Below, piece after piece: positions 1 through 64,000 of a DNA stretch of 64,000 nt. The stretch's first letter is position 1. Each line of letters begins with the position of its first letter. Position numbers and translations under genes: made by a program. Source of the DNA: Pegoplata infirma (lineage: Eukaryota > Arthropoda > Insecta > Diptera > Anthomyiidae); NCBI GenBank assembly GCA_963921195.1, contig OY992540.1:24750262-24814261 (forward strand). The letters are read 5' to 3'. The notes beneath the pieces were generated by a model that saw only the letters and a list, made by a program, of their open reading frames with translations, was not told the origin of the DNA and made no database searches.

Positions 1-225
1 AACAAAAATACAAAAAAACATGTAAAAAAGTGTATTTTTTCAGAGGCTGGTTCAGTTCTTCAAGGGGGAACTTTTCCCCCCCTGGGACGGACGGACATTC
101 ACAGAATGTCTTAGAATCGATCATAATATATATAGTTTATGGGGTCCCCGACCGATATTTCGATGCGTTACAAACTGAATGACAAAGTGAGTATACTCCC
201 ATACTGTGTTTGGAGGGTATAAAAA
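1..225 (-). mobile_element. mini-me-like retroposon, partial (copy a)
   Basis: Cut by the window start. On the minus strand it shows the mini-me layout: GAGGGTATA end, a core around CATTCNGTTTGTAACNCATCGAAATAT, a TA-rich stretch and a short GTCY run (seen on plus as GGGACGGACGGAC at 81-93). The left part matches the interior of the fuller copy at 12431-13113. It ends at 212-225 with GGAGGGTATAAAAA. The mini-me layout in Diptera is established knowledge; the assignment here is by pattern. Confidence 0.7.
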
Positions 226-295
226 GTAAGAAAATTAAAGTCGGTCAAGACCGACCGTATTTTCCGGAAAATGGATCCCAGGACCAAATATAAAT
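226..295 (-). mobile_element. mini-me-like 3' end of a second subtype
   Basis: Reads, in reverse complement, like the 3' end of the copy at 13231-16902: the GTCGGTCNNGACCGAC palindrome (239-256) followed by TTTTCCGG and the GGTCCCATGG-like block. It abuts copy a, so on the minus strand the two form a head-to-tail pair, as at 16902. Confidence 0.5.
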
Positions 296-396
296 AAATT
301 TTATTAAACACACGAAAACCAAATTTTAGTGAAATAGCTCTCGTTTTGCTGCAAATTGATCGATTTAACTGAAAATCGGGCAAAACTTTTTAATAG
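296..396. other. No feature recognised
   Basis: AT-rich sequence between the mini-me tail and the next element. I see no open frame of note and no terminal repeat. Confidence 0.5.
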
Positions 397-954
397 GGAC
401 GGTCTTTCACAGGGCATCCTCCGATTGTTCTGAAACTCGAATATTGGAATGAGGGGAGAAAAATAAGAGTTAACTGTTTTTTAGCTGCCCAATCTCAAAT
501 TTAAAATTGGTTGCCACCTTATGAAAAAATTAGCTCTTTCGGGAAAACCCGAATTAAATCGAACTAGCAGGAATTTGGCCAAATACAAAAATACGGGTGA
601 GCGTAATTTTAATAGAGATTATCATATGTGATTTTGGTATATACCTCTCCATATAAACTACCCCAATGTATTTACATTTTTAAAAATAAGGCCTTAATGA
701 GGCCGAATTTGAGCACTACCGATACACCACTGTCTTAGGTCTTAAAAAAACCTTTCGATCTATATAAAATGCCTATATAGTTTTTTTTGAAGAAATGTGA
801 AAAATCCTCAAAAAACGAAAAAGGTCCCGTTTTTCCCCCTCTTTTTTGACCCGAGATTGGGCAACTAAGAAAAAAGTAGTAGCTCTTATTTTCCTCTCCT
901 CTTTCACATATGCAAGTTTCAATTGTCTGGTGCCCTGTAGTAGACCTTCCTTGT
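397..954. mobile_element. Element A copy 1 (TIR ACAAGGAAGGTCT type)
   Basis: The right end CCTGTAGTAGACCTTCCTTGT mirrors the left end GGACGGTCTTTCACAGGGCA with a few mismatches, giving terminal inverted repeats of about 20 bp on a 0.56-kb element. Internal blocks (CTAGCAGGAATTT near 565, TAATAGAGATTAT near 612, CCGTTTTTCCCC near 828) recur at 12124-12320 and 24990-26117, so this is a dispersed family. No coding capacity. Superfamily not assigned. Confidence 0.6.
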
Positions 955-1329
955 AAATCCAAAAATGGTCCCATTAAAATCAAATTTAATAAGGCTACAG
1001 AAGTACACGTTAAACACCAACAAATTAATATTTAAATATTTATTTTTTTTTATGGCTTTTAGAGATTTATGTCAATATCGGGGGGTTGGTTTGTGTGGGG
1101 ACTACAAGTAGAACAGGTCCGATACCCTTCAAATTTGGAATGGTGATTTAGATATGCTTACTAGGACGTCCTGTCAAGTCTAAACTTTCGAATTTTGAGT
1201 TGTAATACCTGAAAAACGATGGCCAGGTTAGAGCTGATTGTGGAAAAATTTATGAAAAAATTTTGCAAGGTCACCCAGCAGAAATTTTGCTGAACTGGCA
1301 GCAGCTTTTGGAAAGGAAACCCGAGTCAA
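955..1329. other. Unassigned, possible old element fragment
   Basis: Mixed-composition stretch with no open frame, TIR or tandem repeat that I can support. The block 1090-1240 has higher GC than its surroundings and may be the remnant of another element. Confidence 0.4.
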
Positions 1330-2255
1330 GGAGCGCATCAAAACCTGCTGAATTCATGCATGATTCTCATGCTTTAGAGCGCTTGTTGGATACACCGAAA
1401 AAGCGCACTTAAGATGCTCTGAATTCACATCTCTTTAGAGCGCTGAAAAACCGCTATAAAGATGCAATGAATTCATGTATCTTTTTAGAGCTACTTAAGC
1501 AGAATAAAGATGAAGAACATTTGACTGTTTCTGAAATACAAATTACAAAATCTGAAATACAATTGACTATTTCTGAATACAACTTGAAAATCCTAAATAC
1601 AATTGACTAATTCTGAAAATCAGTTGACTCCCTGCAAGCATTTGGAAGAAATATCGCCTAAGAGATTAAAAAATTTTCAATTATATTTCGAAAATTTCAA
1701 ATTATATTTCAGAAACTTCCATTTATACTTCAGATATTACCATTTATAACCAAAAAATGTTTAATTATATTTAAAAAATTTTCAATTATATTGGAAATTT
1801 TTGAAATACAATTGTTCATTTTCGAATATAATTGAAGATTCTAAAATATGATTGGAGATTTTTTGTAATATAATTTATATTTTCTGAAACTAAAGTGGAA
1901 ATGGTGTATTAATTTTTTTTTTTTCATTCAAAATGTGTTAAATGTGCTATGATTGAAGCACTCTTTGCGGCGCTGATTAATGCGCAATAATGATGCAGTG
2001 AAATCATGTGTCTTTGCCCAAAACTCATGGTTTTTTATTCAAAAAGTGTTAAATATATTTAAAGGGAAAGCATCTGTGAAATTTTATCAAAATATAATTT
2101 TATATTTTAAGTTTTATATAAAAAATCTTTACAAAAAATTTAAATTTTTTCCCCTTATTTTTACTGCATTCTCAAGAGCGCTTTTTGGATGCGCTTCGGT
2201 ATGCTATAAAAAGATGCTGTGTCGCCAAAATCTCGATTAATTTTTGCTGGGCATC
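1330..2255. repeat. Minisatellite field, three unit types
   Basis: From 1365 to about 1500, and again near 1965 and 2170, a degenerate unit of roughly 50-60 bp recurs, with AGAGCGCT, a GCTATAAAGATGC core and GAATTCATGTATCT. Between 1510 and 1640 a shorter unit built on AATACAATTGACT is repeated. From 1665 to 1880 a unit of about 30 bp built on TTCAATTATATTT is repeated. Open frames here are by-products of the repeats. Confidence 0.65.
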
Positions 2256-2600
2256 TTCAGTCGGCAACCAGTTCGAGTTTTTTTTAATGGTTTTCATAGT
2301 TTTTTGCTTGTTATTTGACGATCATGATATTTTTAAGAGATTATCCAATTTTCTTCTCCTTACTCTCAACGAATGTAGAGTCGAATATGTATTAAAATTT
2401 AAATTTCTTATTTAAATTCCCTTTGCTACTTGAAGTATTGAGTTTTTATATTAACTAAATACTACTGACAATGGAAGCTGACAAATTTTTTTAAATAAAT
2501 TTAAAACAGAAAAATTATTTTCTAGAAAATTATTCTGTAAAAATATCATAGTTTTAATTAGTAATGGCCTTGAGCTAGAATAAACCTACTAAACATTTTT
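2256..2600 (+). repeat. Dispersed repeat C, uninterrupted copy
   Basis: Contains TTATTTGACGATCATGATATT, an AGTCGAATATGTATTAA stretch, AAATTCCCTTTGCTACTTG, GACAATGGAAGCTGACAAA and a terminal GCTAGAATAAACCTACT. The same order is found around the foldback at 9577-11914, split at GAATA/TATGTATT, so this copy is an empty site. A minus-strand copy of its right half lies at 9005-9210. Confidence 0.7.
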
Positions 2601-2842
2601 TATAAATTTTAAGATTCTGAGAGTAAGATAACTTTCCTGAATTTTTCCTAAGAAATAATTTCCTCCCTATTACTCATAACTAGGGATGAGATTTTCATGC
2701 ACTAAAAAATCGAAAATATGCGCTATAAAATTTAAAATATGCAGTAAAAACTCTAAAAATATGCAAATGGTGTGTAAGCAAGAGTTTTTTTTTTAGAAAT
2801 TAACAGAATTTAATGTTGTATTTATTCGACCTTTAAATTTGT

Positions 2843-3196
2843 AATGTAAATGAAATAATTGAGCTCGAGGTCTGTTGTTTTAAATAATTTTTATTTTATT
2901 TCTCCGATATTTCGAAATTCATCGAATTTCATCCTCAGGGACACTTGTAAAAATTACACAAACAAAATAAACTTTAAGCTATAGTTGTTTTAACATCGTC
3001 GTATGGTATTGCAGTGTATTGCGAGTGCAATACCATACGACGATGTTAAAACAACTATAGCTTAAAGTTTATTTTGTTTGTGTAATTTTTACAAGTGTCC
3101 CTGAGGATGAAATTCGATGAATTTCGAAATATCGGAGAAATAAAATAAAAATTATTTAAAACAACAGACCTCGAGCTCAATTATTTCATTTACATT
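2843..3196. repeat. Perfect 171-bp inverted repeat with 12-nt loop
   Basis: Arms 2843-3013 and 3026-3196 are exact reverse complements by direct reading; the loop is GTGTATTGCGAG. The arms include TTGAGCTCGAGGTCTG, a variant of the CTCGAGGTC motif also seen at 9030, 29190, 31395, 40690 and 45055. A transcript would fold into a long hairpin. Either a recent foldback formation or an assembly fold artefact could give perfect arms. Confidence 0.9.
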
Positions 3197-3244
3197 ATTA
3201 ACAGAATGTATAAAATAAATTGAAAAAAAAAAAATAATTTTTCT

Positions 3245-3819
3245 TATTATACCCACCACTAAGTGATAGAGGGTATATATAAGTTTGTCATTCCGTTTGT
3301 AACTCATCGAAGTATCGGTCTGGACCCCATCGATCGATTTTAAGACATTCTAGCGATGTCCGTCTGTCTGTCTGTAGAAATGGTGATCACGGCCAAAATA
3401 TTACACGGAGATTACTGAAACTTAACACATTTATTGGAAGTTCTCCCGAGAAGTTTGGTATTGCATTTAAGCGATATCGGTTGAGCGGTTCAAAAGTTAT
3501 GAACGAAAATGTAAGGACACCAAAAAAATTTTAGTACATTCAACATAACCTAAAAATACAAAAAGCTTTAATTCGGCTGCTGGTTGACATATGTGAACAC
3601 AATTGAAAAATCAAATGGTATTTAAACAAGTACGAACATTTTTTTCGACAAAAAAATAAAAAATTGCGGATTTTTTTCGCGGAAATTTTTTTTTTTAATT
3701 TTTTTTTTTTTTCAAAAGTAATTTCCTTTTAAATTAGGTTTTTTGCAATAATCTTTTTGAAATTTTGGAGGGTATTACTACATTCGGCAAGGCCGAATTT
3801 AAATTTTTTACTTGTTTTT
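3245..3819 (+). mobile_element. mini-me-like retroposon, full-length-looking (copy b)
   Basis: Starts ATACCCACCACTAAGTGATA, then GGGTATATATAAGTTTGTC (TA run plus core), CATTCCGTTTGTAACTCATC, and GATGTCCGTCTGTCTGTCTG (GTCY run, 3356-3374). It ends with GGAGGGTATTACTACATTCG, the imperfect palindrome TTCGGCAAGGCCGAA and TTACTTG. No coding capacity. A close relative at 21421-21939 shares the interior after the GTCY run. Confidence 0.75.
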
Positions 3820-4436
3820 AAATAAATTTTTAAAATGTTAAATAGTTTAAAAAAAAATAAATTTCAATTTGTGGTTTTGTTAATATATGCCAAAATATGC
3901 AAAAATATGCGCTTTAAAGTTAAAAATAAGCACAAAATATGCATTTAAAACCAAAATATGCAAAACTATGCATTTTTACCAAAAAATTCAAAAATATGCA
4001 AAAACAAATCGATGCCATTTTAACGCAAATTTCTTAAAAAAGGTCGAAACCCCGGGACTAGAATATACTTTTTTAAATGTTTGAGCTGCGCTGAGTCCGA
4101 ATCGGGGCTGTAGGCAAAATCGCCCAAAAAAGAAAATGAAATTTCACCCCAAAAATTGTTCATACAAATTTGAGTCATATTTCATATAAAAAGTTACCCA
4201 ACATTTTTGGGCACATTTTCATTGTTTTTGGGCAAAATTTTTAAAATAAAAGATTGGGTTTTATTTTACTTATCGTATGGCACTGATAAAAGCAATTATA
4301 ATATTGTTAAAAATTTTCGCCTGCGGCGCTTTCATTGCACCTCCATGCAATTTTTTCAATTTCTTCATAATTTATTTTACACACATAATATTTTTTACAT
4401 CAATTACCCACTTATAGCTTTTTCAGACCATATTAT

Positions 4437-4721
4437 CAAGAAGACGATAAGACAAAAATATTATTAAGGATACCTAACAAAAAGTCCTGTCTTAAAATTT
4501 TCTTCATAGCCATCTCTGATTCCAATTGTAGAAGATGTGATGAACCGAATACGGATGAAACAGTTGAACATATCCTGTGCAAATGCCCCGCATTGGCCAG
4601 GCATCGCAAAAAAATTTTAGGCAAAGCTGAACTCGAGAATCTGGAGGAAATCGCAGTTATGGACCTTATGCGCGTTAAATTGTTTGCAACATGGACTAAC
4701 GCGTTTTATCCACGTCGTTGA
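4437..4721 (+). pseudogene. Non-LTR retrotransposon ORF2 C-terminus, 5'-truncated
   Basis: An open frame ends at the TGA at 4719-4721. The translation contains CRRCDE, DETVEHILCKCPALARHR and ends NAFYPRR. The spacing C-x2-C, then H-x4-C, is the CCHC-type motif found at the C-terminus of ORF2 in the I, R1 and Jockey groups, which in the full protein follows reverse transcriptase (and RNase H in some clades). Nothing upstream of about residue 95 from the end is present, consistent with the 5' truncation usual for target-primed reverse transcription. The frame is undamaged, so the insertion is probably young compared with its surroundings. The clade cannot be fixed from so short a piece. Confidence 0.8.
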
Positions 4722-4806
4722 AGGAACATGTGGTATTGCTATGGACCAGCCGGTCTATGCGAGGAGTTCAAAATTTTGAGCTCCGCCACCCCTAACCTAA
4801 CCTAAC
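4722..4806 (+). mobile_element. 3' UTR and CCTAA tail of the non-LTR element
   Basis: Directly after the stop codon comes a short GC-richer UTR (GGACCAGCCGGTCTATGCGA) ending in CCTAACCTAACCTAAC at about 4789-4804. A simple-repeat tail at the 3' end is usual for non-LTR elements. Element E sequence resumes at about 4806 (ACCAAATGAAAGGTCTTTGG). Confidence 0.7.
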
Positions 4807-4982
4807 ATACCAAATGAAAGGTCTTTGGAAAACCTATCTACGTGTGCTAAGAACGTGTCCAAACATGCACAACTTTTCGTCATATTGAGTAAAATACCAA
4901 AATTTTAGGAAATTTTTGTTAATAAGTCGAAAAATATTAACTTCTTTGGCCCGTTGTTAGCACCACGAGATAGGTATTTTTA

Positions 4983-5229
4983 CACACAGAAAACAAATTT
5001 GCTAATTTCCAACTGAAATTCAGTTGTTACAACAAAAAATCGGTGGATGCATTAGAATTAAGGTTGAAACAACTAAATATCGGTAGTTACAACAAAATGT
5101 TGTTATTACAACTGTCTTTTAATTGAAACAACTATAAAATTCGTTAGCCACATCAAAATGTAGTAGCAGCAACCGAATTTTGAGTTAATACAACTGAAAA
5201 ATTCATTTGGAAATTTATTTTTCTCTGTG
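4983..5229. mobile_element. MITE M1, 247 bp, TIR CACACAGAAAA, TSD TA
   Basis: Bounded by TA at 4981-4982 and 5230-5231. The ends CACACAGAAAACAAATTT and AAATTTATTTTTCTCTGTG mirror each other. The minus-strand element E copy at 29222-29636 has the uninterrupted site at about 29465 (reverse complement TTCTTAATACC), which fixes both boundaries. The interior is a degenerate run of ACAACTGAAA-like blocks. Confidence 0.85.
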
Positions 5230-5497
5230 TAATACCTTTAATCTGATACCACACATTCCTATATTAATTGCGTTTAAATAGGCGTAAATCGTAAAAAACT
5301 GAAAATGATCAATTTCCCCCCCATACAAATCGACCCCCCTAAAAATGAGTTTGGGCCGCTAAAAAAAATACGTGTTGAATTGATTTTCGTTCCTAACAAC
5401 ATATCCAAATTTTATGAAGATCGGAGGGTGATACCAGGGAGAAAACCTAATGTGATAGGCAAACTCTGAGACCAGATTCGGATTCAGCGCAACTCAA

Positions 5498-5838
5498 ACC
5501 CGTAAAAAAGTTACCTCTGGTTTATGGGTTAAAAATTTGTTGGCCTGTGTAATTGTTCGATATCGTTTTTAGACTATCTGCAAAAAACATGCATTTGTAT
5601 GGAAATCACATCCATACTCATAACATATTATTTTTTCCCAGAAATTCTATAGTAGTAATGACAAATACTAAATGTACTATATTACCATTTAAATTAATTC
5701 ATTATAAAAACAATTTTATTGCAAAATATTATAAAATTCATTATTTGCTATGCTGTCATCTTTTGCAGAGGATTTCATAATATGCATCCCATATCCATGC
5801 ACCATCTTTTAGCTAGAATTCAATCAAATGCATCTATA
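5498..5838. other. No feature recognised
   Basis: AT-rich, possibly single-copy sequence between element E and the foldback. It has a 75-codon open frame without recognisable similarity, which I treat as chance. Confidence 0.5.
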
Positions 5839-5840
5839 TA

Positions 5841-7101
5841 TGGGGCATTCCATGTGAAATCGGACACTTTGAAAAACTTTTTTTTTTAGATTTTTCCAAT
5901 TTGTTTACAGTTTTTAGTACCCTTCGAAAACTCCTTCGTGGTAAATTTTCAGATTTTTTGGATGACCCGTTCAAAAGATATCGAAATTTTAAAAATTGGT
6001 TGTTTGTTCCTTTACTCAAACTTCTTTTAATCATAACTTCTTCAATAATGGTCCAAATTGCAAATTTTTTTTTTCAAAATTTTTGTTTTTTTACGTACTT
6101 TCTAAAAAAAAATCTCAAAAAATTCTTAAAAGCGCTCTAGTATGCGATTTTTAAGTTTTAAAATTTAAATCTCATTTTTGAAAAGGTTTGTACTCTTCGA
6201 TTTTTTTGAAATTTTTTTGAGTAAAACTTCTATCAATTCTACAAATTTTTTGCCCAGGAAGATCGTGGGATAACGATTATAACTATTTTTTAAAATTTTT
6301 TGAAAAAATTTTATTGTAATTTTTCAATCTTAAAATCATTTCTACTGCTCCAATGGTGCGTCATAGAGGGGTCCTTTATAAGACCGACCCCCATTAATTT
6401 TTACGTCTTAACATTTCTTTGGAACAAAATAATATCCGATCTCCAATTTCTAAGGGGGCTCCCACACAAAACGACATTTTTTTAAAATTTGTTCCAACCG
6501 CTCTAACTGCCCTAATAGTGCCCTTAGAGCAACAAAATGTATGACCGACCCACAATATTTTTTTATTCCAAACCTTTTCTCTGAACACACCTACCCTCTA
6601 TCTTTAACTGTTAAGGCGGTCCCCATACAATTTTTTTATTTTTTGTAAATTTGTTTTATTTAATCAGCTTCTACCGGTCCAATGGTGCGTCCGAGAGGGG
6701 TCATTACTGAGACCGACCCCCATTTATTTTTACCCTACAACATTTTTTCAAAACATACCTACGACCTATCTCCACTCCCTAAGTAGGCTCCCATACAAAT
6801 AACAGTTGGGGCAAATTTTATAAAAATGTAATTTTGTATGGGAGCCTGCTTAGGGAGTGGAGATAGGGCGTAGGTATGTTTTGAAAAAATGTTGTAGGGT
6901 AAAAATAAATGGGGGTCGGAAGTTTGAGTAAAGGAACAAACTACCAATTTTTAAAAATTCGATATCTTTTAAACGGGTCATCAAAAAAATCTGAAAATTT
7001 ACCACGAAGGAGTTTTCGAAGGGTACTAAAAACTGTAAACAAATTGGGAAAATCTAAAAAAAAAGTTTTTCAAAGTGTCCGATTCCACATGGAATGCCCC
7101 A
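5841..7101. mobile_element. Foldback FB1 copy 1 (TGGGGCATTCCATG ends)
   Basis: The left end TGGGGCATTCCATGTGAAAT and right end ACATGGAATGCCCCA are inverted, each flanked by TA (5839-5840, 7102-7103). The left arm runs to about 6800 and contains ACTCCTTCGTGGTAAATTTT and ATAGAGGGGTCCTTTATAAG blocks. The right arm is shortened: it jumps at about 6920 from the GGGGGTCGG block to AAGTTTGAGTAAAGG, losing several hundred bases kept in copy 2 (19863-21418). No coding capacity. Confidence 0.8.
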
Positions 7102-7166
7102 TATGTATGAAGTACATATTATTACATTTTATTTAATTTTATATATCGTCGAACTATATTCAATAA

Positions 7167-8056
7167 ATGCCAACTCGAAAAAGCTTACTGTTCAGGAGAG
7201 CTAAAAAACTAGTTATTTCGCATATTATTGCAAAAATAAACAATGTACCTTCCACAAGATGGTTTAAATATTCTAAACAATTTTTACCTATGCAAAAATT
7301 TTCATATTTTGCACTTGTTTGCGTATTTTTCAGAGATGGCATTTATTACTATATTAAAAAACAAATATTTTTTTAGAGTTGGCATATTTTGTCGGAAAAT
7401 AAAAATACATTTTTTTTGGAAAAATTTAAAAATTTATTTTTTTTTTAGTTTTTGTTATCCTTAGTACGGTAATTGCAAAAACTGAACAAAAAATTAAAAA
7501 TCTTTGCATATTTTTAAAAGTTACTAGCTCCGAAAGCCTTTTAATCTCAGGGTGTTCAACTTTGGCACTCTGTAACTCACGCTGTATTGCAATAGGGTCA
7601 CTCCAAACCAGCTATTTTGAAAGCTTATATCATTGACTTTATTTGCCCCATTCATAATGTTTCAATCTGATAAATAGTTTGAAAGTTACATAAATATAAG
7701 CAATTTTTTTTTTTGCAAACACTATTTACCGATATTTTAAAAATGGCAATATCTCGAGAACCAGTCATTAGATATCAAAATCTTTACAAGATTCGCGTTC
7801 AGCATGGCAAATGCAATAAGATATGTGGTCTAACTTTTTTTAAAAAAATTTTTGAAAAATTTTTGGAAATTTACAATGGGAGTTGGCATTTATTTCCACC
7901 AAAAAAATATGTACTTTGAGTTAGCAGAATAACAAAAATGGATGTAAAACGACAACAAATTATTTTTTTTGCTCTGAAATTTTTATGGCAGATAGGTATT
8001 ACATAGGGGAGCTATTTGCCATCGGAAACTCATTTCCGTCAAATTTGAGTTGGCAT
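7167..8056. mobile_element. Probable element with ATGCCAACTC termini
   Basis: ATGCCAACTCGAA at 7167 is mirrored by TTTGAGTTGGCAT ending at 8056. Extra copies of GAGTTGGCAT occur inside (about 7377 and 7874), so it may be a composite of degenerate units. Target duplication not clear. No coding capacity. Confidence 0.45.
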
Positions 8057-9004
8057 ATTTTGAATATAGGTTCACGATATATCACCTTAAAGTATGCTTC
8101 AGTTTATTTTTGCCCTTTTAAGCTCGCTACAAATTTCTATATATAGCTGCCTCCTTAAAATATGCTATAATTTCTTTGTTTTATTTTACGAGTCTTGATT
8201 TTATGGTTTTACCAACAACGATCGTTAATACTTTAATACTGTTTTTTTGTGTTTGACTACTGCTGTAACTAAACAAATTTAGTTTTTAAAGTCATTGTTT
8301 GAAAAACAAAGTTTCTGTATTTTTTTGTTGCAAGAAAACTTGTTAGTTTTTCTTACAAATCGTTTTTCTTTTGTTTAAGTTTTCTAAACTAGATTAATGC
8401 AGTTAAAAGTTAAACTTGTTAGAGGGAAAAACAATGTTATTTATTCTATAGATTTTTTTGTTATAAAGTTGTGGAAAAATATAATATTTGAGAAAAATTG
8501 TTAAACTACAATTGGAAACAAAATTGATTGAATAATCGGGTGCATCTGCACCCACATCAATTGCAATTGATTTTATTTAAGTTAAACAAAAAAATTACAA
8601 TCTATTTTAGTAAAATCCTATTCATAGTTTAAATATTCTTCATAATAATTAAATATTTTTCTATAAAAATTTTATCATTTCATGATAAAATTCAATACAA
8701 AAAAAAAATCATCACTTAGTTTGCTTAAATTTTCACCATATGTAAGGTATTAAATATTTTGACAATTTTGTTATGAATGTAAACAAAAGGCCAACATAAA
8801 AATGTCAGATTTTTGGCACTTGATTCATATAGTTTAAGTAAAAATAAATACAAACAGACTGACAAAATCATACAAAAAAAATATGAACTAAAAATAAATG
8901 ACAACAAAATAAATATAAAACAAATCAAATCTTAAATTTCCCAGCAAATGTTAAATTTCGCAAAAACAAATACAAAATTAAAATTAAAAAAAAAAATAAA
9001 AGTT
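8057..9004. other. No feature recognised
   Basis: Very AT-rich sequence without TIRs, tandem repeats or open frames that I can support. It may be single-copy intergenic or intronic DNA. Confidence 0.5.
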
Positions 9005-9210
9005 TTTGTATTTTGAGTAGGTAAATTCGCGCTCGAGGTCATTATTTCCTTTTCTAAATAAAACTATGATATTCTTATAGAATAATTTTCAAGAAAATAA
9101 TTTTTTCTGTTTTAAATTTATTTATGTTGGTCTTTTTTGTCAGATTCCATTGTCGAGACTATTCAGAAAATATAAAAACCCTATACTACATGTAGCAAAG
9201 GGAATTTTCT
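9005..9210 (-). repeat. Dispersed repeat C, right half, minus strand
   Basis: GCGCTCGAGGTCATTATTTC (from 9030), the AATAATTTTCAAGAAAATAATT stem, TTGTCAGATTCCATTGTCGA and CTACATGTAGCAAAGGGAA are the reverse complement of 2410-2575. The block around 9085 is itself a short inverted repeat. Confidence 0.65.
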
Positions 9211-9469
9211 TGAAAATTAAGGAAATTTTCTTGAAAATTAATTAAAATAATACTAAACCTACTCAAAATATAATATTTAAAAGATCAAAAAACGTAATTT
9301 TTATTTTTTAATAAAAATGAATCCAAATTTGAACAAAATGGTTAGCATGCCAAGGTTGAATATGGTATTATGGTATTACAGGTTGAATATTTTATCGCAA
9401 ATAATCCATATAATTGAGCATTTGTAACAACAACTAGCATATGGTATTCACCAATTGATAATTATATGT
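9211..9469. other. Short direct repeat, otherwise nothing
   Basis: The block AAGGAAATTTTCTTGAAAATT is duplicated head-to-tail near 9198-9240. The rest is AT-rich with no recognised feature. Confidence 0.4.
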
Positions 9470-9576
9470 AAATCTGTTTTTAATTAGTTATTTTGTTGAT
9501 TATTTGACGATCGTGATCTTACTAGGAGATTGTACATTTTCCTTATTCTAATTCTCAACTAGGGTAGAGTTGAATA

Positions 9577-11914
9577 TGAGGCATTCCACACCAAATGTCC
9601 AGCGAAAAAAACACGTGTCGCACGAATTTCTGAGTAGGTTGTATGGATAGCTTTATATGGAACAAAGAAAATTGCGTTTTTGGTTTTTCAATTTTTCAAA
9701 AACTGGGCTCAGGAGGCGTGGTCAAATATTGGAAAAATGGTCAAATTTGTGTCGAGTTGCCTTGATTAAATATTTATCACATTAAAACGGAATGCACCAC
9801 AATCTCAAAAATTTACATTCTTATATAGTTTTGTATGGGCTATCGATTAAAATTTTTTTTTTTGGAAAATTTTCAGAACCCGTTCTGAAATTTTCCATTT
9901 TTTAAAAAAGTCAATTTATCAAAAATCCGGCCACTTTTTTTTTTTTTTTAATTTTTTTTTTAAGTTTAGATGTTTGTCCATCCACACAAAAAAATTCAGA
10001 AACACGTTTGTCGTTTTTTTCGAGAAAATCGCATTTGAATATTGAATTTTATGACAATTTTGGAATTTCCTTGTATTTTCTTGTTAAAACATGGCGTATG
10101 AATAACAAATTTTTGCGAAACCAACGAGTTGATCCCATTTTAATTGTTTTTTCATGTGTGGTACAATATAGAGATGGGCGTGAAAGCGATTTGACCCACG
10201 CAAGAAATATTAAAGTCACTGACGACTCGCTAATATTTTTAGTTTACTTGTGCAATCACGTAAGTCAATTTACTGTTACTCACGCTCACGTAATTTTTGA
10301 TTACGCTCACGGTTGCTCACTCACGTTGATGATGATTTTACAAAAATAATAAAAACAACAAATTTTCTATGAAAACAAAGCACTGAAAACGGAAACTCAT
10401 AAAACAGTAAAATTCCAAAAAAAAAATAGTTAAAAATCACAAAAACTTACTTAAGAAAAATTTTAAGCATTCACTCATCTCGCTTAAATGCGTAACTGCT
10501 TAAATGCGTAAATGCTTAAATGCGTAAAATGCTGAAATGCGTAAAACTGATAAGATACGTTTATAAGAGTTTTTTTTAGATATGCATCAATGTCCTTCTG
10601 ACCGTTTATATCAAAAACAAATCGTCAATTCTTAAAAAAATTTGTTTTAAGATTTCATAAAGATTTCAATTTAAATTAAAAAAAATACAGAATTACTCGC
10701 TTAAATGCCTAAAACTGGTAAGAGTAGTTTCATACAAATTTTACTGAAATATCAACACTAAAATGAGTTCAAAATCTTAAGATCACTTAATGTGCGTTTA
10801 TAAGAGTTTTTTATGTAAATGCATCAATATCCTTCTGATTTATTTAATATTTTGGATAAGCGCATTTAAGCGAGAGCAATAAATCGGACACTACATTATA
10901 GGTACATATCCTTTAACGTTCAACATTTGAAAAAATTGACTCGCGAGTCACGTACTAAGCTATACACGATATTAAAGAGGTAGCGTGAGTAGAACATTTC
11001 GTGAGTGATTAGGAAGTCCAATTTTTGCGAGATGAGTGAATGCTTAAAATTTTTCTTAAGTAAGTTTTTGTGATTTTTAACTATTTTTTTTTTTTGAATT
11101 TTACTGTTTTTTTGAGTTTCCGTTTTCAGTGCTTTTTTCATAAAAAATTTGTTGTTTTTATTATTTTTGTAAAATAATCATCAGCGTGAGTGAACAACCG
11201 TGAGCGCAATCAAAAACTGCGTGAGTAACAGTAAATTGACTCACTTGATTGCACAAGTAAACTAAAAATAATAACGAGTCGTCAGTGACTTTAATATTTC
11301 TTGCGTGAGTCAAATCGCATTCACGCCCATCTCTATATTGCACCACAAATGAAAAAATAATTAAAATGGGATCAACTCGTTGGTTTCGCAAAAATTTGTT
11401 ACTCATACGCCATGTTTTAACAAGAAAATACAAGGAAATTCCAAAATTGTCGTGAAATTCAATATTCAAATGCGATTTTCTCGAAAAAAACGACGAACGT
11501 GTTTCTGAATTTTTTTGTGTGGATGGACAAACATCTAAACTTAAAAAAAAATAATAAAAAAAGTGGCCGGATTTTTGATAAATTGACTTTTTTAAAAAAT
11601 GGAAAATTTCAGAACGGCTTCTGAAAATTTTCAAAAAAAAAAAAATTTAATCGATAGCCCATACAAAACTATATAAGAATGAAAATTTTTGAGATTGTGG
11701 TGCATTCCGTTTTAATGTGATAAATATTTAATCAAGGCAACTCGACACAAATTTTACCATTTTTCCAATATTTGACCTCAGCCCAGTTTTTGAAAATTTG
11801 AAAAACCAAAAACGCAATTTTCTTAGTTCCATATAGGGCTATCCAAATAACCTATTCAGAAATTTACGGGACACGTGTTTTTCTGTAGCGGGACATTTGG
11901 TGTGGAATGCCTCA
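9577..11914. mobile_element. Foldback FB2 copy 1, 2.34 kb, TSD TA
   Basis: The termini TGAGGCATTCCACACCAAAT and its mirror end at 9577 and 11914, with TA on both sides (9575-9576, 11915-11916) confirmed by the empty copy at 2370-2390. Arms of about 0.9 kb (9577-10495 and 11027-11914) enclose a loop of about 0.5 kb. The arms contain ACTCACGCTCACG-like blocks and open frames at 10008-10349 and 11161-11634 that are mirror images of one another. I read these as chance frames in a mirrored sequence, not genes. Confidence 0.85.
10484..10547. repeat. 13-bp minisatellite in the FB2 loop
   Basis: About four to five copies of CTTAAATGCGTAA with small changes, at the inner edge of the left FB2 arm. Isolated GCTTAAATGC/GCATTTAAGCG copies recur near 10697 and 10861. 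Confidence 0.7.
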
Positions 11915-12123
11915 TATGTATTAACATTTTTGTTTGAACACTAGCGATTTGTCATTTAAATTCCCTTTGTTACTTGTTGTATAGGGTTTTTATATTTGCT
12001 AAATAGTCTTGACAATGGAAATTTTTTTTACAAAATTAAATGATAAAATAAAAAATCTTCACTAAAAAAATGTTGCAAATTAAAAATAAATGCTTTGCAT
12101 CATCTGAACACTGTTAGACTAAC

Positions 12124-12320
12124 AAGGAAGGTCTTTATTAGGGCACCCACCGATTGTCCGAAACTAGCAGGAATTTCGCTAAACGCAAAAATACAGGTCA
12201 GCATAATTTTAATAGAGATTATTATATATATTTTTTTTTTGGGGTCTAACGTCTTTTATGAGGAAAAATCCTAAAAACTATCCCGTTTTTCCCCTTACCC
12301 TTTGACCCGCTAAATTTTTA
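12124..12320. mobile_element. Element A copy 2, right-truncated
   Basis: Begins ACAAGGAAGGTCTTTATTAG and GGGCACCCACCGATTGTC, then ACTAGCAGGAATTTCGC, TAATAGAGATTAT and CCCGTTTTTCCCC, in the same order as 397-860. The matching right TIR is absent. The 12321-12430 remainder has no recognised feature. Confidence 0.6.
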
Positions 12321-12430
12321 CTGGGATAACAAGCATGAAGGTATTATATTAGGGTCAGTGTTATACAGACAAACCTCAGTACAATGTCTACAGACAGTCC
12401 TCGATACATTTAAAAAAAAAAACTAAAGCT

Positions 12431-13113
12431 AACAAGTAAGAGTGTTAAATTCGGCTGTGCCGAATCTTTTATACCCTCCAACATGCAAAAAAAAATAACA
12501 AAAAAATGCAGGGGCGTTTTTTTTGGGGGGGGGGGGGGTCAGGAGATCGCTAGTAGTAATTGAGAGGGGGCAAATTTTCCCTCGAATATGTGTTAAAAAA
12601 TTAATTTATATGCTTTTTGCACTGAAGATTACCATTATTAAAAAAAAAAATTTTTATTCCACGCCCATAAAAGGGGGCGGGCCGAAAAAACGACATTTTC
12701 TAATTCTCTGGGTCCAAATGCAGGACTTTGAACTTTTTGTGGCATAAAAATGTTGCATTTGTTAAACAAAAACACAAAAAATTATGTAAAAATATGGTAT
12801 TTTTCAGAGGTTGGTTTAGTTCTTCAAGGGGAACTTTTTTGCCCCTGGTCCGATATTGCTCATTTACGAACTTAACCTGCCTATTAACATAAGACATAGT
12901 CGTGCCAAATGTCGGTAGTCTAGCTCTTTTATTTTGGACTGCATCGTGTTAACTACAGACGGACAGACGGACGGACATCTCTAGAATGTCTTAGAATCGA
13001 TCACTGATCATAAATATATATACTTTATGGGGTCCTAGACCGATATTTTGATGCGTTACATACGGAATGACAAAGTGAGTATACCCTCATACTGTAGTTG
13101 GAGGGTATAAAAA
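12431..13113 (-). mobile_element. mini-me-like retroposon, full-length-looking (copy c)
   Basis: Minus orientation. Plus strand reads AACAAGTAAGAGTGTTAAAT, the palindrome TTCGGCTGTGCCGAA, ATACCCTCCAAC, a G homopolymer near 12525, TTAGTTCTTCAAGGGGAAC, GACGGACAGACGGACGGAC (GTCY run), ATATATATACTTTATGGGGT (TA run), ACATACGGAATGACAAA and GGAGGGTATAAAAA. CCCTCCAAC and GGAGGGTATA form short inverted ends. The most complete minus-strand copy here. Confidence 0.75.
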
Positions 13114-14559
13114 TAGTACTTCTTAGACAATAAAGTTTAAGTGAAAACTACAGTGCCAGATTTTTGGATTATGAATTTTACAATTTTTTAAGATGGGTTT
13201 ATTTTATCCCTTTAATCGAGTATTACCTGTTTATACCCTACACTACACTGTGGTACAGGGTATAATGAGTTTGTGCTGATGTTTGTAACTACCCGAAATA
13301 TTGGTTCTAGACCCACCTTTAAGTATACCGATTGACTGAGAATCACTTTTTGAGTCGATTTAGCGATGTCCGTCAGTCTGGCTGTCCATGTAAACGTTGT
13401 AAACACGATACAGGTCAAAATTTTTAACCAATTGACTTAAGCCTCTCTTGGCCCAAGGACGAATCCTGTTGAAATTGGAAAAAATCGGTCCATATTTAGA
13501 CGTAGCCCCCATACAAAGGTCCTCTTTAGTTTTGGCTCAAATGACTCTAATAACCGTATTATAATAGTTATCTTTTTGAAATTCTTGTAGCCCCCATACA
13601 AACCACCTTCCCGATTTTCACATAAATCTCTCAAATTTCATGAAAATTAAAAAAAAAAACAATTAAAATTTTGTTTGTGTATGTTAAACGCGTACTTAAA
13701 TAACCTTATCAAACCTGATAATCATCGGCCCAGTTTTGGACTCAGGCCCCTTGTGAAAATTTCGCCCGATATTTGGTTAAAGCGGTTTATTGTCAACAAA
13801 TAGAAGCCTATTTCACTCAAATTTGATTTGTGAGTGTTTTTTACACTTATTAAAGATTTTACAACATATGAACTAATCGGTCCATGGGACCCATTTTCCG
13901 GGAAACTGTGGTGTTGGGTACACACAAAAAAATAATCGAGGTAACAATGCCTTAGCTGGCATAGGTATTTATTTTTTCTTAGAAATCAAAAATATAAGGT
14001 TTATTACCTTAGCAACATGTAATTTAAATACCTATTGGCTATGCAACTTTTACTATTCAAATTAGGTAGAACTTCGAAAAATGTTTTGACAATAATTTTA
14101 AAATTAATAAAAAATACAAACATCAAAAATTTTTAGAATATTTTTTAAAAGTTATTAAACGCAATAAAAATCAAATCATAAAAATTAACAATTCGCGAAA
14201 AATTAGACCAGCAAGGTAATTAACTTTATTAGCAAATTAATTATGTAAAAATAAATCAATTATTTTACAGTTTTTTAGATAACGTAAACATAAAGAAGTC
14301 TTCAAGAACTAAGGATCCAGTTTTAAGAAGCATCATTTACAAAAAAAAACTCATCAAGAATACTAGAATTAAGAAAAATCCCAGAATCAACCGTATTTCC
14401 ACATAGAAAAAATGCGAAAAAGACATTTTTCTATAAAAAATATTTCAAAATCTGCGAATTTTGTGTAAAAAAAGTCTCAGAATCTGAAAATCTTTCAGTT
14501 TCAGTTCCATAAATGTTTTCTGCAAAAATCATTTGATTCTGAAACAAATCTCAGATTCT

Positions 14560-15345
14560 TATACATTTTTTCTACAGAAAAATTTTCAGATTCCGATACA
14601 TTTTTTCTATAGAAAAATTATCAGATTCTGAGACATTTCTTCTATAGAAAAATTCTCAGATTCTGAGACATTTTTTCTATAGAAAAATTCTCAGATTCTG
14701 AGACATTTTTTCTATAGAAAAGTTCTCAGATTCTGAGACATTTTTTCTATAGAAAAATTCTCAGATTCTGAGACATTTTTTCTATAGAAAAATTCTCAGA
14801 TTTTGAGACATTTTTTCTATAGAAAAATTCTCAGATTCTGAGACATTTTTTCTATAGAAAAATTCTCAGATTCTGAGACATTTTTTCTATAGAAAAATTC
14901 TCAGATTTTGAGACATTTTTTCTATAGAAAAATTCTCAGATTCTGAGACATTTTTTCTATAGAAAAATTCTCAGATTCTGAGACATTTTTTCTATAGAAA
15001 ACTTCTCAGATTCTGAGACATTTTTTCTATAGAAAAATTCTCAGATTCTGAGACATTTTTTCTATAGAAAAATTCTCAGATTCTGAGACATTTTTTTCTA
15101 TAGAAAAATTCTCAGATTCTGAGACATTTTTTCTATAGAAAAATTTTCAGATTCTGAGACATTTTTTCTATAGAAAAATTCTCAGATTCTGAGACATTTT
15201 TTCTATAGAAAAATTTACAGATTCTGAGACATTTTTTCTATAGAAAAATTCTCAGATTCTGAGACATTTTTTCTATAGAAAAATTCTCAGATTCTGAGAC
15301 ATTTTTTCTATAGATAAATTCTCAGATTCTGAGAAATTTTTTCTG
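14560..15345 (+). repeat. 35-bp satellite, left (regular) array
   Basis: About 22 head-to-tail units made of CTATAGAAAAATTCTC, AGATTCTGAGACATTTTTT and joining T's. CTATAG sites are spaced 35 bp apart (for example 14642 and 14677). The units are nearly identical, so the array was homogenised or expanded recently. Each unit holds two small palindromes (TTCTATAGAA and CTCAGATTCTGAG). Confidence 0.9.
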
Positions 15346-16490
15346 AGATTTTTCTATAGCAAAATGATTCAGAATCTGAAATTTTCTATAGAAAAATCTC
15401 TCAGAGAGTTTTTCTATACAAAAATTTATCAGAATCTGAGATTTTTTCTACACAAAAATGTCTTAGAATCTGAGATTTTTTCCATACAAAAATGTCTCAG
15501 AATCTGAAATTTTTTTTATACAAAAATGCCTCAGAATCTGAGATTTTTCTATACAAAAATGTCTCAGAATCTGACATTTTTTCTATAGAAAAATGTCTTA
15601 GAATCTCAATAGAAAAAATCTCTCAATTTCTTTAGAAAATTCAGAGATTTTTTTCAATTTCTATTGAAAAATAGCTCAGATTCTGAAAACTTTTGAAAAG
15701 AAAAAACGTCTCAGAATCTCATTGTTTTTCTATAGAAAAATACTCAGATTTTTAGACATTTTTCCTATAGAAAAATGTCTCTGAGAATCTGACATTTTTT
15801 CTATAGAAAAAAATTTATCAGAATCTGAGATTTTTTCTATTCAAAAATGTCTCAGAATATGAGATTTTTTCTATACAAAAATGAATCAGAATCTGAGATT
15901 TTTCCTATACAAAAATGTCTCAGAATCTGAGATTTTTTCTATACTAAAATTTATCAGAATCTCAGATTTTTTCTATACAAAAATGTCCCAGAATCTGCGA
16001 TTTTTTTCGATACAAAAATGTCTTAGAATCTGAGAGTTTTTGTATTTAAAAATGTCTCAGAATCTAAGATTTTTTTCTATACAAAAATGTCTCAGAATCT
16101 CAGATTTTTTCTATAAAAAAATGTCTCAGAATCTGGGGTTTTTTCTATACAAAAATGTCTCAGAATCTGAGATTTGTTCTATACAAAAATGTCTCAGAAT
16201 CTGAGATTTTTTCTATAGAAAAATTTCTCGTAATCTGGGATTTTTTCTTTAGAAAAATGTCTCAGAATCTCATATTTCTTCTATTGAAAAATGTGTCAGA
16301 ATCCGACACATATGGTAAAATTGTCAGATTCTAACTCTTAGATTCTGAAAATTTTTTCTATAGAAAAATTCTCAAACTCTGAGAGATTTTTTCTACAGAA
16401 AAGTTTTAGAATCTGAGAGTATTTCTATTTAAAAATGTTTAATAACAGAAAAATTTTCAGATTTTGAGTTCTTCATAAAGTTTTGAGACA
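15346..16490 (-). repeat. 35-bp satellite, right (degenerate, inverted) array
   Basis: The same unit in reverse orientation, seen as ATGTCTCAGAATCTGAGA plus TTTTTTCTATAC, with many substitutions and length changes. The two arrays meet at about 15346-15420. Homogeneity differs strongly between the halves. Confidence 0.85.
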
Positions 16491-16932
16491 TTTTTCTTAT
16501 TATCAACTTTTCTTTAAAATTTGTAAGCATTCAAAAAATTAAAAAAAAAAATAAATTTATTAAAAATAATAAACTTTTCGTAGTTTTTATTTAAATTTTG
16601 AAAGGAAATGGTGTAAAAAAGCCATTACTAATACAAGGTAATACTACCAAATTATTTACGTAATATCACCTATTTATCAATGCTATTTTACCTAAAAAGC
16701 TAAGGTATATTTCTGTCAACCATAATAAATTTTCGAACATTGGAATTACCTTAGCTTTTAAGTAACATTACCTTTTTACTTAGCAAATGCCCCGTTTGCC
16801 CGGCGCTAAGGTATTTTTATACTATAATTTTAGGTAATATTACCTCGATTTTTTTTGTGTGTATTATATGGTCGGTCTAGACCGACTACATTTTTTTACT
16901 TGTAATACCCTCCACTCTAGTGATAGAGGGTA

Positions 16933-17358
16933 CACTTAAAAAATTATGTCATTAACTGTTTGTAGTTTATTTAAAAAGTTTTCCGTTTAGTCGTTTTTAA
17001 AAGAAAAAACATTTGTTTGATGTTCAGTTTTTATTAATGACTACTTCAGTCCTTTGTTTCAAAAATAACGCACTAAAAAATAAAGACTTTCATTAACATT
17101 TAATTTTTAAAGTCATTTATTTTTGTCCTGTAAGTAAAAACTACTGATTATTCTTTTGATTTTTGTAAGTAATTTTTTTTGAAAACGTAATTTTTTAATG
17201 TTTAATGTTATTTATTTTAGAAAATTTTGTCAACAGTAAAAAATAAATGTTGATGTTTCTTAAAACAAATGAATAATTACTGGGATGGTTTTCAATTGTT
17301 TATTCACTGGTTTTAAGTGTGCTTTTCATTTGTTTTTGCCTACAAAATATTTTGAGTG
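16933..17358. mobile_element. MITE M3, 426 bp, TSD TA
   Basis: The ends CACTTAAAAAATTATGTCATT and ACAAAATATTTTGAGTG are flanked by TA (16931-16932, 17359-17360). Copy b has the uninterrupted host sequence GAGGGTATATATAAG at about 3268, which confirms the site. A close longer relative is at 60749-61566. Confidence 0.85.
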
Positions 17359-17892
17359 TATATATAAGTTTGTCATTCCGTTTGTAACACTTCGAAATAT
17401 TGGTCTAGGACCCAATAAAGTATATTTATTCATGATCCTCGATCGATTTTAGGACGATCTAGCGATGCCCGTCCGTCCGTCCGTCTGTCCGTCTGTCTGT
17501 TGAAAACACGCTTTCTTTTGAAAGACTTTACGGAGGCTCCTAAAGTTTGGCATATATGTTGGGCATTTACCTGGTCAGGTTGGTATTGCAATTCGGCAAA
17601 ATCGGTTCAAAAGTTATGAGCAAAAGACTGAATTTCGGCAAGGGTATTCGGCAATTCACAGCAAGCTGAAGCTCAGCATATATATTTGTCGTTCCCCTGG
17701 TCTGATTCGTATTGAATTTCAGCCAAATCGGTCCAGTGGTTCAAAAGTTATTAGCAAAACCGTGAATTTCAGATTAGTTTGACATTAAATTTACATGTTG
17801 AAAACCCGTTAAACATGTTTTAAAAACATTGGTAAGTCACAAAAATATTTTACAACGTATTTTTGTCTTTTAAAAATATTCTTACACTAAAA

Positions 17893-17955
17893 AAAAATAC
17901 ACTCAAAAAAATTTTACACTCAAAAAAAATTTTACACTCAAAAAAAAAAATTAGT
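17893..17955 (+). repeat. Short array of MITE-terminus core
   Basis: Three to four head-to-tail copies of TTTTACACTCAAAAAAA lie inside mini-me copy e. This is the terminal motif of the M-type MITEs, here as a micro-array rather than as element ends. A reverse copy lies at about 61710-61790. Confidence 0.65.
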
Positions 17956-18130
17956 AAATTATTTTTTTTTTTTTCAAAAATTACTAAAAAAAAAAACTTT
18001 ACACAAAATAAAATATTTCTAATCAAAAATATTATTTTTTTCACGTTAAAAAATTTACTATCACTTAAAAAGTACATTGTGGAGGGTATTCATAGATTCG
18101 GCCAAATCGAATTTTACTTTTCTACTTGTT

Positions 18131-18485
18131 TTTAATTGTTATTTATTTTTTTCTTTTTGTTTATTTTATGATTTAAATCTAGACAAAATATTATTTTATT
18201 TGCATCAACAATAAAAAAATTTATTTATATTATAAATTGTTATTTACTCATCTTTAACTAAAAGAAAATGGATGACACATTTCGTTAATTGTCTGCAAAG
18301 TTTTTGTGACATACGTTTAGAAAAAAAATTTCCCAAATTGCCGTAACGAAAAAATATAAAAATTTTATTTTGTTAAATACCTGAGACAGAATATAAATGT
18401 GGCGCTAAATTATTTTATACAAATTATGATTGTTGCGAGTGCTACAAAGGTCATTATTGCTGAAATTGAAATTAAAAATTAAAGT
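18131..18485. other. No feature recognised
   Basis: AT-rich sequence without repeats or reading frames that I can support. Confidence 0.5.
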
Positions 18486-18871
18486 TTTTTTGTATACCCT
18501 ACAACCGTTAAGATGGTCTAACGATGGTCTAAAGGTGCGATTGTTATTAAATTTACATGGAATTTACTTTTGTATTCATAACTATTGATGCACTAGACCA
18601 TTTTTGCTGAAATTTAGATACAAAATACTTAAATGAGTGACAAAATTGTAGGACAATGTTTTTTAAAAACTGTTTTTAGTTTTTTTAAACTTCTGAAACG
18701 CTAGACCGATTGCGCTGAAAATTTCAAACTTCCAAGCATCAGAAATATCCAAGTTGTCTTTCCAAACTAATCGTGTTTTCAACAGACGGACGGACATCGC
18801 CTTATTTTCATACAAATGTATATACCTGGGGTGGTCCTAGATCTATTTTTCTAGCTGTTTTAAGCGAAAGA
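18486..18871 (-). mobile_element. mini-me-like retroposon, diverged (copy f)
   Basis: Plus strand reads TGTATACCCTACAACCGTTA at the left and CAACAGACGGACGGACATCG (GTCY run) followed by GTATATACCTGGGGTGGTCC at the right. The order is reversed, so it lies on minus. More diverged than copies b and c. Confidence 0.55.
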
Positions 18872-18977
18872 ACAAAATTTTTATAAAACCTATATATAAA
18901 AATGTGTACGGCACGTTTTTATTTATCACTAGGTATGAGATTTTCATAAAAATGCACTGTGCTAGTCGCAAAAATTA

Positions 18978-19116
18978 ACAAGCTGGGCACCTTGCTAGTA
19001 AAGCTAATTCTAAAAATCTCGCATATCGCGAATACGAGCTCTAACTTCGAAAAACGACTAGCGCCATTGAATTCAGCGTACTCGAAATAACTTTACCAGT
19101 AGGGTGCCCAGCTTGT
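18978..19116. mobile_element. 139-bp MITE, TIR ACAAGCTGGGCACC, TSD TTA
   Basis: ACAAGCTGGGCACC at 18978 and GGTGCCCAGCTTGT ending at 19116, flanked by TTA (18975-18977, 19117-19119). The inverted match continues with mismatches into GCTAGTAAAG/CTTTACCAG. A 3-bp TTA-type duplication is typical of PIF/Harbinger elements, but the ends alone do not prove that. It is GC-richer than its surroundings. Confidence 0.8.
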
Positions 19117-19134
19117 TTAAAAAAAAAAAATTGT

Positions 19135-19545
19135 GTAAAATTCGAGCACAGTGTTATCTTTCCGAATCAGAAAATTTGCGTTAAAATGCCATCGATTTAA
19201 TTTTGCATATTTTGATGAAAATGCATATTTTTGCATATTTTGGTGAAAATTCATATTTTTGCATATTTTGGTGACAATTCGTATTTTTGCATATTTTGGT
19301 TTTAAATGCATATTTTGTGCATATTTCCAACTTTTAAGTGCACATTTTTGCATAATCCGGCGTTATTTTTTGCTTTTAAAGAAGTTGTTCGTATGAAAAC
19401 AAGAGTTTTATTGCACAAATTTTATTTTTTTAAAGCATATTTTTGGGTTTTTAAGTGCATATTTTGATTTTTTTTTAACCGCACATTTTAAGCGCATATT
19501 ATCGATTTTTTTAGTGCACGAAAATGTCATCCCTATTCATCACAT
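19135..19545 (-). mobile_element. ATATGCA-rich element L, copy 2
   Basis: Reverse-complement counterpart of 2684-4056: GCGTTAAAATGCCATCGATTT at the left, a run of TTTTTGCATATTTTG units, and TTTAGTGCACGAAAATGTCAT at the right. Uninterrupted here, so it shows the element's unexpanded length of about 0.4 kb. Confidence 0.65.
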
Positions 19546-19862
19546 TTAAATATATCATTCATACATTTTAATTTTTAAATTGTTTCATTTAAATAATTTA
19601 TGCAAAACATATTTTGTAAATTAAACCACAAGGCTGGTAAATACAATTGTGCAAATATTAATACACAAATATATTTATGCATTAATTAAAAGTATTTTTT
19701 TTTTAATTTAAAACAAGGATTTAAAAAGGAAAATATTTATTTGTATTTATAAGTGCAATTGATATTGATAATTAAATTTGCATCTTTAATATGCTTAAAA
19801 GTCCTAGTACAATCATGTCGGGGGGCGTGTTTTGCATACAAATTTGGCAACAAAACATCATG
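19546..19862. other. No feature recognised
   Basis: AT-rich stretch with no supported repeat or gene. Confidence 0.5.
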
Positions 19863-21418
19863 TGTAAAACTTCTATCGATTCTACAAATTTTTTTTTGCC
19901 CAGGAGAATCGTGGGATAACGATTATTACTATTTTTTAAAATTTTTTGAAAAAAATTTATTGTAATTTTCCAATCTTAAAATAATTTCTACTGCTCCAAT
20001 GGTGCGTCATAGAGGGGTCCTTTATAAGACCGACCCCCATTAATTTTTACGTCCTAACATTTCTTTGGAACTAACTAATACCTTATCTCCAATTTCTAAG
20101 GGGTTCCCACATAAAACGACATTTTTTTAAAATTGCTCCAACTGCTCTAACTGCCCTAATAGTGCCCTTAGAGCAACAAAATGTATGACCGATCCACAAT
20201 CTTTTTTGTAGTCTAAACATTTTCTCTGAACACACCTACCCTCTATCTTTAACTGTTAAGGCGGTCCCTATACAATGTTTTTTATTTTTTGTAAATTTGT
20301 TTTATTTAATCAGCTTCTACCGGTCTAATTGTGCGTCCGAGAGGGGTCATTAGTGAAACCGACCCCCATTTATTTTTACCCTCCAATATTTTTGTAAAAC
20401 ATACTTACGCCCTATCTCCACTCCCTAAGTAGGCTCCCATACAAATAACAGTTGGAGCAAATTTTATAAAAATTTAATTTTGAATGAAAGCCTACTTAGC
20501 GAGTTGAGATAGGGCTGTGGTATGTTTTACAAAATTGTTGAAGGGTAAAAATTAATGGGGGTCGGTCTCACTAATGACCCCTCTCGGGCGTACCATTGGA
20601 CCGGTAGAAGCTGATTAAATAAAACAAATTTACAAAAAATAAAAAAAATTGTATGGGGACCGCCTTAACAATTAGACATAGAGGGTAGGTGTGTTCAGAG
20701 AAAATGTTTGGACTAAAAAAATATTGTGGGTCGGTCATACATTTTGTTGCTCTAAGGGCACTATTGGAGCACATTTTGAAAAATGTCGTTTTGTGTGGCA
20801 GCCCCCTTGGAAATTGGAGTTCGGGTATTAGTTTGTTCCAAAGAAATGATAAGACGTAAAAATTAATGGGGGTCGGTCTTATAAATGACCCCTCTATGAC
20901 GCACCATTGGAGCAGTAGAAATGATTTTAAGATTGGAAAATTACAATAAAATTTTTTCAAAAAATTTTAAAAAATAGTAATAATCGTTATTCCACGATCC
21001 TCCTGGGCAAAAAAAAAATTGTAGAATCAATAGAAGTTTTACACAAAAAAATTTCAAAAAAATCGAAGAGTACAAACATTTTCAAAAATGAGATTTAAAT
21101 TTAAAAACTTAAAAATCGCATACTAGAACGCTTTTAAGATTTTTTTGGGATTTTTTTTTTAAAAAGAACGCAAAAAAACAAAAATTTTGAAAAAAAAAAT
21201 TAAATTTGGACCATTATTGAAGAAGTTATGAGTAAAAGAAGTTTGAGTAAAGGAACAAACTACCAATTTTTAAAAATTAGATATCTTTTGAACGGGTCAT
21301 CAAAAAAATCTGAAAATTTACCACGAAGGATTTTTCGAAGGGTACTAAAAACTGTAAACAAATTGGGAAAATCTAAAAAAAAAATTTCAAAGTGTCCGAT
21401 TTGACATGGAATGCCCCA
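19863..21418. mobile_element. Foldback FB1 copy 2, left end lost
   Basis: The right end ATGGAATGCCCCA at 21418 is followed by TA. The right arm is complete (GAAGTTTGAGTAAAGGAACA, TACCACGAAGGATTTTTCG). The left arm begins mid-element at AAACTTCTATCGATTCTAC, so the outer part of the left arm is missing. Arms meet at about 20450-20475. It abuts mini-me copy g and replaces that element's 5' part. Confidence 0.8.
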
Positions 21419-21420
21419 TA

Positions 21421-21939
21421 TATATTCATGATCACCGATCGATTTTAAGACATTCTAGCGATGTCCGTCTGTCCGTCTGTCTGTCTGTTGAAATGGTGAT
21501 CACGACCAAAATATTACACGGAGGTGACTGAAACTTTACACATTTATTGGAAGTTCTCCCGAGAAGTTTGGTATTGCATTTGAGCGATATCGGTTCAGCG
21601 GGTCAAAAGTTATGAACGAAAATGTAAGGACACCTCCAAAATCTTAGTACATTCAACATAACCTAAAAATACAAAATGCTTTAATTCGGCTTCTGGTTGA
21701 CATATGTGAACATAATTGAACACCAAATGGTATTTAAACAAGTACGAACATATTTTTTGACAAAAAAAGAAAAAATCGCGGATTTTTTTTTTACCATTTT
21801 TTTTTTTGCGGAAATTTTTTTTAATTTTTTTTTTTTCAAAGTAATTTCTTTTTAAATAAAGTTTTTTTCAATCATATTTTTGAAATTGTGGAGGGTATCA
21901 CTACATTTGGCAAGGCCGAGTTTAACGTTTTTACTTGTT
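21421..21939 (+). mobile_element. mini-me-like retroposon, 5'-truncated (copy g)
   Basis: Starts within the TA-rich TATTCATGATCACCGATCGA, then GATGTCCGTCTGTCCGTCTG (GTCY), GTTGAAATGGTGATCACGAC and a long match to copy b (3395-3815), ending GGCAAGGCCGAG and TTACTTGTTA. The 5' part is cut by the FB1 end. Confidence 0.75.
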
Positions 21940-22028
21940 ATAATTATAATAATAATTGCTTGAAAACTGTAAATGGCGTATACTTTAAGTATTTTGTAAT
22001 TGCCTTTAAATAACAATCATACGCAACG

Positions 22029-22990
22029 GTGCCCAGTGGTTTATTTTTAATAAATTGGCTATTAAAAAAGTAGGTACTGGACCGATTGCAGCGAAATTCA
22101 TTCTGGTAATAGCTAACGTAACTCTAACTGGACCCCACATGCTCAATAAGGTCACCACCAGGGACCCCTAATATTCCGAATCGCACAATGGGGCGTGGCA
22201 CCAGCCATTTAACCCAAAATTTTAAAATGATTTATCTTGGCTCATGGTTGACATATTAAAATAAAATTTTAAATAGGTTCTTATTTTATTGTTCTCAACG
22301 TTCTTCTGGTTATTTTGGTACCAATTATGGCTAAATCGGTTCAGGGGTTAAGAAGCTATGAGCAATTGAGATGAGTTTCAATATAAACCTCTATGATATG
22401 GCGTGGCAGCGCGTTTTTGTAGTTGTTGATGGTTGTTTGGCTTGTTGTTATTTGTATCAAAAGAAGTTAAAAATACGTAGTATGTGTCATACACGTGCCA
22501 CGTGGTTGCTTTTATATAATTTTTATATAATTTTCATACATACATATTTATAAAATATTTTTTTTGTTTTTTAAATATTTGCATTGCACTATAGTTCCGA
22601 TTATCACTTTTCTTGGCCAAAATTACAAAAATGGAAAAAATTTTGGTTTTAAATAGGTTTTGTGGTAAAAATTGTTATAATTTTTTTGTTTTCCATGTAC
22701 AATATAATAAAAAATTTTTTGTATTTAAACTCAAAAAATTAATTGAAAAAATTTAAAAAAATACTTTTTTTTTATTTTTAGCTAAATTTGTTTTTGAACA
22801 ATAAATGAGTTTGTACAAAAATAAAATATGTTTTCTGTTGTTTGTAAGTGTTTACGACTTTCTATAAAATCCATTTTGAGAAAATTGAATTTTGGCCAAC
22901 AAAGGTCGTCCGCGAAACCATAGTGCATTGGTTAACATTGTGGAGGGTATTTAAAGATTCGGCACAGCCGAATATAGCTTTCTTACTTGT
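22029..22990 (+). mobile_element. mini-me-like retroposon, 3' portion (copy h)
   Basis: Ends ACATTGTGGAGGGTATTTAAAG, TTCGGCACAGCCGAA and TTACTTGTTA, the family's 3' signature. The internal block CGAATCGCACAATGGGGCGT is found in reverse at about 57390-57415, linking it to copy j. The GTCY run is absent. A 60-codon open frame inside has no recognisable similarity. Confidence 0.6.
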
Positions 22991-23487
22991 TATATATAAA
23001 ATGGTAACTTAATTTGCTTTTGGTTTCATCCCATTCCTATTTGGAAAGTTCGTTTTTGTATCACTGTGTAATTAAATTGAAATTAATAATATTTTATTAA
23101 ACACTTAATTAAACACACAAAATTCATCTTGATAATAACAATTTCAAAAAGTTTACATTTAATTTACATTTTTATCTTTTCATTTTGTTGCATTCCTGTA
23201 TTTTGTTTCTTTCCTTTTACATTTTTAACATCCGTTTCCTGTTTTGATTTTACAAATTTATAACAACCTTTTTTAAAAAAAAAAAGGATATGTAAAATTT
23301 AACTGGTTTCCTTGTTTTCCATATAAATTTAAATAAACAAATATGAATATAAATTAAATAAAATAAATTTAATTTAAAAACAATATTATTGCAAGCTTTA
23401 ACAAAATATTTTTCTATTTAGACCAACAAAAAAAGTTAAATCAACATTTTATACAATGCAAGGCATTCAACCTTAAATGTAACAGAA
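22991..23487. other. No feature recognised
   Basis: AT-rich; no inverted or tandem repeats noted. Possibly ordinary single-copy DNA. Confidence 0.5.
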
Positions 23488-23492
23488 TAAAA

Positions 23493-24964
23493 TTGGCGCT
23501 ATGAAAAAACCCCCAATGAAATTACCCCCAAATAGGAAAATGAAAAAACCCCCAATGAATTTACCCCCAAATAAAATGAAATAAGCCCCAAAGAAAAATA
23601 ATGAAATTACACCCAAAACAAATGAAATTACCCCCAAATAAAAATGAAATTAACCCCAAATTTTGGGGTTTATTTCATAATTCAATATTTCCCAAATAAA
23701 AATATGAAAAAACACCCAAAAAATTAAATTAAGCTCAAAATAATTTAAATCACTTTTGCAATTGAAAATGTTTCATCATTAATATTTTTCTATTTTTAAT
23801 TTAAATGGAAACGCAATACGGAAAATCCTTTTTCGTTGAGGCAAACTTTAAAAGTGGGAGACTAAGACAGAATTTTTTAATTAACCGTTATAAAAAGTAA
23901 CCAATTTTCAAATAAAATTAGACTTTTTAATGTATTATTTGATAAAGTTATATAGAGATTGCTTATTATTAGATGTAATTTGATCCGAAAATTGGTCACA
24001 TATTTTATGTAAACTTAAGGTTTGCGCAAAGCTTCAAAAACATTTTCTAGGGTCTATTGAGACGTCTCAAAACTTAAGAGGCCCACATGTAATTTATGTT
24101 TATAAAAGCGAGGAATGTACACATTATTACATTCTAGCATTTATAAAAATAAAATGTTTACCTTTAAAAGATTTGAATGCATATGGGTATGTGTAAAGCG
24201 CCGCAGGCGAAAAATTTTTAGAAGAAATTTTAACAAAAAATAAAAAAAAAATCGCGCGATTTTTTTTTTATTTTTTGTTAAAATTTCTTCTAAAAATTTT
24301 TCGCCTGCGGCGCTTTACACATACCCATATGCATTCAAATCTTTTGCGCTGACTTTTTGACATATCACTTCAGCTTTGTTTCAAACTTCGTTTAGTTAAA
24401 CTTTATTAAATTAAAACCAACCTTTACTAAGCATTCTGTTTTTAGTTAAAGTTTAGCAATTGCCATAAACGCGGTGTTGCCACCATACTGATTATCGCAT
24501 TTCCAATTAGAAAAGTTGCCACCATTGCTAATTTTTACCAATAAAATACCAAATCATGCCAACACTCACGATTATTTTTGAAAATTAGCGGTTTTTAGTT
24601 TACGTTTCTGTACCTTAGTCCAAGAGTTTAGCTAAAAAAAATTAATTTAATCTGAATTTGAATTTGTTGTTTTAACTCGGTTTAATTGTACAACAAAGAT
24701 AAGTTTTTCCGGTAATGCAAAACTCTCAAAAAAATTAAATTAACTTTCAAAATCTAAACAAATGAAAATATCCCCAAATATTTTTTTTTATTTCTTTTTT
24801 CATTTAGGGATTATTTCATAATGAAGAAAACCCCAACATAAATAATGAAACAACCGCCAAAATAAATGAAAAAATCCCCAAATTAAATTTTACCATTTTT
24901 TTTGGGGATTTTTTCATTTTTCTGTTTGGGGGTTATTTCATTGGGGGTTTTTTCATAGCGCCAA
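23493..24964. mobile_element. Foldback D, 1.47 kb, TIR TTGGCGCTATGAAAAAACC, TSD TAAAA
   Basis: TTGGCGCTATGAAAAAACCC at 23493 is mirrored to 24964, and TAAAA flanks both ends (23488-23492, 24965-24969). The outer 200-300 bp are runs of an AAATGAAATTACCCCC-like unit on the left and its complement on the right. The centre is a zero-loop palindrome (24166-24345). The GCCTGCGGCGCTTT motif of the core also occurs at 4320. No coding capacity; superfamily unknown. Confidence 0.85.
24166..24345. repeat. Perfect 180-bp palindrome, zero loop
   Basis: Arms 24166-24255 and 24256-24345 are exact reverse complements meeting at ATCGC|GCGAT. They carry GTGTAAAGCGCCGCAGGCGA and an AAAATAAAAAAAAAATCGC inner end. 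Such palindromes are normally unstable in replication. Confidence 0.95.
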
Positions 24965-24989
24965 TAAAATTTTATAGAAAAAAGCTAAT

Positions 24990-26117
24990 AAAAATCTACA
25001 AAGGGAAGTATCTTAACCCTTATGAACCGATTTGGCTGAAACTTAAAATATATATAAAAGAGACGATTTTAAGGTTGGGGTGTCTCGGTTTATCGGCCAT
25101 ATCATAGTTTTAAAATTTGGTTGTCCCCTTATGATACAACACTCAAAAAAATAAAACTGTAAAGTTAACAAATTTTTTTGTTAACTCGAGTTTACTGGCT
25201 TTTCAGCAAATTTTTAGTTAAAATCAGCGTTTTAACTACTTTTTTGAGTCAAGTTCAATTTAGGGAAATACAAGTTTTGAACAAAATTTGAATTAATTTT
25301 TTTTTGAATTTTAAACTGAGTTTACGAATTTTTACTAAGTGAAAAATTTTTACTTTAAGTGAAAATTTTTTATATATTTCTTGTGTAGCCTCCTATGCAA
25401 ATCTCATAAGTTCTACTTAAGCTGAACTTAATGCTGTGAAAAAAAAAGAAAAAAATAAGTGCAGTGTTAGTGTTTAAAACTTACAATTTTGTACAAAAAA
25501 GTAACAGAAAGTTTAGCTGAATTCAACTAATTTTTTTTGTTAATATGTACATAAAAATGTTACAAAATTATCAGCTGAATTTTTAGTTAAAGTTAAGGCT
25601 TTTTTTGCTACATTCATTTTACGAAAAGTTAGCTAAATATTTTTAGTTAAATTAACTAGAAATTAAGTAGGTTTAAAATCAGGTGCTTTTTTAGTTAAAT
25701 TTAACTAAATTTTTTGCTAACTTAACAGTTTCTTTTTTTTTGAGTGAATGTGGACCTTCGGGAAAATTCCGAGAACTCCCGAACTAACAGGAATACCGTC
25801 TAGAGCAAAAATACGTGTCGACTTAAATTTAATAAAGATTATTTCATATTCATATGGACTTCGTAGGTCTATGTCTTCATACAAATTCCCCCCAAAATTT
25901 ACACATTTTCATGAAAAAAGTATTTAACGAAGCCAAACTTTTATAAGGTTATGCCATCGTTAGATAGGCATTAAAAAAACCTTTCTTCTCATATGTAAAC
26001 ATCATATAGTTTTTTAAAAAGAAATGGCTGAAAAATCCAAAAAACGATTTTTCGCTATTTTTTGACCCATGTTTTGAACCCCTAAATCCCCGATATGGCT
26101 GATAGAGAAAAATAAAA
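24990..26117. mobile_element. Element A copy 3, interrupted by MITE M4
   Basis: TTTGGTTGTCCCCTTATGAT (left of M4) and CCTTCGGGAAAATTCCGAG, ACTAACAGGAAT and TAATAAAGATTATT (right) follow the same order as 440-640 of copy 1. The right part continues with AAAAAAACCTTTCTTCTCATATG as at 745-770. Terminal repeats are not clear. Confidence 0.55.
25137..25746. mobile_element. MITE M4, about 0.61 kb, TIR CACTCAAAAAAA
   Basis: CACTCAAAAAAATAAAACTG at 25140 mirrors CTTTTTTTTTGAGTG ending at 25746. The interior repeats AGTTAA(C/A)-type blocks (GTTAAAT, AGCTGAATT) over and over. TA precedes at 25135-25136 with CAA between; the right flank is AATG, so the target duplication is unclear. Confidence 0.7.
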
Positions 26118-26119
26118 AA

Positions 26120-26618
26120 AACAAGTAAGAGTGTTAAATTCGGCTGTGCCGAATCTTTTATACCCTCAAACATGAAAAAAAATAAAAAAAAACTGCAGGG
26201 GCGTTTTCTTTTTTTTTTGGGGGGGGGGGGGGGGGTCGGTAGTGGTAATGGGGAGGGGCCAAATTTCCTCTCGAATATGTGTTTAAAAATTCATTCTTAT
26301 GCTTTTTGCGCTAAAGAAATACAAGTTTATCAATATTTAAAAAAAAAAATTATTCCACGCCCATAAAAGGGGGGGGGGCGGACCGAAAAAATTACATTTT
26401 CTAATTCTTTGGGTCCAAATGCAGGGCTTTGAACTTCATGTAGCATAAAAATGTTGCATTTGTTATACAAAAACACAAAAAAATCATGTAAAAAAATGGA
26501 ATTTTTCAGAGGTTGGTTTAGTTCTTCAAGAGGGAACTTTTTTATCCCTGGTCAGATTTTGCTCATTTACGAACTTAACCTGCCTAGGAACATAAGACAT
26601 AGTTGGAGGGTATAAAAA
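26120..26618 (-). mobile_element. mini-me-like retroposon with internal deletion (copy i)
   Basis: Matches copy c from AACAAGTAAGAGTGTTAAAT through the long G run (26219-26236), TTAGTTCTTCAAGAGGGAAC and ACATAAGACATAG, then jumps straight to TTGGAGGGTATAAAAA. The GTCY and TA runs kept in copy c are missing here. Confidence 0.7.
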
Positions 26619-26830
26619 TTTGATGAAAAAAAAAAATTTGATGAAAAAATAAAATTAATGAAAAAAAAATTTTTTGACGAAAAAACAAAAAAATTGATGA
26701 AAAAAATATTTTGATGAAAAAAAAATTTTTGATGAAAAAAAAATTTGATGGAAAAAAAAAATTGATGAAAAAAAATTGAGAAAAAAAAATTTTGATAAAA
26801 AAAAAATAATGAAAAAAGAAAAGTTTGATG
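26619..26830. repeat. Low-complexity TTTGATGAAAAAAA array
   Basis: About 13 loose copies of a 13-18-bp unit TTTGATGAAAAAAA directly after the TTTGATG at the mini-me end. Phe- and Ser-rich open frames on minus are artefacts of this array. Two more units appear at 27553-27580. Confidence 0.8.
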
Positions 26831-26851
26831 CAACTCTGAGAAAATCTACTA

Positions 26852-27365
26852 CACTCAAAAAAATAAAACTGTAAAGTTAACAAATGTTTTTTTGTTAACT
26901 CGAGTTTACTGGCTTTTTAGCAAATTTTTAGTTAAAATCAGCGTTTTAACTACTTTTTTAGTTAAGTTAAATTTACGAAAATACTAGTTTTGAACAAATT
27001 TTGAATTAATTTTTTTTGTTGACTTTAAAACTGTGTTTAAGAATTTTTATTAATTAATTTGCTGATTTTTCGTAACATATTTGTCGAGGGAAAAAAAGTT
27101 AGAAATTTCTTGTGTAGCCTCCTATGCAAATCTCATAAGTTCTACTTAAACTGAACTAAACTGTGAAAAAAAAGAAAAAAAATAAGTGAAGTGTTAGTGT
27201 ATAAAATCAATATTTAACAAACTTACAATTTTTTTTACAAAAAGTTTAGCTGAATTTAATGTTTTTGTTAATACATACATAAAAATATTACGAAATTTTC
27301 AGCTGAATTTTTAGTTAAAGTTACGTTTTTTTGCTACATTCATTCTGTGTTAGAAAAAGTTAAAA
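26852..27365. mobile_element. MITE M5, M4 family, right-truncated
   Basis: TA (26850-26851) then CACTCAAAAAAATAAAACTG, and a close match to M4 (AACTCGAGTTTACTGGCTTTT, CTTGTGTAGCCTCCTATGC) through GCTACATTCATT near 27335. After about 27345 the match stops and no mirrored end is seen. Confidence 0.65.
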
Positions 27366-27765
27366 ATATATTGATTGATCCACATAGCCTGTGTTGTCAA
27401 TTATTTTTTTCAGATTTTCTCATTGTACAACAAAAATAATTATTTATCAGAAATAATTAATATAGACTCAAACCGAAATAAATAAAACTTCAGTTATAAA
27501 TATAAAGTGCAACAATAAATAGAACAGAATTAATACTCAAAAAAAATAATTTAATGAAAAAAAAATTTGATGAAAAAAATTTTTTTTTTTGTTGAAAAAT
27601 AATTATGTTACGTTTTATTCACCAGCTGGTGAAAAACGGTTTTATTCACCACGAGGTGAATTATTATCCAAGTTACAATCCCAAGTTAATAAAATTTTTG
27701 GTTTTAAGAAAACGAAAATAGTAATTCTTGTTTTCTTTTTCGTTAATTCTTAGCTTATATAGTCA
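27366..27765. other. Unassigned, with a tandem inverted motif
   Basis: Mostly AT-rich. At 27610-27652 the block ATTCACCAGCTGGTGAA is followed by ATTCACCACGAGGTGAA, two near-palindromes about 28 bp apart. Nothing else recognised. Confidence 0.45.
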
Positions 27766-28106
27766 AATTGAGGTGGCGTCCTGCAACTTTTTAAAAATTA
27801 GACACCAGCCTAAAAACATTATCATGTTAAAAAAAAATCTACACCTAATTTTTAAAGTAATCTTTTTACCTTTAAAATGGTACCTATTTAGAAATTGTAA
27901 GTTGTATAGTTTTTTGTATGTGTACCTTATTGAAATTTTTAGGTTTTTGCCAATTTTCAATCCGCCATATTTCGAAAACCGAAAAGTTTTGGAGCCAGAA
28001 AGGTAATGATTTTAGGAAAACTACCCATTTGCAATATCTTTGTCAATTTTCATTAAAATCGAAGTTGATAAATCTGAATGCTTTGCGGTTTGACCTTTAC
28101 ATTTAA
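27766..28106. mobile_element. Solo arm of foldback FB3
   Basis: TACCTTTAAAATGGTACCTATTT, TTTTTGCCAATTTTCAATCC, CCATATTTCGAAAACCGAAA and GGAGCCAGAAAGGTAATGAT line up with the right arm of the FB3 copy at 39795-40050. No opposite arm is nearby. The open frame here resembles the frame at 37916-38143 only because the DNA is homologous. Confidence 0.7.
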
Positions 28107-29221
28107 AATGCTCACACCATTCTTTGGAATCCATATACAATTTTATTGTTTTTAATTGAGAAATTTCTGAGAAATTATTATACTTGTTCTTTTCGCAAAC
28201 AAAATAAAGTTAGTAAAATTCCTAAGAAGTCCTTAAAAAAACTCCTATTATTATCAACTCTGCTTTACACTACTCGATAATAATAGACTATTTACCAGAA
28301 AACACTATCAAAAAAAATATTTTATAAAAAGAGTGTGCGCAGTTGAATACAGCTGAAGTTTTATATTGTAGGTGTTCTTTTTTTTTAATAAAATGCACTT
28401 GTGCTTTAAATAAAAAATACAAAAAAAAAAACAACTTTCCATTTTTGGTTAACAAAATAATAAAAAAAAAAAATAACAAACTTTTGCATTCATTACAAAA
28501 AATTTCTTGTTAAATATTTGCCTTTAAACTTAACATACTTTTCGCTTTAGCCAAGCAAGCACGTCACAACAATGAGTAAAGCCATTTTTAAACTTGTATG
28601 AGTATTTTCTATATTTGTATAATATTTATGGTTGTATGAGTGTTGACTGTTTAAGTACTTCTTTTGGCTGTTGCATTGCAATGCTTTAAAGCATAAAAAG
28701 CTTTTTTCTTCTTCTTAGTCACCCTTATGTGGTTCTTTTTGTTGTATTTACGCCATGTGCTGATTCTTTTTCATTTTGAGAAAACCAACCATGTTGTTGG
28801 TTGTTTACATTTGTATTGTTGTTGTTTGTTTTGCTATTGTTTTTCCTGTATGTGTGTATGTGTTTGCTTGTTTGTGTGCCCTGTTGAGATTCTTGCTAAT
28901 GACCCGGTACTACTCAAACCATCTATACGAAGTGTTATGTTCGAACATGTATGATGGGAAAAGCTTTTCATTTTGTATACATTCATGTGATAACAATAAA
29001 TTGTGGGTACAATAAATGAAAAAATTATTATATTTTCATTTAACATTTGTTTAATTTTTTATTTGTTAAATAAAGAAATTTCGTTAAATTTATCATTAAT
29101 AAATTAATATTTTGAATGATTTTTATTAAAAAAAATAATAATTGTTTTATTTGGCCTTTAAAATATTGTATGTTAAGTAAGGTTATTCTAGCTCGAGGTC
29201 ATTTTTCTTTACTAATTACAC
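28107..29221. other. No repeat recognised; possibly single-copy
   Basis: The longest stretch in the window without element signatures, with more even composition at 28550-29000 (including a GTGTGTATGTGTTTGCTTGT stretch). Overlapping short open frames on both strands show no recognisable protein. At 29185-29205 the motif TAGCTCGAGGTCATTTTTC marks a fragment of the repeat C end. A candidate for ordinary intergenic or intronic DNA. Confidence 0.45.
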
Positions 29222-29636
29222 GAGATCAGAACACGTGTTGGCTAACAAGGGAAATCTCCTTAGTGTCACACTCCGATGTTTGTGAAATTTAAATATATTG
29301 TTCAGAACAAATATTAATTCGACACGCATTTTTTTAACGGCCCGAACTCATTTTAAGGGGGGTCAATTTGTATGGGGGAAATTGACTGTTTTCAGTTTTT
29401 TACGATTTGCGCCTATTTAATCAAAACTAATATAGGCAGATTTGGTATCAGATTTAAGGTATTAAGAAAACTTATCTCGTGGTGCTAACAAAGTGCCAAA
29501 AAAGAATTATTAACAAGAATGTCCTAAAATTTTGGTATTTTACTCAATATGACGAAAAGTTGAACATGTTTGGACACGTTCTTTACACACTTGATTAGGT
29601 TTTCCAAAGACCTTTTATTTGGTATGCATCATGAAT
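29222..29636 (-). mobile_element. Element E copy 2, minus strand, uninterrupted
   Basis: ACGGCCCGAACTCATTTTAAG, TACGATTTGCGCCTATTTAA, ATCTCGTGGTGCTAACAAAG and TTTCCAAAGACCTTTTATTTG are the reverse complement of 4806-5400 without MITE M1. The TIR ends are not clear on this copy. Confidence 0.65.
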
Positions 29637-29724
29637 AAAATAAGAGATAAACAAAATAAACTGAAAAAATTACCCAGTATGCAAAATGTGTCGATATCGA
29701 TTCGAAAAAGAATCGTTTTCTCTA

Positions 29725-30181
29725 CACTCAAAATATTTTGTAAGTAAATTCAACTGAAAATACATTTAAAACAATCGTTTTTCCTTTTAAAAAACGGACT
29801 ACTTATATTTCACTTGAAACAACATACTTTTTCAGTTATTTTTAAACGTTCATAAATGACTAGACATTCCGTAAAAACAAACGATATTTCAGTTATTTTA
29901 ACTGATTACAATTTTTTATTTTGTGAAGTAAAAAAAAATTTTTTTGAATAACAAACTACAAAAACCGTACTTCTGTAAAATTATACGGTATAATCAATTA
30001 CAAATAATTTAACTGATAAAATTTTTTTCCGTAAATTTTTGTAGTTTATTGGTTTAACAACTGAATAAATCTTTCAATAATTTAGTTTTTTTGAAAAACA
30101 AACGATAAAAAGTTTAAAACAGCTTTACCTAAAAACTGTTTTGAATAACCGTAAATAGTTACTGTAAAACTTTTCTAGGTG
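29725..30181. mobile_element. MITE M6, 457 bp, TSD TA
   Basis: TA (29723-29724), CACTCAAAATATTTTGTAAG, then repeated blocks such as AACTGAAA and ACGATATTTCAGTTATTTTA, ending AACTTTTCTAGGTG before TA (30182-30183). The two ends are only loosely inverted. A reverse copy is M7 at 31985-32478. Confidence 0.75.
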
Positions 30182-30472
30182 TAAGAATTTCATCGATATC
30201 GAGTTCGATATAATGTCGATATAAAGCGTGTTTTCCTATGTGGCATGCAAGGTGATATAGAATCGAGTATTGGTACAGGATTCGATTCGATTTTTAATCG
30301 AAATTTTCATGAATTTCGATACATTTGTTTTTTAATAATTTAGTTAATTGTTTTAAAAACGGTAAGAATTAAAAAAAAATTATTACTTACTACTACTTAC
30401 TTACAATTAACTAATTTTTACTAATTTAATTTATTTATTCTTTAAATTTAATTTTTACTAATTACTATTTTT

Positions 30473-30547
30473 ATCTGCCTCACTTGAGATTTGAACTCAG
30501 AACTCCTAGTTTACTGGTTGAACGCCTTACTCCTTCAGCCAAAGTTT
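30473..30547 (-). tRNA. tRNA-like sequence (pseudo-tRNA or SINE head)
   Basis: On minus: TTTGGCTGAAGGAGTAAGGC (A-box-like, TGGCTGAAGGAG) and GAGTTCAAATCTCAAG (B-box-like GGTTCAAATCC), spaced as in a tRNA gene. The acceptor and T stems are poor, so a working tRNA is unlikely. It lies inside element P. Confidence 0.45.
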
Positions 30548-30751
30548 GATAATAAAAGTAGTTTTTTAAAATTACTTTTACTAAAATTTGAATTTTTTAT
30601 TATTATTTGAATTGCCTTTAAATTATAATTTGTATTATTATTTGAATTACCCTGTTTTTATATTCATTTTATTTTGTTTTGACACACTTCTCCCAATTTG
30701 AAAATATTTTTATTTCAAAATATATATTAGTACAAACAAATTTCAAGTTGT

Positions 30752-30830
30752 GTATGGCCTAGTTGGTTAGCAGGTTCGGCAGCTTATGATTTGTAGATTT
30801 TTGGCCTTGGTTCAAACTCCGGTCGCGGAT
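30752..30830 (+). tRNA. tRNA-like sequence (pseudo-tRNA or SINE head)
   Basis: TATGGCCTAGTTGGTTAGCA (A-box-like TGGCCTAGTTGG) and, about 40 bases on, GGTTCAAACTCC (B box, 30809-30820). Followed by a T run at about 30831. The stems are degenerate. It lies in element P, about 0.3 kb from the minus-strand one. Confidence 0.5.
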
Positions 30831-31150
30831 TTTTTTTTTATTGTTCTAGTGTTAGATATTATTTTTTTTAATAATAAAAGTAAAATTTGTGGAATTTTTG
30901 TAAAATTTAATAAAATTAAAACTCGATATTATATTGAAAATAAATATTTTTTTATGGAACAACAAATACGATAATTCCTAAAATGTAGATAGGAAATCAT
31001 TTCGAAATCGATTAGTTTTTCATTAAAAATATGAGTTCGAGAAACGTTAAAATATCGACTGTATATAATATCGACTTCGAATCGTTTTTGCGGAAAAGCC
31101 TCGAAAAAACTTCGAAAAAATTGTCGCCTCGAAACTGTGCAGACTGGGTA

Positions 31151-31980
31151 TGTTTCTTCCTCCCTCATTTGCACCCCCCTAAATATGAATTTGGACCGTT
31201 AAAAAAAATCGTGTCCTTTTGTTTTTCTTGCTCTACAAAATAAAACCAATTCCTTAAAAATCCGCGGGTGACACTAGGCAGACTTCCTTTGTAGGTCGTG
31301 CAAAAAATGACCAACATAAATAAATTTAAAACAGAATAATTATTTTCTTGAAAATTATTCTATAAGAATATCATGGTGTATTTATTAAAGAAAAACGACC
31401 TCGAGCCTACTTAAAATATTTAATTTATTTTAAATTCAAATATTAATATTTCCATTTATTTTTCTTTCTTTTAGGTAAGTTTTAAATCAATTGCTACCCA
31501 GTTAAACTTTTACACAAGTAAGTTTTTATGCCTTGTAAATCTAAAGTTTTCAAAATTTTAATTTATAAATATAATATGAGCACATCTTTATCAAGTGCAT
31601 ATATAATTTTATTGCAAAACGTGCAATAAAATAAAAAAAACATTATTAATTTTAATATTACAAATTGTGTCTTTAACAAGACAATGGCATCAATAAAATA
31701 AAATAAAATAAAATAAATATTCCTCTAGAGGAATAAAATTCAAAACCAACCCCATTAATCTTTTCCCCCTAAAATTTTTTCCAAACAAACCTAAACACTA
31801 TCTTCACTTATTATGGACTTTATCGCCATTTCGTTTAGTCCCAAATAAATTTAGTTATAATCCACAATGGGGGGACTATGACCAAAAAAAATTGGACATA
31901 ATCCCAAATAAAAAATGGACACAATTCCCAGAGATTAAGGGGATTATAACCGCGTAACAAATAGCCATAATCCCAATTAC
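31151..31980. other. Fragments: element E and repeat C pieces, AAATA run
   Basis: 31170-31280 resembles 5320-5420 of element E (CACCCCCCTAAATATGAATTT, GACCGTTAAAAAAAATCGTG). 31310-31405 carries the repeat C block (GACCAACATAAATAAATTT, AAACGACCTCGAGCCTACTT). An (AAATA)n microsatellite sits at about 31696-31718. 31800-31975 holds loose repeats of ATAATCCCAAATA. 31431-31690 has nothing recognised. Confidence 0.5.
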
Positions 31981-31984
31981 ACAC

Positions 31985-32478
31985 CTAGAAAAGTTTTACA
32001 GTAACTATTTACGGTTATTCAAAAAGTTTTTAGTTAAAGTTGATTTAAACGTTTTATCGTTTGTTTTTCAAGGAAAATAAAATATTGAATGATTTATACA
32101 GTTGTAAAAACAATAAACTACAAAAGTTACGGAAAAATATTTAAATCAGTTAAATTTTTTGTGCGGCCCTATGCTCCTTGTAGGAGTAAAAGGAACAAAT
32201 ATATATATATAAATTATTTGTGACTGATTATTCCTTATAATTTTACGGAAGTACGGTTTTTGTAGTTTGTTATTCAAAAATTTTTATTTTTACTTCACAA
32301 AATAAAAAAAATTAAACAGTTAAAATAACTGAAATATCGTTTGTTTTTACGGAATGTATAGTCATTTATTAACGTTTAAAACTAACTGAAAAATTATGTT
32401 GTTTCAAATGAAATATAAGTAGTCCGTTTTTTAAAAGGAAAAACGATTATTTAAAACGTTTTTTCAGTTGAATTTCTC
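31985..32478. mobile_element. MITE M7, M6 family, reverse and right-truncated
   Basis: Starts CACCTAGAAAAGTTTTACAG, the mirror of the M6 right end, and keeps GTAACTATTTACGGTTATTC and ACGGAAGTACGGTTTTTGTAG. About 60 bp of GC-richer sequence at 32160-32215 is absent from M6. The far end (TTTCAGTTGAATTTCTCTC) stops just before foldback FB2 copy 2. Confidence 0.65.
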
Positions 32479-32988
32479 TCTAAATTAAAATATGAGGCAT
32501 TCCACACCAAATGTCCAGCGAAAAAAACACATGTACCGTAAACTTCTGAATAGGTTGTATGGATAGCCCAATATGAAACTTAGAAAATTGCGTTTTTGGT
32601 ATTTAAATTTTTCAAAAACTGGGCTTAGGAGGCGTGGTCAAATATTGGAAAGATTGTCAAATTTGTGGCGAGTTGCCTTGATTAAATATTTATCACATTA
32701 AAACGGAATGCACCACAATCTCAAAAATTTACATTATTATATAGTTTTGTATGGGCTATCGATTAAATTTTTTTTTTGGAAAATTTTCAGAACCCGTTCT
32801 GAAATTTTCCATTTTTTAAAAATGTCAATTTATTAAAAAACATGCCACTTTTTTTTTCTTTTTTAATTTTTTTTTTTTTTTTAAAGTTTAGATGTTTGTC
32901 CATCCACACAAAAAAATTCAGAAACACTTTCTTCGTTTTTTCGAGAAAATCGCGTTTGAACTTTAAGTTTCATAACAATTTTGTAATT

Positions 32989-34271
32989 CCCAATAAAAAC
33001 TTCTGTTACCAAGTAATGGGGTTTTCCCCTTAAAATAGATGGTGGTAGCTAGTTACTAGGTTTGTGAAACACTCATTATTTTAACATGGCGATGTCATTG
33101 GAGTAATGACCGCATACCCACTCGCTTACGAGAATGCTACTGAAAAACTACATACATTAGTACCACAAATAATGAGCTACAAGTAGCCCAAAAATAACTC
33201 GTTACCCACTCCTTACAAAAATGATACCAAATAACAGCATACAATAGTCCTAAAAATTGGCCGTCTTCCCTCAGCAAGGAATTGCGTCAAAAGTAAAATG
33301 TTCGCTTCATGCCTATTCGTCAGGATGATAAAGTTCATGTTAAACGCGGTTATTTCAAGAGCAACCAAGCGGGAAAATTTCTACTATCTAAATGTAAGAA
33401 AGGCCAACGGAACCAATGTTTACGTTGAAATCCATCCCTCAAAATGTTTGATTGTAAAATTCAAATAATACAAGGACCGAAAATATATCTTGGAACATCG
33501 TAGAAAGGGACATTTGGCTGCTTAGGGCAGGACCAATAACAAATATACAGAAGCGACGGCTGCTCAGCCCATGGAAATCACATTAAACCTTATCTTGAGT
33601 TTTAGTCTGTATAAGAGTGAGTAAGTTTTTAAGAGAAATACTGTCTATGATGGTTTTTTACCTTTAAACCGGTTTTAACATACTTTAAACAACAAGACAA
33701 ACAAACAAGTTAAATTACAATTTGGAAAACGCCCCAAAATTTCTAGAAAAACAATTACAATTTACAAAAAGCCAAAAAAACAGAAAACTTTAATAGAAGT
33801 TATTTAAAGACTAATTAAGGCTCATAAATCACTATCAAGTGTCAGCTAGATCCAGGTTTTTAAATATCAATTTGGTTTTCTAAACTTTAATTTGCCTGTT
33901 CCCAATTTTAATCAGAATTCCTGAATTTGAATTTCTGTTAACGGAGTTTTATTAGAAAAAGTAGAGAAATGTTAATCTTTTTTATGCTAAATGTGAAAGT
34001 TCTTTCGAAATTTTCTTTAACATTTTTTTTAATTTTAATAAAAAAAAAAATTATTTGGACAACTTATCAAATATTTTAAATCGTATTTTCCAGTAACCGG
34101 TTCTGTATTAGGCTATCAGTAACTCGTTTTTAGTTAACACGATGTAACCGGTCCTGTATGAGGTTATCGGCAACTCATTATTTGTTAACAAGAAGTAATC
34201 GAGCAGGTAACGAGTCCTCATTACATAGAATGCAGGCGGTAATGGGGACTTATTACCAAGTTTTTGATGGG
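32989..34271. mobile_element. 1.28-kb element with captured RpL26, TIR CCCAWYAAAAACTT
   Basis: CCCAATAAAAACTT at 32989 is mirrored by AAGTTTTTGATGGG ending at 34271. FB2 copy 3 at 56915 keeps the uninterrupted host reading TTTTGTAATTTGCTT, so both ends are fixed to within 2 bp; the overlap suggests a TT duplication. Both flanks of the pseudogene are filled with degenerate GTAACGAGT/ACTCGTTAC-type blocks. No transposase seen. Confidence 0.7.
33260..33586 (+). pseudogene. RpL26: Ribosomal protein L26 (eL24-uL24 family uL24) pseudogene, 5'-truncated
   Basis: Translated in pieces, the segment follows fly RpL26, a large-subunit ribosomal protein (universal name uL24). Seen in order: LSKELRQK and VRFMPIRQDDKV (33270 onward), RGYFKSNQAGK, then in another frame KANGTNVYVEIHPSK, then KDRKYILEHRRKG, and finally KYTEATAAQPME. 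The last stretch matches the C-terminal tail of the dipteran protein. About the first 30 residues are missing. A stop replaces the Tyr after LRQK, about 12 codons are lost before KANGTN, and at least two frameshifts and further stops follow. No intron interrupts the matched blocks, which fits an mRNA-derived copy, but I cannot see a poly(A) tail or target duplication of its own. It lies wholly inside the 32989-34271 element and must have moved or been trapped with it. Confidence 0.9.
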
Positions 34272-34866
34272 TTTGCTTGTATTTCTTTGATTTAACGTTG
34301 CGAATGAGTAATATTTATGCAATTAATAATACTCATTCGCAACTTTAAATCAAGAAAATACTAGCAAATTACAAAATTGTTATGAAATTTAAAGTTCAAA
34401 TGCGATTTTCTCGAAAAAAACGAAGAACGTGTTTCTCATTTTTTTTTGAGTGGATGGACAAACATCCAAACTTAAAAAAAAATAAATAAAAAAGAAAAAA
34501 AAAGTGGCATGTTTTTTAATAAATTGACATTTTTAAAAAATGGAAAATTTCAGAACGGGTTCTGAAAATTAAAAAAAAAAAAAAAATTTTACTCGATAGC
34601 CCATACAAAACTATATAAGAATGTAAATTTTTGAGATTGTGGTGCATTCCGTTTTAATGTGATAAATATTTAATCACACCACAAATTTGACCATTTTTCC
34701 AATGTTTGACCACGCCTTCTAAGCCCAGTTTTTGAAAATTAGAAAAACCAAAAACGCAATTTTTGGTTTTTCTAATGTAGGGCTATCCAAACAACCTATT
34801 CAGAAATTTACGGGACACATGTTTTTCTGTAGCGGGACATTTGGTGTGGAATGCCTCATATTTGTA

Positions 34867-35345
34867 AAATGCATTTGATGCATCCAAAATTTTACAGAAA
34901 AAACTTTGTAAATTTACAGAGTTTAGTAAAAACATGTTATTTTGTAAACTTTAAAAATATTTTTGAAAATATTTTTTTTATACTTTTTTAACATTTAAAA
35001 AAAAAATGCAGATAAAATTTTTGTGTTTTTACAGAAAACTCTGTTTTTTACATAGAAATAAGTAAAACTACAGATAAAACTTAGTTTATTAGTTAAAAAA
35101 AATACAGAGTATTTCGCTTAAATCTGTATTTAGCAGAAAACTCTGTTAATTATCTGTAAAATTAAGATTACAAAGTTAAAAGTAATATGGCAGATGAAAC
35201 TTTGTTTTTTTTTGTCACTACAAAATACAAAGTATATTCTTTAAATCTGTATTTTGACAGAAAAGTCCGTCAAATATCTGTTGAATTGAGATTACAGTCA
35301 TTTTACAGAGTAATTTACAGAGTTATTATTTTCAGTGTATTTTTT
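34867..35345. mobile_element. Probable MITE M8 with ACAGAAA-type filler
   Basis: Repeated TTTACAGA(A/G) and AACTCTGT blocks on a weak inverted plan (TTTACAGAAAAAACTTTG near 34895 and near-mirror blocks to 35340). Exact ends not visible. Similar in style to M6, M9 and M10. Confidence 0.45.
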
Positions 35346-35715
35346 CATAGAAAATTTTCAGAAGTCACTGTTATCCTTTAAAATTTTTCAGATTATCCCT
35401 GTAAAATTTTTTTTATAAAAATTTTTCAGATTTCGAGATTTTTAATCCTTTGGAAAATTGTTTAGAAAATTTCCTTCTTCCTTCTTTTCTTTTTTGTCTC
35501 TTTTTCTTTCTTTTTTTTCCCCCTCTTTCTATTTGAAATTTGGGAAGATAATTTCCCCTTCTCCCTTTGTGCCTACGCATTATTGAAATACGCACCAAAA
35601 TTTTAATAACGAAGATTATTTAAATAAAAATCGTGATATTGAATTTTACAAAACTACTTTTTAACTACAAAACTACAGTTTCAATTTTCATAAATAACAC
35701 AGCTCAACACTCATT
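35346..35715. repeat. Polypyrimidine tract within unassigned DNA
   Basis: A strong C/T-rich tract runs from about 35470 to 35530 (TTCTTCCTTCTTTTC, CCCCCTCTTTC). The Lys/Arg-rich minus-strand open frame here is an artefact of it. No other feature. Confidence 0.6.
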
Positions 35716-36530
35716 TTCTGGTTTGAATTCTGATGATCAAATTTAGTAGACTTTGATCTGCTGATTCCAAATCTGCTCTCCAAATTTTTCCATCACGTCC
35801 AGATTTTTAATTATTCACGGTTGAAAATGCAAAAAATAACCATTTTTGCATTTGAAAGCCATTCAGTGGAATATAAATCTGGTATAAAGCGCAAAAGTAT
35901 AATTTTTCTATAGTCTCCAACATAGAACACAATTTTTTTCACATTATTACATTTGGTTGGGCTTTACTTGCGTTTTAAAATGATACTGTTAAAATTACCA
36001 TTTTTGTAAAATTTACCTTAGTTTTTTTGATATTTTTCAAAGAAAAACTCAAAGAAAATAAACATTTTACAAAATTGAGCTTTCTGTGTTATTTTTTGTG
36101 TAAACTGGAAGACATCTTGAATGGGCTTAAAAGCCTATAACAAAGAATGAACTTTTGCCTAAATGTTGAGCTCATCGCAGTAATGATTGATCATCTTTTT
36201 TTGTTTTAGAGCCTTTTGGTGCTTTTTCTAATATTTTTGACAATGTTTTTTTAAAATGCATGTTTGGCCATTAAAAGTGCAACAACTTAAAATTTTTTTG
36301 ATAATATTTTTGAGATCATAGTTCAATTCTACTCTCACGCTTTATACCAGATTTTTATTCCACCCAGCGGCTGCTGTGCAGGCTTTCAAAAAAGTAAAAA
36401 ATCGCGTTTTTTCGCATTTTCAACCGCGGATAATTAATATTCCAGACGTGATGGACAAATTTGGAGCACGAATTTGGAATCAGCGAGTCAAAATCTTTAA
36501 AAATTTTATATGAAACTTCAAACCGGAGCC
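35716..36530. mobile_element. Foldback with GGTTTGAA ends, about 0.8 kb
   Basis: The left arm (GGTTTGAATTCTGATGATC, CTGATTCCAAATCTG, CCATCACGTCCAG, CGGTTGAAAATGC, AATCTGGTATAAAGCG) is matched in reverse at 36330-36530 (CGCTTTATACCAGATT, CAGACGTGATGG, TTTGGAATCAGCG). Arms are about 200 bp and diverged. No coding capacity. Confidence 0.7.
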
Positions 36531-37816
36531 AAAAACCTTCGATTTGTTGAGCGGTGTAATTTGTTTTACTATTATTACAACAATATAGTTTAACAAGTAT
36601 CTTATTCAATTTTTGGTGATTTGTGTTTTTTTTATTCAAGTAACACCTTAAATTATATCAATTAAAATATATTAAAATAATATTTGTTTTTAATTAAATC
36701 TATAGTAGTTAGAAAATGATAAAAAAAAATATTTAAAAAAAACAACAATAAAAAATTAATATGACGACAACATTTATTTTGTTTTTCTTTTTCTATAATA
36801 ATAAATATATGTTCGAAGAGGTTCGATTCGAACTTCGAACTTAATACCGTTGGTTATTGGTTCTTGCAGGTTAACAACATGCGGAAATTTAGTTGCAAAC
36901 TATACGTCGTCTAGGCAAGCACTCTACGTAGAAGTGTCTATTATCAGAAAAAAATAATAATAATAAAAAAAATTACCGTGTTTTATTATTTGGCCAAATA
37001 TTTTTTATTAATAATAAAACGTGTAAATTAATAAAATAAATAAAAAAGTCCAGTGTAAATAAAAATTAAAAAAAAAAAAAAAATTAGCAGCTTTAGAAAA
37101 CAAAATTCTAAATTAAAAAGCGTGCTTCATTGAAAAAAAGGTCTTAACAAAAAAAAGTGTTAATTAAGAAGTGGTAAAAAAAAAAAATCTAAATAAAAAA
37201 TCCAATTAAAATAGAAAAAAAATAAATACATCTAAATTGTCTAACAAACGGTTATTAGCCTCTTACTTTCGTTTTTTGTTAAGTGGAAAATAAAAAAAAA
37301 ATTGTTAAATTGTTTTCTTATTTGCAGTTAAACAAATAAAGAATTCAAAAAAAAAAAAAGAAAGAAAAAAGTTATAAAAAATATTTTGTACGAGTGTTGA
37401 TTGTGTAATATGAGCTGATGTAAATTGCATACATAGTATGAAATTATACATAGATATTGTATTGTTTTACAATTTCTGATTGGAATATAATAAAAAAATA
37501 AATAAAAAATATTTTTCAAATGAAAAGAATTACCCAAAAAGGCAACAAATTCATAGAAATAAACAAAAATATTATAAAATAATAAAATAAATTGCAATAA
37601 TAAAAATAAAATCATTTAACAAAAAAATAAAAAATCTATACCATAATTTAAAAATAATAAAATTATATTAATTTCTTGATAAAAACTATAAACATATCCT
37701 AAATTCACTGATTTTTTTTTTGCGGAAGTTTTTTTTTTTGAAATTCTTAACAAATTTTAATGCCCTACAGTAAGCATGTTAATATTTACATTAGAATGGG
37801 AAGAAAAAAAATGTTT
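36531..37816. other. AT-rich, nothing recognised
   Basis: Extremely AT-rich with A-runs. A CGAAGAGGTTCGATTCGAAC block (about 36815) forms a short inverted repeat. Open frames at 37328-37615 and 36355-36639 are low-complexity. Confidence 0.5.
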
Positions 37817-40061
37817 GGGTGATTCCATGTCAAACCGCACAGAAAACTGTGATTTTCGGATTTGTCACCTCCGATTTTAATGAAATTCGCAAAAAATATT
37901 TCACATGCGTTGTTTTCATAAAATGATTACCTTACAGGCTCCAAAAATTTTTAGTTTTCGAAATATGGCGTCTTGAAAATTGGCAAAAACGTCAAATTTG
38001 CAAAAAGGTGCACATACAAAGTCACCCATAACTTTAAAACTATAAAACCCACAATTACCAAATAGGTACCATTTGAAAGCTGAAAGGATTACCTTATAAG
38101 TGACATGCACAATTTTTTCTTGTAACGAAAGGTCAAAGGTCATATTTCAAGGTCTAATGTTCAAAGACCTATATCTCAAAATCCGACATTTTTAAAATTT
38201 TCAAAAAAATATATGATAACAATCAAGTCTTTCTCTACATTTGTATCAAAATTTCAGGGTGGACACTCATATGGTTCCAAAGTTACAGAAGAAAACGTGC
38301 TCGAAGGCAAGGTTTTTTCTACGAGTTTATATAAAAAATATTGCACAAACAAAACAATATACATAGTCGTAAACAAAGGTGCGGGTCTAGAACAAGTCTT
38401 TTTATGTATTTTGAGTTATATTGTAGGGGTTTTCTTGTTCTTTTACAAGGAAAGTCCTTGAAAGTGAACATACCTGATTTCTTTTAAATTTATACACAAG
38501 CTAGAAAAAATAAATCTAAAATCAACCAGTCTGAGCTTGTCGGCCTAAATTCAGGTTAAACGCGGTTAAAAATTGCCCATTTTCAGTTATTTTAAAGTTT
38601 AGGTACTTTATATTGATGCCATATATAACAGATCGGTTTCAATCGAAACCTTTATTCTTCCATAGTAGGGAAATAGGAATGGGGTGGGGGAACCGTATGT
38701 TCAAAGCGGAATAAAGCTCATAAACAAGAATATAATCAAGCATAAAAATGGTTTAGAAATGAAAACACTAATGTTTCGAACTTCTTTGAATTTTTGCCTT
38801 ATTTTATTTTGGACACACTAATAAAGATATATTTTTTTTTAAATTCGGATGAAATCCGACCTGTAAAAAAAACTGCCAATAAAAAATTTATGTGATTGCT
38901 TAATTTAAATAGAAAATAGTACCAACAATGAATTTGTTTTACAAAAACTATATAGTTTACCAAAAACTATACATTTTTAACAAAAACAATTATGCAACAA
39001 ATAAAATGTATCAAACAGACGCCAAAATTTTTTTTTTCAAATGAAACGGATCTGATATAAGTGGCATCAATGTACCTAATATCCTATTCACACGTACAGT
39101 TTTAAATCGTTTTTAGCAGCAATATTTTAAGCACTTTCTTTATTCTGTTACAGTATATTGACAGAAAATGCTAAAAATAATTGCTAAAAACGGTTTAAAA
39201 CTGTAAGTGTGAATTGGGTATAAAAGTTAAAAATACTAAAAATCGTTCATTTTTGACTCCCGTTTAACCCTTTAAAACTAAATTAAGACCAATAAGCTCA
39301 GACAGGTCGATGTTAGATATTTGTTGTCTTTCATGGGCATAAATTTCAAAGAAATTACGTATGTTCACTTTGAAGATTTTCCTTGTAAGAAAACAAGAAA
39401 ACCCTACGATAAAATTCAGTTTTGATTGTGAATTCAAATTCAGGAGGTCGAAATATTAATAAATAATGTGTTCAGTTTTTAGGTCCGTCCCTTTGTTTGT
39501 TTACTGCTAGCAGCATGCTAGCATGCTATGCTGCTTTGTGTGTGTAAGCTTTTGCATATGAACTCGTAAAGAAAATCTTGACTTCAAGCACGTTTTCCTC
39601 TGTAACTTTGGAACCATATGAGTTTCCACCCTGAAATTTTGATACAAATGTAGGGAAAGACTTGATTGTTATCATATATTTTTTTGAGAATTTTAAAAAT
39701 ATCGGATTTTAAGATATAGGTCTTTGAACATTAGACCTTGAAATATGACCTTTGACCTTTCGTTACAAGAAAAAATTGTGCATGCCACTTATAAGGTAAT
39801 CCTTTCAGCTTTCAAATGGTACCTATTTGGTAATTGTGGGTTTTATAGTTTTAAAGTTATGGGTGACTTTGTATGCGCACCTTATTGAAAATTTGACGTT
39901 TTTGCCAATTTTCAAGACGCCATATTTCGAAAACCGAAAGGTTTTGGAGCCAGAAAGGTAGTGATTTTAGGAACACTATCCATTTGCAATATATTTGGCA
40001 AATTTTATTTAAATCGAAGGTGACAAATCCGAATGCTGTGTGGTTTGAGCTGGATTTGCCC
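37817..40061. mobile_element. Foldback FB3, 2.2 kb, GGGTGATTCCATGTC end
   Basis: The left arm starts GGGTGATTCCATGTCAAACC; the right arm ends GGTTTGAGCTGGATTTGCCC. Long arms mirror each other from 37860 to about 38640 and from about 39060 to 40050 (TTTCGTTACAAGAAAAAATTG, CATATGAGTTTCCACCCTG and others). GTTT adjoins both ends (37813-37816 and 40062-40065), a possible 4-bp duplication. The terminus resembles the TGRGGCATTCCA foldbacks. The open frame at 38213-38461 is inside an arm and is not a gene. Confidence 0.8.
39083..39218. mobile_element. 136-bp MITE inside the FB3 right arm
   Basis: CCTATTCACACGTACAGTTTT at 39083 mirrors AAAACTGTAAGTGTGAATTGGG ending at 39218, continuing inward (CGTTTTTAGCA/TGCTAAAAACG). 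TAT flanks both sides. The left FB3 arm lacks it, so it came after FB3 formed. Confidence 0.75.
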
Positions 40062-40161
40062 GTTTACTAAAATAAAATTTAAAAGATTTTAAAAACATTA
40101 AAAATTTTTGTTTTTTTTTTCAGAATAAAAATCCTAAATTTCAAAATTTTTAAAACTTTTA

Positions 40162-40600
40162 CACTCAAAAAAAAAAAAAAAACTTGTAAAATTACAAGAA
40201 AAGTTTGTAACTTTTTTGCTACCTCCTATTTGACAAGAATTCCTTGTTTTAGAAGCTTTTTACCAGTAATTTTGTAATTTTACAAGATATTTACCAATTA
40301 AATTGTAAATTTACCATTTTGTTGATAAAACTTACAAGGAGGTTTTGTAACATTACAAGAATTTTGGCTACCTCCTATTTTACGAGAATTGCAAGTAAAA
40401 ATCACGAGCTTTTTTGTAATTTTATAAGTTTTTTACCAATAAAATTGTAAATTTACAACTTTTTTGGGGAAATAAAACTTACAATTAATTATCGTAAATT
40501 TACTAGATTTTTTTGTAAAAAACCTTGGAAATTTGTAAACTTACAAGAAAAACTGAAAAATTATTGAGTAAACTTTTAATTAAAAAAATATTAAAAGCTT
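40162..40600. mobile_element. MITE M9, M10 family, right end unclear
   Basis: TA (40160-40161) then CACTCAAAAAAA, and repeated blocks CTTGTAAAATTACAAG, ACCTCCTATTTGACAAGAATT and TTACCAATAAAATTGTAAA. Same family as M10 at 46551. No clean mirrored end before the CTCGAG-type repeat at about 40640. Confidence 0.65.
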
Positions 40601-41308
40601 ACTAAAAAATTTTAGTATATTTTTAATTGACACAATTACAAACTTTACTTAAAATGTTTCGTATTCGATTAGAGTTTTATTCTAGTTCGAGGCCCAAAAA
40701 TATTTCTATACTAGCTGGCCCGGTCCGCGTTGCTGGCCCAAATATAAGATTTCGTCTCGCTTCAAATATATAGCCCTGCAAAAAATGTAATGAATTTCTT
40801 GGCTTAGAAAATTCGTGGGCGTGGTTTTAAAGACCCGATTACGCAGATAATCATCTTGAAATTATATTTAGGAACTAAAAAAAATTACCAGGTCTTAGAC
40901 TTTGCGATCTGTACATATTTAAAACTTCTTTGGTATTATTACGAACAACACAAAAATAAATTACGCATATCCTTCGTTCTTATCGTGAGCTATTGTCTGG
41001 AGTTCAAACAAACCTTTATAGTTTTCCCGAATTTTCCATTTTCCCGGGACACTTCTCTCATTTATATTTCCTTAAAAACCTAATTGGAATTGGAACATAA
41101 AAAAATCGGTCCGGTCATTAGTAGTCGACACATTTAGACAAAAGTGGGCGTTAAAATTTGTGTGCTAAGTTAAACTTGTACATATGTTAACAATACCCAA
41201 GGATTTAAAATCATTTTTACCAAGTTTAAGCGGAATCTATTAAGAACAATTTTTTTTAATCGAATTAAAGTAAAAATTAATTTTATATATATCGAAAAAA
41301 GTGGACGA

Positions 41309-41810
41309 CGCACAGTGGCGCCTTTTGACTTTTTTCGTTGCAAAAATCATAACTTTTGAACTAATGAAGATATTTTAAAAATTTAAATATCATTCGAAAG
41401 AAGACTCCCCTAGCTTCAAAATATATGAGCCGCAATGTAATAGGTCAGCCGCGGCACTGTGCACAGTGTCGTATTTTGACTTTTTTCGTTGTAAGCATTA
41501 TAAATTTTAAAGTAATAAAGATATCAAGATTTATAAAGCATTTGAAAGAAACCCCTTTAGCTTAAAAATAAGTAACATCGGCCCACTGCAGCACAGTGCC
41601 TCGTTTTGACTTTTTTTCGTTGCAAAAATCATAAGTTTTGAAGTTAGCAAGATATTTTTAATGTTTACAACGCACTTGAATTTTATCTCCTTTAGCTTCA
41701 AGAAAAGCGCATCCGCATTGTAATAGGCCCACTTTGGCACTGTGCACAGTGACAGCTTTTGACCTCTTTTGTTGCAAAAATCCTATCTTTTGAAGTAATG
41801 ATATTTGTAA
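41309..41810. repeat. About 150-bp tandem repeat, four copies
   Basis: The block GCACAGTG plus TTTTGACTTTTTTCGTTGC and AATCATAACTTTTGAA recurs at about 41310, 41461, 41590 and 41744 (steps of 130-154 bp). It lies inside the Helitron candidate. Confidence 0.8.
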
Positions 41811-43079
41811 ATTCATTTAAACTATAACTTCTTGTGCGTCAAATTAAGTCAATCCGCAGGCTGATATTCTCGTGAATACATATTAAATGTCTCGAAAAAA
41901 TACCCTCTAATATGACAGAGAAAAAATAATAAAAAAAATAAATTAGGAAATTTTTATGGGTATTGAGTAAAATATTACTCAATTTTGCACCAGAAAACCA
42001 TTCGATATTTGAAATTTAATAAATGTTTACCAACAAATTTGAGTAAATTTTCAATTTATAAAACTAAAATTTTACTTGAATTTTTTTTTTTTTGTTTTTT
42101 TTAAGTAATTTTTTAATTGTGTCAAGTAAAAATTTCCTTAAAACTTATATATTTAAAAAAAAGTTTCACCTTTTAAACTAACCAAGTATATTTATGTGTT
42201 AAAGACATAGGCTAATTTTAAAAAGATGATTAGAAACTTTCAAATACATAAAAAAGAACTATAAACTCAATGAGAATTCAAAACACTAATTAACTTTAAC
42301 ATTAACTTTGTTTTGTTAAAAATACAAAATTTTAACTTTTAAAATATCTTAATTCGTTCAGGAGTTACAGTTCCTCAGAGTTGTAACTTATAGAAAAAAA
42401 ATTTCCGCTAGGGGGCGTTATAAGCAAATAAAAAGCCAAAAAATACAATATAATAAATTAAAGACCAATACATCTACTAAGCTTGATAAAAAATTCCAGT
42501 GGATCTCAAAACTGCCCAAAATCTGTTAGGATATTTTAAAAATATCTCCTTTTCGTAGTAAAACTTGTTACAGTTTCTTTGTTTTTTCATGTACACGGGC
42601 AAGTACGGGCAGCCAATTTTTATTGAATAAGTTAGGGTATTAAATACTAAACATCCTCTGTTTAATAGTTCCCGTCACAAACCGTCACTTTTTTAGTTCT
42701 ATTCTATCAAATGTAAAAAAAAGACCGAAATATGGTGTGTTTGCAAAACTGCGCCTAAAAACAAAGTATTGGACCAAATATACCGTTTTTTATATCGTTT
42801 CATTTGAAATAATAAACCTTTCAAACGACACCAAAAAAATAATGATCGGTTGCATAGTTTGCCTGAAATTCAATTTAAAAGATGATATATTTTTTTTAAA
42901 TTTTAACTTTTTCCTGCAGACTGAAAAATTGCCAACTTTGGATGGCTCTATAATTCATAATTTTTATCCGATTTTAAAATTTTTTTTGAATTCTTAATCT
43001 ATAAGGAGTTTTCAATCAGATGTAATCATTCATTTTATCAAATTCTTCTGTCAATTTTTGGATTTTTGCAACGCTTTTA

Positions 43080-44570
43080 GGGAAAAGGCGCCACAGTGCG
43101 ACGACAATTTTTATTTCCGAACAATTATATGGACTATTACTAACATTAAAAAAAAAATAGCCTAATCGGTCCAGGCGTTCTCAAGTGTTGCAAATTTTAA
43201 GGATATTGAAAAATGTTGGCTTTGAAGTGGTGGAGGACAATAATTATTTCCGTAAAATCCGTACTTGGACTATAATGATCATTAAAGAAAAAAATTACCA
43301 AATCAGGCAAGTCGTTCTCCGATTTTAGATGTATTGAAAAAAGTTGGTGTGGACAATTTTTTTTTTCCGTAAAAACCTTAGTTGTACTATCACGAACGTC
43401 AACAAATTCTACTAATAGCCAAATCGGTCCCGCCGTTCTTCAATTTTAGATATATCGAAATAAAAGTGGGCGTGAACAATTTTTATTTTCGTTTAAACCT
43501 GGCGAGCATTTGAAAAAAAGTTTAGCCAAATCGATCGAGCCGTTCTCCGATGTTAGATATATCAAAAAAGGAGGCGCAAAAGTGGGCGTGATTTATTTAT
43601 TTCTGAAAAAACCTAAGTCAAACATTAAAAAAAAAAAATAAGACGAACATTAAAAAAAATATTTAACAAATCGGTCAGTTCTGAAGGGTCAGTTACCAAC
43701 GAACTACTTTTTATTTATATTTTATTATTCTAGAATCTCAAATAATTAATTATATATCTTATTTTTCTATAGAGCACATTTTATATATTCGAAAAAAAGA
43801 GTGGGTCGACAACTTTTCTTACCGTAAATAACTTATTTAAATTTAACCAACTCGGTCCATCCATTTAAAAGTGGGCGTAGAAATGTAAAATTTTTCTTTC
43901 CGAAAAACCTTAGTTGGACTATGACGAACACTAAAAACAAAATTAGACAAATTGATCCAGCCATTACATGATTTATAATATATATATTGGGAAAAGTGAG
44001 CGTAAATAGGCGTGGACAATTTTTCATTCCATAAAAATCTTTTGTGGACTATAACCAAATAGGTCTAGCAGATATAGTTCTTTCGATACATAGAAAAAAG
44101 TGGGCGTGGGAAATTTTACTATCCGTAAAAACCCTAGTTGAATTATGACGAACATTTTCATCAAAAATTAGCCAAAGTGTGCGTGGTCTATTTCTTTTTT
44201 CGTAAAAACAAAAGTTGGAATATGATGAAAACAAATTAAAAAAAAAATTATTCAAATCGGTCCAGCCATTCTCAGATTTTAGATAAATTGGAAAAGTGGG
44301 TGTAAAAGTGGGCGTGGTCGTTTTTTCTTTCAGTAAAAATTTAAATTGGATTACTACGAACATTTAAATAAAAAAATACCCAAATCGGTGCAGCCATTTT
44401 CCGATTTTAGATAAATCGAAAAAAATGGGCGTAAAAGTAGGCGTGGTCAATTTTTTATTACGTAAAAACCTAAGTTGGACTATAACGAACATTTCAAAAA
44501 AAAAATTGTCCAAATCGGTCCAGCCGTTCTCAACTGATGCCGTTACCAACGAACGACAATTGATTTTTAT
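43080..44570. repeat. About 120-bp tandem repeat, roughly a dozen copies
   Basis: Unit: AAATCGGTCCAGCCGTTCTC, AGATTTTAGATATATCGAAAA, AAGTGGGCGTGGACAA, TTCCGTAAAAACC and GGACTATGACGAACAT. Copies are diverged, with the ones nearest the right end most alike. Minus-strand open frames through here (43833-44549) are repetition artefacts. Confidence 0.8.
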
Positions 44571-44845
44571 TTATATAGATATGATATTGTCATAATAGAG
44601 TATTTTTAATTTATTGCTTTAAAAAAGTTACTCATCTCATAGTATGTCTGTACTGATCAGTTTCATCCCCACTAAGGAATCTTCAGCAGACTTTAGAGAA
44701 TCATCGTTGGTCAATCAAACATCAAACCAGACATAATATTTGATATATTTCACAAGTTATTTGAGAAATACTATTATGAAGGTCCGAAATCTGTTTTCCA
44801 ACAAAAATAACTCTTTTAAAGCAAAAATTGTATATACTAAATCAC

Positions 44846-44947
44846 CATCGGTAATTATTAATATATGTGTTGTTGTTATTTTACAATAACAACAGTACCT
44901 AACCAAACAATAGTGTTGGTAGGATAAGTCGTACTAAACTTTGTGTT
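44846..44947. other. Spacer between BA copies
   Basis: Contains GTTGTTGTTATTTTACAATAACAAC, a 25-base near-palindrome, and otherwise nothing recognised. Confidence 0.5.
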
Positions 44948-45497
44948 AAATGTTGTTTTTTTATTTTTAGTACCAAAAGGTACATAAAAATAAAATGTAT
45001 TTATTCGGCCTTTATATATGTATATATATTCGATTAGAGTTTTATTCTAGTTCGAGGCCCAAAAATATTTCTATATATGATATTGTCATAATAGAGTATT
45101 TTTAGTATATACAATTTTTTGCTTTAAAAGAGTTATTTTTGTTGGAAAACAGATTTCGGACCTTCATAATAGTATTTCTCAAATAACTTGTGAAATATAT
45201 CAAATATTATGTCTGGTTTGATGTTTGATTGACCAACGATGATTCTCTAAAGTCTGCTGAAGATTCCTTAGTGGGGATGAAACTGATCAGTACAGACATA
45301 CTATGAGATGAGTAACTTTTTTAAAGCAGTAAATTAAAAATACTCTATTATGACAATACCATATATAGAAATATTTTTGGGCCTCGAACTAGAATAAAAC
45401 TCTAATCGAATATATATACATATATAAAGGCCGAATAAATACATTTTATTTTTATTTACCTTTTGGTACTAAAAATAAAAAAACAACATTTAAAATG
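44948..45497. mobile_element. Interleaved foldback of repeat BA
   Basis: 44948-45107 (block B plus the start of A) is followed at once by 45108-45360 (block A reversed) and 45345-45497 (block B reversed). Thus B at 44948 pairs with B-reversed at 45345-45497 across a loop of A-reversed, and that loop pairs with the separate A at 44580-44845. The two pairings compete. Motifs: TTTATTCGGCCTTTATATAT, TTAGAGTTTTATTCTAGTTC. Confidence 0.75.
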
Positions 45498-45865
45498 TTC
45501 CGTTTTTTTAAATAACTTTTTAATTGTGTCAAATAAATAGTTGCTCAAAATTTATTAATTTTGTTTTTTTTTACAATCCAATAGGACTAATGTCAAATTT
45601 CAACCCCCTCTCTATCTCAGAGAGTCCTTGACCGATCTCGTTAAAAAATTGTGTCTGAACTACAATCCAATAGGACTAACCTTGGTGCATCCCGATCGGA
45701 AGACATCGGTTTCAAAAGTTGTGTCAGTTGACACGAAAACCCCCATATACAAAAAAATATAAATATAAATACACTTTTTCATTTCGCGATCCTGCTTCCT
45801 TTTAAAAGGACTTTAAAAATTTAAATACATTAATTTTGTAAAACAAATTTACAAAAAAAAAAAAA
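45498..45865. other. Unassigned; CAATCCAATAGGACTAA duplicated
   Basis: ACAATCCAATAGGACTAA occurs at about 45576 and 45662 in a GC-richer stretch with TGACCGATCTCG and ATCCCGATCGGAAGACATC. It is probably a fragment of an element, but I cannot place it. Confidence 0.4.
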
Positions 45866-46548
45866 AAATGAATGGGGCCCCCTTAATAGATAGAGGGTAG
45901 GTGTGTTCAGAAAAAATTATTGGACTAAAAAAATATTGTTGGTCGGTCATACATTTGATTGCTATGAGGGCACTTTTAGGGCAGTTAGAGCGGTTGGATC
46001 AAATTTTAAAAATATCATTTTGTGTGGGAGCCCCCTTAGAAATTGGTGATAGGGTATCAGTTTGCTCCGAAGAAATGTTAAGGCGTAAAAATTAATGGGG
46101 ATCGGTCTTTGAAATGACCCCTATGACGCACCATTGGAGCAGTAGAAATAATTTTAAGTTTGGAAAATAACAATAAATTTTTTTCAAAAAATTTTAAAAA
46201 ATAGTAGTAATCGTTATCCCATGATCCTACTGGGCAAAAAATTTGTAGAATCGATAGATGTTTTACACAAAAAAATTAAAAAAAAAATCAAAGAGTACAA
46301 ACATTTTCAAAAATGAGATTTAAATTTTAAAACTTAAAAATCGTATACTAAAGCACTTTTTAGAATTTTTTTGGTTTTTTTTAAAAAGTACGTAAAAAAC
46401 AAAAATTTTGGAAAAAAAATAGTAATTTGGGCCAATATTGAAGAAGTTATGAGTAAAAGAAATTGGAGTAAAGGACCAAACTACCAATTGTTAAAAATTC
46501 GATATCTTTTGAACAGGTCATCAAAAAAATCTGAAAATTTACCCCATA
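45866..46548. mobile_element. Foldback FB1 copy 3, right arm only, end lost
   Basis: AGATAGAGGGTAGGTGTGTTC, GTCGGTCTT-type, CACCATTGGAGCAGTAGAAA and AATTCGATATCTTTTGAAC blocks follow the right arm of copy 2 (20680-21315). It stops at AAAATTTACC, where M10 begins at TA. Confidence 0.75.
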
Positions 46549-47046
46549 TACACACAAAAAAAAACTTTGCCAAATTACTAGGAAAAGTCTCGTAATCCCA
46601 TTTTTCATTTTTTTTTGTAATTTTACAATTTTTTTTTGTAATTCTACAAATTTCCAAGATAATTTTACAAAAAAAAAAATCTAGTAAATTCACTAGAAAT
46701 CCTTGAAGGGTGTGAAGTTAGCTTCCCAAAAATAGATATCTTTTTAAAAAATGTTAACATCCTAACAGAGACTGTTATTTAACATTGTGAAGTTAGCTTC
46801 CAAAAATAGATATCTTTTTAGCAGAAATCGAATATAACGAATTGAAATTGGAAAAAAATATCTTATATAGATTATATACCGATATCTGACAACATATCAA
46901 ATGCATATTAACACTTATTTTTCAAACATGAATTAAAAAAAAGTAAATAGTAAGAAACAAATACAAATTAAAATATATACATTTTCAGAACCGTACGTTA
47001 CAGATCGGAGTATATATATATATACCGATATCTGATAAAATTACAA

Positions 47047-50000
47047 ATACATTTAGGGGCTTTTCCCGCACATGGGGTTTGTAGCCCGGGACTAGTAGAT
47101 TCTTAAAAAATATATACCTAAGAAATCGTATGTTTGAGATCGGAGATATATATTTTTTAAAAAAATTAATAATACACTCTGCAAATTATAGGGTTATAAT
47201 GAGCGACCTCTAAAAAAGTCAAAATACATTTAGGGGCTTAACCCGCACATGGGGTTGGTAGCCCGGGACTAGTAGATTCTAAAAAAATATATAGCTAAGA
47301 AATCGTATGTTTGAGATCGGAGATATATATTTTTTAAAAAAATGAATAATACACTCTGCAAATTATAGAGTTATAATGAGCGACCTCTAAAAAAGTCAAA
47401 ATACATTTAGGGGCTTAACCCGCACATGGGGTTGGTAGCCCGGGACTAGTAGATTCTAAAAAAATATATAGCTAAGAAATCGTATGTTTGAGATCGGAGA
47501 TATATATTTTTTAAAAAAATGAATAATACACTCTGCAAATTATAGAGTTATAATGAGCGACCTCAAAAAAAGTCCAAATACATTTAGGGGCTTAACCCGC
47601 ACATGGGGTTTGTAGCCCGGGACTAGTAGATTCTAAAAATATATATAGCTAAGAAATCGTATGTTTGAGATCGGAGATATATATTTTTTAAAGAAATGAA
47701 TAATAACTCTGCAAATTATAGGGTTATAATGAGCGACCTCTAAAAAAGTCAAAATACATTTAGGGGCTTAACCCGCACATGGGGTTGGTAGCCCGGGACT
47801 AGTAGATTCTAAAAAAATATATAGCTAAGAAATCGTATGTTTGAGATCGGAGATATATATTTTTTAAAAAAATGAATAATACACTCTGCAAATTATAGAG
47901 TTATAATGAGCGACCTCAAAAAAAGTCAAAATACATTTAGGGGCTTAACCCGCACATGGGGTTTGTAGCCCGGGACTAGTAGATTCTAAAAAAATATATA
48001 GCTAAGAAATCGTATGTTTGAGATCGGAGATATATATTTTTTAAAAAAATGAATAATAACTCTGCAAATTATAGGGTTATAATGAGCGACCTCTAAAAAA
48101 GTCAAAATACATTTAGGGGCTTAACCCGCACATGGGGTTGGTAGCCCGGGACTAGTAGATTCTAAAAAAATATATAGCTAAGAAATCGTATGTTTGAGAT
48201 CGGAGATATATATTTTTTTAAAAAAATGAATAATACACTCTGCAAATTATAGAGTTATAATGAGCGACCTCAAAAAAAGTCCAAATACATTTAGGGGCTT
48301 AACCCGCACATGGGGTTGGTAGCCCGGGACTAGTAGATTCTAAAAAAATATATAGCTAAGAAATCGTATGTTTGAGATCGGAGATATATATTTTTTAAAA
48401 AAATGAATAATACACTCTGCAAATTATAGAGTTATAATGAGCGACCTCAAAAAAAGTCCAAATACATTTAGGGGCTTAACCCGCACATGGGGTTTGTAGC
48501 CCGGGACTAGTAGATTCTAAAAATATATATAGCTAAGAAATCGTATGTTTGAGATCGGAGATATATATTTTTTAAAAAAATGAATAATAACTCTGCAAAT
48601 TATAGGGTTATAATGAGCGACCTCTAAAAAAGTCAAAATACATTTAGGGGCTTAACCCGCACATGGGGTTGGTAGCCCGGGACTAGTAGATTCTAAAAAA
48701 ATATATAGCTAAGAAATCGTATGTTTGAGATCGGAGATATATATTTTTTAAAAAAAATGAATAATACACTCTGCAAATTATAGAGTTATAATGAGCGACC
48801 TCAAAAAAAGTCAAAATACATTTAGGGGCTTAACCCGCACATGGGGTTTGTAGCCCGGGACTAGTAGATTCTAAAAAAATATATAGCTAAGAAATCGTAT
48901 GTTTGAGATCGGAGATATATATTTTTTAAAAAAAATGAATAATACACTCTGCAAATTATAGAGTTATAATGAGCGACCTCAAAAAAAGTCAAAATACATT
49001 TAGGGGATTAACCCGCACATGGGGTTTGTAGCCCGGGACTAGTAGATTCTAAAAAAATATATAGCTAAGAAATCGTATGTTTGAGATCGGACATATATAT
49101 TTTTTAAAAAAATGAATAATACACTCTGCAAATTATAGAGTTATAATGAGCGACGTCAAAAAAAGTCCAAATACATTTAGGGGCTTAACCCGCACATGGG
49201 GTTTGTAGCCCGGGACTAGTAGATTCTAAAAATATATATAGCTAAGAAATCGTATGTTTGAGATCGGAGATATATATTTTTTAAAAAAATTAATAATAAC
49301 TCTGCAAATTATAGGGTTATAATGAGCGACCTCTAAAAAAGTCAAAATACATTTAGGGGCTTAACCCGCACATGGGGTTGGTAGCCCGGGACTAGTAGAT
49401 TCTAAAAAAATATATAGCTAAGAAATCGTATGTTTGAGATCGGAGATATATATTTTTTAAAAAAAATGAATAATACACTCTGCAAATTATAGAGTTATAA
49501 TGAGCGACCTCAAAAAAAGTCAAAATACATTTAGGGGCTTAACCCGCACATGGGGTTTGTAGCCCGGGACTAGTAGATTCTAAAAAAATATGTAGCTAAG
49601 AAATCGTATGTTTGAGATCGGAGATATATATTTTTTAAAAAAAATGAATAATACACTCTGCAAATTATAGAGTTATAATGAGCGACCTCAAAAAAAGTCA
49701 AAATACATTTAGGGGCTTAACCCGCACATGGGGTTTGTAGCCCGGGACTAGTAGATTCTAAAAAAATATATAGCTAAGAAATCGTATGTTTGAGATCGGA
49801 GATATATATTTTTTAAAAAAAATGAATAATACACTCTGCAAATTATAGAGTTATAATGAGCGACCTCAAAAAAAGTCAAAATACATTTAGGGGCTTAACC
49901 CGCACATGGGGTTTGTAGCCCGGGACTAGTAGATTCTAAAAAAATATATAGCTAAGAAATCGTATGTTTGAGATCGGAGATATATATTTTTTAAAAAAAA

Positions 50001-50583
50001 TGAATAATAACTCTGCAAATTATAGGGTTATAATGAGCGACCTCAAAAAAAGTCCAAATACATTTAGGGGCTTAACCCGCACATGGGGTTGGTAGCCCGG
50101 GACTAGTAGATTCTAAAAAAATATATAGCTAAGAAATCGTATGTTTGAGATCGGAGATATATATTTTTTAAAAAAATGAATAATACACTCTGCAAATTAT
50201 AGAGTTATAATGAGCGACCTCAAAAAAAGTCCAAATACATTTAGGGGCTTAACCCGCACATGGGGTTGGTAGCCCGGGACTAGTAGATTCTAAAAAAATA
50301 TATAGCTAAGAAATCGTATGTTTGAGATCGGAGATATATATTTTTAAAAAAAAATGAATAATACACTCTGCAAATTATAGAGTTATAATGAGCGACCTCA
50401 AAAAAAGTCAAAATACATTTAGGGGATTAACCCGCACATGGGGTTTGTAGCCCGGGACTAGTAGATTCTAAAAAAATATATAGCTAAGAAATCGTATGTT
50501 TGAGATCGGACATATATATTTTTTAAAAAAATGAATAATACACTCTGCAAATTATAGAGTTATAATGAGCGACCTCTAAAATG
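47047..50583 (+). repeat. 177-bp array, left arm, about 20 units
   Basis: CCCGCACAT sites at 47065, 47242, 47419, 47596, 47772 and so on to 50431 give a 176-178-bp period. Unit parts: ATTTAGGGGCTTAACCCGC, GTAGCCCGGGACTAGTAGAT, AAGAAATCGTATGTTTGAGA, GAGTTATAATGAGCGACCTC. Variants alternate: GGTTGGTAGCC or GGTTTGTAGCC, CTCTAAAAAAGTC or CTCAAAAAAAGTCC, ATACACTC or ATAACTC. GGGGATTAACCC plus GGACATAT variants occur at 49007 and 50425, eight units apart. Confidence 0.95.
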
Positions 50584-53500
50584 GGGCTACCAACCCCATG
50601 TGCGGGTTAAGCCCCTAAATGTATTTGGACTTTTTTTGAGGTCGCTCATTATAACTCTATAATTTGCAGAGTGTATTATTCATTTTTTTAAAAAATATAT
50701 ATCTCCGATCTCAAACAAACGATTTCTTAGCTATATATTTTTTTAGAATCTACTAGTCCCGGGCTACCAACCCCATGTGCGGGTTAAGCCCCTAAATGTA
50801 TTTGGACTTTTTTTGAGGTCGCTCATTATAACTCTATAATTTGCAGAGTGTATTATTCATTTTTTAAAAAAATATATATCTCCGATCTCAAACATACGAT
50901 TTCTTAGCTATATATTTTTTTAGAATCTACTAGTCCCGGGCTACCAACCCCATGTGCAGGTTAAGCCCCTAAATGTATTTGGACTTTTTTTGAGGTCGCT
51001 CATTATAACTCTATAATTTGCAGAGTGTATTATTCATTTTTTTAAAAAATATATATCTCCGATCTCAAACATACGATTTCTTAGCTATATATTTTTTTAG
51101 AATCTACTAGTCCCGGGCTACCAACCCCATGTGCGGGTTAAGCCCCTAAATGTATTTTGACTTTTTTAGAGGTCGCTCATTATAACCCTATAATTTGCAG
51201 AGTTATTATTCATTTTTTTAAAAAATATATATCTCCGATCTCAAACATACGATTTCTTAGCTATATATTTTTTTAGAATCTACTAGTCCCGGGCTACAAA
51301 CCCCATGTGCGGGTTAAGCCCCTAAATGTATTTTGACTTTTTTTGAGGTCGCTCATTATAACTCTATAATTTGCAGAGTGTATTATTCATTTTTTTTAAA
51401 AAATATATATCTCCGATCTCAAACATACGATTTCTTAGCTATATATTTTTTTAGAATCTACTAGTCCCGGGCTACCAACCCCATGTGCGGGTTAAGCCCC
51501 TAAATGTATTTTGACTTTTTTAGATGTCGCTCATTATAACCCTATAATTTGCAGAGTTATTATTCATTTTTTTAAAAAATATATATCTCCGATCTCAAAC
51601 ATACGATTTCTTAGCTATATATTTTTTTAGAATCTACTAGTCCCGGGCTACAAACCCCATGTGCGGGTTAAGCCCCTAAATGTATTTTGACTTTTTTTGA
51701 GGTCGCTCATTATAACTCTATAATTTGCAGAGTGTATTATTCATTTTTTTTAAAAAATATATATCTCCGATCTCAAACATACGATTTCTTAGCTATATAT
51801 TTTTTTAGAATCTACTAGTCCCGGGCTACCAACCCCATGTGCGGGTTAAGCCCCTAAATGTATTTTGACTTTTTTAGAGGTCGCTCATTATAACCCTATA
51901 ATTTGCAGAGTGTATTATTAATTTTTATAAAAATATATATCTCCGATCGCAAACATACGATTTCTTACCTATATATTTTTTTAGAATCTACTAGTCCCGA
52001 GCTACAAACCCCATGTGCGGGTTAAGCCCCTAAATGTATTTTGACTTTTTTTGAGGTCGCTCATTATAACTCTATAATTTGCAGAGTGTATTATTCATTT
52101 TTTAAAAAAATATATATCTCCGATCTCAAACATACGATTTCTTAGCTATATATTTTTTAGAATCTACTAGTCCCGGGCTACCAACCCCATGTGCAGGTTA
52201 AGCCCCTAAATGTATTTTGACTTTTTTAGAGGTCGCTCATTATAACTCAATAATTTGCAGAGTGTATTATTCATTTTTTTAAAAAATATATATCTCCGAT
52301 CTCAAACATACGATTTCTTAGCTATATATTTTTTTAGAATCTACTAGTCCCGGGCTACAAACCCCATGTGCGGGTTAAGCCCCTAAATGTATTTGGACTT
52401 TTTTTGACGTCGCTCATTATAACTCTATAATTTGCAGAGTGTATTATTCATTTTTTTAAAAAATATATATGTCCGATCTCAAACATACGATTTCTTAGCT
52501 ATATATTTTTTTAGAATCTACTAGTCCCGGGATACAAACCCCATGTGCGGGTTAAGCCCCTAAATGTATTTGGACTTTTTTTGAGGTCGCTCATTATAAC
52601 TCTATAATTTGCAGAGTGTATTATTCATTTTTTTAAAAAATATATATCTCCGATCTCAAACATACGATTTCTTAGCTATATATTTTTTTAGAATCTACTA
52701 GTCCCGGGCTACCAACCCCATGTGCGGGTTAAGCCCCTAAATGTATTTTGACTTTTTTAGAGGTCGCTCATTACAACCCTATAATTTGCAGAGTTATTAT
52801 TCATTTTTTTAAAAAATATATATCTCCGATCTCAAACATACGATTTCTTAGCTATATATTTTTTTAGAATCTACTAGTGCCGGGCTACAAACCCCATGTG
52901 CGGGTTAAGCCCCTAAATGTATTTGGACTTTTTTTGAGGTCGCTCATTATAACTCTATAATTTGCAGAGTGTATTATTCATTTTTTTAAAAAATATATAT
53001 GTCCGATCTCAAACATACGATTTCTTAGCTATATATTTTTTTAGAATCTACTAGTCCCGGGATACAAACCCCATGTGCGGGTTAAGCCCCTAAATGTATT
53101 TGGACTTTTTTTGAGGTCGCTCATTATAACTCTATAGTTTGCAGAGTGTATTATTCATTTTTTTAAAAAATATATATCTCCGATCTCAAACATACGATTT
53201 CTTAGCTATATATTTTTTTAGAATCTATTAGTCCCGGGCTACCAACCCCATGTGCGGGTTAAGCCCCTAAATGTATTTTGACTTTTTTAGAGGTCGCTCA
53301 TTACAACCCTATAATTTGCAGAGTTATTATTCATTTTTTTAAAAAATATATATCTCCGATCTCAAACATACGATTTCTTAGCTATATATTTTTTTAGAAT
53401 CTACTAGTCCCGGGCTACAAACCCCATGTGCGGGTTAAGCCCCTAAATGTATTTTGACTTTTTTTGAGGTCGCTCATTATAACTCTATAATTTGCAGAGT

Positions 53501-54877
53501 GTATTATTCATTTTTTTTAAAAAATATATATCTCCGATCTCAAACATACGATTTCTTAGCTATATATTTTTTTAGAATCTACTAGTCCCGGGCTACCAAC
53601 CCCATGTGCGGGTTAAGCCCCTAAATGTATTTTGACTTTTTTAGAGGTCGCTCATTATAACCCTATAATTTGCAGAGTTATTATTCATTTTTTTAAAAAA
53701 TATATATCTCCGATCTCAAACATACGATTTCTTAGCTATATATATTTTTAGAATCTACTAGTCCCGGGCTACAAACCCCATGTGCGGGTTAAGCCCCTAA
53801 ATGTATTTGGACTTTTTTTGAGGTCGCTCATTATAACTCTATAATTTGCAGAGTGTATTATTCATTTTTTTAAAAAATATATATCTCCGATCTCAAACAT
53901 ACGATTTCTTAGCTATATATTTTTTTAGAATCTACTAGTCCCGGGCTACCAACCCCATGTGCGGGTTAAGCCCCTAAATGTATTTGGACTTTTTTTGAGG
54001 TCGCTCATTATAACTCTATAATTTGCAGAGTGTATTATTCATTTTTTTAAAAAAATATATATCTCCGATCTCAAACATACGATTTCTTAGCTATATATTT
54101 TTTTAGAATCTACTAGTCCCGGGCTACCAACCCCATGTGCGGGTTAAGCCCCTAAATGTATTTTGACTTTTTTAGAGGTCGCTCATTATAACCCTATAAT
54201 TTGCAGAGTTATTATTCATTTTTTTAAAAAATATATATCTCCGATCTCAAACATACGATTTCTTAGCTATATATTTTTTTAGAATCTACTAGTCCCGGGC
54301 TACAAACCCCATGTGCGGGTTAAGCCCCTAAATGTATTTTGACTTTTTTTGAGGTCGCTCATTATAACTCTATAATTTGCAGAGTGTATTATTCATTTTT
54401 TTAAAAAATATATATCTCCGATCTCAAACATACGATTTCTTAGCTATATATTTTTTTAGAATCTACTAGTCCCGGGCTACCAACCCCATGTGCGGGTTAA
54501 GCCCCTAAATGTATTTTGACTTTTTTAGAGGTCGCTCATTATAACTCTATAATTTGCAGAGTGTATTATTCATTTTTTTAAAAAATATATATCTCCGATC
54601 TCAAACATACGATTTCTTAGCTATATATTTTTTTAGAATCTACTAGTCCCGGGCTACCAACCCCATGTGCGGGTTAAGCCCCTAAATGTATTTTGACTTT
54701 TTTAGAGGTCGCTCATTATAACCCTATAATTTGCAGAGTGTATTATTAATTTTTTTAAAAAATATATATCTCCGATCTCAAACATACGATTTCTTAGGTA
54801 TATATTTTTTAAGAATCTACTAGTCCCGGGCTACAAACCCCATGTGCGGGAAAAGCCCCTAAATGTATTTGTAATTT
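50584..54877 (-). repeat. 177-bp array, right arm, about 25 units inverted
   Basis: The same unit in reverse: ATCTACTAGTCCCGGGCTAC, GTGCGGGTTAAGCCCCTAAA, GAGGTCGCTCATTATAACTC. The same variant classes recur on this arm, including ATATGTCCGATC at about 52470 and 52998 next to GGGATACAAACCCC at 52530 and 53060 (three units apart). The outermost unit (GGGAAAAGCCCCTAAATG, 54846) has the same odd AAAAG as the outermost left unit (CTTTTCCC, 47060), so the arms share their ends. Confidence 0.95.
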
Positions 54878-54900
54878 TATCAGATATCGGTATATATATA

Positions 54901-55681
54901 TTAGACTGCCCAGAAAAAAACAAAGTTGTTATTTTCTTGGGGGATACCTGCGAATTTTGTTCCTTTTTGTGCAAAAAAATTTCGGTTTTTTTTTGGGATT
55001 TTTAAAATAATATCTAGAGGTCGCGATCTCGCGTTTTATAACGATTTATTTTTTTTGAGTTTTTTATTATTTTAAATTGTTAAATATGATTAATATGATA
55101 AAATATTAATAATTTCAGACAAAAAAAAAATAAATTAAAAATTAAATATCGCTCATTCCATGAGATGTCTCCCAGCATCTAATCAAATGTTCTTTAATTT
55201 ATTTGAAATTTCGCACACAGGTACACTATGGAGCAATTAAAATAAATTCGTTTTTAGTTTCGCGAAAATCCACGAATTCGCGAACGCGAATATATTCGCG
55301 AATTCACGGATTTTCTCGGAACTAACAACTGATTTATTTTAATAGCTTCATAGTGTTCATGTGTGCAAAATTTCAAATAAATTAAGGAACATTTGATTAG
55401 ATGCTGGGAGACATCTCATGGAATGAGCGATATTTAATTTTTAATTTAATTTTTTTTTGGTCTGAAATTATTAATATTTTATCATATTAATCATATTTAA
55501 CAATTTAAAATAATAAAAAACTAAAAAAAAAATAAATCGTTATAAAACGCGAGATCGCGACCTCTAGATATTATTTTAAAAATCCCAAAAAAAAACCGAA
55601 ATTTTTTTGCACAAAAAGGAACAAAATTTGCAGGTATCCCCCAAGAAAATAAAAACTTCGCTTTTTTTCTGGGCAGTCTAA
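54901..55681. mobile_element. 0.78-kb palindromic element in the giant foldback's right arm
   Basis: TTAGACTGCCCAGAAAAAAA at 54901 mirrors TTTTTTTCTGGGCAGTCTAA ending at 55681, with arms matching almost throughout and meeting near CGCGAATATATTCGCG (55285-55300). It splits a TA run that is whole on the left arm (47010-47025), so the target is TA. The interior has GCGATCTCGCGTTTTATAAC and AGATGTCTCCCAGCATC. No coding capacity. Confidence 0.9.
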
Positions 55682-56339
55682 TATATATATACTCCGATCT
55701 GTAACGTACGGTTCTGAAAATGTATATATTTTAATTTGTATTTGTTTCTTACTATTTACTTTTTTTTAATTCATGTTTGAAAAATAAGTGTTAATATGCA
55801 TTTGATATGTTGTCAGATATCGGTATATAATCTATATATGATATTTTTTTCCAATTTCAATTCGTTATATTCGATTTCTGCTAAAAAGATATCTATTTTT
55901 GGAAGCTAACTTCACAATGTTAAATAACAGTCTCTGTTAGGATGTTAACATTTTTTAAAAAGATATCTATTTTTGGGAAGCTAACTTCACACCCTTAAAT
56001 CCTTGTAATTTCAATTGCGCCGAAAAACTGTAAATTTACAATTTTGTTGGTAAAAAGCTTGTAAAATTACAAAATTATTGGTAAAAAGCATTTAAAATTA
56101 CTAGGAATTCTCGTAACATAGGAGGAAGCAAAAAATCTAGTAAAATTAGGAAACCTACTTGTAAATTTTATCGTGTCAAAAAATTTGTAAATTTTCAATT
56201 TTATTGGTAAAACTCTGTAAAAAGCTTGTAAAATTAAAAGGAATTTTTATTAAATAGGAGGTAGCAAACAAAAAAAAGTAACAAGTTTTTCTTGTAATTT
56301 TACAAGGTTTTTTTTTTTGAGTGTAGGATTACCGAAAGT

Positions 56340-56444
56340 AATCAGTATGTATGTTCTGTTTTTTAATATTTGCTGGTTAGTTGATGATCGTGATCTTACT
56401 ACTACGATGGTACAATTTTCGTCTTCTTATTTCCAATAAGAATA
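56340..56444 (+). repeat. Dispersed repeat C fragment left of FB2 copy 3
   Basis: TTAGTTGATGATCGTGATCTT and TTCCAATAAGAATA correspond to 9490-9576, again ending in ATA before the FB2 terminus. So two of three FB2 copies have the same left flank. Confidence 0.6.
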
Positions 56445-56976
56445 TGAGGCATTCCACACCAAATGTCCTGCTACAGAAAAACATGTGTCCCGTAAATTTC
56501 TGAATAGGTTGTTTGGATAGCCCTATATGGAAATAAGAAAATTGGGTTTTTGGTTTTTCAAATTTTCAAAATCTGGGCTTAAGAGGCGTGGTCAAATAGT
56601 GGAAAAATGGTCAAATTTGTGGCGAGTTGTCTTGAATAAATATTTATCACATTAAAACGGAATGCACCACAATCTAAAAAAGTTACATTCTTGTATAGTT
56701 TTGTATCGGCTATCGATTAAAATTTTTTTTTTTTGGAAAATTTTCAAAAAACCGTTCTGAAATTTTCCATTTTTTAAAAAAGTCAATTTATCAAAAATCT
56801 AGCCACTTTTATTTATTTTTTTTTTTTAAGTTTAGAAAAAAATCAGAAACGCGTTCTTCGTTTTTTTCAAGAAAATCGCATTTGAATTTTAAATTTCATA
56901 ACAATTTTGTAATTTGCTTATGTTTTATTATTTTAACGTTACGAATGAGTATTATCAATTGCATAAATATTACTCA
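56445..56976. mobile_element. Foldback FB2 copy 3, left arm only
   Basis: TGAGGCATTCCACACCAAAT at 56445, full match to the left arm of copy 2 through CATAACAATTTTGTAATTTG, then the hairpin centre ATGAGTATTATCAATTGCAT. It stops where MITE M11 begins at TA (56977-56978). The right arm is gone. This copy gives the empty site for the RpL26-bearing element. Confidence 0.8.
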
Positions 56977-56978
56977 TA

Positions 56979-57344
56979 CACTAAGAAAATTTTGTCATTA
57001 ACTGGTTGTAGGTTATTTTATAAAGTAATCAGTAAAGTTATTTTAAAAGAAAAATCATTAATTTTATAAGGGATTTCTTGTTTTCTACTAATTTTGTAGT
57101 TTAAAAAAAATAATTTACTGTCTTCGGCAGTAAAACAAATCTTCTAAAGTTTTACTGTTTTTCAATACAAAATAAGTGAATATTCACTAGTTTTTTAATG
57201 TTTTGGTTAGTCATTAAATTAACATTTAAAATTGACTATAATGTGTTTTTATTTTAAATGAAAAAACAGTGGAATGGTTTTTAAATAAAATTTCATTTGT
57301 TTTAAGTGAATATTCACTGGAATTTACCTACATAATTTTTTGAA
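56979..57344. mobile_element. MITE M11, M3 family, right end decayed
   Basis: TA then CACTAAGAAAATTTTGTCATT and AACTGGTTGTAGGTTATTTT as in M3 (TTATGTCATTAACTGTTTGTA). The right side (TTCACTGGAATTTACCTACA) is similar to M3's but a clean TIR is missing. Confidence 0.65.
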
Positions 57345-57364
57345 GATAAATCATTTTAAAATTT

Positions 57365-57795
57365 TGGGTTAAATTTCTGGTGCCTCGCCCCATTGTGCGA
57401 TTCCGCCCAAATTTTTTGTGAGTATTAGAATTGATAAAATTGTAATAAATTCCAAGTTTCGTTCAACAGGTGTCAAGTTATAGCATTTTTTTGTGTAAAA
57501 TTCACCATAATTTTAGAGGTACCTTTACTTTTTCACTCATAACTCTTAAAATACTTAACCGATTTAAAAAAAATACATCAGTTTTTGCCTAGGAGAATTA
57601 CGCAACTTTTGGCACCCCAAGCGTTTAAATCGGTTACGGATTATTGCCAAAAACGTGATTTCAACAGACAGACGGACAGACTGACAGACGGACATCGCTA
57701 GATCGACTTAAAATCGATCCTAAACCAATATTTCAATGTGTTACATACGGAATGACAAACTTATATATACCCTCTATCACCAGAGTGGAGGGTAT
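57365..57795 (-). mobile_element. mini-me-like retroposon (copy j)
   Basis: Plus strand reads GCCCCATTGTGCGATTCCGC, AACAGACAGACGGACAGACT (GTCY run), ACATACGGAATGACAAACTT, ATATATACCCTCTATCACCAG and GGAGGGTATAAAAA. It is therefore a minus-strand copy with its 5' end at 57795. Same subtype as copy h. The TA, core and GTCY order is clear. Confidence 0.75.
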
Positions 57796-58040
57796 AAAAA
57801 AAAAATCGTAAATTTTTTTTACCATTAAAAAAAATTTTATGCAAAAAAATGATTTGAAAACATATTTTCACTCAAAAAAATATTTGCATAAAATTCATTG
57901 TTTTGATTTTATTCACTTAAAAAAATCGACAGAGAACAATTTTGTTGTAAATTCTTTATTTCGTTAAACTTTTTTGTAGAATGTGTAGAGTATTGTTATA
58001 TTCGGCCTAGCCAAATTTTCAAAAATCTTACTTGTTTTTA
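57796..58040 (+). mobile_element. mini-me-like 3' tail, plus strand
   Basis: Ends TAGAGTATTGTTATATTCGGCC, CTAGCC and TTACTTGTTTTT, the family's 3' signature. It is arranged back-to-back with copy j. Confidence 0.5.
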
Positions 58041-58700
58041 ATGATCTTTTTCAGCTGATGATTTTTTTATTGTTTTTGTCACTCATATTTTAAACTAATT
58101 TTTTTGTACATATAAAAAACAAACAAACAGTTTATTTAACCTTAATTGTAGTGGGCGTTTTAAAAACAACGTCTTGTTTTTTTTTTTTCTTGCATATTAT
58201 TAAGTTTTATTACTTTTTTCTAACTTTTATTGTTATTATTATTTTTTAAAACATTTAATTTAATTAGCATTTGTTGTTGCTTTATTTTTTTCTTCTTATT
58301 TTGGCTTTTGTAAATAATTGCTTGTGTAAATTTTTTACAATAGATTTACCAAAAATGGTGGGTTTATAAATTTATAAAATTTAAATCCATTAATCTGAGT
58401 CACTCAATTATAAAAGTGTTTATTGTTCTGTTAATAATTTCATAACGTTTTGGTTAAGATAACTATTGATTTTTTTTTTTTTTTTGAAAAGTCTGGCTAA
58501 ATATTGATGTACCTACAATACTTAATTTTTTTCTGGGTATTTTATTCTTTATTTTCTAATTTTTGAAAGTAGGTCATTTAAGGTTTTTATGGTGGTATAA
58601 GGGTATAACAGTTTTGATTTGGTGGAAATTTTTTTTTAATATTTTTAGAATGTAATTTTTTTTTTGAGTGTAGAGTTTAAATTTTTTTTGAGTGCATTTT
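58041..58700. other. Nothing recognised, T-rich; loose MITE ends at the right
   Basis: Very T-rich. TTTTTTGAGTGTAGAG, TTTTTTGAGTGC and TTTTTGAGTGTAGG at 58660-58760 are MITE-type ends without visible partners. Confidence 0.5.
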
Positions 58701-58767
58701 TTTGGGTTTTTTTTTTTTCGTTCAAATGGGCGAATCGGACGATTTTTTTGAGTGTAGGTTGAAGTTT

Positions 58768-59048
58768 AGGCCTCTGTTTTGTATTTCACAACTTTTCAAT
58801 TCACATGAAAATTTCCGAATCACATGAAATCAAGTTTAGTGTTTTGTTGATCACGTTTTCATTCGAAGTTGAAATCGAATAATTAAAATTTAAAAAATTA
58901 TAAGGAAAAAAGTGCATTCGTTTTACTTTCATCAAATTTTAACAAAATGAAAAAGAAATTCGGATGTGAAATCTAGAACACCAAAAAAATTCGGAAATTT
59001 TCATTTTCACATTTTTTATGTGAATTACTTTTTTTGGAACAGCGGCCT
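58768..59048. mobile_element. 281-bp MITE, TIR AGGCCKCTGTT, 8-bp TSD
   Basis: AGGCCTCTGTTTT at 58768 mirrors GGAACAGCGGCCT ending at 59048; blocks such as AATTCACATGAAAATTTCCG and CGGAAATTTTCATTTTCAC are mirrored further in. Flanks TGAAGTTT (58760-58767) and TGAATTTT (59049-59056) match at 7 of 8 bases, which suggests a hAT-type 8-bp duplication. Confidence 0.7.
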
Positions 59049-59114
59049 TGAATTTTTTTTTTGAGCAAATTTTTTTTTGGAATGTTTTTTTTTTTGAGTG
59101 ACAAAAACAATATG

Positions 59115-59395
59115 CTGACAAAACTTCAAAATTTGGGTCAAATATGTCTTATGTTCAAATGGACGAAATCGGACCAGGGAGAAGTAGCTTTTACTTGAAG
59201 AACTACACCAACCTCTGAGAAATTCCAACTTGGACCAAGAGGGTTTAAAAATTTGACATTTTTGGTTAGCCCTTTGTGTGTGCGTGGATATAAAAATTTT
59301 AAAATTGTATTACAAATGCAAAAAAGACTTTAAACATTTTGGAGGTTATACTAGATTCGGCACCGAAGCATTTAACATTTTGATTTTTTTTAGCA
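59115..59395 (+). mobile_element. mini-me-like remnant (copy k)
   Basis: GTTCAAATGGACGAAATCGGACC, CTTGAAGAACTACACCAACC and a 3' end TGGAGGTTATACTAGATTCGG match copy c in reverse complement. The tail is diverged and the GTCY run absent. Confidence 0.5.
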
Positions 59396-59476
59396 TTTTT
59401 AAAACAAATGAAGCATTTTTATGTCAAAAGAAGTTCAGACTTTGAGTAAATTTGATAAAAAAAAATATTAAACTTT

Positions 59477-60160
59477 TCATAAAAGGTACTTTTTATAAAA
59501 GGTACTTTTTATAAAAGGTACTTTTTATAAAAGGTATTTTTTATAAAAGGTGCTTTTTATAAAAGGTACTTTTTATAAAAGGTGCTTTTTATAAAAGGTA
59601 CTTTTTATAAAAGGTACTTTTTATAAAAGGTACTTTTTATAAAAGGTACTTTTTATAAAAGGTACTTCTTATAAAAGGTACTTTTTATAAAAGGTACTTT
59701 TTATAAAAGGTACTTTTTATAAAAGGAACTTTTTATAAAAGGTACTTTTTATAAAAGGTACTTTTTATAAAAGGTACTTTTTATAAAAGGTACTTTTTAT
59801 AAAAGGTACTTTTTATAAAAGGTACTTTTTATAAAAGGTACTTTTTATAAAAGGTACTTTTTATAAAAGGTACTTTTTATAAAAGGTACTTTTTATAAAA
59901 GGTACTTTTTATAAAAGGTACTTTTTATAAAAGGTTCTTTTTATAAAAGGTACTTTTTATAAAAGGTACTTTTTATAAAAGGTACTTTTTATAGAAGGTA
60001 CTTTTTATAAGAGGTACTTTTTATAAAAGGTACTTTTTATAAAAGGTACTTTTTATAAAAGGTACTTTTTATAAAAGGTACTTTTTATAAAAGGTACTTT
60101 TTATAAAAGGTACTTTTTATAAAAGGTACTTTTTATAAAAGGTACTTTTTATAAAAGGTT
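59477..60160 (+). repeat. 16-bp satellite, about 43 units
   Basis: Unit ATAAAAGGTACTTTTT, almost invariant; rare variants are GGTGCTT, GGTTCTT, GGAACTT, ATAGAAGG. The unit is near-palindromic. The next element contains TTATAAAAAGTACC at 60195-60208, the reverse complement of GGTACTTTTTATAA, so the array may have arisen from that element. Confidence 0.95.
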
Positions 60161-60735
60161 GTATTCCACATTCCAAATTTCAGGTGTCTAGGGATTATAA
60201 AAAGTACCAAAGTTACATTTTTTTACCCATTTAAGACTCTTAGAAACAGAATTTTCATAAAGTATTTGTTCCAGAATGTTTTATTTCACTAAAGGATCTT
60301 ACATTCCAAATTTCAAGTTTGAAAGATCATTATTTCAGTAAATAAAAAAAAGTACCAAAGGTACACTTTTTTTACCCATTTTACCCCCGTAGAATCAACA
60401 TTGGCAAAAACCCAACCTAAGTGAATTTTTTTTGGGGCGGTGAACCTACATTGCAAATTTCAAGTTGCTAGTTCCATTGTTTAAGAAAATAAAAAATGTA
60501 CCAAAAGTACAGTTTTTTACCCTTTTTACCCCCTAAAAATCATCATTGGCAAAAATCAAGCCTAAGTGAATCTGTATTCTGGGAGGTGAAAATACAGTCC
60601 AAATTTCAAGTCTCAGTGACCATATTTTAAGGAAAAAGTACCAAAAGTAAAGATTTTTACCCTTTTTAACCCCTTAGAATCATTCATTGGCAAAAATCCA
60701 GCCTAACTGAATCTATATTCCATCAGCGGTTTGGG
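60161..60735 (+). repeat. About 130-bp tandem repeat, four diverged copies
   Basis: Unit: CCAAATTTCAAGT, AAAAAGTACCAAAAGTAC, TTTTTTACCCTTTTTACCCC, AGAATCAT and CATTGGCAAAAATCCAGCCTAA. Copies begin at about 60172, 60305, 60450 and 60598. Confidence 0.75.
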
Positions 60736-60748
60736 CTTTAGATTAAGT

Positions 60749-61566
60749 CACTCAAAAAATTATGTCATTAACTGTTTGTAGTTTATTTAAAAAGTTTTCC
60801 GTTTAGTCGTTTTTAAAATAAAAAACATTTGTTTGATGTTCAGTTGTTATTAATGACTACTTTAGTCCTTTGTTTCAAAAATAACACACTAAAAAATAAA
60901 GACTTTCATTAACATTTAATTTTTAAAGTCATTTATTTTTGTTCTGTAAGTAAAAACTACTGATTATTCTTTTGAATTTTTAATGATTTGTGTAAGTATT
61001 TTTTTTTTTTAAATTGTTGGTATTTTTTAATGAAATATCATTAGTTTTTACCTACACAAGTCAGTTATTTTTTTGTAGAAAAAAAAAATCAAAAAATTAT
61101 TTATAGAAATATAAAAACATGTTTGTATCAAGTGACTTTGGCGCGATGGTTAGAGTGTCTGGCCAGAATGTAGTTGATTGCGGGATCGATTCCCCAAAAA
61201 TTTTATAAAAAATTTTTTTAAAAATATTTCAATAAAAAATTGTAAAAAATTACCTACGAAATCATTAATTTTTATTGTTTTCGTAGGTTATTTTTTTGGA
61301 ATTTGTTGGTAAAAATAACAGAACTATCATTAATTTTTAATGTTTTCGTTGGTTATTTTTTTCGAATTTGTTGGTAAAAAGGAGTGAAAAAAACGTAATT
61401 TTTTAATGTTTAATGTTTTTTATTTTAGAAAATTTTGTCAACAGTAAAAAATAAATGTTGGTGTTTGTTAAAACAAATGAATAATTACTGGGATGGTTTT
61501 CAATTGTTTATTCACTGGTTTTAAGTGTGTTTTTCAATTGTTTTTGCCTACAAAATATTTTGAGTG
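60749..61566. mobile_element. MITE M12, M3 family, 0.82 kb
   Basis: CACTCAAAAAATTATGTCATT at 60749 and TACAAAATATTTTGAGTG ending at 61566. The outer parts match M3 closely (ACTGTTTGTAGTTTATTTAA, AGAAAATTTTGTCAACAG). About 0.4 kb in the middle (61000-61390) is absent from M3 and contains a tRNA-like sequence. The right flank is TA; the left flank is GATTAAGT. Confidence 0.8.
61134..61196 (+). tRNA. tRNA-like sequence inside MITE M12
   Basis: GACTTTGGCGCGATGGTTAG (A-box-like TGGCGCGATGG) and GCGGGATCGATTCCCC (B-box-like GGGATCGATTCC at 61182-61193), with the 5-bp T stem partly kept. It looks like a tRNA-derived SINE head or pseudo-tRNA. An anticodon cannot be assigned with confidence. Confidence 0.5.
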
Positions 61567-62085
61567 TATGAATACCCTCCACTATGCATTTCTTAAGTGA
61601 TAGTAAATTTTCTAAGGTGAAAAAAAAAACATTTTTGATTAGAAATATTTTATTTTGTGTAAAAAAACTTTTTTTAGGTAATTTTTGGAAAAAAAAAATA
61701 ATTTACAAAATTTTTTTTTGAGTGTAAAATTTTTTTTGAGTGTATTTTTTTTAGTGTAAAAATATTTTTGAGTGACAAAAATACGTTGTAAAATATTTTT
61801 GTGACTTACCAATGTTTTTAAAACATGTTTAAAGGATTTTCAACACGTGAATTTAAGGTGAATCTAATCTGAAATTCACGGTTTTGCAAATAACTTTTGA
61901 ACCACTGAACCGATTTAGCTAAAATTCGACGCGAACCAGGCCAGGGTAACGACAAATATATATGCCGTGCTTCAGCATCCTCAGAATTGCTTTTCGAAAG
62001 TTAGCGTGTTTTTATCTCATAAATTTACGAACAACCCTTGCCGAAATTCAGTATTTTGCTCATAACTTTTGAACCACTGCACAGT
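61567..62085 (-). mobile_element. mini-me-like retroposon, 3' half (copy l)
   Basis: Reverse complement of the 3' half of copy e: GAATACCCTCCACTATGCA, GATTAGAAATATTTTATTTTG, the MITE-terminus core array (about 61710-61790), AAACATGTTTAAAGGATTTTC and ATATATGCCGTGCTTCAGC. The GTCY run is missing. Confidence 0.7.
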
Positions 62086-63060
62086 GATTCGTTCCCATAT
62101 ATCGAGTGGGCAAAAATAGAATATTGGTCGCAGATTTCTGAAATTTGGAACACAAGCATTTAATTATCTAATCAAGAAAAAAACGAGTTTTTGGAAAAAT
62201 CGGAGCAAGGACACGCCTACCCCCCATATATCCTGAAACTTAAATATGTGATTAAAACTACAAAAATGGCCACAAAATTCCCAAATTTTGTCAATATTAC
62301 CAATTTTGATACAGTATTTTATGTGTAAATTTTTTTCAAGATTGAAGCAAGGACTCGTGTGGCTGCCATATATCCTTTTTCTTAAAAAAATTGTAGATCG
62401 CTCAAAAATTACTCGATACTCTTGAATATATTTTGTAAAAATTTGAATAAGTGATGTCAATGTGTGTGCCAAATTTCGCTGAAATCGGTTCTATAAAACA
62501 AAAGTTATTTATATATCCTTTTTAAAAACTGCAATAAAGTGTTAATATATTTTAATCACAAAAATAAAATAGAAAGAGTTGTCAACGATTTTCCAAATTT
62601 GGTACGCAAGCACAAAATTAATGAATAGAAAAAAAATAAAAATTTAGAGCAAATCGGTCGAAGGACATTTGTACCTGTCGTATATCCTGAAATTTAAAAG
62701 TGGAGTTTTAGCCACAAAACTTGATATAAAATTACTTAACTTAGTTATTGTCTTAGAAATTTAGATAACCATCGACGTACAACATTTGTATTTTAATCTG
62801 AGCAAGGACTCGCGTGGCTGCCATATATCCTTTTTCTTGAAATCGCTGTAACTATTTTAAAAATCTTTCAATTGCTATCAAATTTTTAATATAGATTAGA
62901 TCAAATAACGTTAATAAGTGTGCCAAATTTCGTTGAGTTACTTGCTGTAACAAAAAAGCTGTTAATATATCCTTTTTTTAAAAATAGTCAAAAATATAAA
63001 AATACCTAATAACTGCAAAAACAAAACATTCACAACACTTATTTCCTGTTGCATTACGAA
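62086..63060. repeat. About 455-bp tandem repeat, two diverged copies
   Basis: AAGGACTCGTGTGGCTGCC at 62349 and AAGGACTCGCGTGGCTGCC at 62804 are 455 bp apart. Blocks before and after (CCATATATCCTTTTTCTT, GTGTGCCAAATTTCG) follow in the same order in both. The minus-strand 102-codon frame at 62164-62472 has no recognisable similarity. Confidence 0.7.
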
Positions 63061-63119
63061 AATAAATTTATTCAAAATAAGTTTTAAGTAAACTCGTTTA
63101 ATACTTGCTTTATTTCTAA

Positions 63120-64000
63120 GTATATAACTCGTTAATAACAAAAAACTAAAAAAAAAAATTTTTTTTTGGTACTAAAATTTTTTTTTTTTTTCGTTTTTTT
63201 CAAAAACTTAGTTATTTTTATTATTTGATCGTATAGAAAACAGTCCAGGATGTTAAAAAAATCAATAAAAAATAATTTTTGAGTACGAACTTTTTTTATG
63301 TATCTCAAAAAAAAAATTTGGTTTTGATTTGGGATACCAACGAAAATCAAATACTGGTTTTAAAGCAAAATGGCCCACTGTATACTTACTTCATCAAATT
63401 TTTTACTATAAATTTATGGTATACAATACAATAAATCCCTTTATATAAAAAAACACGAAAATGTTGATGTATTTTTTTAATTTTATTTACTGTACATAAA
63501 ATAAATAAAAAAAAAAATAATCCAATTTTAGATTTTTTAAAAATTTTTTTTTTCAACTTAAAAAAAAAAACTTAGTTATTTTTATTTTTTGATCTTATAA
63601 AACATAGTTAAAGCTACAAAAAAAATGAAAAACAAAAAAAATTTATTCACGAACTTTTTTTATGAAGGCCATTAAAATTTGGTGATTTTGGGGATTTTAG
63701 TAAAAGTCATAGATAACTTTTAAAGCAAAACGGCCCACGTACTGCATATTTTTTTTCTGATTTTATATTATATTTTTACAGAATACTATATAATATATCA
63801 ATGTGTAAAGAAAAAATACTTAATATTAAATTTTTTTTTTAATATTTTTTCCATTAATAATATAGCTTTTGAAAAAAAATAAATAAAGACACAAAAAAAA
63901 CCTAACTTTTTTCCAACTTCAGACAAAAACTTAGTTATTTTTATTGTTTTGCCTTATAAACCATAGTCCGAGCTATCGAAAAAGCGAAAAAAATAATTTT
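63120..64000. repeat. About 360-bp tandem repeat, runs off the window
   Basis: CTTAGTTATTTTTATT at 63207, 63571 and 63930 (steps of 364 and 359). Each is followed by TATA(A/G)AA(A/C)CA(T/G)AGT and, in the first two, TTTTAAAGCAAAA(T/C)GGCCCAC. At least two and a half copies. No coding capacity. Confidence 0.75.

Follow-up and report, generated by a model that had tools for sequence, protein, structure and literature searches.

The window, a stretch of 64,000 nucleotides of the Pegoplata infirma genome, contains a 9.3-kb palindromic element in which tandem arrays of a 177-bp unit face each other (Table 1). An earlier note on this DNA had described a giant foldback with head-to-head arrays, terminal inverted repeats at both ends and an intact 9-bp target duplication, and direct coordinates bear this out: the target site duplication (TSD) AAATCCTTG directly abuts the tips, which are exact over 20 bp, AAGGGTGTGAAGTTAGCTTC starting at 46706 and its complement at 55977. 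The mirrored subterminal parts of 0.34 kb proposed in the same note correspond to a 339-bp domain on the left, whereas the domain on the right is split by a nested element that had been missed. Instead of about 20 plus 25 units, 20.0 and 24.2 were counted, and the spacer between the arrays, said to be absent, is only 2 bp, so that the former wording is close enough.

The mirrored parts of the two arms show one mismatch over 1,767 aligned bp, a further 109 bp that are exact, and one indel of 353 bp (two units), and the length of the palindrome alone excludes a chance origin. Positions 81–115 of the left terminal domain repeat part of its own first ~41 bp. The nested element has AGACTGCCCAG ends and two arms of its own that are 93.5% alike; it is present only in the right arm, and a 98.5% relative lies inside another copy, L014. 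Neither Rfam models at their gathering threshold nor a tRNA scan gave a match in the window, seven window open reading frames (ORFs) gave only sub-threshold Pfam matches, including one to a reverse-transcriptase zinc region (E 0.013), and viral contigs scanned with a 38-base pattern of the unit gave no matches.

Table 1. Positions of the palindromic element and its parts within the window.
Feature	Position	Strand	Remarks
Whole palindromic element, 9.3 kb	46706–55996		Exact 20-bp tips and exact 9-bp target duplication
Left 9-bp TSD, AAATCCTTG	46697..46705	.	
Left terminal (flanking) domain, 339 bp	46706..47044	+	
Left array, 20.0 units of 177 bp	47045..50581	+	97% matches
Head-to-head array junction	50581..50584	.	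2-bp spacer; phases 169 and 41
Right array, 24.2 units of 177 bp	50584..54870	-	96% matches; orientation opposite to left
Right terminal domain, inner piece, 31 bp	54871..54901	-	
Nested TA-flanked inverted-repeat element, ~777–781 bp	54901..55681	.	Splits right terminal domain
Right terminal domain, outer piece, 316 bp	55681..55996	-	99.7% to left domain
Right 9-bp TSD, AAATCCTTG	55997..56005	.	
Left-arm part mirrored in right arm	46706..48934	+	Partner 53334..55996
Right-arm mirrored part, nested element included	53334..55996	-	Partner 46706–48934

Copies in the host genome and a sister family

The search for copies that had been proposed beforehand uncovered a multi-copy family in the host genome (1.38 Gb), termed family A, with at least 16 two-ended copies including that of the window. 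Perfect 9-bp TSDs, all different, flank 12 of these 16, the arrays meet directly, head to head, in 13, and the arms, measured in 12 copies with nested inserts counted in, are 1.3–5.8 kb long. In the structural sense these are foldback elements, having tandem-repeat inverted arms between terminal inverted repeats and occurring in multiple copies with TSDs. The family-A terminal domain and its own unit have a stretch of 31 bp in common at 84%. Inserts of ~2 kb in L009, L010 and L011 were considered as one ancestral insertion, which was rejected because they are palindromic elements, 90–98% alike, with best matches in differing orientations; lying at the same TA-rich spot in differing orientations, they are more likely to be independent insertions.

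A sister family, B, comprises seven copies of 10–25 kb that carry the same 18-base tips as family A, with a 178-bp unit nearly unrelated to the 177-bp one. Its terminal domain and own unit have ~115 bp in common at 70%. A perfect 9-bp TSD flanks six of the seven copies, and in C4_24k the match is 8 bp long; in both families combined, perfect 9-bp TSDs are found in 18 of 23 copies, two of the 18 being A-runs ending in T. The end domains of family B form two clades in a tree (100/99, the bootstrap being not fully settled), and the five elements of 15.8–25 kb have one end from each clade; in the remaining two, the smallest at 14.0 and 10.1 kb, both ends are of one kind, with 1/396 and 0/400 differences. 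Two family-B insertions share their middle at 96–99% and keep the unit register in the homologous arm, which is the most direct indication for the earlier proposal that a satellite array moves as one unit. That proposal fits family A less well, since its copies each have largely their own unit order, which suggests that insertion was accompanied or followed by rebuilding or re-sorting of the arrays.

The 177-bp unit has 498 matches in the genome; among the ~150 listed, all apparently lie within tip-bearing elements, and plain satellite blocks, which would have argued against a mobile array, were not seen among them. Across the retrieved elements and the window, 476 unit matches were counted. 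These numbers bear on the idea that the satellite came first, either as a 177-bp block captured between transposon ends or as a satellite into which an element inserted, and then spread as a passenger. The array does account for the bulk of the element and is satellite-like in its behaviour, unit orders differing between copies, and the two families combine common tips with nearly unrelated units. Nevertheless, such an origin seems improbable in view of the tip-bearing context of the listed matches and the count of 476, and the stretches common to terminal domain and own unit in both families are expected if the units grew from the terminal domain.

Near-identical inverted arms are also a classic sign of an assembly artefact, in which missed-adapter or misjoined reads produce an inverted arrangement. 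This can hardly be the case here, given the exact 9-bp TSDs in most copies of both families, the two different sequences that flank the window element with a perfect TSD, the nested inserts confined to a single arm, the unequal unit numbers of the arms, the 15 further two-ended copies in the same assembly, and the mirroring of flanks in just one of the 17 copies tested.

Similarity between the two arms of a copy

Terminal domains are frequently identical among different family-A copies and are thus useless for separating copying within a copy from copying between copies. Variant units, on the other hand, form a barcode along each arm, so that arm copying becomes readable, and testable, copy by copy. 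Counted inward from the outer end, unit order is common to both arms in 4 of the 14 family-A copies tested, with none of 200 shuffles reaching the score of any of them: 92.3 in L021, 91.2 in L013, 56.7 in L015 and 39.7 in the window, the best score among 612 inter-copy arm pairs being 16.5. L009 is borderline (9/200 shuffles reach its score), and in nine of the 14 the unit order between arms does not rise above shuffles. Unit order is also partly common to different copies, as in the window left arm and L027 (six units aligned, four identical). For the outer eight units, mean identity between the arms of a copy peaks at shift 0 (97.3%, 10 copies); between copies, some irregular arms being omitted, it has no such peak (95.3% at 0, 95.5% at -1).

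Over the whole shorter arm, mismatches between arms amount to 3/4,201 in L015, 8/3,151 in L013 and 21/4,140 in L021 (no gap >20 bp), and the divergence of 264 inter-copy arm pairs is 0.91% at the lowest, with a median of 2.20%. For the window arms, a gapped comparison over their full length gives a difference of 1.11%, a value matched by the closest inter-copy pairs, and the mirror is confined to the outer part of the arms. A nested insert occupies the mirrored place in both arms of two copies, the compared stretches being 100% identical over 1,666 bp in L015 and 99.6% over 234 bp in L021.

The phases at the array junction are distinct in 13/13 copies, and no two copies come within 2 bp of each other at both sides at once. 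Five pairs, window and L009 included, lie within 14 bp in phase, 4.2 being expected by chance, and given such chance-level near junctions single pairs of copies may have a common old centre. Overlaps at the junction occur in 8 of the 13 copies, compared with a fraction of 0.47 in random blunt joins, and inserted bases in 5 of the 13; microhomology was rejected as a sign of the repair route for lack of a clear excess over random joins, and no route is thereby favoured. Taken together, the common unit order within copies, the mirrored inserts and the differing junctions make it likely that arms have been copied from each other within a copy.

The window element is a TSD-flanked copy of a non-coding giant foldback transposon. 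On balance, we regard it as more likely than not that a Rehavkus/Mutator-type transposase supplied from elsewhere moved it, and that its arms are alike because one was copied onto the other. In this reading, a break or cut end within the array would fold back, or the opposite arm would serve as repair template, and synthesis would then run outward as far as the tip, so that nearly identical arms surround a newly formed centre; in yeast, foldback priming at breaks is described as one way in which inverted duplications arise (PMC10622511). Expansion and contraction of the array could afterwards blur the mirror, and the transposase would cut at the tips and insert the entire palindrome.

A stronger form of this reading, which we hold only tentatively, is a self-mirroring transposon, in which a single arm is inherited and each palindrome is rebuilt by fold-back at a chance point of the array and copying to the tip. 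Each copy would then show a centre found in no other and an individual unit order present twice, and half of a broken element could be restored to a complete, mobile one. Also less likely than not is gene conversion in place, in which the palindrome is inherited and resident arms correct each other after breaks, with no births from one arm. It accounts for the mirroring of both unit order and nested inserts, and the mirror of L023, which runs 266 bp past the element into flanking DNA and is accompanied by no TSD, suggests an event in an element already resident there; moreover, the ends of C330 and C4_16k contain tracts of mixed type that look conversion-like, and the authors of the work on Galileo propose that one terminal repeat can be repaired with its partner as template (PMC3573991). 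Conversion in place, however, needs an extra reason for the differing junctions in all 13 copies and for a mirror that fills the whole shorter arm in L013, L015 and L021.

Arm-onto-arm copying bears on how foldback elements hold two long, repetitive arms near-identical, and within an element it would let a single arm regenerate the whole palindrome. Among the matches listed, the 177-bp satellite is confined to elements that are mobile, and its sister family combines the same tips with another unit of almost equal length, which makes the birth of satellites inside transposons directly testable. Elements of 10–25 kb with dozens of units would, in one step each, bring satellite-like DNA to numerous places on the chromosomes.

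Coding remnants and known foldback elements

The earlier note had proposed looking for a copy with a transposase in the middle. Between its arrays, L024 holds a coding region for an Ulp1 protease (Peptidase_C48, E 1.9e-6), behind which lies a cysteine finger, and no catalytic transposase domain was found among the five pieces scanned; two of the L024 proteins lie at 1531–2082 and 5748–6206 of that copy on the minus strand. The CxxC...CxxC finger of L024 and its homologue P0001 matches Pfam C1_1 below the cut-off (E 0.053 and 0.0075) and no PHD model. Two L024 ORFs gave matches to NCBIfam far below cut-off only, and a search for homologous proteins with a 153-aa ORF found none. A link to Mutator-like transposases, also mentioned earlier, found no support: PF10551 (MULE) matched 12 places in the genome, none in family-A or family-B elements, and a MULE transposase was rejected as partner, although this search would miss a parent that is absent from the assembly or has diverged too far for the model. 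The Ulp1 domain and cysteine finger point to a Rehavkus/Mutator-type parent, whose interior the L024 remnants would resemble, and Rehavkus is a better lead than Drosophila FB or Mutator transposase.

Precedents for this kind of element are already known in Tetris, Rehavkus-1_TC and Galileo copy 112. The FB elements of Drosophila also have long inverted arms with tandem repeats and 9-bp duplications, although their repeats are much shorter and their arms smaller than those described here. Tm1 of root-knot nematodes is likewise similar in its foldback-like composite terminal repeats of variable tandem units and its 9-bp TSDs, but its units are ~14 bp instead of 177 bp; an element given as an example measures 1,080 bp, and some copies have a Phantom-type transposase (PMC3169594).

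Tetris, a foldback of Drosophila virilis, is described with a flanking domain, ~220-bp tandem repeats in inverted terminal arms, 8–10 bp TSDs, satellite-like amplification, no coding capacity, and a short stretch common to unit and flanking domain (PMC4079207), and by this description family A resembles it in flanking domain, arms, TSD length, common stretch, satellite-like amplification and absence of coding. However, the Tetris arms reach 1.7 kb, a middle domain separates them, and the repeats also occur in contigs without the flanking domain, whereas family-A arms are up to 5.8 kb, the arrays mostly meet directly and the 177-bp unit was found within elements alone among the matches listed.

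Rehavkus is described from arthropod hosts, with 9-bp TSDs and a PHD finger in its protein (PMC10218199, PMC6446971), and with terminal repeats of 26–400 bp and a minisatellite before the 3' repeat (PMC6446971). Rehavkus-1_TC is 9.5 kb long and has a 164-bp satellite unit in its inverted termini, and TCsat23 arrays mostly have 5 and 8 units (PMC10218199, PMC6446971). By these descriptions the 9-bp TSD and an arthropod host are common to both, as is the general arrangement, here with the 177-bp array adjoining a 339-bp terminal domain at either end. The Rehavkus protein has a PHD finger, and L024 has a cysteine finger behind an Ulp1 domain. The window element differs from TCsat23 in its longer arrays of 20 and 24 units and the lack of a coding middle, and Ulp1 is mentioned in the text of neither PMC6446971 nor PMC13359780.

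Galileo copy 112 of Drosophila willistoni is 9,021 bp long, with arms of 4.2 and 4.7 kb, tandem ~140-bp repeats and identical TSDs, and transposable element insertions in one arm later became part of both (PMC4168063). Size, long tandem-repeat arms, identical TSDs and inserts mirrored into both arms are thus shared. Galileo belongs to the P superfamily, with 7–8 bp TSDs (PMC4168063), unlike the elements studied here, of which one of the 23 has 8 bp and 18 have 9 bp. Tandem repeats are reported in copy 112 alone within that species (PMC4168063), whereas head-to-head arrays characterize most family-A copies, and unit order points to copying within a copy. What is new is the combination of within-copy unit order, mirrored nested inserts and copy-specific junctions, from which copying between the arms of a single element appears likely.

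Two families of foldback elements and their movement

The window (C5:24750262-24814261; G+C 28.6%) in the host assembly of 1.38 Gb in 813 contigs carries a foldback element whose tips directly abut a 9-bp target duplication, AAATCCTTG, and whose opposed arrays meet with a junction spacer of 2 bp. Its right terminal domain is interrupted by a nested inverted-repeat element of ~0.78 kb, sited in a TA run.

Features of the window element, other repeats and a small relative
Feature	Position	Size	Remarks
Foldback element	window 46706-55996		tips at both ends AAGGGTGTGAAGTTAGCTTC
Left terminal domain		339 bp	precedes 20.0 units of 177 bp
Right array		24.2 units, 177 bp	orientation opposite to left; runs up to right terminal domain
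TA-flanked palindromic element	window 54901-55681; L014 (a genome copy) 3552-4329	~0.78 kb	98.5% alike; both inside family-A elements
35-bp array	window 14541-16311	~51 units of 35 bp	unit partly self-complementary
16-bp repeat	window 59472-60159	43 copies	nearly palindromic unit (ACTTTTTATAAAAGGT), 97% matches
129-bp repeat	window 44174-44532	2.8 copies	contains GGGCGTGGTC
L023 locus (L046, L023, L047)	G000:C2:160458860-160461087		small family-A copy

A genome search with the outermost 345 bp of the element's left end returned at least 41 matches, and the 20 stretches fetched held 15 more two-ended elements with the 177-bp unit (family A; 1.7-12.8 kb), together with a 10.1-kb sister element and a pair of one-sided remnants; another one-sided place, C1:211282194, lies outside the fetched set. 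Perfect 9-bp duplications, all distinct in sequence, flank 12 of the 16 two-ended family-A copies (window included), the remainder being L014, L017 and L024, with one-sided tip damage, and L023, with mirrored flanks instead. The arrays are at most 60 bp apart at the centre in 13/16 copies, and other DNA separates them in L018/L019 (8.2 kb), L020 (1.4 kb) and L024 (5.3 kb). A search with the tip pattern at up to one mismatch found 46 matches (reversed control, 2) and completed the sister family B (178-bp unit): seven elements of 10.1-25.1 kb with the same 18 tip bases, six having perfect 9-bp duplications; at the remaining element (C4, 23.7 kb) the duplication is 8 bp long. Tips and duplications support movement of the whole element by a putative transposase acting at the tips.

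In L024, the DNA between the arrays encodes on the minus strand an Ulp1 peptidase (Peptidase_C48, E 1.9e-6, above the cut-off), whose frame ends in a cysteine finger, at a distance of ~200 bp from the left array. A second frame of 153 aa, which matches no family, lies less than 0.5 kb from the right array. In one homologue, P0001 (45% identity over 96%), Ulp1 is likewise followed by the finger. A genome search for PF10551 found 12 places, none within any element, and the five L024 pieces scanned showed no catalytic transposase domain. Rehavkus is described as making 9-bp duplications, having a PHD finger and carrying a minisatellite ahead of the 3' terminal repeat (PMC6446971), and Rehavkus-1_TC, 9.5 kb long, contains a 164-bp satellite within its inverted termini (PMC10218199). 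Going by these descriptions, Rehavkus fits best; since the scans gave no catalytic domain and the comparison is one of published features, the window element is not assigned to it.

In the family-A copies L009, L010 and L011, the same TA run, at terminal domain position ~312, contains a palindromic element of ~2 kb with ends close to GGGGCATTCCATGCC. The nested element of the window lies at a nearly identical spot, so that this TA run seems to be a hot spot for insertion. The 35-bp array of the window is a dispersed repeat, as a relative of ~1.4 kb also occurs within element L018/L019.

The search with the 177-bp unit yielded at least 498 matches in the assembled genome (unassembled heterochromatin being outside its scope); among the matches listed (~150 of 498), all fall, by our reading, inside the described elements. 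The fetched elements and the window hold 476 matches longer than 60 bp; because the two counts rest on differing thresholds and the former is a lower bound, part of the units may sit outside known elements.

Likeness of the two arms within a copy

Counted from the outer end of the window element, right-arm units R01-R08 equal, in unchanged order, left-arm units L01, L02 and L05-L10, and the mirrored part shows one mismatch in 1,767 bp plus 109 bp exact, with one two-unit indel. The order of units was compared with 200 shuffles for each copy (n = 14; four excluded for too few units): the scores of the window, L013, L015 and L021 were matched by 0/200 shuffles and that of L009 by 9/200, and nine of the 14 gave no signal above shuffles. 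Among 612 inter-copy arm pairs the top score was 16.5 (window/L027, six outer units in common, 4/6 identical), versus 39.7-92.3 within those four copies. With irregular arms excluded, identity over the outer eight units peaks at shift 0 between arms of one copy (97.3%; 10 copies), and no such peak appears between copies.

The entire shorter arm is mirrored, with no gap above 20 bp, in L013 (8/3,151 bases differ), L015 (3/4,201) and L021 (21/4,140). Divergence among 264 inter-copy arm pairs has a minimum of 0.91% and a median of 2.20%; L012, at 0.59% with two gaps, and L010, at 0.74% and also gapped, likewise fall under this minimum, and the full arms of the window (1.11%) and the other six copies do not. 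Nested elements stand at mirrored places in both arms of L015 (~1.65 kb, 100% alike) and L021 (~0.2 kb, 99.6% alike). Unit order shows for four copies that the two arms were made alike within the copy, and for two of the four the mirrored inserts show it as well.

Arms would become alike if a broken or cut end folded back and primed synthesis; in yeast, foldback priming at breaks is known to give rise to inverted duplications (PMC10622511). Conversion in place might also produce the likeness. The junction phase is distinct in 13/13 copies with a readable junction, no pair agreeing within 2 bp, pairs within 14 bp are near chance (5 observed vs 4.2 expected) and overlaps are at about the level of random blunt joins. 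Because all junctions differ and three mirrors fill the entire shorter arm, copying that also creates a new centre is favoured over such conversion. In L023 (1.7 kb, without duplication) 266 bp of one flank are mirrored in the other with one mismatch, beyond which the two diverge abruptly, the only case of mirrored flanks among 17 copies tested; this host flank appears tandemly repeated and, thus, other readings are open.

Large arrays in the sister family

The family-B copy L033-L035 (20.3 kb) has opposed arrays of ~30 and ~35 units around a ~7-kb middle, most of which (L034) contains no frame of 110 codons. Units of the two families have ~23 bp in common, part of it a T/A run; these nearly unrelated sequences are almost equal in length, and unit length might be under selection, e.g., by nucleosome spacing. 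Copies C1 (25.1 kb) and C3 (20.3 kb) have a common middle (96-99% over ~4.6 kb), and their homologous arms keep unit register over 18 units (96.5% at shift 0 vs at most 94.7% at other shifts), the non-homologous arms showing no shift-0 peak. This register indicates that a satellite array of ~3 kb passes between sites together with the element.

End domains of family B fall into two clades (100/99, with a bootstrap that is not fully settled). In five elements, 15.8-25.1 kb in size, each clade supplies one end, with mixed tracts in C330 and C4_16k, and the two smallest have both ends of one kind (1/396 and 0/400 differences). Thus, judging from these ends and three large arms read at length, large elements probably retain two distinct arms and small ones look mirrored.

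Comparison with known foldback elements

In the open literature searched, there was no multi-copy family in which 13/16 two-ended members are head-to-head satellite arrays, no sister family whose elements reach 25 kb and have a different unit, and no unit-order evidence of within-copy arm copying; these three points are claimed as new within that search. The kind of element is already known, since satellite-like arms are described for the foldback elements Tetris (PMC4079207) and Rehavkus-1_TC and for Galileo copy 112, nested transposable elements also occurring in both Galileo arms (PMC4168063).
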